Positions 1 to 40,050 of a stretch of DNA of 40,050 bases are shown piece by piece (position 1 is the stretch's first letter; each line of letters starts with the position of its first letter). The stretch is from Phycisphaerales bacterium (GTDB lineage Bacteria; Planctomycetota; Phycisphaerae; Tepidisphaerales; Tepidisphaeraceae), in contig JADYZN010000030.1 of the NCBI GenBank assembly GCA_020853095.1, positions 1 through 40,050 on the forward strand, given 5' to 3'. The notes beneath the pieces are model-generated. The model saw nothing but the letters and a program-made list of their open reading frames with translations, did not search any database and was not told where the DNA came from. The position numbers and the translations under genes were made by a program.

Positions 1-2
1 AA

Positions 3-2048
3 AAAGGCAAGAGCAAGACGCCGGCGCTGGACAGTTTCGGTCGTGATCTGACCGAGCTGGCCAAGAGCGGCGAATTGGACCCGGTGATCGGGCGCAAGAA
101 TGAAATCGAGCGCGTGATCCAGATTCTTTGCCGCCGTCAGAAGAACAACCCGGTGCTGCTGGGCGAGGCCGGCGTGGGCAAAACCGCCATTGTCGAGGGT
201 CTGGCCCAGATGGTCATCTCCAGCAGCGTGCCGGAAATTCTGCACGACCGTCGGATCGTGGTGCTGGACCTGGCGATGATGGTCGCGGGGACCAAATACC
301 GCGGGCAGTTTGAAGAGCGAATCAAGGCGGTGATGAACGAGGTTCGACGGGCCAAGAACGTCATCCTGTTCATCGATGAATTGCACACGCTGGTGGGCGC
401 CGGCGGCGCCGAAGGCGCGATCGACGCCAGCAACGTGTTGAAACCCGCGTTGTCGCGCGGCGAGATTCAGTGCATCGGCGCGACGACCTTCGACGAGTAT
501 CGCAAATACATCGAAAAGGACGCGGCGTTGGCGCGTCGATTCCAGCCGATTCACGTTGATCCGCCCAGCAAGACCGACGCGGTGGAGATTCTCAAGGGCC
601 TGCGCGATCGCTACGAGGCGCATCACCGCGTGCAGATTCTCGATGCGGCGCTGGTGGCGGCGGTGGAGATGTCGGACCGGTACATCACCGGACGATGCCT
701 GCCGGACAAGGCGATTGACGTGCTGGACGAGGCGGGCGCGCGGATTCGTCTGCGCAGCATGACCAAGCCGCCAAATCTGGCGGACCTCGAAGAGCAGATC
801 GAACGGCTGAGCATTCAGAAGGATGAGGCCGTGAAAAACGCCGAATACGAAGAGGCCGCCAAATTGCGCGACCAGGCGGAGGCGCTGCGCAAGAAGAAGG
901 AGGAAATGCAGCGCCAGTGGCGTGAAAAAGCCAAGGAGGTGGACGGCGTGGTGGATGAGGAGGTCATCGCCGAGGTCGTCAGCAAGATGACCGGCGTGCC
1001 GCTCACCCGGCTGGAAAAAGAGGAAGCCCAGCGTCTGCTGGAACTGGAAAACGAGCTGCACAAGCGCGTGGTGTCGCAGGATGAGGCCATCAAGGCGATC
1101 GCCAAAACGATCCGGCGCGCCCGCAGCGGTTTGAAGGACCCGCATCGTCCGATGGGCAGCTTTTTGTTCCTTGGGCCAAGCGGCGTGGGCAAGACGCTGT
1201 TGTCCAAGGCGCTGGCCGAGTTCATGTTCGGCGATCCCGATGCGTTGATTCAGATCGACATGTCCGAGTACATGGAGAAGCACAACGTGTCGCGGTTGAT
1301 CGGCGCGCCGCCCGGATACGTCGGGTACGAGGAAGGCGGCCAGTTGACCGAGCGCATCCGCCGCAGGCCCTACAGCGTGGTGCTGTTGGACGAGGTGGAA
1401 AAGGCGCACCCGGACGTGTTCAACATGCTGCTGCAGATCATGGAGGAAGGTCGGCTGACCGATTCGTTCGGCCGGCACGTGGATTTCCGCAACGTGGTCA
1501 TGATCATGACCAGCAACATCGGCGCGGACCTGATCAAAGGCGGCGTGCAGCCGTTCGGGTTGCAAGGTCGCGGCAAGGGCACGCGCGATGAGCAGACGTA
1601 CGAGAAGATGAAAGAGACGCTGATGAAGGAGATCGAGCGGTATTTCCGCCCCGAATTCATCGGCCGACTGGATGACGTGATCGTCTTCCGGCCGCTGACC
1701 CGCCAGCATCTGGAACGCATCGTGGAGCTGGAACTGAACAAAGTCACCAAGCGGTTGACCGAACACGGCCTGAAGATCGAGATGACGGCCGAAGCCAAGG
1801 AATTCCTGATCGACAAGGGAACCAACAACGACTTCGGCGCCAGGCCGCTGCGCCGGGCGATCGAACAGCACGTGGAGGATCCAATGTCCGAGGAAATCCT
1901 CCGCGGCGGTTTCAAGGGCAAGGATTTGATCCGCATCTCGGTCAAAACCGAGGAAGGCGGCGACAAACACCTGTTCTTCGAGTCATTCAAGACCGAGGCC
2001 CCCGCCGATAGCCAGCCGCTTGCACAGGCGGCGTCCGATGCGACGTGA
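3..2048 (+). CDS. clpC: ATP-dependent Clp protease ATP-binding subunit ClpC (5' truncated by window edge)
   Basis: HSP100 unfoldase with two AAA+ modules that unfolds substrates and feeds them to the ClpP peptidase in the cytoplasm. The frame is open from base 3, where it reads a typical [15 protein letters not shown] lead-in to the first AAA+ module, so the gene begins upstream and the Clp_N repeats lie outside the window. A TTG at 75 is therefore not the real start. Visible motifs are Walker A GEAGVGKT (about base 162), Walker B ILFIDELH, a UVR-type coiled middle region ([14 protein letters not shown], about base 845), a second Walker A GPSGVGKT and second Walker [11 protein letters not shown], then the C-terminal D2 small domain. 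The UVR motif and short middle domain favour ClpC over ClpB. It ends 60 bases before the next gene, with a hairpin terminator in between. Confidence 0.95.
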
Positions 2049-2076
2049 GCTTGATGGCAAAGTTTTTATGCCACGA

Positions 2077-2108
2077 AGCCCGGCCGACAACGCCGGGCTT
2101 TTTTATTT
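2077..2108 (+). terminator. Rho-independent terminator after clpC
   Basis: An 8-bp perfect stem (AGCCCGGC at 2077-2084 with GCCGGGCT at 2092-2099) has a 7-base loop and is followed by a T-rich run (2099-2108). It lies between the clpC stop and the 3' end of a convergent minus-strand gene, where a terminator is expected. Confidence 0.8.
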
Positions 2109-2840
2109 TCAACGGGAAAGATTTTTGGCGACATCCGACAATTTCTGGTGCGCCAATTCACAGGCGTAATCGACCTGGATCGTCCTGCGATACAGATCCA
2201 TTTTGCGAATGGGATCGGATTGGGCATCGGCCGCGGCAAGGAAAGGCGCGTGCAGACGTTCCCAGAGCGTCATCACCTGGCCATAGGTTTGAAACGAACC
2301 CTTTTGTGCGCCGGACGGCAATTCATCCGGCCGAAGAATCAGACTGTGCGGCGGGAGAGCTTGCGCAAGTTCTTTGTCGGAACGAGGTTGCGCATCAGGC
2401 AGTGGTTGATCCAACAAAGGAATCACCGCCACCGCGTGCGAACCATCCTTCAGGGGATAGACCGCCGCGAGAAACGTATCGAGATAAAGGCTTAGTTCGA
2501 CCTGAATCACGCGGACCTGGCGGGCAGGCTCGGCCGTGGCCCAGCCGGCGACCAGGAGCTGGCCCTGGGAATAATTTTCAATCACGTGGCGGGGATCAAC
2601 GAAATCCCGCGGGTTTTCGGCCAGCAGATCGAGCCGGACGATCCCTTCGCCGCAGCGTTGACGGCGTTGGCGGCGGGCCTCCTGCAAAGGCATGTAGAGC
2701 CGGGCGAGAGTGTCAAAGTCCCGCTGGGACCAGGCCACGGATTCGGCGGCGGACAATGCCATTTCGGCTTCGAGATATCGCATGGCCATCAGGTGCTGTT
2801 GGCCCAGTTCACATTGGGATTGCAGGTCGATTGCCATCAT
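2109..2840 (-). CDS. Hypothetical protein, helical termini (243 aa)
   Basis: I do not recognise this family. The protein is 243 residues with no signal peptide or membrane segment, so it is probably cytoplasmic. Its first 65 residues (repeated Ala, Glu and Leu at helical spacing, including MRYLEAEMALSAAESVAW) and its last 60 residues look alpha-helical and TPR-like. The middle (about 70-170) looks like an alpha/beta domain with alternating hydrophobic strands (VRVIQVELSLYL, HAVAVIPLL). Two adjacent ATG codons (2840 and 2837) could start it; no clear Shine-Dalgarno site is visible. It lies 42 bases downstream of the 200-residue protein on the same strand and is probably co-transcribed with it. 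Both diverge from the Ycf46-like ATPase. That the three act together is inference from position only. Confidence 0.7.
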   Translation of the reverse strand: MMAIDLQSQCELGQQHLMAMRYLEAEMALSAAESVAWSQRDFDTLARLYMPLQEARRQRRQRCGEGIVRLDLLAENPRDFVDPRHVIENYSQGQLLVAGWATAEPARQVRVIQVELSLYLDTFLAAVYPLKDGSHAVAVIPLLDQPLPDAQPRSDKELAQALPPHSLILRPDELPSGAQKGSFQTYGQVMTLWERLHAPFLAAADAQSDPIRKMDLYRRTIQVDYACELAHQKLSDVAKNLSR

Positions 2841-2882
2841 GTCCGTATGGTACGAACCAAGGCGGCGGAGGGAAGGGGAAAT

Positions 2883-3485
2883 TTACGACTCGGCGACAAC
2901 CTGACGCAGGGCGTCGATGGCGGTGTGCCATTGGGTGGATGTTTCGGTCATTTCGTAGGTCAGGGTGTCGCACAGCAGGACGTAATCGCGGTCTTCGAGG
3001 GCGGATTTGATCTGGCGAAGTTGCCCGGTGAACGATTCGAGCAGTTGATTGAGGGATTGATCGCCCGCGTGGATGGTGGACAGGTCGATGCGGAGCAACT
3101 GGGCGATTTTCAGGACCGATTCCTGGGCGTGTTGCCAGGTGCTGAAGCAGCCGCTGAGTTTTTCCATGGCCTGTGCGCACTGGTTGGAGCGCAGGAGCTG
3201 GGTGGCTTCATCCTTGAGCTGGTCGGTCTGTTCGAGCTGTTCCTGCACGGCGTCGAGGACTTCGATCGCCATGCGGGATGGGTCGGCGGTTTCGACGAAA
3301 ATCGTGTGGCCCTGGACGGGAATCTGCCGCAACCGGCTGAGGCGGGTCAGGTCCGGCTCCTCGCCATCGACCAGGACGTGAACGACCAGCCGGTTGTCAC
3401 GCTGGAGATGGGATAAAAGCTGTCCGACGGTGCGCAGACCCATTTTTTCGGCCGCCATGGGCTGATGATCGACGGTGACGGACAT
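2883..3485 (-). CDS. Hypothetical helical protein divergent from AAA+ ATPase (200 aa)
   Basis: Unrecognised protein. The start chosen is the ATG at 3485, preceded by GGGAGCG about 6 bases upstream; the frame extends further upstream but reads low-quality sequence there. Residues 1-70 look like a small alpha/beta domain (VVHVLVDGEEPDL, GHTIFVETADP). Residues 70-200 are strongly helical, with many Gln, Leu and Glu and coiled-coil character (VQEQLEQTDQLKDEA). No membrane segment or signal peptide is seen. It precedes the 243-residue unknown in a likely two-gene operon. The helical C-terminal half loosely recalls chaperone or adaptor bundles, but I cannot name one. The coding call rests on length, ribosome-binding site and plausible composition. 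Confidence 0.7.
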   Translation of the reverse strand: MSVTVDHQPMAAEKMGLRTVGQLLSHLQRDNRLVVHVLVDGEEPDLTRLSRLRQIPVQGHTIFVETADPSRMAIEVLDAVQEQLEQTDQLKDEATQLLRSNQCAQAMEKLSGCFSTWQHAQESVLKIAQLLRIDLSTIHAGDQSLNQLLESFTGQLRQIKSALEDRDYVLLCDTLTYEMTETSTQWHTAIDALRQVVAES

Positions 3486-3642
3486 TGGACACGCTCCCTT
3501 AAAATAGACCCCTGGCCCGCAAAGACCTGTTAAGGCGTATCGGACAGAGCATATCAAAAACTTCACCAGGTCCGATAAAAATGTCGTCATCGCGGTTTTT
3601 GATTGACGATACGGGCCAGGGTGAAGGACAATCCCGCACCAT
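3486..3642. promoter_or_regulatory. Divergent intergenic region between unknown operon and Ycf46-like ATPase
   Basis: A 157-base gap between divergent starts must hold promoters for both directions. TTGACG occurs on the plus strand at 3603-3608, but the best -10 candidate overlaps the probable ribosome-binding site GAAGGA, so I do not assign an exact promoter. Confidence 0.35.
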
Positions 3643-5154
3643 ATGACCACCGAAGCATCACAGGTAAACGAAGACAGCCAGCGTCTGGCAAAACTCATCC
3701 AGGCCCAACACCACATCATCTCCATCGCCACGCTGGAAGAGGAGGAGGCGCTGCAGACAGTCCGGGATGCCGCGATTGATCGAGGGTTGGATTTGTGGCT
3801 CTGGTCGATGTCCAAGGGGATCCGGGATGGCCTGCTGGCCGATGGCCCCTGCGTCCCCGACACCGACCACCCGGCGGCGGCGCTTTTTCACTGGACGGGA
3901 CAGGAAAAGGGAAGCCTGTGCGTCATGCTGGACGTGGCGGGACATCTGAAGGATGAACGAACGCTGCGGCTGATGCGGGACTTGATCGCGAAGTTTGAAA
4001 AGGATGGCAGCTATCTCATCCTGATCGACAGCCAGGGTGAATTGCCGGCGTCGGTGCAGACCCGGAGCACGACCTTTGAATTGTCGCTGCCGAACGAGAA
4101 ACGTCTGGAAACCATCATTCGCGATGCGCTGCGGGCGCGGAATGAAATCTCGCGCGTGCAGGTGGAACTGAACCGCAAGGGATTGCAGACGATCATCCGA
4201 AACCTGCGGGGGCTGAGCGCCCGCCAGGCCCGTCAGGTGGTTCTGGACAGCGTCAGCGAGGACAACCGGTTTGACATTTCGGACATCAACAAGATTCTGG
4301 CCGGCAAGCGCAAGATGTTGCAGGGGATGGCGTTGCTGGAATACATCCAAAGCCCCGTCGATCTGACGCAGATCGGAGGGCTGGTGAATCTCAAGCAGTG
4401 GCTGACCACGCGACAGGATTCTCTAAGCGACGAGGCGGCGACATTTGGCCTTCCAGGTCCGCGGGGCGTGTTGATGCTGGGGGTTCAGGGGGCGGGCAAA
4501 TCGCTGTCGGCCAAAGCGGTGGCGACCGCGTGGCAACGTCCTTTGCTGCGGATGGATGTGGGGGCGTTGTACGACAAATACATCGGCGAATCAGAACGCC
4601 GGCTGCGCGATGCGCTGCACCAGGCCGAGGCGATGTCGCCGATCATTTTGTGGATTGACGAGATCGAAAAGGCGTTCGCGTCGGCGGCGGCGCAATCTTC
4701 GGATGGGGGGTTGTCAAAACGGATGTTCGGATCGCTGCTGACTTGGATGCAGGAGCATGATTCGGGGGTATTTCTGGTGGCGACGGCGAACGACATCGAG
4801 GCGTTGCCGCCGGAATTGTTGCGCAAAGGGCGATTTGACGAGATCTTTTTTGTGGATCTGCCGGAAGCGGACGCACGCCGTGAAATTTTCGCGATCCATC
4901 TGCGACTGCGCAAACGCGACCCCGAAAAATTCGACCTCGACGGCCTTTCGGCGGCGGCGAATGGGTTCAGCGGCGCCGAAATCGAACAGGCGATCATCAG
5001 CGCGCTGCATCAAGCGTTCGCACAAAAGACCGAGCTGAACAATGGATTGATTCTCAAGGCGATCGAACAGTCGCCTCCCTTGTCGGTGACGATGGCGGAA
5101 AAAGTGCAGGCGTTACGCCACTGGGCATCGGACCGATGCCTTGGGGCGGGGTGA
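3643..5154 (+). CDS. AAA+ ATPase, Ycf46-like
   Basis: 503-residue AAA+ protein resembling the Ycf46 family known from cyanobacteria, plastids and other bacteria. The N-terminal half (1-250) is a family-specific region. The ATPase module begins with the typical FGLPGPRGVLMLG block. Walker A GVQGAGKS lies at 280-287, Walker B IILWIDEIE at 334-342, the second region of homology with RKGRFDE at 394-400, and a FSGAEIE sensor-2 region at 442-448. These features indicate an active ATPase of the FtsH/CDC48-like clade. There is no membrane segment and no protease domain, so it is probably a cytoplasmic remodelling enzyme. In cyanobacteria Ycf46 is linked to carbon acquisition and photosynthesis, a role unlikely to carry over here. 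It is divergent from two unknown genes. Confidence 0.85.
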   Translation: MTTEASQVNEDSQRLAKLIQAQHHIISIATLEEEEALQTVRDAAIDRGLDLWLWSMSKGIRDGLLADGPCVPDTDHPAAALFHWTGQEKGSLCVMLDVAGHLKDERTLRLMRDLIAKFEKDGSYLILIDSQGELPASVQTRSTTFELSLPNEKRLETIIRDALRARNEISRVQVELNRKGLQTIIRNLRGLSARQARQVVLDSVSEDNRFDISDINKILAGKRKMLQGMALLEYIQSPVDLTQIGGLVNLKQWLTTRQDSLSDEAATFGLPGPRGVLMLGVQGAGKSLSAKAVATAWQRPLLRMDVGALYDKYIGESERRLRDALHQAEAMSPIILWIDEIEKAFASAAAQSSDGGLSKRMFGSLLTWMQEHDSGVFLVATANDIEALPPELLRKGRFDEIFFVDLPEADARREIFAIHLRLRKRDPEKFDLDGLSAAANGFSGAEIEQAIISALHQAFAQKTELNNGLILKAIEQSPPLSVTMAEKVQALRHWASDRCLGAG

Positions 5155-5357
5155 GCGCTACCGCAAGCACCTCCGATAACCCGTTTCCCGGCATGGGGTT
5201 AAGTAAAGGTTATCGGCCGTTGCACAAATCATACCAGGCGCATGACCGCCAAGGTTTGCCAAACGAGCCAATTCCCGGCGCCAAATTCGGGCCGGGTTGA
5301 TCATTTTGCATTGGTTGTGGGGGCATTTGTGGGATAGGTTTGGGGTGGACGGTGTTG
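5155..5357. other. Intergenic stretch with a long-loop inverted repeat
   Basis: About 200 bases lack a credible gene. They contain a perfect 9-bp inverted repeat, CCGATAACC at 5173-5181 and GGTTATCGG at 5208-5216, separated by 26 bases. There is no T run, so it is not an obvious intrinsic terminator; it may be an operator or RNA structure ahead of the sugar cluster. No strong sigma-70 promoter is evident. Confidence 0.4.
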
Positions 5358-6260
5358 ATGTGGGAAACGAAGGACAATCCGAGGGGAGTCAATGCGCCAC
5401 GGGTGAGCATCGGGCTGCCGGTGTACAACGGGCAGGCGTATCTTGCCAGCGCGATGGAATCGTTATTGGAGCAGACGTATCAGGATTTTGAGCTGATCGT
5501 GTGCGACAACGCCTCAACCGATGGAACCGAGGCGATCTGCCGGGCGTTCGCCAAACGGGACCGGCGGGTGCGATACGTTCGACAGATTCGCAACGTGGGC
5601 GCAGCAGGGAATTTTAATCGGACGGCCGAATTGGCGCGGGGGGAATATTTTCGATGGGCGGCACACGATGATGTGTGCGGGCCGCAATTGCTGCAACGAT
5701 GCGTCGAGGCGCTGGATGCCAATCCGCGAGCGGTGCTGGCACAGGGAACGGTCGCGATCATCGACCTCGATGGGAACGTGATCGCCACGCTCGATGGACC
5801 GGAGATGAAGCCATTGCTGGATCCGGCACGGCAGATGGACAGCGCGGACCCGGCACGGCGATTTTACGAATTGCTGCTGCGGACCAAGTGGTGTTTTGAA
5901 ATTTTCGGCCTGATCAGACGCTCGTCGTTGATGCGAACCCATCTGCACGAGCCGTATTATGGCAGCGACAAGGTGATCCTGGCGTCGTTGTGTTTGTCAG
6001 GCGGGTTTGTGACCGTGCCGGGGGCGATATTTTATCGACGGTACCATCCGGCCAGTTCAACAAGCCTGAAGGATCCATCACAACGCCAGAAATGGATCGG
6101 CGGCAACAGCCGCAAGTCGGCCAGATTGCAATGTTTTGGTGGATACGCGCGGGCGATCCGGGAGGCGGATTTGCCCCCGTGGACAAGGGTGCGTTGCCTG
6201 GGCGTGATGGGAAAATACGTTGGCCAGTTCCAGAAATGGCCGTGGCTGCGCGCATCCTGA
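5358..6260 (+). CDS. Glycosyltransferase family 2
   Basis: A 300-residue GT-A fold glycosyltransferase that probably adds a sugar from a nucleotide donor to a growing surface glycan on the cytoplasmic side. The N-terminus reads VSIGLPVYNGQAYL (15-28), followed by DNASTDGT (50-57), the nucleotide-binding aspartate region, and HDD (103-105) in the usual DXD position. The ATG at 5358 is chosen; an in-frame TTG at 5340 would add six residues with no family support. No C-terminal membrane segments are seen, so the protein is probably soluble or peripheral. It is the first gene of the sugar cluster, 19 bases before the C-methyltransferase gene. Donor and acceptor cannot be read from sequence. Confidence 0.9.
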   Translation: MWETKDNPRGVNAPRVSIGLPVYNGQAYLASAMESLLEQTYQDFELIVCDNASTDGTEAICRAFAKRDRRVRYVRQIRNVGAAGNFNRTAELARGEYFRWAAHDDVCGPQLLQRCVEALDANPRAVLAQGTVAIIDLDGNVIATLDGPEMKPLLDPARQMDSADPARRFYELLLRTKWCFEIFGLIRRSSLMRTHLHEPYYGSDKVILASLCLSGGFVTVPGAIFYRRYHPASSTSLKDPSQRQKWIGGNSRKSARLQCFGGYARAIREADLPPWTRVRCLGVMGKYVGQFQKWPWLRAS

Positions 6261-6266
6261 TTTTGC

Positions 6267-6274
6267 GGAGGAAA
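6267..6274 (+). promoter_or_regulatory. Ribosome-binding site that decides a GTG start
   Basis: GGAGGAAA at 6267-6274 sits 8 bases (from the end of GGAGG) before a GTG at 6280. The alternative ATG at 6289 is about 17 bases away, so GTG is preferred. Confidence 0.6.
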
Positions 6275-6279
6275 CGATC

Positions 6280-7554
6280 GTGACTGTGATGAGTGAACCC
6301 AAACCACAGATCGGCGGGCCGACCGGGCGGTATCATTGCCGGTTTTGCGCCGCCGCGCTGGAGAAGACGTTTGTGGACCTGGGAACCTCGCCGTTGTGCC
6401 AGAGACACGTGACGCCGCAGCGGTTTGACGAGGCGGAGGCGTTTTATCCGCTGCACGTTTACGTCTGCGAGCGGTGTTACCTGGTGCAGTTGCCCGAATA
6501 CGTCAGCCCCAAGGATATTTTCAGCGACTATGCCTATTTTTCGAGCTACTCGCAGACCTGGTTGAACCACGTCAGGGATTATGCCGCTCAAATGGTGCAA
6601 CGGCTGGAGTTGGATGGATCGTCGCAGGTGATCGAGATCGCCAGCAACGATGGATACCTGTTGCAGTATTTCAAGCAACTGGGCGTGTCGGTGCTTGGGG
6701 TGGAACCGGCCGCCAACGTGGCGGAGGTGGCACAGGGGAAGGGAATCCCGACCGTGGTGCGGTTTTTTGGGCGTTCAACGGCCCGTCACATCCTGGGAGA
6801 ACAGGGTCGGGCGGACCTGCTGCTGGGCAACAACGTGCTGGCGCATGTGCCGGACATCAATGATTTTGTGGGTGGGATGAAAATTCTATTGGCCGAACAC
6901 GGTGTGATCACGATGGAATTTCCGCACCTGATGCAACTGGTGGCCCAGAACCAGTTTGACACGATTTATCACGAGCATTTTTCGTATCTGTCGTTGACGA
7001 CCGTGGAGCAGATTTTCGCAGCGCACGGATTGACGCTGTTCGACGTGGAGGAATTGCCGACGCACGGGGGTTCATTGCGGATTTACGCCCGGCACACCGC
7101 CGACCAGAGCAAGGCCATCACCCCCCGGCTGGTGGAACTGCGACAACGCGAACAGGAAGCGGGAATGCGGTCCGCGGGTTATTACCAGACGTTCGGACGG
7201 AAGGTAATGGAGACCAAGCGAAAACTGCTGTCGTTTTTAATCGAGGCCAGATCGGAAGGTAAAACCATCGCCGGATATGGCGCGCCGGGCAAAGGGAACA
7301 CGCTGCTCAACTACTGCGGGATTCGGACCGATTTTATTGATTACACGGTGGATCGCAGCCCGCACAAACAGGGGAACTTTCTGCCCGGGACGCGGATTCC
7401 GATCTGCCACCCGGATCGAATCCGGCAGACCCGGCCGGATTACGTGCTGATTTTGCCGTGGAATTTGAAGGATGAGATCATGGAACAGATGGCGGACATC
7501 CGCCAATGGGGCGGAAAGTTCATCGTGCCGATTCCGCAGGTGCAGGTTTTGTGA
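6280..7554 (+). CDS. Sugar C-methyltransferase, NovU/TylC3-type
   Basis: A 424-residue SAM-dependent methyltransferase with the three-part layout of sugar C-methyltransferases acting on nucleotide-linked deoxysugars. An N-terminal zinc-binding region has cysteine pairs CRFC (20-23) and CERC (63-66). The Rossmann SAM domain carries VIEIASNDGYLL (117-128). The C-terminal domain contains the conserved YGAPGKGNTLLNY block and an ILPWNLKDEI segment. The family methylates C3 of 4-keto-deoxyhexoses in antibiotic and O-antigen pathways. The start is GTG 6280 because of its ribosome-binding site. The stop overlaps the next ATG (TGATG), which shows translational coupling. The exact sugar is unknown, and no obvious 3-dehydratase is present in the window. 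Confidence 0.88.
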   Translation: MTVMSEPKPQIGGPTGRYHCRFCAAALEKTFVDLGTSPLCQRHVTPQRFDEAEAFYPLHVYVCERCYLVQLPEYVSPKDIFSDYAYFSSYSQTWLNHVRDYAAQMVQRLELDGSSQVIEIASNDGYLLQYFKQLGVSVLGVEPAANVAEVAQGKGIPTVVRFFGRSTARHILGEQGRADLLLGNNVLAHVPDINDFVGGMKILLAEHGVITMEFPHLMQLVAQNQFDTIYHEHFSYLSLTTVEQIFAAHGLTLFDVEELPTHGGSLRIYARHTADQSKAITPRLVELRQREQEAGMRSAGYYQTFGRKVMETKRKLLSFLIEARSEGKTIAGYGAPGKGNTLLNYCGIRTDFIDYTVDRSPHKQGNFLPGTRIPICHPDRIRQTRPDYVLILPWNLKDEIMEQMADIRQWGGKFIVPIPQVQVL

Positions 7555-8672
7555 TGAATATGAAATCAAACGACACCGCCGCGGACATCGTTCAACAGGA
7601 CCTGGAGCATATCCGCGCTTCGGCGGCCGAGGAATTGGCGCAACTGGCCGGCCGGCGATTGCTGATCACCGGCGGCGCGGGGTTTCTGGGGTATTACCTG
7701 GTTCAGACGATCACCCATTTCAACGCCACGCGCAGCGCGGGCCGGCCGGTCGATTTGACCGTCTTCGACAATTTCAGCCGGGGCATTCCATCGTGGCTGC
7801 GGGGGCTGGGGTCAAAGCTGAACCTGGTTCGACACGATGTGCGGCACCCCTTGCCGGCGGACATGGGACATTTTGATTTTATCATCCATGCCGCATCCAT
7901 CGCATCGCCGACGATCTATCGACTAGACCCGATCGGGACGATGGATGCGAACGTGAACGGCCTTCGGGCACTGCTGGAGTATTTCAAGGGCCAGAAGGAA
8001 GCCGGCCGGCCGGTGGGCGGGTTTCTGTTTTATTCATCCAGCGAGATCTACGGCGATCCGGATGCGGCGAACATCCCCACGCCCGAGAGCTATCGCGGCT
8101 GCGTGTCGTGTACCGGGCCGCGGGCGTGTTATGATGAGGCCAAACGTTACGGGGAGACGTTGTGCGTGAATTTCGCACGCCAGCACGGGTTGCCGGTCAA
8201 GTCAGCGCGGCCGTTCAACAATTACGGGCCGGGCTTGAGGATCACCGATGGGCGGGTGATTCCCGATTTTGCGCGCGATGTCCTGGCCGGTCGCGACATC
8301 GTGATGCTGTCGGATGGACGGGCAACGCGGACGTTTTGCTATTCGGCCGATGCGGTGGCCGGATATTACAAGGTCCTGGTGCGCGGGCGGGCCGGCGAGG
8401 CATACAACATCGGCGTGGAAAAACCGGAAATTTCGATGGCCCAACTGGGAGAAAAAATCACGGCCCTGGGCGCGGATTTGTACGGATATCGCGGCAAGGT
8501 GGTCCGCAAGTCGAGCGGCGATGCGGATTACCTGGTGGACAACCCGAATCGACGCTGCCCGATCATCGACAAGGCTCGGCGGGAACTGGGGTATGAGCCG
8601 AAAATCGACCTCGATGAGGGATTGCGGCGGTCGATGGTCTGGTATGGGGACAATCGCGAGGGGATGGCATGA
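7554..8672 (+). CDS. NAD-dependent epimerase/dehydratase, UDP-glucuronate decarboxylase-like
   Basis: A 372-residue extended short-chain dehydrogenase. The NAD-binding glycine motif GGAGFLG is at 40-46, the catalytic serine region SSSEIYG at 161-167, and the YXXXK pair at Tyr193 and Lys197 within GPRACYDEAKR. That last block closely resembles UDP-glucuronic acid decarboxylases (UXS), which turn UDP-glucuronate into UDP-xylose. The adjacent downstream gene encodes a UDP-glucose 6-dehydrogenase, which would supply UDP-glucuronate and supports this role. The first 33 residues are a helical extension before the Rossmann fold. The gene overlaps its neighbours at both ends. A 4,6-dehydratase or a branched-sugar (apiose-type) synthase is a possible alternative. 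Confidence 0.85.
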   Translation: MNMKSNDTAADIVQQDLEHIRASAAEELAQLAGRRLLITGGAGFLGYYLVQTITHFNATRSAGRPVDLTVFDNFSRGIPSWLRGLGSKLNLVRHDVRHPLPADMGHFDFIIHAASIASPTIYRLDPIGTMDANVNGLRALLEYFKGQKEAGRPVGGFLFYSSSEIYGDPDAANIPTPESYRGCVSCTGPRACYDEAKRYGETLCVNFARQHGLPVKSARPFNNYGPGLRITDGRVIPDFARDVLAGRDIVMLSDGRATRTFCYSADAVAGYYKVLVRGRAGEAYNIGVEKPEISMAQLGEKITALGADLYGYRGKVVRKSSGDADYLVDNPNRRCPIIDKARRELGYEPKIDLDEGLRRSMVWYGDNREGMA

Positions 8673-10039
8673 ACCTCTCGATCATCGGAACGGGATACGT
8701 GGGTCTGGTCAGCGGAGCCTGCCTGGCGGAGCTGGGGCATACGGTCTGGTGTGTGGACAGGGAGCGGGAAAAGATCGAACGGATCGCGGCGGGGATCAGC
8801 CCGATTCATGAGGCGGGACTGGATGATCTGCTGGCCAAACACGTTCACGGCCGCCTTCATGCCACCACCGACCTGCCACAGGCGGTTCGGGACAGCGAGA
8901 TGACCCTGATCGCGGTGGGAACGCCGTTCGATGGGAGTCGGATCGATTTGAGTTTCATCCATCAGGCCGCCCGGCAGATCGGTGAGGCGCTGTCGAAAAA
9001 AGCCGGGTATCACGTGGTGGTGGTCAAAAGCACGGTGGTTCCGGGGACGACCGAAGGGGACCTGACGCGGATACTGGAGGAATCATCGGGCAAAAAGGCG
9101 GGGCGAGATTTCGGGGTGGGGATGAACCCGGAATTTTTATCCGAGGGGAACGCGGTCGCGGATTTCATGTCGCCCGACCGGATCGTATTGGGCGGGATGG
9201 ACCAGCGCACCCTCAACACGATGGAAAAACTGTACGAGGTGATGGACAAGGATGTGCCGAGGGTGCGCACGACCCTCCGGACGGCGGAGATGATCAAGTA
9301 CGCCTCCAACGCGCTGCAGGCGACGATGATTTCGTTCGCCAACGAGATGGCCAATATCTGTTCGGCGATGGGCGGCGTGGACGTGGTGGATGTGATGAGC
9401 GGGGTTCACCTGATGCGGCCGCTGACGCCGAAACTGGACGATGGGCGGATGATCAGGGCGGGGATCACCCATTTTCTCAACGCCGGGTGCGGGTTTGGCG
9501 GCAGTTGTTTCCCAAAGGACATCAAGGCGCTGGCGGCTCATGCCGGGCGGATCGGCGCCTCCACGCCGCTGTTGGATGCGGTATTGAGTACCAACGCCGC
9601 CCAGCCGAACCGGGTGATCTCACTGTTGCGTGAGCAACTGGGCCGGCCGCTGGATGGGGCGAAGGTGGCGGTGGCGGGGCTGGCGTTCAAGCCTGGGACG
9701 GACGATTTAAGAGAGTCGCCGGCGATCGCGGTGATCGATGAATTGCTGCGATGCGGCGCGATGGTCAGCGCGTTTGATCCGGCTGCGGAGAGCCACGCGA
9801 AACAGAAATGGGGTTCGCGGGTTCGCATCGAGTCAACCCTCGCGGCCGCCATCGAAGGGGCCGACGCGATCGCGATCGTGACGAGCTGGCCGCAATTCAA
9901 ACAAATTCCCCAACTGATTGCCGGATGGGCCAATCCGCCGCTGGTGGTGGATGGCCGGCGGATGCTCGGCAGGAATTCGGTTGCGCGATACGCGGGGATC
10001 GGGTTGTCGGATGGCCCCTCAACAGGAGAGCGGCGATGA
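8669..10039 (+). CDS. ugd: UDP-glucose 6-dehydrogenase family protein
   Basis: 456-residue nucleotide-sugar dehydrogenase that oxidises the C6 hydroxyl of UDP-glucose (or a related UDP/GDP sugar) to a carboxylate with two NAD. The NAD-binding motif GTGYVG is at 7-12. The central domain has the TAEMIKYASNALQATMISF helix. The catalytic nucleophile is Cys280 in GGSCFPKDIKAL. The C-terminal UDP-binding domain has GLAFKPGTDDLRESPA. Length and motifs fit the Ugd/TuaD group. The start overlaps the previous stop (ATGA), and the stop overlaps the next start. Product UDP-glucuronate would feed the neighbouring UXS-like enzyme. GDP-mannose dehydrogenase is possible but less likely given the context. Confidence 0.93.
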   Translation: MNLSIIGTGYVGLVSGACLAELGHTVWCVDREREKIERIAAGISPIHEAGLDDLLAKHVHGRLHATTDLPQAVRDSEMTLIAVGTPFDGSRIDLSFIHQAARQIGEALSKKAGYHVVVVKSTVVPGTTEGDLTRILEESSGKKAGRDFGVGMNPEFLSEGNAVADFMSPDRIVLGGMDQRTLNTMEKLYEVMDKDVPRVRTTLRTAEMIKYASNALQATMISFANEMANICSAMGGVDVVDVMSGVHLMRPLTPKLDDGRMIRAGITHFLNAGCGFGGSCFPKDIKALAAHAGRIGASTPLLDAVLSTNAAQPNRVISLLREQLGRPLDGAKVAVAGLAFKPGTDDLRESPAIAVIDELLRCGAMVSAFDPAAESHAKQKWGSRVRIESTLAAAIEGADAIAIVTSWPQFKQIPQLIAGWANPPLVVDGRRMLGRNSVARYAGIGLSDGPSTGERR

Positions 10040-10842
10040 AAGTGGTGCTGTTTTGCGGCGGGCTGGGGTTGCGGCTGCGGGAATATTCGGAGAACGTCCC
10101 CAAGCCGATGGTCCCGGTGGGGTATCGGCCGATCGTCTGGCACATGATGAAGTATTACGCGCACTACGGGCATCGCGATTTCATCCTGTGCCTGGGGTAT
10201 CAGGCGGACGTCATCAAGAACTATTTTCTGAATTACAACGAGTGCATCTCCAACGATTTTGTGCTTTCAAACGGGGGGCGGGATTTGAAACTGCTCTCCA
10301 GCGACATCGACTCATGGTCGATCACCTTCGTGGACACGGGAATCGACTCGAACATCGGCCAGCGTCTGCTGGCGGTCAAGGATTATCTGAAGGACCAGCC
10401 GGTCTTCATGGCCAATTATTCGGACAACGTGACCGATGCGCCCCTTCCGGCGATGATCGAGCATTTTGAACGACAGGACAAAGTCGCCAGTTTCATCAGC
10501 GTCAAACCGCCGCAGAGCTTTCATGTCGTCGAAAGCGATGAAACCAGCGCGGTCAAACAGATTCGACCGGCCAGCCAGTGCGGGCTGCGGATCAACGGCG
10601 GCTATTTCATCCTCAAGCAGTCGATCTTCGATTATCTCAACGACGGGGATGAACTGGTGGTCGAACCGTTCCAACGGCTCATCGAGATCGATCAGTTGAC
10701 CACCTATCGGCACGATGGATTCTGGGCGGGAATGGATACGTTCAAGGAAAAGCAGATGCTCGACGAAATGCACGCCCGCGGCACCGCCCCCTGGCAGGTG
10801 TGGCGGTCGCCAGGCAACAAGCATCCAGCGCATGCGGGTTAA
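10036..10842 (+). CDS. Sugar-1-phosphate nucleotidyltransferase, glucose-1-phosphate cytidylyltransferase-like
   Basis: 268-residue nucleotidyltransferase beginning KVVLFCGGLGLRLRE, with the PKPM block at 22-25, which binds the nucleotide. The pattern through IVWHMMKYYAHYGHRDFILCLGYQ (the HxMKxY region followed by CLGY) is typical of RfbF/DdhA glucose-1-phosphate cytidylyltransferases. These make CDP-glucose, the precursor of CDP-3,6-dideoxyhexoses and some branched sugars. The GG-L-G-L-R loop has Leu where many relatives have Thr. The ATG at 10036 overlaps the ugd stop; the GGAGAG ahead of it is a good ribosome-binding site. No RfbG-type CDP-glucose 4,6-dehydratase is present next to it, so the downstream route is not complete here. 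Confidence 0.85.
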   Translation: MKVVLFCGGLGLRLREYSENVPKPMVPVGYRPIVWHMMKYYAHYGHRDFILCLGYQADVIKNYFLNYNECISNDFVLSNGGRDLKLLSSDIDSWSITFVDTGIDSNIGQRLLAVKDYLKDQPVFMANYSDNVTDAPLPAMIEHFERQDKVASFISVKPPQSFHVVESDETSAVKQIRPASQCGLRINGGYFILKQSIFDYLNDGDELVVEPFQRLIEIDQLTTYRHDGFWAGMDTFKEKQMLDEMHARGTAPWQVWRSPGNKHPAHAG

Positions 10843-10858
10843 AGCCATTGGATGAACC

Positions 10859-11500
10859 ATGCTGACCTTTTCACCAACATCACCCCTCAAGCGGATCTTG
10901 TGCATCGGGGCGCATTCGGATGACATTGAAATCGGGTGCGGCGGGACGATGTTGCGGCTGCTGGATGAACATCCGGGCGTGTCGGTGTTGTGGGTGGTGA
11001 TGGGAGGGAACGACCAGCGCGAACAGGAGGCACGCGCCAGCGCGGAGCGGTTTTTGAAAAACGCCGGCTCATCCGAGGTGCGCGTGCGGAAATTCCGCGA
11101 TGCCTATCTGCCTTTCATGGGCGAACAGGTGAAGGATTATGTCGAGTCGCTCAAATCCTTCGATCCGGATTTAATCTTCACCCATCGCAAGGAGGATGCC
11201 CACCAGGACCATCGCCTGATGGGCGAACTGACGTGGAACGCCTTTCGCAACCACGCCATCCTTGAATACGAGATACCCAAATACGATGGGGATTTGGGAC
11301 ATCCGAATCTGTTCGTGCCGTTGGACGAGTCCATTTGTCGGCGAAAAATCGAGCTGCTCATGGAAGGATTTCCCACACAGGCCGGCCGGCAGTGGTTCTC
11401 GGCCGACACCTTCTGGGCGATGCTGCGAATCCGGGGCGTCGAATGCAACTCGCCGGCACGCTTTGCCGAGGCGTTTGGTTGCCGGAAAATGGTAATTTAA
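10859..11500 (+). CDS. PIG-L family deacetylase
   Basis: 213-residue LmbE/PIG-L-like zinc-dependent N-deacetylase. The signature AHSDD (18-22) supplies zinc ligands and the catalytic aspartate, and a second site HQDH lies near residue 115. Family members remove acetyl groups from N-acetylglucosamine-containing compounds, such as GlcNAc-PI, mycothiol and bacillithiol precursors, or glycan sugars. It lies 16 bases after the cytidylyltransferase gene as the last plus-strand gene of the sugar cluster, which favours a nucleotide-sugar or glycan substrate. A role in bacillithiol synthesis (BshB type) is possible because a YpdA-type protein lies at 31122, but that link is weak. Its stop nearly touches the convergent methyltransferase stop. 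Confidence 0.87.
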   Translation: MLTFSPTSPLKRILCIGAHSDDIEIGCGGTMLRLLDEHPGVSVLWVVMGGNDQREQEARASAERFLKNAGSSEVRVRKFRDAYLPFMGEQVKDYVESLKSFDPDLIFTHRKEDAHQDHRLMGELTWNAFRNHAILEYEIPKYDGDLGHPNLFVPLDESICRRKIELLMEGFPTQAGRQWFSADTFWAMLRIRGVECNSPARFAEAFGCRKMVI

Positions 11501-11501
11501 G

Positions 11502-12665
11502 TCAAGCCGCCGGCACGAGTTGCGCATCGACGCCCTGGCGGTTCAATTCCTCGCGGATTTCCTGCTCATAAATGGGATTCATCACGATCACGATATGGGG
11601 TTGAATCGTTGCCAGCTCGGCCGGCGCGACGATCCGCTGGCCGGTGGAGGCCATGAATTTCCCTTGTTTTTTCGGGTTGATGTCGACGACGTGACGAACC
11701 TGATCATCACCGAGGCCCAACGTGGTTAAAAACCCAACCCCTTTGGAACCCGAACCCCACAGGACAATTCGCCGGCCGTGCCATTGCTCAAATCGTCGTC
11801 GCCAGGATTGGCATTGTTCCTCAACTTTGGGTCCAAATTCGATCGCCGCCGCAACGATTTGATCGGGGGATTCTTCAATGGCGAACGGTTTGGCCGCTCC
11901 TGCGCCCGCGTGGGCGCCAAGGATCAGATACTGGTCGTCGTAATCCAGCTCCAGGTGTGTGATCTCAAACCCGCAACCGCGAAACAGCCGGGCCAGCGAA
12001 CCGGCCGTGAAATAGGAACAATGCTCGTAATAGACATCCCAGAAGGCCCCTTCCCGCAAAATCCGACTGGTGTCGGGTAATTCCAAGGCCACCGTGACAT
12101 GCCGGTTTCCGAGGGTCTGGCGGATGGTGGAGATGAAGTCGTGCGTTTGAGGGATGTGTTCCAGAGTGTGCCGGCAGCAGACAAAATCGGCCTGAAGATC
12201 GGCGTATCGCGGGCCATACCGGTCGGCGATGTAACGCACCCGGCCGGTCGTTCCGGGCGCATGGGCCGGGTCGATGCCGATGCCCCGGTTGTCGCCTAAT
12301 TCGCAGATCAAATCCAGGAACTCCCCCCCGCCGCAGCCGATTTCAAGGATGGTCTTGTTCCGCACGCCGTATCGTTCAATCCACCGCATCGCCAGCGAAC
12401 GGGCAAAGGCGTTGAACGTGCCGGATGACCCCTGGCTTCCTTCGTACTGTTCACCATAACTCAACTTCGATTCATCAAAGGCCCGGTTGAACATGAACCC
12501 GCACCCTTCGCAGGCAAGCAGTTCCAAATCCGCACGGGGCTGATGGATTGCCTCATCGCGATGGTCCAGCAATAAATTGCAATGCACCGGAACCCCCGCC
12601 GCCTGATAAAAGGCACGCAGGCGCTGGCCTTTGCAACTTGGACAAAATAATTGGGTTTGGCTCAA
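11502..12665 (-). CDS. Zinc-containing SAM methyltransferase with C-terminal C-methyltransferase domain
   Basis: 387 residues. Cysteine pairs CPSC (8-11) and CEGC (52-55) form a zinc site. The SAM-binding Rossmann motif ILEIGCGGGEF is at 106-116, followed by CRHTLEHIPQ, a post-Rossmann motif. The C-terminal region includes IVLWGSGSKGVGFL and ends with IVIVMNPIYEQEI, matching the C-methyltransferase C-terminal domain. It is a distant relative of the 6280-7554 protein with the same three-domain plan. It is convergent with the PIG-L gene and divergent, by 48 bases, from the small lipoprotein. The gene probably belongs to the sugar-modification cluster functionally, but it is transcribed separately. 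The acceptor is unknown. Confidence 0.85.
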   Translation of the reverse strand: MSQTQLFCPSCKGQRLRAFYQAAGVPVHCNLLLDHRDEAIHQPRADLELLACEGCGFMFNRAFDESKLSYGEQYEGSQGSSGTFNAFARSLAMRWIERYGVRNKTILEIGCGGGEFLDLICELGDNRGIGIDPAHAPGTTGRVRYIADRYGPRYADLQADFVCCRHTLEHIPQTHDFISTIRQTLGNRHVTVALELPDTSRILREGAFWDVYYEHCSYFTAGSLARLFRGCGFEITHLELDYDDQYLILGAHAGAGAAKPFAIEESPDQIVAAAIEFGPKVEEQCQSWRRRFEQWHGRRIVLWGSGSKGVGFLTTLGLGDDQVRHVVDINPKKQGKFMASTGQRIVAPAELATIQPHIVIVMNPIYEQEIREELNRQGVDAQLVPAA

Positions 12666-12700
12666 TTTTTGCTCTCCTGCTTCGTGCGGCCTTCGTAAAA

Positions 12701-12706
12701 AAGGAG
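12701..12706 (+). promoter_or_regulatory. Ribosome-binding site of the small lipoprotein
   Basis: AAGGAG lies 7 bases before the ATG at 12714. The in-frame GTG at 12711 is only 4 bases away, so the ATG is preferred. Confidence 0.6.
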
Positions 12707-12713
12707 CAAGGTG

Positions 12714-12980
12714 ATGAAAAAGATGGCACTGATTCTATCCGTGTTCCTGTCGATGGGAATCATGGTGACGGCCGGTTGTGAAAAAGACCAGACCGATGAT
12801 GGATCCACCATCCAGGGAACTCATGGCGGAACGCGAGGGACAGGGTACAGCAACGTCGGCGAACCGGGCAGCAGCGATCTGGAGGTCAATCGTCCGGGAT
12901 ATGGCCTGCCGGCCTCATCGGATCGTGGGATGAATCCGTATGCCGCGCCGGCGGATGTGGGGACGGGTTCGAGCAGGTAA
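12714..12980 (+). CDS. Small lipoprotein, unknown function (88 aa)
   Basis: An 88-residue secreted protein. The N-terminus MKKMALILSVFLSMGIMVTAGC is a lipoprotein signal peptide with a positively charged n-region, a hydrophobic core and a lipobox ending T-A-G-C, so Cys22 is the probable lipidated residue. The mature part is rich in Gly, Ser, Thr and Asp (GTHGGTRGTGY) and probably disordered. I do not recognise a domain. It is transcribed alone: divergent from the methyltransferase gene and 134 bases before the oxidoreductase. Its own promoter must lie inside or next to the start of the divergent gene. The call rests on the clear ribosome-binding site and signal peptide. Confidence 0.8.
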   Translation: MKKMALILSVFLSMGIMVTAGCEKDQTDDGSTIQGTHGGTRGTGYSNVGEPGSSDLEVNRPGYGLPASSDRGMNPYAAPADVGTGSSR

Positions 12981-13011
12981 ACCGGTTGCATTCACAGCTT
13001 CGCCGTTCAAC

Positions 13012-13039
13012 TTGTGAACAGGTCTTGGGGTGTTAGAAT
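13012..13039 (+). promoter_or_regulatory. Putative sigma-70-like promoter for the oxidoreductase-isomerase pair
   Basis: TTGTGA (13012-13017), a 16-base spacer and TAGAAT (13034-13039) lie about 75 bases ahead of the ATG at 13115. The elements match four or more of six consensus bases each, but this was seen by eye. Confidence 0.4.
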
Positions 13040-13114
13040 CCCATCCTCTTGGTTCAATCACCGACCGTTCAAGCAGTACGGCCGGACAGAACGACCTCAA
13101 CGGCAGGCAGGCTC

Positions 13115-14122
13115 ATGCGAAAAGTCAAAATCGGAATCATCGGCGCGGGGGGCATCTGTACGGTTCATCTTCCCCCTTTGAAAGAACGCTCGGAAGAAGT
13201 GGAACTGGTCGCGGCGGCGGATGTGAATCCGGCGGCCAAGGCGCTGGTGGACAAGTACGAAATCCCGCAATTTTTCAGCGACTATCGACAGCTTCTGCCG
13301 CTGGTGGATGCGGTGTTGATCAACGTCCCCACCCATCTGCACGCCCGGATGGCGATTGATGCGTTGAAGGCGGACAAGCATGTTTTCCTTGAAAAGCCGA
13401 TGACCCGCACGCTGGATGAAGCCAAAGAGGTGGCAGCGGCGGCCGCCCAAAGCAAGGGCCGGTTGCAGATCGGGTTTGTGCGTCGATTTGACGATGAATG
13501 GGAAGGTTTTCGACAGGCGATCCTGGCGGGAGAGCTGGGCCGGCCGGTCACCTGGCGTCACGTCGCCACGAGTTGCGGGCCGCAGATTCGCTGGTTTACT
13601 GAAGACCTGCAGGGGGGCGGGCCGTTTCTGGATGGAGCGATTCACAATTACGACTTTGGAATGTACACCTTCGGGCCGGTTCAATGGGTGTTCGCCCATC
13701 TGCGGACGATCAACCCCCAATACACGGCGTTCGACACCGGAACGGCCACGGTTCACTTTGAATCGGGCGATGAGCTGATGGTGGCCTGGACGTGGGGTTT
13801 GCCGCCGGGCAGCGTCGGGGGCGGATGTTTTGATTTTCTGGGGCCGAGGGGAACGCTGCTGCCCAGGGCGGATTTGCCGGCCGATGCGATCAAGGCGCAG
13901 TTCACGATCCATCATGGCAAAGAGTCGCGTACGGTGGAATCGCCCCGCCGCGCCCTGGAGATCGGATACAAGCGGCAGATGAACGAATTTGTGGATGTGG
14001 CGTTGGGTAAATGCCAGCCGCGCGCCGGCGTCCGCGAGGGGATGGAATCCATGCGGGTCGCACTGGCGATTTTGCAATCGGGGAAAACGGGCAACAAGGT
14101 CCATTTGTCGGAGATCAGGTAA
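13115..14122 (+). CDS. Gfo/Idh/MocA family NAD(P)-dependent oxidoreductase
   Basis: 335 residues with an N-terminal Rossmann fold (KIGIIGAGGICTVHL, residues 5-19) and the conserved FLEKPM (91-96) where the active-site lysine lies. A C-terminal alpha/beta domain follows, with the GAIHNYDFGMY helix that carries the usual catalytic His. Family enzymes oxidise or reduce sugars, inositols or nucleotide sugars at a ring carbon. The ATG at 13115 is chosen because the frame upstream reads non-family sequence. It directly abuts the isomerase-like gene (TAA then ATG), indicating an operon. This pairing is typical of sugar or inositol conversion, where the oxidoreductase makes a keto-sugar. The substrate is unknown. 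Confidence 0.9.
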   Translation: MRKVKIGIIGAGGICTVHLPPLKERSEEVELVAAADVNPAAKALVDKYEIPQFFSDYRQLLPLVDAVLINVPTHLHARMAIDALKADKHVFLEKPMTRTLDEAKEVAAAAAQSKGRLQIGFVRRFDDEWEGFRQAILAGELGRPVTWRHVATSCGPQIRWFTEDLQGGGPFLDGAIHNYDFGMYTFGPVQWVFAHLRTINPQYTAFDTGTATVHFESGDELMVAWTWGLPPGSVGGGCFDFLGPRGTLLPRADLPADAIKAQFTIHHGKESRTVESPRRALEIGYKRQMNEFVDVALGKCQPRAGVREGMESMRVALAILQSGKTGNKVHLSEIR

Positions 14123-15016
14123 ATGAGAATCAGCGTACGCGATGAGATGGCGCCGGTGGCGTCGGGAAAGACTGTGTTTGAAACGTTGCGGCAACTGGAG
14201 ATCGCGGCGATTGAGATTTGCGTGCAATTGGATGGATCGATGCCGAACCTGGCATCAAAGCTGGGAACGGCCGGATCGATCCTCAACGAACCCACCGCGA
14301 CGGAGCTTGGCAGGCGATTGAAGAATGAAGGAATCAGCGTCTCGGCGTTGTTGCTGGGGACGGACTTTTCATCCGAACATCCGGATCAACAGGTGGAGTG
14401 GGCGGTTCGATCCACCCGCGCCGCCGAAATTCTCGGCGCGCCGGCCGTGCGGATCGACACGGCCACGGCCAACCGTACCCTCACCCACGATCAGGTACGG
14501 CAGAATTTCATCAACCGGATCGGGCAGGTGTTGCAGCGCACCGCCGGCAGCCATGTGGGATATGGCATCGAAAACCACGGCCACATCTCCAACAATCCGC
14601 AGTTTCTGGATGGCGTCTTCGCGGCCGTGGGGGACAAACGGCTGGGGATGACGTTGGATACGGGCAATTTTTACTGGTATGGGATGCCGTTGCGGGAACT
14701 GTACCAAACGCTGGAACATTTCGCCCCGCGGGCCAAGCACACGCACGTTAAAAACATCAATTACCCCGCGGAAATGGTCGAGCAGCGGCGGGAAGTAGGA
14801 TACGAATATGGGAAATACTGCTGCCCGCTGGATGAAGGAAACATCGACATCGGCCGCGTGGTGAAGATTTTGAAACAGGCGGGATACCAGGCCGACCTGT
14901 GCATCGAAAACGAATCGCTGGGCAAATACCCCGAAAACCAGCGGATGGGGATCATCCAGCGCGACGCGGCCACACTGAAACAGGCATTGGCCGGGAGTGA
15001 TCGGGCAAGGGAATGA
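14123..15016 (+). CDS. Sugar phosphate isomerase/epimerase family TIM barrel
   Basis: 297 residues resembling the xylose-isomerase-like TIM barrel (AP endonuclease family 2) group, which binds divalent metal and isomerises or epimerises sugars or keto-inositols. Metal-ligand-like segments occur in the expected order: GIENHGH, LDTGNFYWYG, HTHVKNI and CIENESLG. No signal peptide was noted, so the protein is probably cytoplasmic. The start ATG follows the upstream stop with no gap. Together with the oxidoreductase it may form a two-step sugar-conversion unit. The gene ends just before the likely insertion carrying the toxin-antitoxin module. Confidence 0.88.
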   Translation: MRISVRDEMAPVASGKTVFETLRQLEIAAIEICVQLDGSMPNLASKLGTAGSILNEPTATELGRRLKNEGISVSALLLGTDFSSEHPDQQVEWAVRSTRAAEILGAPAVRIDTATANRTLTHDQVRQNFINRIGQVLQRTAGSHVGYGIENHGHISNNPQFLDGVFAAVGDKRLGMTLDTGNFYWYGMPLRELYQTLEHFAPRAKHTHVKNINYPAEMVEQRREVGYEYGKYCCPLDEGNIDIGRVVKILKQAGYQADLCIENESLGKYPENQRMGIIQRDAATLKQALAGSDRARE

Positions 15017-15147
15017 ATCCTGCCGGGTGGGTCAAGGTCCACACCGCGACCCGCCTGCCGGCGGCGGAGGCACACATAGGCCGGCTATCCACGTTTTTCG
15101 ACAGGGTATCGACCACGGCAAACATACCCTAGAATAGTCAAATACCG
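15017..15147. promoter_or_regulatory. Toxin-antitoxin promoter region with palindromic operator candidate
   Basis: This 131-base gap contains the perfect inverted repeat AGGGTAT (15103-15109) and ATACCCT (15124-15130), with centres 21 bases apart (two helical turns). It abuts a TAGAAT -10-like element at 15130-15135, 13 bases before the antitoxin ATG. The layout fits autorepression by a DNA-binding antitoxin, which is inferred. No clear -35 is seen. Confidence 0.45.
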
Positions 15148-16299
15148 ATGATCAGGGTTCCAGTGCAACAGTCTCTGTTTCGATGGGCCGCCGATCGTGC
15201 CGGGCTGGCACCTAGGAAACTCCGCTCGCGATTTGCAAAGTACGAACAGTGGCTGAGCGGCACCGAGCAGCCGACACTCAAGCAGCTTCAGGATTTCGCC
15301 AGAGCGACGCATGTACCCATCGGCTTTTTCTTTCTCAGCACTCCACCTGAAATAAAAATCCCGATCCCCGATTTCCGAACGAAGGATGGTACACATCCTG
15401 CCGATCCATCGCCCGATTTGCTTGACACGATCTACGCATGCCAGCAGCGCCAGGAGTGGTATGCCGTCTACGCCCGATCCACTGGTGCCGATGCGCTGCC
15501 TTTCGTGGGAAAACTCTCCGTGGGCAGCGACGTCGTGAAGGCCGCCGATGCGATCCGCGGCATGTTGGGGTTCGACCTGTCCATCCGAAAGCAACTGTCC
15601 ACATGGGAAGAGGCGCTGCGGCAGTTCATTCAGCAGGCGGACAACGCCGGCGTTCTGGTGATGGTGAGCGGGGTCGTTGGTAGCAACAACACGCGCAAGT
15701 TGAACACCGACGAATTCCGCGGCTTTGCCCTCAGTGACACCCTTGCCCCACTGGTGTTCATCAACGGCGCCGATACCAAATCGGCCCAGATGTTTACGCT
15801 CGCCCATGAGTTAGCGCACCTGTGGCTGGGGCGGTCGGCGCTTTCCAACGCCACCGCAAACCACGTCTTGGGGCACGAGATCGAGCAATGGTGCAATCGC
15901 GTAGCGGCAGAAATTCTCATCCCTCTGGCCGCCTTCAAGGAGGAATACCACCCTGCCACGGATGTGGCGCAGGAAATACAGCGGCTCGCCCGCATATTCA
16001 AGGTCAGCACGCTCGTTGCGCTGCGACGCATGTTTGATGCGGGAGGAATCGCCCGCGACCTATTCCGGCATCTCTACGACGCGGAGGTTCGCCGGCTCGT
16101 CGAGATCATGAAGGAAAGGGCAGGCGGAGGAGATTACTACCGTACGACGACTTCCAGAGTCAGCCATCGCCTTACACGCGCCATCGTCACCGCCGCCCTC
16201 GAAGGTCGTTCCACAATGACCGAGGCCTTCCGTCTTCTTGGCTGCAGAAAGATGTCCACCTTCACCGAACTCGCTCATCATGTGGAGGTTGATGTCTGA
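15148..16299 (+). CDS. ImmA/IrrE-type metallopeptidase-domain protein with N-terminal HTH-like region, probable antitoxin
   Basis: 383 residues. Residues 15-60 look like a helix-turn-helix variant (KLRSRFAKYEQWLSG, then TLKQLQDFARATHVPIG), as in COG2856 proteins. The ImmA/IrrE (DUF955) zinc-peptidase domain has TLAHELAHLWLG with the HEXXH motif at 220-224 and a following W-C-N-R-V-A-A-E segment that usually carries the third ligand. Such proteins pair with PIN-like DUF4411 toxins in predicted type II toxin-antitoxin modules. The last codon overlaps the next start by one base, indicating translational coupling. A likely operator sits upstream. Sequence composition and the surrounding remnants suggest horizontal acquisition. 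An alternative is a stress or phage-related regulator. Confidence 0.85.
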   Translation: MIRVPVQQSLFRWAADRAGLAPRKLRSRFAKYEQWLSGTEQPTLKQLQDFARATHVPIGFFFLSTPPEIKIPIPDFRTKDGTHPADPSPDLLDTIYACQQRQEWYAVYARSTGADALPFVGKLSVGSDVVKAADAIRGMLGFDLSIRKQLSTWEEALRQFIQQADNAGVLVMVSGVVGSNNTRKLNTDEFRGFALSDTLAPLVFINGADTKSAQMFTLAHELAHLWLGRSALSNATANHVLGHEIEQWCNRVAAEILIPLAAFKEEYHPATDVAQEIQRLARIFKVSTLVALRRMFDAGGIARDLFRHLYDAEVRRLVEIMKERAGGGDYYRTTTSRVSHRLTRAIVTAALEGRSTMTEAFRLLGCRKMSTFTELAHHVEVDV

Positions 16300-16799
16300 T
16301 GGCTTACCTGATCGATACCGACATCTTCATCGCCGCCAAGAACCTGCATTACGGGATGGACTTCTGTCCGGCGTTCTGGGATTGGCTGATCACCGCCAAC
16401 AAGGCAGGCAAGCTGATGAGCATCGACGCGGTCCGCGATGACCTGTCCGATGGTGATGATGAACTGGCCAAATGGGCCAAGACGATCGACGGTGGTTTTT
16501 TTGTTGTCCCTGTTGAAAGAGACCTTGTGGCGATGGGACAAGTTACGCAGTGGATCAACGATCACAAGACCTACTCCGATGCCGCCAAGCGGACCTTTCT
16601 GGACTGCTCAGACTACTTCGTCGTTTCACAGGCGTTGGCAGGCGGCCACACAGTGATCACGCATGAGAAGCCGGAGAACTCTGTCCATCGGATTAAGATC
16701 CCCAGCGTCTGCGTCTCTTTGAAAGTGAAGTACTTGACACCATGGCAGATGTTGCGAATTGAAAAGGCACGATTTGTGTTGCAACGGAGTCCACGTTGA
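16299..16799 (+). CDS. DUF4411 PIN-like protein, probable toxin
   Basis: 166 residues beginning MAYLIDTDIFIAAKN, the typical first acidic motif of PIN-fold nucleases (Asp6 and Asp8), followed by the conserved FCPAFWDWL of DUF4411. Later acidic positions occur in SIDAVRDDL and FLDCSDYFVV, and ITHEKPE fits the family end. PIN-domain toxins cleave RNA with divalent metal; the antitoxin would block this. It starts at the overlapping ATG at 16299. No defect in the acidic residues is visible, so the toxin looks intact. It is followed by about 830 bases holding only gene remnants. Confidence 0.85.
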   Translation: MAYLIDTDIFIAAKNLHYGMDFCPAFWDWLITANKAGKLMSIDAVRDDLSDGDDELAKWAKTIDGGFFVVPVERDLVAMGQVTQWINDHKTYSDAAKRTFLDCSDYFVVSQALAGGHTVITHEKPENSVHRIKIPSVCVSLKVKYLTPWQMLRIEKARFVLQRSPR

Positions 16800-16800
16800 A

Positions 16801-16995
16801 TTATCTCGCCTGCAGCAGATCGCGGAGATTGTAGATAAGCGAAAGCGGATGGTGACCCATCTTCAGATAATCGCCCGGATCGAGGCAAAAACCGCCGCTG
16901 ACACGCCCCATAAACACCAGTTTGAAGATCTTGTCGGCGTCGACGAGGGGCTTGGGCACCTCTTTTTTGATCAAACAAGCTTTGGACGAAAGTCA
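16801..16995 (-). pseudogene. Minus-strand coding remnant or very small ORF, unidentified
   Basis: Reading the minus strand downwards from 16995 gives a protein-like sequence of about 63 codons, containing IKKEVPKPLVDADKIFKLVF and then GFCLDPGDYLKMGHHPLSL, and ending with a TAA at 16801-16803. An in-frame TGA lies at 16993-16995, and further upstream the same frame reads a Pro-rich PGTPFFIYPNAA segment. The only starts are a TTG at 16974 or an internal ATG. It looks like the C-terminal remnant of a degraded gene or a 57-residue ORF from TTG. I cannot name the family. It is convergent with the toxin gene. Confidence 0.35.
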
Positions 16996-17112
16996 CGCCG
17001 CGTTGGGGTAGATGAAAAAGGGTGTGCCGGGTTTTTGAGATCCCGGCGCGGGTTTGGGAGATGGTTTGGGCGGCCTGCGGGTGGCCGGTGGGTCTTGGCC
17101 AAGGAGATGTCG

Positions 17113-17574
17113 ATGTCGCGCACCGATTTTCTTCCTCGTTCCGATTCGGCGCTGCTCGCTTGGAGTAGCGGGTTCGTCGCGGCCATCAGCGCCAAGGCGT
17201 ACAACCTGACCGCCGCACAGGTGGCGGACCTCATTGGCGTATAAAATGAGTTTGCAACAAGACTGAATGCAACGCTGTATACGTAATGACACGGGCCTTC
17301 GTACATCTTTGCCAGGAATATGGCGCAAAAAGCGATGGTGGCATTGGCCAGAGCGTATTCCCGACTCCTTCAGGCGGATGTTGCGATGAGCGACCAGGAT
17401 CGCTGCGATCTGGGGTTGAGCGTGCGCGACAAATCCGGCCCTCGGATCGACGATCTGGATCACCGCCCGCGGGTGCAACCCGCGACAACAGCCCGGCTCG
17501 GCCGCAGTGGCGATCAGCGTCAATCTCCCCGGCATCGGCCCGGGACCGATCCGGCACGCGACATAGACGCATAG
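17113..17574 (+). pseudogene. Decayed gene with in-frame stops (small conserved hypothetical family)
   Basis: A good ribosome-binding site (AAGGAG, 17101-17106) and ATG 17113 start MSRTDFLPRSDSALLAWSSG, which I recognise from memory as the start of a small hypothetical family common in Bacteroidota and Planctomycetota. The frame stops at 17242-17244 (TAA) but continues in the same frame with NEFATRLNATLYT, two more stops (near 17284-17289), then FARNMAQKAMVALARAYSRL and LGLSVRDKSGPR, which resemble later parts of that family. After 17440 another frame reads IWITARGCNPRQQPGSAAV, like the family's C-terminus, implying an internal deletion and frameshift. It is therefore a multi-lesion pseudogene between the toxin module and valS. 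The family identification is from memory. Confidence 0.55.
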
Positions 17575-17633
17575 ACGCCGGCGGGTGACCTGGCGCTTTC
17601 ATTCAACCGGCGTGGGCATACAATCGGCGGTCT

Positions 17634-20396
17634 ATGTCCACGGAATTGCCCAAGGTGTATGAGCCGGCATCGGTTGAGTCAACGGCGTACGAGGTGTGGT
17701 TGAAGGAGGGGTGTTTCACGGCCGACCCCAATGCGGCCGGCGAGCCGTATTGCATTGTCATCCCACCCCCCAACGTCACCGGCGCGCTGCACCTCGGACA
17801 CGCCGTCAACAACACGCTTCAGGACATTCTGATCCGCAGCCATCGCATGAGGGGGTTTAACGCGCTGTGGGTACCGGGGATCGACCACGCCGGCATCGCG
17901 ACGCAAGCCGTTGTTGAAAAACAACTTAAGGAGAAGGAAAACAAAACCCGCCACGATGTCGGGCGGGAGGGGTTGGTTGAGCGCATCTGGACATGGAAAC
18001 AGCAATACGGCGATCGCATCCTCGATCAGCTCAAACGGATGGGGGCATCGTGCGACTGGTCGCGGACACGGTTTACGCTTGATGAGGTGTGCGCCAAGGC
18101 GGTGCGGGAGACGTTTTTCAAGCTGTTCAGGGATGGGTTGATTTATCGCGGCAAACGGCTGGTGAACTGGGATGTGCATCTGCAAACCAGCATCAGTGAC
18201 GATGAGATTTATCACGAAACCGTCAAGACGTCGATGTGGCACATCCGCTATCCAATCGAGGGGACAGACAAGCGGATGATCGTGGCGACCACCCGGCCGG
18301 AGACGATGCTGGGGGATACGGCCGTGGCGGTGCATTCGCAGGACCCGCGGTGGAACTGGGCGATCGGCAAATCCGTGAAACTGCCGCTGACCGGCCGGTC
18401 GATCCCGATCATCGCCGATGACATCCTGGTGGACATGGAGTTCGGGTCGGGCGTGGTGAAGGTGACGCCGGCGCACGATCCCAATGACTACGCCGTCTGG
18501 CAGCGGCATCAGGGCAAACACGACCAGATCGAATTGATCAACATCCTGAATCCCGATGGAAAGATCAACGAAAATGGCGGCCCATACGCCGGCATGAAGC
18601 GCGACGCGGCCCGCCAGAAGGTGGTGGCCGACCTCGAAGCGCAGGGGTTGATGGAGAAGATCGAGCCGTATGAGACGCAGGTCGGCCACAGCGACCGGAG
18701 CAAAACGCCGGTGGAGCCGTATTTGTCGGATCAATGGTTTGTCAAAATGGCTCCGCTGGCCGAACCGGCGCTGGAAGTGGTGCGGCAGGGGCGGGTTCAA
18801 TTTTATCCCGAACGGCACGCGCAACAGTACCTGAGCTGGCTGGGCGAAAAACGGGATTGGCCGATCTCGCGACAGTTGTGGTGGGGACATCGGATCCCGG
18901 TGTGGCACGGCCGGCGGCCGGCAAACCATGCGATTCAGGAAGCACAGTCGCGCGGCGATTGCGCGATCTTTGAGGGGGGCGATGACAAATTGTACGTTTG
19001 CGTTCCACCGGACCGCCCGCGGATGGAGGCCCTGCTGGATCAGCATGGATTTACGCAGGACCCCGACGTGCTGGACACCTGGTTTTCCTCGGCGCTTTGG
19101 CCGCACAGCACGCTGGGGTGGCCGGAAAATACGCCGGAATTGAGCAAATGGTATCCGACCAGCGTGCTGGTGACTTCGCGTGACATCATCACGTTGTGGG
19201 TTGCCCGCATGGTGATGACGGGGCTTTACAACATGGGTGAAGTTCCGTTCCACCACGTCAACATCCATCCGACCATCCTTGACGGCAAGGGGGAACGGAT
19301 GAGCAAATCCAAGGGCAACGGCGTCGATCCGGTGGACATCATCGGGACGCACGGCGCCGATGCGCTGCGGTTCACGTTGACGCAGATGGCAACCGAGACG
19401 CAGGATGTGCGGCTGCCGGTCAAAAAACTGCCGGATGGGCGAAACACTTCCGACAAATTCGACGCGGGGAGAAATTTCTGCAACAAGCTCTGGAACGCGG
19501 CGCGTTTCGCCATCTCAAACCTGGAATCGATCCCGCATCATCCGGTGGATGAATCCCGGTGGTCGCTGGCGGATCGGTGGATTTTATCGCGATTGATGCG
19601 GACGATCCGGGAATGCGATGAGGCGTTGTCAGCCTATCGGTTCGACACCTACGCGCGGGTCTGTTACGACTTTTTCTGGCGTGATTTGTGCGACTGGTAC
19701 GTCGAGGCGATCAAGGGGGCGCTCAAAGACCCCGGCCAAGCCCCGCAAACCGCCAACGTGCTGGCGGCGGCGCTGGATGGGGCGCTGCGGCTGATGCACC
19801 CGATGATCCCGTTCATCACCGAGACGATCTGGTGGAAACTCAACGAAGTCCGGCCGGATCGCGGCCTGAACGCCAGGCTCCCATTGCCACGATCCAACCG
19901 GCTGATTCTCGCGGCATGGCCCAGGTGTGATGAAAGCCTCGTTTGCGATGAGATGGAAACGGTCTTCTCACGATTGCAGGAATTGATCGTCGCGATCCGC
20001 AACATGCGCAACGAACACAAGGTCGATCAGAAAAAACCGGTGGCCGTTTCCATTCACGCACCCGGCGACGCGGCCCGGCAGATCGAGGCCAATCGGTCGA
20101 TCATCGAAATGCTGGCCGTCTGCACGCTGAAGGCCGTGAAAACGGATTTGGCTCCACCGGCCGACAGCGCGCGGGCCGCGGCGGCGGGATGCGAAATTTT
20201 CGTCGAAGGGTTGGTCGATCAGGCGGCCGAGGAGCAGCGGTTGTCCAAGCGCCGACATGATCTGGCCAATCAAATCGCCGCGATGAAAGGTCGATTGGGC
20301 AACGCCGGTTACATCGCCAAGGCCCCCGCGCACCTGGTGGAGCAGACCAAGGCTCAACTGGCCGAAGCCGAGGCGGAACTGGCGAAAATCGGCTGA
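17634..20396 (+). CDS. valS: Valine--tRNA ligase
   Basis: 920-residue class I aminoacyl-tRNA synthetase that charges tRNA-Val, with an editing domain against Thr. The HIGH-type motif is in PPPNVTGALHLGH (44-56), the KMSKS loop is RMSKS (555-559), and the CP1 editing insertion follows ATTRPETMLGDTAVAV. The family's C-terminal coiled-coil arm is present (AAEEQRLSKRRHDLANQ onward). The ATG at 17634 gives a normal ValS N-terminus (LPKVYEPASVES). A long stretch near residues 760-790 has extra sequence (NARLPLPRSNRLILAAWP) in the anticodon-binding region. The gene stands alone on the plus strand and converges on a glycosyltransferase with a 10-base gap. Confidence 0.97.
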   Translation: MSTELPKVYEPASVESTAYEVWLKEGCFTADPNAAGEPYCIVIPPPNVTGALHLGHAVNNTLQDILIRSHRMRGFNALWVPGIDHAGIATQAVVEKQLKEKENKTRHDVGREGLVERIWTWKQQYGDRILDQLKRMGASCDWSRTRFTLDEVCAKAVRETFFKLFRDGLIYRGKRLVNWDVHLQTSISDDEIYHETVKTSMWHIRYPIEGTDKRMIVATTRPETMLGDTAVAVHSQDPRWNWAIGKSVKLPLTGRSIPIIADDILVDMEFGSGVVKVTPAHDPNDYAVWQRHQGKHDQIELINILNPDGKINENGGPYAGMKRDAARQKVVADLEAQGLMEKIEPYETQVGHSDRSKTPVEPYLSDQWFVKMAPLAEPALEVVRQGRVQFYPERHAQQYLSWLGEKRDWPISRQLWWGHRIPVWHGRRPANHAIQEAQSRGDCAIFEGGDDKLYVCVPPDRPRMEALLDQHGFTQDPDVLDTWFSSALWPHSTLGWPENTPELSKWYPTSVLVTSRDIITLWVARMVMTGLYNMGEVPFHHVNIHPTILDGKGERMSKSKGNGVDPVDIIGTHGADALRFTLTQMATETQDVRLPVKKLPDGRNTSDKFDAGRNFCNKLWNAARFAISNLESIPHHPVDESRWSLADRWILSRLMRTIRECDEALSAYRFDTYARVCYDFFWRDLCDWYVEAIKGALKDPGQAPQTANVLAAALDGALRLMHPMIPFITETIWWKLNEVRPDRGLNARLPLPRSNRLILAAWPRCDESLVCDEMETVFSRLQELIVAIRNMRNEHKVDQKKPVAVSIHAPGDAARQIEANRSIIEMLAVCTLKAVKTDLAPPADSARAAAAGCEIFVEGLVDQAAEEQRLSKRRHDLANQIAAMKGRLGNAGYIAKAPAHLVEQTKAQLAEAEAELAKIG

Positions 20397-20406
20397 AGAC
20401 AGACGG

Positions 20407-22032
20407 TCAATACGTGTCGGCTTCGCAGAACAGGTTGGTGGCTTCCAGATGGAATGCCAACCGGCGGCCGGCCGGATCGGTCAGGTGATGCGAAAATCGA
20501 AGGGTGATCGCCCTGGCCGGAGGATCATCGAGCGTCAACTCGATCTGGCGCATCTGGTCGGCCTTCAACGACATCGCCAGCAGGCAACGCCCCTCCGATT
20601 CGATCCGAAGCTCCGTATTCACCGCCGCATGGCCCATCATCTGATATCGTTTGCCGGCCGATGCGCCGTTGAGGATGATTCGCGCATCGGGCGACAGCCA
20701 GTTGTCCGGCCACAAACCGCGCACCGGATTCAGCCGATCCAGCACCCTGGCCAAAGCCGGCCGACGGTTGGCCATGCGATGAATCGCGGGCGAGCCGCAC
20801 AACAACGGCCGGATGCGCCTTGGCAGTTCCCGCCACACCCTTCCAACCGACAGGCCTTTTTCATGATACCACTGATGATAAAGTCGCCGAATCCCCGCGC
20901 CGTCGGCGGGTGGACCGGATGCCGTCACTGCAACATCCGCCTTCGCCACGCGGCCCAACGCGGCATGCAAATTGTCGGCCGATTCCTGCCAGGTATATTG
21001 TTTGAGCCGAATTTTCCCCTTTTCAATCAGGCTTCTTCGCAATTCCGGTTCACCCTGAATTTTTTCCATCAACATCGACATCGCCCGCACATCCGATGGG
21101 TCGCAGGAGAGAACCGCATCGCCACCGACTTCGGGCAGGCTGGTGGTGTTGGAACAAATGACGGCCGTGCCGGCATCGAAGGCTTCCAGCAGCGGGATGC
21201 CAAACCCTTCGTACTGGCTGAAAAAACAGAGTGCGGTCGCCTTCTGATACAACATCCGCACCAGTTCCGGGCGGACAAACCCCAGGTGTCGGATCGGCAG
21301 ATGATGAAATTCCCGTTGCAGTCGGGCCCACCCCGCGGGGTGGCCGCTGAACAGCAGTTGCATTTGTGAATCGGGGCATCGTTGGAGGAATTGTTCAAAC
21401 GCCGACAGTGTCTTTCGGTGGTTTTTGTGGGGCCAGAGATTGGCGGGATAATAGAAAAAAGGTCCGGCGGGGATCAGATCCCGCTCGGCCTGCGTCAATT
21501 CGCACTCGCTGACCGGCCGATGTTCCACCGTCAACGCCGGCGGCATCAGGAACACATCCCGGCAGCGCGTGCCGGCGAAATTCAAAATGGTCCGCCGGGC
21601 ATGATGCGAAATCGTCCCGATCGCACCTGCGCCGGCCAGCACGCGGCCAAACGCCGCCCGCCGTGCCCGCAACAGGCCCGAATCAAAAAATTCCGGCCGT
21701 TCCTCGTGTTGCAGGTCGGGCACCAGCACCACCTGCCGGGAAATCGGAAATTGCAGGTCGTCGCTGATCGGAAACGCCCGAAGCAGCACCTCGATGCCGC
21801 GCTGGCGAATCAGGCCATCCATCCGAGGAAAAAAATCCCTCGTCGGCAGCGATTCGTACCGTACGTTGGCCGCACTCGACTCGATCAGTTGGCGGCTGTA
21901 GATCGTGCAGAAAACGTGAAACGTATCCTCCGGCCGGGAATCGAACAGCCGTTCCAGCACCCCCTTGAGCACCATCGCGATGCCCCCTGATGCGCCCACC
22001 GCCAGCGGTCGAAGGTCGATGCCGATGTTCAT
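20407..22032 (-). CDS. Glycosyltransferase family 4 with extra C-terminal domain
   Basis: 541 residues. The start is ATG 22032, overlapping the Wzt stop (ATGA); the frame is open upstream but lies inside the Wzt gene. Residues 1-370 form a GT-B fold: NIGIDLRPLAVGASGGIAMV at the N-terminus, FYYPANLWPHKNHRKTL, and the donor-binding EX7E motif in EGFGIPLLEAF. Residues 385-541 form an additional domain without a GT match, with a beta-rich end (LRIESEGRCLLAMSL, AITLRFSHHL). Such fused accessory domains may bind glycan or membrane, which is speculation. As the last gene after Wzm and Wzt, it probably elongates the exported polysaccharide in the cytoplasm. Confidence 0.87.
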   Translation of the reverse strand: MNIGIDLRPLAVGASGGIAMVLKGVLERLFDSRPEDTFHVFCTIYSRQLIESSAANVRYESLPTRDFFPRMDGLIRQRGIEVLLRAFPISDDLQFPISRQVVLVPDLQHEERPEFFDSGLLRARRAAFGRVLAGAGAIGTISHHARRTILNFAGTRCRDVFLMPPALTVEHRPVSECELTQAERDLIPAGPFFYYPANLWPHKNHRKTLSAFEQFLQRCPDSQMQLLFSGHPAGWARLQREFHHLPIRHLGFVRPELVRMLYQKATALCFFSQYEGFGIPLLEAFDAGTAVICSNTTSLPEVGGDAVLSCDPSDVRAMSMLMEKIQGEPELRRSLIEKGKIRLKQYTWQESADNLHAALGRVAKADVAVTASGPPADGAGIRRLYHQWYHEKGLSVGRVWRELPRRIRPLLCGSPAIHRMANRRPALARVLDRLNPVRGLWPDNWLSPDARIILNGASAGKRYQMMGHAAVNTELRIESEGRCLLAMSLKADQMRQIELTLDDPPARAITLRFSHHLTDPAGRRLAFHLEATNLFCEADTY

Positions 22033-23480
22033 GGATTCGCCGCCGGTTCGGCCGGCCGATTCATCAAGGCGGGCGATGTCGCTCCCACGAAGCGGCAATT
22101 CCCCGGTAGATTGGCGGCGCCATAATGGATCAGGTGGGTCTTGCCGTGCCGCAGGTTGAACGTCACGGCGAAATGCCCGGCCGTCGGCAGGTGGCACAGC
22201 CGCAGCGTGCGATGATGCAGATCAACGTGGCTCAACGTGTGCCGTTGTTGATAATCCCCGCCCGGCAGGGTCACAAGGCCGACTTCAAACGTATATTCGC
22301 CCGGGGCGATCTCCAGGGCGATGTCCTGACGAAACCGCACCCGGCTGCCGGCCGGCAGGCCGATCGGCACTTCGGTGTCGTGTTGCAACGAATTTTTTCC
22401 ATGGATGATGATCCCCTTGTCGTTCTGGATCAACACCCCGGTGATGGGCACTTCGATGTCCCGCAGCAATTCGTATTCGGTAAAAAAGCTGGCGGTCGAT
22501 CCCTGTTCAAACGATCCCGCCGGCCGGCCAGTTTCATCGCACAACGCCAGCGCCGTGCAGCGCGCCCAGTCGTTGCTCACCTGCGTCACATCCGACAAAT
22601 CCACGAACGCCCCAGGCGCCGGCCAGAATTCCCCCGTCTGCCCGAAATAACCCTCGTCCGCCTCCCGCGTCGATGTGGCGGCCGCGCTGGCCACCGCCTG
22701 TTCCAGATGCTCCTGTTCCAGCAGGTAATACCGCCGCACCGCTTCGCCCGCCGGTCCGTTGAACAACTCCCGCCCCCGGTCCAGCAGCACCGCGCCGCGG
22801 CAAAATTGCTCCACATCGTTCATCGCGTGGGAGACCAGGATGATCGACACCCCCTGTTGGCGCAGCGTTTCCAGCCGGTCGTAACATTTCTGTCTGAAAA
22901 ACACATCCCCCACCGCCAGCGCCTCGTCAATCAGCAGGACATCCGCATCCACGCAAGTGGTCACGGCGAACGCCAGCCGGACGAACATGCCGCTGGAATA
23001 GGTCTTCACCGGCTGATCGATGAACTGGCCGATGTCGGCAAAGGAAAGAATCTCGTCAAACCGCCGTTCCATCTGGCTGCGCGATATCCCCAGAATCGCG
23101 CCGTTGAGGTAGACGTTTTCCCGGCCGGTGTATTCGGGGTTGAATCCACTGCCCAGCTCCAGCAGCGCCCCCACCCGGCCGTTGACGAACACCTCGCCGG
23201 CCGAAGGTTGCAGCACCCCGGCCAGGATTTGCAGCATCGTGCTTTTTCCCGATCCGTTCCGGCCGATGATCGCCATCGTCTCGCCGCGCTTCAGGTCGAA
23301 CGACACATCCCGCAAAGCCCAGAAATCGCGGTACAGTTTCTTTCGCCCCCACAAAAACGCCTGCCGAAGCCGGTCCTGCGGCCGGTCGTACAGGTGATAA
23401 ATCTTGCTGACGCCCCGCACGCGAACGCTGTATTCGCCCTGACCGGACGTGGATGGATTTGTCCCGCGATCAGATGACAT
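22029..23480 (-). CDS. wzt: Polysaccharide ABC transporter ATP-binding protein with Wzt C-terminal domain
   Basis: 483 residues. The ABC ATPase domain has Walker A GRNGSGKS (73-80), the ABC signature YSSGM (161-165), Walker B VLLIDEA (181-187) and the H-loop SHA (217-219). GALLELGSGFNPEYTGREN is the polysaccharide/teichoic acid exporter subclass signature. Residues 290-480 form an extra beta-rich domain like the Wzt C-terminal domain, which in O9a-type systems recognises the modified glycan terminus before export. Start ATG 23480 overlaps the permease gene by 11 bases and its stop overlaps the glycosyltransferase start. It is expected to drive export of a lipid-linked glycan across the inner membrane. 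Confidence 0.93.
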   Translation of the reverse strand: MSSDRGTNPSTSGQGEYSVRVRGVSKIYHLYDRPQDRLRQAFLWGRKKLYRDFWALRDVSFDLKRGETMAIIGRNGSGKSTMLQILAGVLQPSAGEVFVNGRVGALLELGSGFNPEYTGRENVYLNGAILGISRSQMERRFDEILSFADIGQFIDQPVKTYSSGMFVRLAFAVTTCVDADVLLIDEALAVGDVFFRQKCYDRLETLRQQGVSIILVSHAMNDVEQFCRGAVLLDRGRELFNGPAGEAVRRYYLLEQEHLEQAVASAAATSTREADEGYFGQTGEFWPAPGAFVDLSDVTQVSNDWARCTALALCDETGRPAGSFEQGSTASFFTEYELLRDIEVPITGVLIQNDKGIIIHGKNSLQHDTEVPIGLPAGSRVRFRQDIALEIAPGEYTFEVGLVTLPGGDYQQRHTLSHVDLHHRTLRLCHLPTAGHFAVTFNLRHGKTHLIHYGAANLPGNCRFVGATSPALMNRPAEPAANP

Positions 23481-24300
23481 CGGCGAACGCTCGTTTCAAC
23501 TTGGCGAACCACCAGTGCCCCCCCAGCATCACCACCAGCCCGAACCCCGTCACCGCCGCCAGCGGCCACCAGTCCGGCGACTGACCCCACACCAGACACC
23601 GCCTGAACCCGTCGATGATCACGTGCAGCGGATTGGCCGCCACCAGCTCGCGCGCCAACGGCGGAAACGGCTTGAAAAGATCAATCGAATAAAACACCGG
23701 CGTCAAAAACAACAGCAACTGCACCACCACCCCCACCACGTGGTTGATGTCCCGCAAAAAAACCCCCAACGCGCTTAAAAACCACCCGATCCCCATGCAC
23801 AGGAAAATCAGCGGCAGATAATACAACGGCAGAAAAACAATCGTCCAATGCAGCCCGGCCCCGGAGATCAACAACCCCGCCAGCACGATCAACAACTCGA
23901 TCCCCGACCGGATCACCGCCGCCCCGACGTTGCTGGCAACAAGCGTCTCCAGTGGAAAGACCACCTTCTTCACCAGGTTGATCTGCCCCACCACCAGCCC
24001 CGGAGCGCGGTTGACCACGTCAGCGAAAACGCCGAACGCCACCAGGCCGGTGAACAACGTCAATGAGAAATCCAGGATGCTGTCCGAATGGGCCGACGGC
24101 CATCGACTTTTGAAAATGACCCCGAACACCAGCGTGTACACCGCCAGCATCGCCAGCGGGGTAATCAAGGTCCACAGCATCCCCAGGGCGGAGGATCGAT
24201 AACGCTCGCGCAAATCCCGCCGGACAAACTGCCACACCAGCCCCCGGTGATGCATCACCGTCCACGGCACAAACCCAACTGTCGAATTCAACGCCGTCAT
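23470..24300 (-). CDS. wzm: Polysaccharide ABC transporter permease
   Basis: 276-residue ABC-2 type permease. The N-terminus has the typical LVWQFVRRDLRERYRSSALGMLWTLITP block, followed by about six hydrophobic segments, and ends PLHVIIDGFRR with a final membrane helix and a basic tail. This is the Wzm/TagG-type partner of the ATPase, which it overlaps. The ATG at 24300 is chosen because upstream codons give no family sequence; GGCGG sits upstream. Located in the inner membrane. It follows a two-component pair on the same strand after a 90-base gap. Confidence 0.93.
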   Translation of the reverse strand: MTALNSTVGFVPWTVMHHRGLVWQFVRRDLRERYRSSALGMLWTLITPLAMLAVYTLVFGVIFKSRWPSAHSDSILDFSLTLFTGLVAFGVFADVVNRAPGLVVGQINLVKKVVFPLETLVASNVGAAVIRSGIELLIVLAGLLISGAGLHWTIVFLPLYYLPLIFLCMGIGWFLSALGVFLRDINHVVGVVVQLLLFLTPVFYSIDLFKPFPPLARELVAANPLHVIIDGFRRCLVWGQSPDWWPLAAVTGFGLVVMLGGHWWFAKLKRAFADVI

Positions 24301-24389
24301 GCAACCGCCGTCACGCACATCGTAATTGCCATTTACCGATGCGATCCTAACGGTCCCCTCCCACCCCCGCAAGCAACGCCGGCCGGCGT
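24301..24389. other. Short intergenic gap with a perfect 16-bp palindrome
   Basis: Between the response-regulator stop and the permease start. AACGCCGGCCGGCGTT (24375-24390) is a perfect 16-base palindrome abutting the response regulator stop codon. It lacks a loop and a T run, so it is not a canonical terminator. It may be an operator or an RNA hairpin, or a product of the common GCCGGC motif. Confidence 0.35.
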
Positions 24390-25004
24390 TCATCCGCCGC
24401 CCATGATTTCCTCCGATTCGATGATCTTCCTGACGATCTCCCCCATCCCCACGCGCCGGCGCTGGCTTTCCTGTTGCAATCGCCGATGGGCATCCTCCTC
24501 GGACAATCCCAGCCGTTTCATGAAGATACCCTTGGCCTTCTCCACCAGTTTGCGCATCTCCAGCGTCTGGGTCAGGGATTGGTTCTCCTCGATCAGCTTT
24601 TGCTGATCTGCAAACCGCCTCACCGCGACGTCGATCTGCGCTTTCACCCCTTCCAACGTCACCGGCTTGATGAGATATCCAAACACGCCGGCCGCGCTGG
24701 CACGGTCGATCAATTCCGCCTCGCCATAGGCGCTGATGATGATCATCGGAACCCGCCGCACGGCCATCAGCGATTTGGCCAGATCGATCCCATCGACGCC
24801 ATCCAGCCGAATGTCCAGCAGCACCAGGTCGGGATTTTGCGACTGGAACATCCCGCTCGCCTCGGACGCGGTCGACGCCTGTCCCACCACCTCATGCCCC
24901 AACCGCTCCAGTTGCGAACGCAGTCCCATCCCCACCAGCGTGTCATCCTCCACGATCAGAATACGCAACGGCCCGATCGCCGTTGGTTCTCGTCCGACTG
25001 TCAT
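24390..25004 (-). CDS. Response regulator with ANTAR RNA-binding domain
   Basis: 204 residues. The receiver domain (13-125) has acidic pocket E19-D20-D21, phosphoacceptor Asp64 in LVLLDIRLDG and Lys113. A short helical linker follows, then the ANTAR domain (about 147-198: LVEKAKGIFMKRLGLSEEDA onward). ANTAR regulators bind tandem RNA hairpins and prevent transcription termination; they are often activated by a HisKA_2/HWE kinase. The kinase gene lies 34 bases upstream on the same strand. The target could be the following polysaccharide export operon or elsewhere, which is not shown by sequence. Confidence 0.93.
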   Translation of the reverse strand: MTVGREPTAIGPLRILIVEDDTLVGMGLRSQLERLGHEVVGQASTASEASGMFQSQNPDLVLLDIRLDGVDGIDLAKSLMAVRRVPMIIISAYGEAELIDRASAAGVFGYLIKPVTLEGVKAQIDVAVRRFADQQKLIEENQSLTQTLEMRKLVEKAKGIFMKRLGLSEEDAHRRLQQESQRRRVGMGEIVRKIIESEEIMGGG

Positions 25005-25038
25005 TGATTAAAACTCCGCAACCGACGGGAGGCCAGAA

Positions 25039-27090
25039 TCAAATGCTCACATCGGTTGTTTCATCGTGCCGCAGAGGGAAGCTCACCGTCGCCACGGTGC
25101 CGCCTTCAGCTCGCGAGCACAACGTAAACTCCCCCTGAAGCTCCCGGCTCACCAACCCGCGCACCAGCGTCAATCCCATGCCGCCGTCACGCCGCGCCGA
25201 CTCTCCTTCGACGCTCTTTTGCCGGCCATCGAGGCCTTGGTCCATCACTTCCACCACCACGCGCTGATCTTTCGCGGCCCGGGCGCGGATCGTGACGCAA
25301 CCATTCTCCCCCGATCCATATACAATGGCATTATAACACAATTCGTGCAAGACCATCGCCAACCCCACCGCTCTTTCGGTCCCCAACACCACGTCCACCG
25401 ACTCCATCTCCGACACGATCCGCACCCCCGGCGGCCTGATCACCGCCAGCGATGGCAGCATATTCTCCACAAGTTCTTTCAAATCCACCGTTTGCATGCC
25501 GCCGCTCAACAACTCGTGCGTCCGCGCCATGTTGCTGATCCGATCCGTCACCCGACCCAGCCATTGCCTCGCATTTTCCGGCATCTCCGGCTCCCCCACC
25601 GACAACAACGCGACAATCCCCGCCAGATTGTTCTTCACCCGATGGTTCAATTCGCGCAATAACACCGCCCGCGCATCGGCATCGCGCCGCTGCACCGCGA
25701 TCGCCTCGTCCATCTGCTGATACAACCGATGATTGGCCAGGATCACCGCCGCCTGATTGGCCAGCAATCGTGCCAGTTGGACCTTTGATTCATCCAACAC
25801 CTGCGGCCGACGGTCTCCCACGATCAACATCCCAATCACCCGCGACTCGATCCGCAGCGGCAGCTCCATCGCAGACCGAACGCCCAGCCGTCTCATCTCA
25901 TCCGGATTCACCAGTTCTTTAACTTTCTCCGAATCTTCAATGATCACAATTTGCCCGGTTTGCAGGCTATGCCGCACCCCCGGAGCCGCCTCCAGAAAAT
26001 AATCCCCCTTTCCCACGGAATTCACACCCACCGTCGCCACGACATGAATGAGCTTTCGATCCGCATCCGCGATTCCCACAATCGACGTATCCATCCCCAA
26101 CAACTCGCACGCCGCCCGCGGCAATCGATCGATGACCTCATTGCCCGAACCCAGCTTGGCGCTGATCGCCGCCGACAGCTCGCTCAACCGCTCCAACGCT
26201 TCAATGTGCGACCGCGTCTCCATTTCGTGCCGTCGGCGCTGAAGGCTCCATTGCCCCACCGCCAGCGAAATCAAGACGCTCAATCCCAACCCACCCCACA
26301 GGATCAACAGCGGCGACCGGCTGGTATTCGATGCGATGAACGCGGCGCTTGGCCCGATGCGCAGTTGCCATTGTTCATCCAGGACCTCCAGCGGCAGGAT
26401 TTGCACATCCCACCCCGTTGCGGCCACGCCGGTGCGATACAAAAACTGCTCTTTTGCCCCCAATAATATAATTTCAAATCGTTCCTGCTGGGCGGTGTCC
26501 ATGATCAGTTGCAACACCTGCTCCAGTCGCAACCTCCCCACCACCACCCCCAGAACCGCCCGCCGCGGCGTCATCCGCACCACCGGAACGCCGATCAAAA
26601 TTTCCGGCGAATTTGACACCACAATCATCGACTCATGGAATTCCTTCCCCTGGTATTCGACAGCCCGTTGATAAATCTCCGCCACTTCCGGCGGTTCGTT
26701 GGCCGGGTCCGTCACCAGCCGGATTGATTGATAGGATGGGATCTCCGCAATCACCAATTTCATCCCATCATCAAACGCCTCCGGCGTCGACAACCCCCCC
26801 GCCGCCCGTTCCCGTGCAATTCGACGCAGCGGCCGGGCACGGTCATCCACCGCCTGCTGCACCCGCCTGGCCAGTTGCGACAGGGTCGCGGACATCCTGG
26901 ATTCGATGATCTGTCTTTCGTGCCGCTCTTCCGCCTGCCACAACACCACGACCAACAGGCACAACGCGACAAACAATGCCCCCGGCAGCAGATACGCCCA
27001 CCCCCCGGCCGATTTCACCGGCCTGATGCTCGATTTGGACTGGATGTCTTGCAGGCGGACGCCCGCCAGCACTATCTTGTTATACGACAT
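25039..27090 (-). CDS. Sensor histidine kinase, HisKA_2/HWE-like with GAF domain
   Basis: 683 residues. A membrane helix at about 29-51 is followed by a periplasmic region of about 205 residues (some CHASE-like features), and a second helix at about 259-282. A cytoplasmic GAF-like domain (about 303-455) precedes the dimerisation region, with the phosphorylatable His483 in LLRELNHRVKNNLAG, the HisKA_2/HWE pattern. The ATPase domain has an N-box HELCYNAIVYGSG (about 582) and a G-box GGMGLTLV (about 636). It signals to the ANTAR regulator encoded immediately downstream. The start ATG at 27090 gives a 28-residue cytoplasmic tail. The stimulus is unknown. The gene is divergent from a pseudopilin gene. 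Confidence 0.93.
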   Translation of the reverse strand: MSYNKIVLAGVRLQDIQSKSSIRPVKSAGGWAYLLPGALFVALCLLVVVLWQAEERHERQIIESRMSATLSQLARRVQQAVDDRARPLRRIARERAAGGLSTPEAFDDGMKLVIAEIPSYQSIRLVTDPANEPPEVAEIYQRAVEYQGKEFHESMIVVSNSPEILIGVPVVRMTPRRAVLGVVVGRLRLEQVLQLIMDTAQQERFEIILLGAKEQFLYRTGVAATGWDVQILPLEVLDEQWQLRIGPSAAFIASNTSRSPLLILWGGLGLSVLISLAVGQWSLQRRRHEMETRSHIEALERLSELSAAISAKLGSGNEVIDRLPRAACELLGMDTSIVGIADADRKLIHVVATVGVNSVGKGDYFLEAAPGVRHSLQTGQIVIIEDSEKVKELVNPDEMRRLGVRSAMELPLRIESRVIGMLIVGDRRPQVLDESKVQLARLLANQAAVILANHRLYQQMDEAIAVQRRDADARAVLLRELNHRVKNNLAGIVALLSVGEPEMPENARQWLGRVTDRISNMARTHELLSGGMQTVDLKELVENMLPSLAVIRPPGVRIVSEMESVDVVLGTERAVGLAMVLHELCYNAIVYGSGENGCVTIRARAAKDQRVVVEVMDQGLDGRQKSVEGESARRDGGMGLTLVRGLVSRELQGEFTLCSRAEGGTVATVSFPLRHDETTDVSI

Positions 27091-27162
27091 ATACTTACGA
27101 TCATCCGAACCACATTCGCCTCTTCACGGCAATAATATCCGCCATCCGAACGTTATAGGGCT

Positions 27163-27168
27163 GAAGGA
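27163..27168 (+). promoter_or_regulatory. Ribosome-binding site of the pseudopilin
   Basis: GAAGGA lies 7 bases before the ATG at 27176 and fixes the start; upstream codons in frame do not fit a prepilin leader. Confidence 0.5.
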
Positions 27169-27175
27169 CACTCTC

Positions 27176-27748
27176 ATGCGCAACGTTCGTGCATTTACAT
27201 TGGTGGAATTGCTGGTCGTCATCGGCATCATCGGTCTTTTGATCGGAATCCTGCTGCCGACCTTATCACGCGCCCGCGCCGCCAGCAATCGTACCACCTG
27301 CGCCGCCCAGTTGCGCGACATCGGCCACGCCTTCACCATGTACATGAACGACTCGCGCAACAAACTGCCGCGGGTCAACACCATGCCCTCCATGGTCCCG
27401 CCGCCGGCCGACAATCCACCATCGGCCGTCCAGGTGCTTGAACCCTACATCAAAGGCGCCACCAATGTCTGGCGCTGCCCTTCGGACATCATCCGCAAAC
27501 CCTCCTCCGGATCGCCCGCCGGATATGATACCTACTTTGACCGCGAAGGGTTGAGCTATCAATACAATCCCAACCTTTCCAGCTCCAATGCCGGCATGCC
27601 CCTGGAAAAAACCAGCTATTATCAACGCTACCACTCGCTGCAACTGGTTGTGATTTTCTACGATTATGAGCCGTTTCACGGCAAAGCCGGCCGGCCCGGA
27701 TCAACCAATTATCTGTTCGCCGATTCCCACGTCGGCGATCTGGAATAA
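27176..27748 (+). CDS. Prepilin-type protein, variant of the H-X9-DG processing-associated family
   Basis: 190 residues. MRNVRAFTLVELLVVIGIIG is a short class III (type IV prepilin-like) leader with cleavage expected before the Phe, an N-methylation site, Glu5 and a hydrophobic helix. The C-terminus STNYLFADSHVGDLE resembles the HX9DG signature region of planctomycete and lentisphaerae pseudopilins (here ADSH instead of ADGH). The mature globular part is about 150 residues. It should be processed by a prepilin peptidase and sit at the inner membrane or be assembled into a pilus-like fibre. The gene is followed by a glycine-rich anchored protein after 20 bases. Confidence 0.85.
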   Translation: MRNVRAFTLVELLVVIGIIGLLIGILLPTLSRARAASNRTTCAAQLRDIGHAFTMYMNDSRNKLPRVNTMPSMVPPPADNPPSAVQVLEPYIKGATNVWRCPSDIIRKPSSGSPAGYDTYFDREGLSYQYNPNLSSSNAGMPLEKTSYYQRYHSLQLVVIFYDYEPFHGKAGRPGSTNYLFADSHVGDLE

Positions 27749-27768
27749 CTCGAAAGGGGAAACCGATC

Positions 27769-28455
27769 ATGGACGAATACAGCAAATACACACAGACTCC
27801 CGCACCGAAACCCCAGCCAATAAAGAAAAAGTGGGACCGCCGCAAGATCAGGAAAATTTCCTCGATTTCCGCGGGCATTCTGGTCGTGCTTGGATTGAGC
27901 GGCTGGCTCTGGAGCCGGCGGATGCCCTCTCCCAGCGCATCGCCCAAAACACTGGTACAATTCATCGCCACCGAGCGATTCGCCAATCTTCCCCCCGACC
28001 AGCAGCAACCCTACCTTGATGCGCTGGACAAGGTTCCATGGTCCGAACGCCGGCAGGTCTTCCAACAGGCCAATTTAAGCGAAGAAGAACGCCACGCGGC
28101 CTTTGAAAACACCATGGGCCGGCAGTTCGAAAAACGAATGGATGAATTTTTCGCCCTGCCCGCCGGCCCGCAACGGGATGCCTATCTCGACCGGATCATC
28201 GACCAGATGGAATCCCGCCGCCAACGCGCCACCACCCGTCAGGCCGCCGCCGGCAATACGCCCAATGCGAACCATTCACAGGCCGGACAAGGCCCAGGAC
28301 AAGGCCCAGGCCAGGGCCACCGGGGCGGACGGGGCGGCGGCAACAACCCCGCGCGGATGAAAAACCGGATCGAACGCAGCTCCCCTGAAATGCGAACCAA
28401 ATTCGCCGAATTTCATGCCGCTCTGCGCGCCCGCCGTACCCAGCGCGGCCTGTAA
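27769..28455 (+). CDS. Single-pass membrane protein with Gly-rich C-terminal region, unknown function
   Basis: 228 residues. A basic N-terminus (KKKWDRRKIRKIS) precedes one membrane helix at about 31-51 (ISAGILVVLGLSGWLWS), so the bulk is probably periplasmic. Residues 60-150 are helical, and residues 170-195 are Gly/Gln/Asn rich, encoded in part by three 12-base repeats (28285-28320). The C-terminus is basic. I do not recognise the family, but similar proteins accompany planctomycete pseudopilin genes, as far as I remember. GAAAGGGGA before the ATG at 27769 is a good ribosome-binding site. It is probably co-transcribed with the preceding pseudopilin. Confidence 0.75.
   Translation: MDEYSKYTQTPAPKPQPIKKKWDRRKIRKISSISAGILVVLGLSGWLWSRRMPSPSASPKTLVQFIATERFANLPPDQQQPYLDALDKVPWSERRQVFQQANLSEEERHAAFENTMGRQFEKRMDEFFALPAGPQRDAYLDRIIDQMESRRQRATTRQAAAGNTPNANHSQAGQGPGQGPGQGHRGGRGGGNNPARMKNRIERSSPEMRTKFAEFHAALRARRTQRGL
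28285..28320 (+). repeat. Three 12-base tandem repeat units within the Gly-rich coding region
   Basis: Units of about GGACAAGGCCCA: two perfect copies at 28285-28308 and a diverged one at 28309-28320. They encode GQGP repeats. Confidence 0.6.
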
Positions 28456-28475
28456 TAAACCATTCGCCGCTTTTT
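28445..28475 (+). terminator. Weak intrinsic terminator candidate
   Basis: GCGGC (28445-28449) pairs with GCCGC (28466-28470), followed by TTTTT (28471-28475). The stem is only 5 bp with a 16-base loop. It lies between the convergent gene ends. Confidence 0.25.
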
Positions 28476-28476
28476 G

Positions 28477-30192
28477 CTATTGCCGGACAAAAATATCCAT
28501 CGGTTTGTCCGCCCAACTGATCGGCGTTGGCGGAAGAATGTGCGAAGAAATCGACGGCAACCGTCGATACCCCAGCGGCGGCGGTTGATGCGAATCCACC
28601 GCCCGAACCAGCACATCCGGATGGACATTCACCTCTCCGCCGGCCGGCAATCGAATCAGTTGCCAGGAAAACAAATCCACCGGCGGCAGACAATAGGGCG
28701 CGGGATCGGCATATATCCCCATCGTCTTCATCCCCGCTTCGTTCAGTTCATGCAACCGCTCGGCATACAACATTCGGCCGGTGATCGGCCGGCTGTCACG
28801 CACAAACCCGCCCAGATAATTCGATCCGAACAACACCCCGCCCCCGATCACAATCACCCAACTCGCCAGCCGCATCCAGACGTTGGGCGTCAGTTTCACA
28901 ATCGCCACCAGCGCCGCGATCAACAAAACCACGTCCGGGAACACAAAAAACCGGCCGAATTCCCCCGGCAAACCCTCCGCCACCAGGGCGAACTGCACCG
29001 CCACCAACATCGCCGGCAATCCCAGCATCCAGCCGGCGACCAACGATCCGTTCACCTCATCGGGATGCGTTCGCCGCTTCCAGCCGATCATGACAAACAC
29101 CGCCACCCCGACCGCCCCGAAAATTCCGGCCGCCAACCCCGTCCCCTCCATCATCAAACGAACGGCATGAAGCAATCCCGCGCCGCTGATGTGATACATG
29201 ACGCTGGTGTTGGAAAAATGCGACTTCAACAACTCGCGATTGTAAATCAGGTTGATCGGCACGTACGGATTGGTCAGCAGGTAGACCAAAACCCCCAGTA
29301 TTCCGGCCGCCAAAATGATTCGGAATCGTTCACCCCATCGTCGGCCGCGGATCAACGCCATCATCACAATGACCACAAAAATCGGCGCCGACGAAGGGAC
29401 CATCCCCACCGCCATGCCGCACGCCAGCCCCGTCCCGATGCACCATCTGGCCTGTCCGGTCTGCACAAAACGAATGGCCGCGATGATCGCCAGCAACATC
29501 AGCACCGCCCCCGGCAGGTGCGGCTTGGCTTCGTGGGCCATGTTCATCACCACCGGCATGAAGATGTAACCCAATGCCGCCAGCGCCGGCATCAGCAGAC
29601 CGCTGCCGAAAAATTCCGCCAGCCGAAACACCGCCCACACCCCCACCACCGCCCAGCAAACGGTGTAGAACCGGGCCACGACGTAAAACCGCCCGAAAAC
29701 CTCCGGATGATCCAGGTAAAACGCCAAGTCGTTGACCAGCGGATTGATGTATCCGATGGCCGCCGCCGCCCGCAACATCCCCCCCACCGGATAGACCCAC
29801 GCCCCCCCGTACTTGTACATGCGCGGATCAAAGTCGCCCCGGCCCGGATGCATCTGCGCCAACGACATCATCGTGGTCATCTCATCGGGCTGATTGCTGA
29901 ACAACCGATATCGGCGGATGATCTCGGCCCGCTGGGCGTCCGTGGCGTTCATCACCACCGGGGACTGCGTAAAGGCCACCGGATCGCGATCCACATCCGC
30001 GGCCCGGTTGGCATCCGGCCGGCCGGCCCCTTCCATCGCGACAACCTGCCGGCCCGACCAGCGCGGCTGGTCGCCGAACAGGAAAAAATCAACGGTGGAA
30101 GTCGGCAACCCCCAGTGAATGCCCGTCAGAAACACGCCAAATGCGAGAAAAATCAATCCCAGCAACGTCGTCCAACGCCGGCCGTTATTCAT
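28477..30192 (-). CDS. Multi-pass membrane protein, GT-C/GT39-like glycosyltransferase
   Basis: 571 residues. The start is ATG 30192; earlier in-frame codons add a non-helical leader. The first helix (about 8-30) is followed by a long extracytoplasmic loop (about 35-130). Then come about ten hydrophobic segments, for example ALAALGYIFMPVVMNM and FRIILAAGILGVLVYLL. The layout and the early loop with an acidic FDPRMYKYGG site fit dolichyl/polyprenyl-phosphate-sugar dependent GT-C enzymes (GT39/ArnT-like). These transfer sugars from lipid carriers on the periplasmic face. The C-terminal 110 residues are soluble. It is convergent with the Gly-rich protein. The identification as a GT-C is by overall pattern, so moderate confidence. 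Confidence 0.6.
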   Translation of the reverse strand: MNNGRRWTTLLGLIFLAFGVFLTGIHWGLPTSTVDFFLFGDQPRWSGRQVVAMEGAGRPDANRAADVDRDPVAFTQSPVVMNATDAQRAEIIRRYRLFSNQPDEMTTMMSLAQMHPGRGDFDPRMYKYGGAWVYPVGGMLRAAAAIGYINPLVNDLAFYLDHPEVFGRFYVVARFYTVCWAVVGVWAVFRLAEFFGSGLLMPALAALGYIFMPVVMNMAHEAKPHLPGAVLMLLAIIAAIRFVQTGQARWCIGTGLACGMAVGMVPSSAPIFVVIVMMALIRGRRWGERFRIILAAGILGVLVYLLTNPYVPINLIYNRELLKSHFSNTSVMYHISGAGLLHAVRLMMEGTGLAAGIFGAVGVAVFVMIGWKRRTHPDEVNGSLVAGWMLGLPAMLVAVQFALVAEGLPGEFGRFFVFPDVVLLIAALVAIVKLTPNVWMRLASWVIVIGGGVLFGSNYLGGFVRDSRPITGRMLYAERLHELNEAGMKTMGIYADPAPYCLPPVDLFSWQLIRLPAGGEVNVHPDVLVRAVDSHQPPPLGYRRLPSISSHILPPTPISWADKPMDIFVRQ

Positions 30193-30316
30193 GCTCGAAG
30201 AGTGTATCGACGGCGGATGGCCGGGCAACCGCGATGGGCCGCTGCGAAAAATGTAATCCCCCGGCCAATCAAGGTTCGATAATCAATCAATAAACCCTTG
30301 AATCAGGCCTGATCCC

Positions 30317-31066
30317 ATGCCATACATCATTCTCAGCTCCGAAGGACAGGAACTGGATCGGTTGAAACTGGTCGATGCCATCCTCATCGGCCGATCCACC
30401 GAGTGCGACCTGCCGGTGCGGGATGTGCTGATGTCCCGCCGCCACTGTCGGCTTGAGCCTGCCGGCCGGGGTTGGCGCATCGTGGACCTGCAAAGCAAAA
30501 ACGGCCTGCATTTCGGTACGGAACAAATAGAGCGCAAAACATTGTCCGATGGGGATGAATTACGCCTTGGGCGAACCACGCTGCGGTATTGCGCCGGTGA
30601 ATTTCAACCCGCGCCCCCCGAACTTTCCATCAAGCCGCAACGCCCGGCCGACCCCTTTGAAGCCCTTGCCGGAACCATCAGCGGAATGGTGCTGGAACAG
30701 CAAACCGAGGAGCCTGCATTCCATACCGGCTGGGCGGAACCTTTTTCTGAACCCTCCCCATCGCATTTTGCCCAATGGGGTGACGCCCAACTGGTCGGCC
30801 AAATGGTTCACGCCCAACGACCCGCCCCAACGCCCATGCCAAGGCCCCATTCCCGCCCAAGCGGCCTGCGCAGGCCGATTCAACGGCCGGTGGATGATGT
30901 GTCGTTGCAGGTCACGCCCAATCTATTGGCCGAACCGATCCACTACACGGCCGCCACCCTCCATGCCCCATCGGTGGAATGGCGGCTGCTGCTGGTCCTG
31001 GCGATCGGATCGGCCGCCACAGTGCTGCTTTTCATGTCCAATTGGTGGCGCACGGTGTTAAGCTGA
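30317..31066 (+). CDS. FHA domain protein with C-terminal membrane anchor
   Basis: 249 residues. The FHA domain spans about residues 1-95: IGRSTECDLPVRDVLMSRRH has the invariant glycine, arginine and Ser-Arg-Arg-His core, followed by LQSKNGLHFG, the second conserved motif. FHA modules bind phosphothreonine peptides. Residues 100-215 are a Pro-rich, probably disordered linker. The last 30 residues contain one hydrophobic helix (LLLVLAIGSAATVLLFM), making a tail-anchored protein with the FHA domain facing the cytoplasm. No kinase is present in the window. It is 55 bases before the YpdA-like gene and could be co-transcribed with it. The partner is unknown. Confidence 0.88.
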   Translation: MPYIILSSEGQELDRLKLVDAILIGRSTECDLPVRDVLMSRRHCRLEPAGRGWRIVDLQSKNGLHFGTEQIERKTLSDGDELRLGRTTLRYCAGEFQPAPPELSIKPQRPADPFEALAGTISGMVLEQQTEEPAFHTGWAEPFSEPSPSHFAQWGDAQLVGQMVHAQRPAPTPMPRPHSRPSGLRRPIQRPVDDVSLQVTPNLLAEPIHYTAATLHAPSVEWRLLLVLAIGSAATVLLFMSNWWRTVLS

Positions 31067-31121
31067 TTTTGATCCCGATCCGGGACTGCCTTCTTTGTGC
31101 GAATCGGTCTATATTGCCCAC

Positions 31122-32147
31122 ATGGAATCGACCGACATCGCATTGATCGGGGCCGGACCGATCGGGCTGGAAATGGCCGTGGCATTGAAACAGGCCGGCC
31201 TGGATTATCTTCATTTTGACGCCGCGCAGGTGGGACATACGATCTCGTGGTTTGCGCCGCAGACCCGTTTTTTCAGCTCCAATGAACGCATCGCCATCGC
31301 CGGCGTGCCATTGCAGACGCCCGATCAGGGCAAATGCACCCGCGAGCAATACCTGGCGTACCTGCGTTCGGTGGTGCTGCAATTTGACCTGAAAATCCGC
31401 ACCTTCGAGCCGATGGTCGGCATCGACCGCGACAACGATGGGTTTTTATTGACCACCCATCCGCGCGGCGGGACGCGACAAATTCGCACCCGCCGGGTCA
31501 TCCTGGCCACCGGCGGGACCGCTCACCCCCGGCAACTGGGCATCAAGGGCGAAAACCTGCCGCACGTCAGCAATTATTTTCAGGACCCCCACCTTTATTT
31601 TCAGAAAAATCTCCTGATTGTCGGCGGCAAAAACTCGGCGGTGGAAGCGGCGTTGCGATGCCATCAGGCCGGCGCCAACGTCGTCATGAGTTATCGCCGC
31701 GACCAGTTCAATCCCAACAGCATCAAATACTGGCTGCTGCCGGAGATCAACGGGCTGAATCAGTCGGGCAAAATCCCGGCCCATTTCAATACACTCCCGA
31801 TGGAGATCACGCCGACGCACGTCCTGTTGTCCGGGCCGGATGGCCGGACGATACACATCCCCGCCGATTTTGTGCTGCTGATGATCGGTTATCAGGCCGA
31901 CCTCTCCCTGTGCAAACTGGCGGGCATCGAGCTGGACGGCCCCTGCCAATTGCCTCGACATGATCCATCAACCATGCGGACCAACGTTCCGGGCCTGTAC
32001 GTCGCCGGAACCGTCACCGGTGGCACGCAGGATCAATTCACCGTCTTCCTGGAAAACTGCCATATCCACGTCCAGCGGATCCTCGCGGACCTGACCGGCA
32101 ATCAACCCCCCGCCGCGCCGATGACACCACAACGACCGGAAAGCTGA
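31122..32147 (+). CDS. ypdA: YpdA-family NAD(P)-dependent oxidoreductase (putative bacillithiol disulfide reductase)
   Basis: 341 residues with FAD-binding DIALIGAGPIGLEMA (near residues 5-19), an NADPH-binding IVGGKNSAVEAAL (near 167) and a C-terminal FAD motif TNVPGLYVAGTV. It resembles the YpdA family. Like them it lacks the CXXC pair of thioredoxin reductases. In Firmicutes YpdA reduces oxidised bacillithiol. Residues SWFAPQTRFFSSNERIAIAG match the family-specific segment. ATG 31122 is preferred over a GTG at 31095 (no family match upstream). The substrate here is inferred, as no bshA or bshC is visible in the window. Confidence 0.87.
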   Translation: MESTDIALIGAGPIGLEMAVALKQAGLDYLHFDAAQVGHTISWFAPQTRFFSSNERIAIAGVPLQTPDQGKCTREQYLAYLRSVVLQFDLKIRTFEPMVGIDRDNDGFLLTTHPRGGTRQIRTRRVILATGGTAHPRQLGIKGENLPHVSNYFQDPHLYFQKNLLIVGGKNSAVEAALRCHQAGANVVMSYRRDQFNPNSIKYWLLPEINGLNQSGKIPAHFNTLPMEITPTHVLLSGPDGRTIHIPADFVLLMIGYQADLSLCKLAGIELDGPCQLPRHDPSTMRTNVPGLYVAGTVTGGTQDQFTVFLENCHIHVQRILADLTGNQPPAAPMTPQRPES

Positions 32148-32176
32148 GCAAAACGACCAACCTCCATAAAACCAGA

Positions 32177-32198
32177 AAGGCAGCCCCTCGGCTGCCTT
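32177..32198. terminator. Bidirectional hairpin between convergent genes
   Basis: AAGGCAGC (32177-32184) and GCTGCCTT (32191-32198) form an 8-bp stem with a 6-base loop, 30 bases after the ypdA stop and 28 before the convergent gene end. T runs are poor, so efficiency is uncertain. Confidence 0.5.
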
Positions 32199-32226
32199 CG
32201 TGGCACACAGTGCGCCCTCCGCGTGC

Positions 32227-32844
32227 TTACTTTGGTTGCCCGGAGGCCTTTGCCAAAGTCTGTGTTGTATTGGAATCCCCCGTTGATTCGAGCATCAATT
32301 GCTGGATGAGGGTTTCAATCTGATGGGGCGACGTTTTCGAGGCGTTTTGTCCCAGGGGACAGACCGATCCGATGCTGCGAACCAGCCCGGCCGGCCCGAC
32401 CACGCAAACAAACGGCAGTTCGGTCGCATGGTAGAGACGGGAAACTTCGCCGTTGTGGTCCATCAAAATCGGGAACTTCATGCCGGCAAAGACCGCCTGC
32501 ACGGCAACCGCGTCGGCCGAGTCGGCGGTCGGAACATGGACGCCGATAAACCGAACTTTGTTGTGATCCAGCCGGTCATACAGCTCGGCCATCGCCTTGT
32601 TGGCTTTGAGACAGGTGGTCTGCCGCATCGACCAAAAATACAGCACTTCTATTTTTCCGTCGGATGGAGGGAATGATTGGGGATTGCCTTCGGTGTCCTG
32701 AAGCATGAATGCCGGTGGGGCTTGGCCGACGCCTTCCGGGCAGGGTGAAATGCTTGCACTCCAGCCCAGCAATGCGATGCTCGCCAGAATCAGCGTACAG
32801 GCCGCCAACAGTCCCAATTGTGCGCTTCGACGCGGTGACAACAT
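32227..32844 (-). CDS. Thioredoxin-fold (TlpA/AhpC-TSA-like) membrane-anchored protein lacking CXXC
   Basis: 205 residues. The N-terminal helix LGLLAACTLILASIALLGW (about 10-30) is a signal anchor, and the rest is probably periplasmic. The domain has the typical APPAFMLQDTEGN start and VLYFWSMRQTTCLKANKAM core. At the redox site the usual WCXXC is replaced by R-Q-T-T-C, so only the second cysteine position remains. RFIGVHVPTADS and PFVCVVGPAGLV, with the cis-Pro segment before the latter, support the thioredoxin fold. It may act in thiol peroxidase-like chemistry or as a non-catalytic partner. ATG 32844 gives the best signal anchor; upstream sequence reads poorly. Confidence 0.82.
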   Translation of the reverse strand: MLSPRRSAQLGLLAACTLILASIALLGWSASISPCPEGVGQAPPAFMLQDTEGNPQSFPPSDGKIEVLYFWSMRQTTCLKANKAMAELYDRLDHNKVRFIGVHVPTADSADAVAVQAVFAGMKFPILMDHNGEVSRLYHATELPFVCVVGPAGLVRSIGSVCPLGQNASKTSPHQIETLIQQLMLESTGDSNTTQTLAKASGQPK

Positions 32845-32997
32845 AAGCCAACTGATTCTGCGAAAACCGTCGAACTTATTACTCGATAGGAGGCAGCACC
32901 ATCGGTTGCTGCCAGCCGCGTAAATATACCCTTGATTCTGAATTTGGCAATTAAATTCCGGCAATAATTGCGCTTTTTGGCGTTAAACTGGGCAAGT
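32845..32997. other. Intergenic region with a small inverted repeat
   Basis: No gene is seen. GGCAGC (32892-32897) and GCTGCC (32908-32913) can pair as a 6-bp stem with a 10-base loop, about 50 bases before the thioredoxin-like start on the minus strand. It could be a leader hairpin; this is speculative. Confidence 0.25.
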
Positions 32998-33924
32998 TTA
33001 TTCGTTATTCAATGTGCGCAACTGGCGGGCTAGGAGTTGGACGATTGGGATGGGAACATTATGGGCGGCGGCCAGGCGGAGGGGTTGGCCGAAGATCGCA
33101 TCCAGTTCCATGGGCCGGCCGGTCTGGCGGTCGATCTGCATGCTGGTCCGATAGGCTTGCATGGTGCGGGTGTGGTCGATTTTTTGGTCGATCAGCTTGG
33201 GATCCAGATCAACGCCATCGGCATGGGCGACGGCGAGGACTTCTTTCATGATGTCGCGAACGAGATCGATGCCGGCCGAGGAGGCCAGCAAACGATCGGT
33301 GGTCAGGTCCATGGCGGCGCCAAGGCCGTTGAAAGGGATGTTCCAGAGGAGTTTTTCCCAACGGCCGTATCGCAGATTTTCGAGGATGCGGCAGCGGATT
33401 CGGCTGGAATTGAAAATATCGGCCAGACGGCGGAGGCGTGGCGTTGGCGGGCCTTGGTATTCGCCGATGGCGATCAGGCCGTGGTCGGTGTGGTGGATGT
33501 GGCCGGGCTGGCCTCGGTTGATGCAGACAAACGCCAGGCCGCCGATGATGCGATGGGAGCCAAACAATCGGGCGAGTTGTTCTTCGTTTCCCAGTCCATT
33601 TTGCAATGTCAGGATGATCGTATCGTCTTTGAGCAATGGCGAGATCAATAGGCCAAGTTGATCGTTGGAGGTGGCTTTGAGCGTGACCAGCACCAGGTCG
33701 GCCGGGGGCATTCGGCTGGGTTCGTTGTAAGCGTGGAATTGGTCCGGGGTTAGGGAAAAATCCCCATCGCAGCTATGAATGATCCAGCCGTTGGCGCGTA
33801 CGGCGTCGAAATCGCTTCGCAGGAGGAAGTGAAGGTCATGGCCGGCCTGTGCGAGGCGGGAGCCATAATATCCCCCCACCGCCCCGCTGCCGATGATCGC
33901 GATGGCCGGATGATCCAGTGACAT
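32998..33924 (-). CDS. 2-dehydropantoate 2-reductase-like (PanE/ApbA family)
   Basis: 308 residues. The NADP-binding Rossmann motif IIGSGAVGGYYGSRLAQAG is near the N-terminus. The VTLKATSNDQ segment matches the conserved Lys-containing loop, and the C-terminal helical domain has RWEKLLWNIPFNGLGAAMD with the expected Lys and Asn. The reaction in the canonical family is reduction of ketopantoate to pantoate in pantothenate and CoA synthesis; many paralogues act on other 2-keto acids. ATG 33924 is used; a TTG at 33939 would overlap the upstream pilin-type gene end. It appears to be downstream of that gene on the same strand with an 11-base gap. Confidence 0.87.
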   Translation of the reverse strand: MSLDHPAIAIIGSGAVGGYYGSRLAQAGHDLHFLLRSDFDAVRANGWIIHSCDGDFSLTPDQFHAYNEPSRMPPADLVLVTLKATSNDQLGLLISPLLKDDTIILTLQNGLGNEEQLARLFGSHRIIGGLAFVCINRGQPGHIHHTDHGLIAIGEYQGPPTPRLRRLADIFNSSRIRCRILENLRYGRWEKLLWNIPFNGLGAAMDLTTDRLLASSAGIDLVRDIMKEVLAVAHADGVDLDPKLIDQKIDHTRTMQAYRTSMQIDRQTGRPMELDAIFGQPLRLAAAHNVPIPIVQLLARQLRTLNNE

Positions 33925-33935
33925 GGGCGACAAAC

Positions 33936-36900
33936 TCAATCCGAAGGCACGGGAGTGACAATGGCGGCGGAATTGGTGGGCGTGACGCCGGAACGGTCCA
34001 CGATAAAGGCAAACCGGCGCTCGGCGACGACCTTGGCGTTGGTGGTGCCGACGTTCTGCCAGCCCTGCAGGAGGACGTAACAGGTGAAGGCATCGGAACG
34101 GGTGGTCACCAGGTTGCTGATGCGGGTGAGTTGCAGGTTGCGTTCTTCAAAGTCGTTGCGAACACCATCCACGACGCCCACTCCAAATGGAGACAGATCG
34201 CCAAGGTTGTCATCCGGATCGGTGCTGATGGTCCCAAATCCGTTCTGGAACGACGGGCCGGAGATGGTTCCGACTTTGTTCAGGTCGAACAGGCTCTTAA
34301 AGGGTCCATTGGCCAGGCGATATTTCACGATTTCCCTGGCCGCGTAGGCGTTAAGCGTCCTGTAGGTCCACGAGCCGGGAACGGTCGTGGTGGCGTTGGC
34401 ATCATCCACCTGTCCGGTGGAGGGATTGACCACCAGCGGCAGGGCCGACAGCACTTTCCATGAAGCGGTGTTGATGTTGATCTGGCCGTGAATGGGGACG
34501 GCGTCTTCGTTGACGCCAGGCGTGGTGCCGTTTTTGACCGAATTGCTGACGTTTCCGACTGGGTCGGGCATTGGATTATTGAAGGGGAGGCCGTTGTAGT
34601 TTCCTTGGTCGACGTCTGGCAGAAAATCGTTATTCGGCGACTGGACGGTCAGGTAATCGAAAATATCTCCTGCCCAGTCGTAGGAATTATAACCAACATG
34701 GTCAACGGATGAGATCGAGCAGAATCGTCCGATGGGTTCCTCAAGATCATCAATGGCAACCCCATCATCGGCCTGGAGAGTGTCCATGGTGATGGCGTTG
34801 AGCGTGGTGAAGGTGTTGGCGGTTGCGCCGACCACTTGAATGCGATACGCCCCGATGAACGGAACCTGGAGGATGTCGCCATTGCGGGCGAATGCGCCGA
34901 AGGGGAATTTGTTGGAAGCGCCGCCGAGTTTGTTCCAGCCCGCCCAGTCGGCATTGCTCAGTTGGATCGGAGGATAAGGGTTGGTGTACGTGCCGGTGGC
35001 ATCGGCAGCGCCAAAGGTGGCGGCGGGCGTGCCGGCAAGTTCGAACGTCGGGGTTCCGGCGGTTGGATCCCACGTTTGAATGATTGTCCCCGCGCTGGTC
35101 AACGTATCGCGATGACGCGGGTCGGCCGGTCCGGTGCCGGAGGTTGTGGTGTACGGCCCGGGATAGACGCAATCGAACTCATGGCCGGGGCCGTTGGGAC
35201 GGACGTAATGCCAACTGTTGAACGGAGCGGCGCCGGTCACGATCAGGCCGGTGAAATCATACGAATCCAGCGGCACAAGATCGGAAAGATTCGGCGCGGC
35301 GGGGGTTCCTTCGTCATAAACCCCGGTAACAAATGTATAGGATCCATCACCCATGCGCGGCCGCAACAGGACCAGTTCGCCACCGGTGGAGGTGATGGCG
35401 GCGTTTTCGAGGACTTCGTGCAGATTGGCGATGAAGACGGTGGGGACCGTGGTCGCTCCCGCGCCGATGGGACGATACATGGTGGGCGTGGTGCCGCCGG
35501 CGGCGTCGTAGTTTTCAAGGACCAGATAGCTGTTGGCGGGCATGATCTGCGTGAAGCCGGTGAATCCGGTGATGGCCTTGACGGTGTAATCGCCGGCCAA
35601 GGCGGCGTGACGATCAATGATGCCCAGTTGCCATCCGGTCAGGTTGATGGGAAATGAATAGGGGTTGTACAGCTCGATGGAGACGTAGCCGTTGGGGTTT
35701 TGCAGGCCGATGGGATTGGGCGAGCCGGCCCCCTGCACGGAGTTGTCATCGTTGGCGTAAACCTCGGTGATGAAGGGTTGCGCCTCGTTGCTGTAGAGCA
35801 TGACGTTGACGGTGCCGATGTTGATGTTCTGACTGTAGATGTCGCTTTTGCTGTCACGAAGGCCCAGGGCATTGAGGGCGGCCAGCCCGGAACGGACCTG
35901 GGCCATCTGCGGAGCGGAGAGCGTCACCGGCGTGGTCGGGGCGGTGCGAACATCCCGAATCGAAGGGCGAAGGATTCCGGTCGGGGTGGCCAGGCTCATG
36001 TCCGGCGCATCGGACATGACCATCCAGAAGGCCCGCCAAAGTTCGTCGAACGCCGTGGTGTTGATGGCGGCGCGGGGCATCTGCGCGGCGTTGGCGCCGG
36101 TGTTGAGCGCTTTCATGCCGGCATTGGGCAGCGTGTAGGTTGGATAGGCACTGGTGCTGACCACCGGAGCGAGGTTGGAGACGGGGTTGCGCGTGACGAG
36201 CAAAGCCCGCAGCGGCTTGATGTTGGCCCCCGTGCCGATGACTTCGTTGTCAAAATCGAAGTTGTCGTAGAACCACGTTCCCGCCGAGCCGCCGGCGGCG
36301 GCGCTGGTGCCGACCTGGTTGGCGGCGTATGCGTAGTATTTTGGATAGTTGTAGAGCGAATCGGTGAAATACTGTTCGAGGGTTGAGCCGGAATAGGAAG
36401 AGCGCAGCACAAATCGCGACGCGAGACCCAGTGTTTCGGACAGCGATGGAGCGCGATAATAAGAGTTGGTGTAGTCGTAGCCGGGATTGTCCAGTCGGCG
36501 GCCAAGCTGCGAATTGAGGGCATCGCCCTGGGTGGTGAACTGGAAGTCGGCACGGTTGACGTTGGTATCGCTGACGGGGGTCTGGTTGGGATCGCCCACG
36601 TTGTTAAAGCGCCACTGGTTGTAGAGGGTCATGCGGGTGCTTTTGGGGTCGGTGGCGGTACGGTAGTCGGCCAGAAATTCCATCAGGCCTATGTTGGAGA
36701 GGAAAAAGCCGTTGTTGGCCAGCGTGGGGGCGTTGGTGCCGGTGGGAAAGGCGAAATCGCCCTGCGAGGACCATGCGGTGGCGGCGTTGATGGCCGAGTT
36801 GTCGTCGATGATCCGGACGGCGGCGAACCAGGTGGCGCCATTGACCTGGCCGATGGGGAGTTTGAAATACCCGGAATCGGCGATGCCATCGCCATCGGCG

Positions 36901-37523
36901 TCGGCGGCCAGAAATCCGGTGGCCGGCGTGCCCGCGATCACGCTGCCGGTGGCATCCATCATCCAAATCGCCGGCCAGTTGCTGGTGATGCCGTTCAAGG
37001 TCACGCTGCGGCTGCCAATGGCGGCGTAGACGTTCGACTTGGCGGCGGACATGGTGATCGGGCCGGAATAGGTCTGGCCCGTGGGGTCTTCAAACTGGAT
37101 GTTGGCGCCGGACGAGGTCAATGGCCAACTGATCGAAGGCCATGCGGGGAGGTTGGACGATGCGCCGATGAGGGTCGGTACGCGGGCGGCCAGCCACACA
37201 TCTTCGGTAAAATCGGTGCGGTGGTGATAAACCGTGTCACTCGCCTGGCGATAGCCTCCACCGGAACCAAACAGCGATCCGGCCGCAGCGTTGGCGACCA
37301 TGTTCTGGACGCCTTGGGCGAGCAGGTCGATCTGGGTGTTGTAGGCGTTTTGCTGGGTGGCGTAGCGGTCGGTGCGGGCGGTGGAGATGAAGGCCGTGCC
37401 GATGAGGGCCAGCAGCACCAGCAGCACGACGACGAAAATCAACACCGAACCGCGCCGGGCGTATGCGATCGACCGCCGCACGCGGCCCAGGGTTCGACCA
37501 AAGGTTTCAACCAAGCGCATCAT
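33936..37523 (-). CDS. Giant GspK-like minor pseudopilin/secretion protein with helix-hairpin-helix region
   Basis: 1195 residues. After a basic leader ending YARRG, the hydrophobic helix SVLIFVVVLLVLLALIGTAFI follows, with no Glu at position +5, a trait of GspK/PilX-type minor pseudopilins. A very long globular region then fills residues 60-1010. Near residues 1012-1082, ININTASWKVLSALPLV and YAAREIVKYRLANGPFKSLFDL resemble the helix-hairpin-helix segment of GspK and ComEA. The protein is several times the usual GspK size (about 330). It contains a segment with a calcium-binding-like DADGDGIADSG motif. It lies between a PilW-like prepilin and panE-like gene on the same strand. It probably caps or initiates a pseudopilus; the insert role is unknown. 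Confidence 0.75.
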   Translation of the reverse strand: MMRLVETFGRTLGRVRRSIAYARRGSVLIFVVVLLVLLALIGTAFISTARTDRYATQQNAYNTQIDLLAQGVQNMVANAAAGSLFGSGGGYRQASDTVYHHRTDFTEDVWLAARVPTLIGASSNLPAWPSISWPLTSSGANIQFEDPTGQTYSGPITMSAAKSNVYAAIGSRSVTLNGITSNWPAIWMMDATGSVIAGTPATGFLAADADGDGIADSGYFKLPIGQVNGATWFAAVRIIDDNSAINAATAWSSQGDFAFPTGTNAPTLANNGFFLSNIGLMEFLADYRTATDPKSTRMTLYNQWRFNNVGDPNQTPVSDTNVNRADFQFTTQGDALNSQLGRRLDNPGYDYTNSYYRAPSLSETLGLASRFVLRSSYSGSTLEQYFTDSLYNYPKYYAYAANQVGTSAAAGGSAGTWFYDNFDFDNEVIGTGANIKPLRALLVTRNPVSNLAPVVSTSAYPTYTLPNAGMKALNTGANAAQMPRAAINTTAFDELWRAFWMVMSDAPDMSLATPTGILRPSIRDVRTAPTTPVTLSAPQMAQVRSGLAALNALGLRDSKSDIYSQNINIGTVNVMLYSNEAQPFITEVYANDDNSVQGAGSPNPIGLQNPNGYVSIELYNPYSFPINLTGWQLGIIDRHAALAGDYTVKAITGFTGFTQIMPANSYLVLENYDAAGGTTPTMYRPIGAGATTVPTVFIANLHEVLENAAITSTGGELVLLRPRMGDGSYTFVTGVYDEGTPAAPNLSDLVPLDSYDFTGLIVTGAAPFNSWHYVRPNGPGHEFDCVYPGPYTTTSGTGPADPRHRDTLTSAGTIIQTWDPTAGTPTFELAGTPAATFGAADATGTYTNPYPPIQLSNADWAGWNKLGGASNKFPFGAFARNGDILQVPFIGAYRIQVVGATANTFTTLNAITMDTLQADDGVAIDDLEEPIGRFCSISSVDHVGYNSYDWAGDIFDYLTVQSPNNDFLPDVDQGNYNGLPFNNPMPDPVGNVSNSVKNGTTPGVNEDAVPIHGQININTASWKVLSALPLVVNPSTGQVDDANATTTVPGSWTYRTLNAYAAREIVKYRLANGPFKSLFDLNKVGTISGPSFQNGFGTISTDPDDNLGDLSPFGVGVVDGVRNDFEERNLQLTRISNLVTTRSDAFTCYVLLQGWQNVGTTNAKVVAERRFAFIVDRSGVTPTNSAAIVTPVPSD

Positions 37524-37541
37524 CGTAAACCATTCTTTCCG

Positions 37542-39110
37542 TTATGGCAGATCAATCACGTATTCCATCGTCTGACCGGTGACCATCCGGCCGGACGGAT
37601 CGTCCACGGTGGCGACGATGCGGATCATTTTCGGCATCGGCTGGCCTGTGGTGTCGGGGCCCCATGCGACGATGTATTGGGAGCCATCCGTCATCGCCGG
37701 GACGCCGCCGGACACAAGGGCATAATTCACGGCATAAGCGGGAAGCGCTCGTTCAAATGACGCCCATACCGGCGACGGTACGGTGACGGCCGAATTTCTC
37801 ACATCACGCAGCGGGACCACGTCCAGCAGATTGATCACGCCATCGCCATTGATGTCGCGGGGCATGCCATACCAGCGCGTCTGAGCCACGCCGCCGGAAA
37901 TAAAATAGTCCACCTTGCCATCGGAGCCTGCACTGAGAACCCGGCCATAATTGGCATTGGCCGGGTCGTTCTCCTGAACCAGAAAATCCCCGGCGTATTC
38001 AACGATGAACTGGCTGCACGAGGACAAAAACGCCGGAACGGTCCGCGCGATGACCTGGCTGGAGAGGGGCTTGGTGGGGAAGATGTTGCATTGATAGCGG
38101 AAACTGAAACGGGTGTTCCACCAGTCCAAAAGGTTGTTGGGAGGATCGATCGCCGTAACGAGCCGTTGACGAAAATCGTCGATGGTCGTCCCGGCCAGGT
38201 CATAGCGTGACCAGGCGACGTTGTATCGATCCGCCGGAGCGGCTTCGCTGGAAACCGAACTCATCGCCAGCGGAGACAAGGACGTGGGTGGATCGGTCGT
38301 CCAGTGTTTCAGATACACCTGTGAATTGCCGTACAAGTCGTAAATATTGTCCGAACCGTCGGGTTGGCGGAGCAGCGTGACGACGCGACCGAGAATCCAG
38401 TTGCTGGCATGGAAATTGTCGTCGTTGCGATCCGGCGGCACTTTGCTGAAATCCGGGAGTTCGCCGGGGCTGCGGTTTTCATATCCTTGCAATGAATTGA
38501 GGGCATCGGAGTTGGACGGTCCGGCCGGCGAGCTGAAATCGGGGCGTTTGACGTGCCCGTACCAGATCCACGCTTCGTTGGAAGACATGTTGGCGGCGAA
38601 GGTTCCGATGTTGCCGGTCTGACGGGGGAAATATCCCCTCGCGAAGAACATCAGCATGTCGGTGCGATGGTTGCGATAGTTGTAAATGGCCGGCGAGATG
38701 ATCTCTCCTGCGACGCCCACTTCACCTTCGGTCCCATCGTTGTCGAGATCGATACTCAGGATTTGGTTGATGCGGTTGGCATAAGTGTCGGACTGGTTGT
38801 AATCCCGATCGCCCAGTTGATCGGCCTGGTTGAGAAACGCCGGGGTCTGTTGCGAGCGGATCATGAAGATCGGCGGGTTGCTGGTGACGGCGCCGTGCAG
38901 GTCGTTGTTAAAGACGCTCTGGGCGCCGCGCAAATCGCGGCTGGCGGCGTTGATGGCCTGGCCGGCGCCGACGGTGTCGGTGGTCATTTTGAAGACCTGG
39001 TTGATGCCGACCATCAGGATCAGCACCAGCGCGATGGCGATCATCAGCTCCACCAGCGTAAACGCCCGCCGGCGAGTGGAGGATCGAATTGGGAGCGATC
39101 GTCGGTTCAT
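37542..39110 (-). CDS. PilW/GspJ-like prepilin-type protein
   Basis: 522 residues. MNRRSLPIRSSTRRRAFTLVELMIAIALVLILMVGIN is a class III leader followed by the N-terminal helix with Glu5 (cleavage before Phe, after Ala instead of the usual Gly). The mature part is large. A dockerin-like calcium-binding motif DINGDGVINLLDVVPLRD lies around residue 420-440. ATG 39110 is chosen since upstream codons overlap the previous gene. It is the second of three pilin-type genes in transcription order, 18 bases before the GspK-like gene. Prepilin peptidase would process it. The Ala at the cleavage position is unusual because Gly is strongly preferred. Confidence 0.82.
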   Translation of the reverse strand: MNRRSLPIRSSTRRRAFTLVELMIAIALVLILMVGINQVFKMTTDTVGAGQAINAASRDLRGAQSVFNNDLHGAVTSNPPIFMIRSQQTPAFLNQADQLGDRDYNQSDTYANRINQILSIDLDNDGTEGEVGVAGEIISPAIYNYRNHRTDMLMFFARGYFPRQTGNIGTFAANMSSNEAWIWYGHVKRPDFSSPAGPSNSDALNSLQGYENRSPGELPDFSKVPPDRNDDNFHASNWILGRVVTLLRQPDGSDNIYDLYGNSQVYLKHWTTDPPTSLSPLAMSSVSSEAAPADRYNVAWSRYDLAGTTIDDFRQRLVTAIDPPNNLLDWWNTRFSFRYQCNIFPTKPLSSQVIARTVPAFLSSCSQFIVEYAGDFLVQENDPANANYGRVLSAGSDGKVDYFISGGVAQTRWYGMPRDINGDGVINLLDVVPLRDVRNSAVTVPSPVWASFERALPAYAVNYALVSGGVPAMTDGSQYIVAWGPDTTGQPMPKMIRIVATVDDPSGRMVTGQTMEYVIDLP

Positions 39111-39117
39111 GCGTTTC

Positions 39118-40050
39118 TCATCTGACCGAAATAAAAGTCGTGTAAAAGGCGACATCCTGCGCGGGACCTTCGTAGCTGCCGGTGGAGATGTCTTTGCCGA
39201 CAACAAAGGCGTCGGCGTTGGTAAGGGTGGTCACATCGTCACCGCTGCCGCCGTTCCATACGCCATTGGGGCCGTTATCCGCTGAAAAATCGTTGCCGGG
39301 CATGAGTTCCCAGGTCGTGCCGCCGACGTAACTGCCCACGCGATAGACCCGGCCATTCATCCAGCCGTTGCCAGGACCGCTGATGTTGTCGTTGGCGATC
39401 ACCAGGTAACACCCTTCGGCCACGGCGTTGAAATCGCCGCCGTTGAACGTGACCGTATCGGGGATGCCGTCCAAAATGGAGACGTTCACGCCGCGCGCTT
39501 GAAGATTGCAATAGATTGAAGGGGCGACTACGGCCATGTCCTGGGCGACGGTGAACTGGTCGCGGGTGCGGGCCTGCATCACAAAGACAAAAAGCTGCGC
39601 GGTTGAAGAACCGTTGGGCCGTTTATACAGCAGGACCGATGCGAAACGCGGGTCGTCGGCATTGATCAGGTCGCCGCTGAGGCTTTTCCAGAGGTTAAAG
39701 GTGTCAAGCAGTTTGTTCGTGCCGTCAAATTGCGGGTCGGCGATGGAATAGACAAATGTCCCGGTGGGTTTGAACAGGTTGCTGGAGGTCGTGTATTGCC
39801 CCAGTTGCTGCGCGACGTTGGCCATTCCGCGTGCGATGGAGGCGGCTTCGGATTCATCGACGTTGCTTTTGCTCTGCTGGATGGCGACGGGAAACATGGC
39901 GGCGAGCATGATGAAACCCACGCCCAGCAAAATCACCGCGAACATGACTTCGGTGAGGGTGAAGCCCCTGGTCCCCTCTCCCCATGGGAGAGGGTTAGGG
40001 TGAGGGTGGGCTCGGCATCGGGATGGTTTCGAGTTGGGAAATACCCTCAC
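39118..40050 (-). CDS. PilV/GspI-like prepilin-type protein with repeat-derived leader (5' end at window edge)
   Basis: At least 310 residues on the minus strand, open to the window edge; a GTG at 40050 could be the start, but the frame may continue outside. Near the N-terminus a Gly precedes FTLTEVMFAVILLGVGFIML, the prepilin helix with Glu5. The leader includes AHPHPNPLPWGEGTRG, which is the translation of a REP-like palindrome (39974-40007), so this gene's leader has absorbed the repeat. The mature protein has a globular part of about 270 residues rich in Asn, Gly and Thr. The stop is 7 bases before the next gene's ATG. It is the first pilin-type gene of the operon. Confidence 0.78.
   Translation of the reverse strand: MRVFPNSKPSRCRAHPHPNPLPWGEGTRGFTLTEVMFAVILLGVGFIMLAAMFPVAIQQSKSNVDESEAASIARGMANVAQQLGQYTTSSNLFKPTGTFVYSIADPQFDGTNKLLDTFNLWKSLSGDLINADDPRFASVLLYKRPNGSSTAQLFVFVMQARTRDQFTVAQDMAVVAPSIYCNLQARGVNVSILDGIPDTVTFNGGDFNAVAEGCYLVIANDNISGPGNGWMNGRVYRVGSYVGGTTWELMPGNDFSADNGPNGVWNGGSGDDVTTLTNADAFVVGKDISTGSYEGPAQDVAFYTTFISVR
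39974..40007. repeat. REP-like palindromic repeat with CCCTAACCCTC flank
   Basis: CCCTCTCCC (39974-39982) pairs with GGGAGAGGG (39986-39994), a perfect 9-bp stem with a 3-base loop, followed by TTAGGGTGAGGGT. This pattern (on the minus strand CCCTCACCCTAACCCTCTCCC) is a repeat I recognise from many bacterial genomes, often mistaken for peptide HPHPNPLP. Here it lies inside the prepilin leader. Confidence 0.75.
40043..40050. repeat. Possible start of a second repeat copy cut by the window edge
   Basis: The plus strand ends in TACCCTCAC, matching the opening of the same repeat in the opposite orientation (CCCTCACCC...). Only 7 matching bases are visible, so this is weak. Confidence 0.3.

Follow-up and report, generated by a model that had tools for sequence, protein, structure and literature searches.

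An inverted REP-like doublet in frame with the leader of a PilV-like prepilin in a Phycisphaerales bacterium

The window analysed here, a stretch of 40,050 nucleotides from a Phycisphaerales bacterium, ends in a short palindrome that reads in open frame into the cleavage site of a prepilin. This raises the question whether a mobile repeat supplies the leader of a pilin, whether the true start lies elsewhere, or whether the gene is dead. A sequence-only reading had described the palindrome as REP-like and as a rare instance of a repeat providing functional coding sequence, and had proposed, among other checks, a search for further copies in the genome and an alignment with orthologues lacking the repeat. 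These two could be carried out, and both answers bear on how the locus is best explained.

The palindrome and the prepilin frame

The palindrome (39974-39994, 21 nt) is perfect: its arms, CCCTCTCCC at 39974-39982 and GGGAGAGGG at 39986-39994, are complementary at 9/9 positions around a 3-nt loop and are followed by TTAGGGTGAGGG up to 40007. Palindrome and tail read AHPHPNPLPWGEG on the minus strand, within a 310-residue frame (39118-40050), followed by T-R and then the Gly-Phe cleavage site; repeat and cleavage site together read AHPHPNPLPWGEGTRG before FTLTEV. From the contig edge, the minus strand runs GTG AGG GTA TTT CCC AAC TCG AAA CCA TCC CGA TGC CGA GCC CAC CCT CAC and continues CCT AAC CCT CTC CCA TGG GGA GAG GGG ACC AGG, then GGC TTC ACC CTC ACC GAA GTC. 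The protein has the Gly-Phe-x3-Glu site and hydrophobic stretch of a type IV prepilin; it scores above the cut-off of TIGR02532 (18.6 bits, cut-off 16.3, site GFTLTE) and below that of the PilV equivalog TIGR02523 (25.4 bits, 1.6e-5, cut-off 52.2). On its sequence we call it PilV-like, not PilV. Two points of the first description are thus borne out: the palindrome reads in frame, and repeat-derived residues immediately precede the Gly-Phe site of what the two profile matches mark as a PilV/GspI-like prepilin.

Table 1. Coordinates of the features at the end of the window, and prepilins elsewhere with REP-like palindromes in their leaders (named by locus)
Feature	Position	Strand
Third gene: large GspK-like protein with helix-hairpin-helix motif, intact	33936..37523	-
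Next gene: PilW/GspJ-like prepilin, intact	37542..39122	-
Mature part of the PilV/GspI-like minor prepilin, beginning around the Gly-Phe site, intact frame	39121..39969	-
Outer end of the element, GACCAG, also present in the C14 copy; covers the Thr codon and bases 1 and 2 of the Arg codon (TR before GF)	39968..39973	-
Near arm of the inverted REP doublet: 9-bp palindrome, 3-nt loop, CCCTCACCCTAA tail; HPHPNPLPWGE in the prepilin frame	39974..40007	-
Doublet spacer, encodes FPNSKPSRCR(A); related to the C14 and C53 spacers	40008..40042	-
Beginning of the inverted second arm, 8 bases (GTGAGGGT on the minus strand); holds GTG 40050-40048	40043..40050	-
Prepilin of a Gallionella MAG: MMTAPKHPLSLTLSRKREREL before GFTLVEM	L161	
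Two prepilins of one Thermodesulfovibrionia MAG, same REP palindrome in both leaders; L166 has a GTG start	L107:809-2470 and L166:5914-6372	
DUF1559 prepilin: MPETSVRTCSGALPSPFGRGSAARRD before GFTLVEL	L200	

The second arm of a doublet is cut off after eight bases by the contig end at 40050, past which the sequence cannot be extended. Alignment to two copies elsewhere in the genome (on contigs C14 and C53) begins at query base 29, that is, window 39968. The end of the element, GGGGACCAG, is identical in the C14 copy (L001), so that a single base separates the repeat DNA from the Gly codon, and the T-R is repeat-encoded. We read the window palindrome as one arm of an inverted REP doublet, REPIN-like and about 112 bp long: the repeat family first suspected is real, and its member here is half of an inverted doublet and not a lone REP.

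Might the REP be of the usual extragenic kind, placed upstream of a gene whose translation begins beyond the repeat or at an ATG in the palindrome loop? Such arrangements occur: a prepilin gene of the same genome (L313) has a palindrome arm less than 120 bases upstream of its cleavage site, outside its short leader MKNRS, and in a relative (G022) 40 of 40 related doublets examined lie outside genes. At the window locus, however, only ACC AGG stands between repeat and Gly codon, which excludes a start downstream of the repeat and contradicts that alternative of the sequence-only reading; the loop ATG is out of frame, and a start at the Met in the hydrophobic segment would remove part of a conserved helix. 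We regard an extragenic position as highly improbable.

A small repeat family with copies in reading frames

In the genome itself (G000; 3.61 Mb, 77 contigs), the exact palindrome CCTCTCCC-N3-GGGAGAGG occurs 11 times, against 0 for the reversed control pattern, and a query with window 39940-40050 finds two matching loci over 83 bp, C14 with 83% and C53 with 79% identity; taken together, the exact copies and the identity to two complete doublets show that the repeat is not due to chance. Both loci are inverted doublets with palindromes 82 bp apart. The genome has three instances of the doublet pattern GTGAGGG-N-CCCTCAC, one of them at 40000-40050; a relative of the same genus (G001) has none. 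From this presence and absence we infer that the doublet moves as a unit. The proposed search for further copies has therefore yielded 11 exact palindromes and three doublets. In L003, L005, L006, L007, L010 and L011, palindromes stand singly between predicted genes.

REPs are palindromes of 20-50 nt with a GTAG-like tetranucleotide, mostly intergenic and associated with TnpA-REP (PMC8266576). The present repeat has the size and the repetition of a REP (21 nt, 11 exact copies), and C14, C53 and the partial doublet ending at 40050 have the two inverted REPs and spacer of a REPIN or BIME. No GTAG stands beside the palindromes in the loci read, which have TTAGGG/TCGGGG and GACCAG/GGGAG as flanks. 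The genome encodes a RAYT-like Y1 transposase (Y1_Tnp, above the Pfam cut-off; L328, G000:C16:535-882, minus strand), whose best NCBIfam match, REP_Tyr_transpos, reaches 69.4 bits for a cut-off of 80, with no repeat arm in the 3.5 kb around the gene; judged from its sequence, it is a candidate mover of the repeat. The element is named REPIN-like because of the missing GTAG, the transposase score below the NCBIfam cut-off and the lack of a repeat arm near that gene. Like the REP/REPIN systems with TnpA-REP (RAYT) (PMC8266576), it consists of short GC-rich palindromes, single and in inverted doublets, in a genome encoding a RAYT-like protein; it differs in lacking GTAG, in its few copies and in the contact of all three doublets with coding sequence, REPs being described as mostly intergenic.

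The C53 doublet (L008:1501-1601; G000:C53:14717-14817) is complete and lies in frame inside a long conserved membrane protein, where it is read in the same frame as the window copy (LPLSLRERTGVRGCSMSKPFHDQTDPHPNPLPEGEGTRED). This protein is found in 25 of 25 other genomes of the family; 24 align on both sides, as two blocks at roughly residues 1-260 and 315-657, and none of these has the inserted stretch. In an alignment of twelve sequences, G000 alone has a clean addition of about 49 residues, on either side of which G001 is 71-83% identical. The C14 doublet (L001:1501-1601; G000:C14:29658-29758) lies between fabD and fabG, just before fabG, and supplies the C-terminal tail and stop of FabD (ALVPSPSGRGIG, against APTAGAHGTR in G001). 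With the prepilin, all three doublets of the genome thus contribute translated residues. In G022 (L214, L241-L279), in contrast, there are 81 REPIN doublets of a different but related subfamily, most with few open frames, and 0/40 examined lie inside genes; with a sample of three doublets in our genome, this contrast is suggestive only. An open frame is in itself weak evidence, because two of six frames are open across the complete C53 doublet and three of six across C14.

Start codon, selection and the state of the gene

One in-frame start can be seen, GTG 40050-40048, which lies inside the repeat where the contig breaks off. The earlier remark that none is visible thus holds between repeat and cleavage site and is corrected by this GTG within the repeat; should the gene be expressed, its leader would be repeat-derived. 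The GTG recurs in the complete copies, where GGGAGAGG-GTTAGG (C53) and GGGAGAGG-GTCGGG (C14) stand before it; GGGAGAGG six bases before the GTG is plausible as a Shine-Dalgarno-like sequence, which for the window copy is extrapolated from the complete ones. In relatives, the prepilin starts at or just behind the stop of an upstream FimT/GspH gene (L038, L041, L042, L044, L047), so that an old ATG may still serve in the window gene. A search for the FimT/GspH gene in G000 and G001 returned generic N-terminal matches only.

The repeat-free orthologue is found in G001: its prepilin is 85% identical, has no repeat at the site and carries a different leader, MMHLPLTTTPPTPPRG before FTLTEV (that is, MMHLPLTTTPPTPPR before GFTLTEV). 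Changes between the two mature parts fall at codon positions 1/2/3 in the ratio 27/29/97, with a dN of 0.097, a dS of 0.776 and a dN/dS of 0.126 (NG86), a pattern of past purifying selection on the prepilin body. If the insertion is recent, as it may be, this constraint does not show that the gene still works. This bears on the possibility that the insertion killed the gene by cutting its start off from the body, with the frame still open just because little time has passed and the repeat is poor in stops here. The start is not visible, the complete doublets have two or three of six frames open by themselves, and a fold of 111 nt (-40.3 kcal/mol, z -1.9) predicts a strong hairpin just upstream of the cleavage-site codons, all of which would suit a dead gene. 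Against it speak the full-length, intact and constrained body, the intact genes downstream, the exact phase of the element to the Gly-Phe site, the in-frame GTG inside it and parallel cases in other genomes with upstream starts (L161, L107, L166, L200). We consider the loss of the gene unlikely.

Contig ends in repeats are error-prone, and contig C11 of G001 also ends just upstream of the prepilin (67 bases; L038:1-67). The prepilin might then have been joined in assembly to a repeat from elsewhere. A chimera of this kind is very unlikely in our judgement, as the loop and spacer of the window copy differ from those of every other copy found, and the junction falls at the natural element end GACCAG, with no shared sequence across it for an assembler to jump.

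We think it probable that a REPIN-like element has inserted in frame into a cleaved prepilin leader and is tolerated there. The doublet would have inserted at the 5' end of the minor prepilin gene after the split from G001 (or would have been lost in G001), presumably through a RAYT-type transposase. Being open in the prepilin frame (...LSLRERVRVRV...PHPNPLPEGEGTR...), it would now encode the leader, with two candidate start codons: the GTG that it carries, and the old ATG, which would lie farther upstream, past the end of the contig. Prepilin peptidase would then remove the leader and leave the mature pilin unchanged, hence the tolerance; translation, start site and processing are as conjectural here as the part of the transposase. 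Class III signal peptide leaders are hydrophilic and of variable length, have Gly or Ala as their last residue and are cut off on the cytoplasmic side (PMC10191384); the present one is basic (net about +4) and ends Arg-Gly, with a Glu close to the cleavage site. The tolerated-insertion reading draws on the doublet family, the repeat-free sister, the constraint on the body, the exclusion of a downstream start, the frame open across both complete copies, the C53 copy, the FabD tail, the REP leaders with upstream starts in other genomes and the variability of leaders (PMC10191384). What weighs against it is that the contig ends at the GTG, short of the far arm and the true start, that the insertion may be recent, that the leader has a Glu near its cleavage site, that a hairpin is predicted and that 30 other prepilin leaders of the genome have no repeat. 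The latter also means that there is no leader hotspot in this genome, whose many prepilins of the GFTLVELLVV type point to a probable planctomycete.

"Functional", as the residues had been called, says more than has been shown, and tolerance is the simpler reading since the leader is cleaved and variable; that leader residues are repeat-derived is well supported by the sequence. A bolder and rather doubtful possibility is that the REPIN acts as a portable translation-start and leader cassette, in which the outer arm would bring the Shine-Dalgarno-like GGGAGAGG and the GTG, the body a basic hydrophilic peptide and the edge the Arg before the Gly. A pilin would in that case owe its entire initiation region and its class III leader to one mobile element.

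Repeats in prepilin leaders elsewhere

When about 85,000 species genomes were scanned for a palindrome together with GGNTTYACNYT, at least 117 stretches matched. Among the matches listed, at least seven loci besides the window have a GFTLxE prepilin body that shares its open frame with the palindrome, without an intervening ATG, and at least four of these have a plausible upstream start and family support (L161, L107, L166, L200; Table 1). The scan shows recurrence, not enrichment, as the GFTL sequence is part of the query. In a phylum survey of 392 genomes for the exact palindrome with GFTL, the window is the sole real case; another match, G181/L090, is not a prepilin. On these sequences, REP-like palindromes inside prepilin leaders appear uncommon, not unique.

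Palindromic elements in frame within genes are established for the Rickettsia palindromic elements and noted for other MITEs (PMC10969869). The Rickettsia RPEs (Ogata et al. 2000 and 2002, reviewed in PMC10969869) are likewise palindromic mobile repeats, of about 100-150 bp, translated in frame in unrelated genes. The present case involves another host and, by the description read, apparently another element, an inverted REP doublet in three copies of which one forms a cleaved prepilin leader. In-frame MITE-ORF fusions (ERIC, BOX and others) are likewise non-autonomous repeats that extend or enter host frames; they belong to other element families, and a prepilin leader is not among the cases read (PMC10969869). 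The literature search found no description of palindromic insertions in prepilin leaders, of the peptide PHPNPLP or of a translated REP in Planctomycetes. The "rare instance" of the sequence-only reading cannot be upheld: the same REPIN lies in the membrane protein and the FabD tail, REP-like palindromes stand in leaders of other phyla, and the Rickettsia elements offer precedents (PMC10969869). With its repeat-free sister for comparison, the locus would be a clean example from nature of a mobile, otherwise extragenic palindrome turned into coding sequence. Together with the membrane-protein copy, it suggests that some REPINs, like the Rickettsia RPEs, persist in genes because one of their frames is open and hydrophilic. 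Cleaved prepilin leaders would be a natural site of tolerance for such insertions, a prediction that is directly testable.

Prepilin leaders of the Tepidisphaeraceae also contain translated short tandem repeats, mostly of 7-bp units, in 13/103 cases against 1/109 other gene starts from the same regions, a comparison whose idea was formed partly on the same loci. In ten other families the same script found 0/82 against 2/337 other gene starts, so that prepilin leaders as general repeat traps are not supported beyond this family; the excess is at most a peculiarity of the Tepidisphaeraceae. One such leader reads MKPSSFILHPSSFRK before GFSLPEVM, and 7-bp tandem repeats (such as SSFILHP, QSAIGNR and ALCTLHS) are seen in the leaders of L044, L050, L051, L052, L053, L039 and L042.
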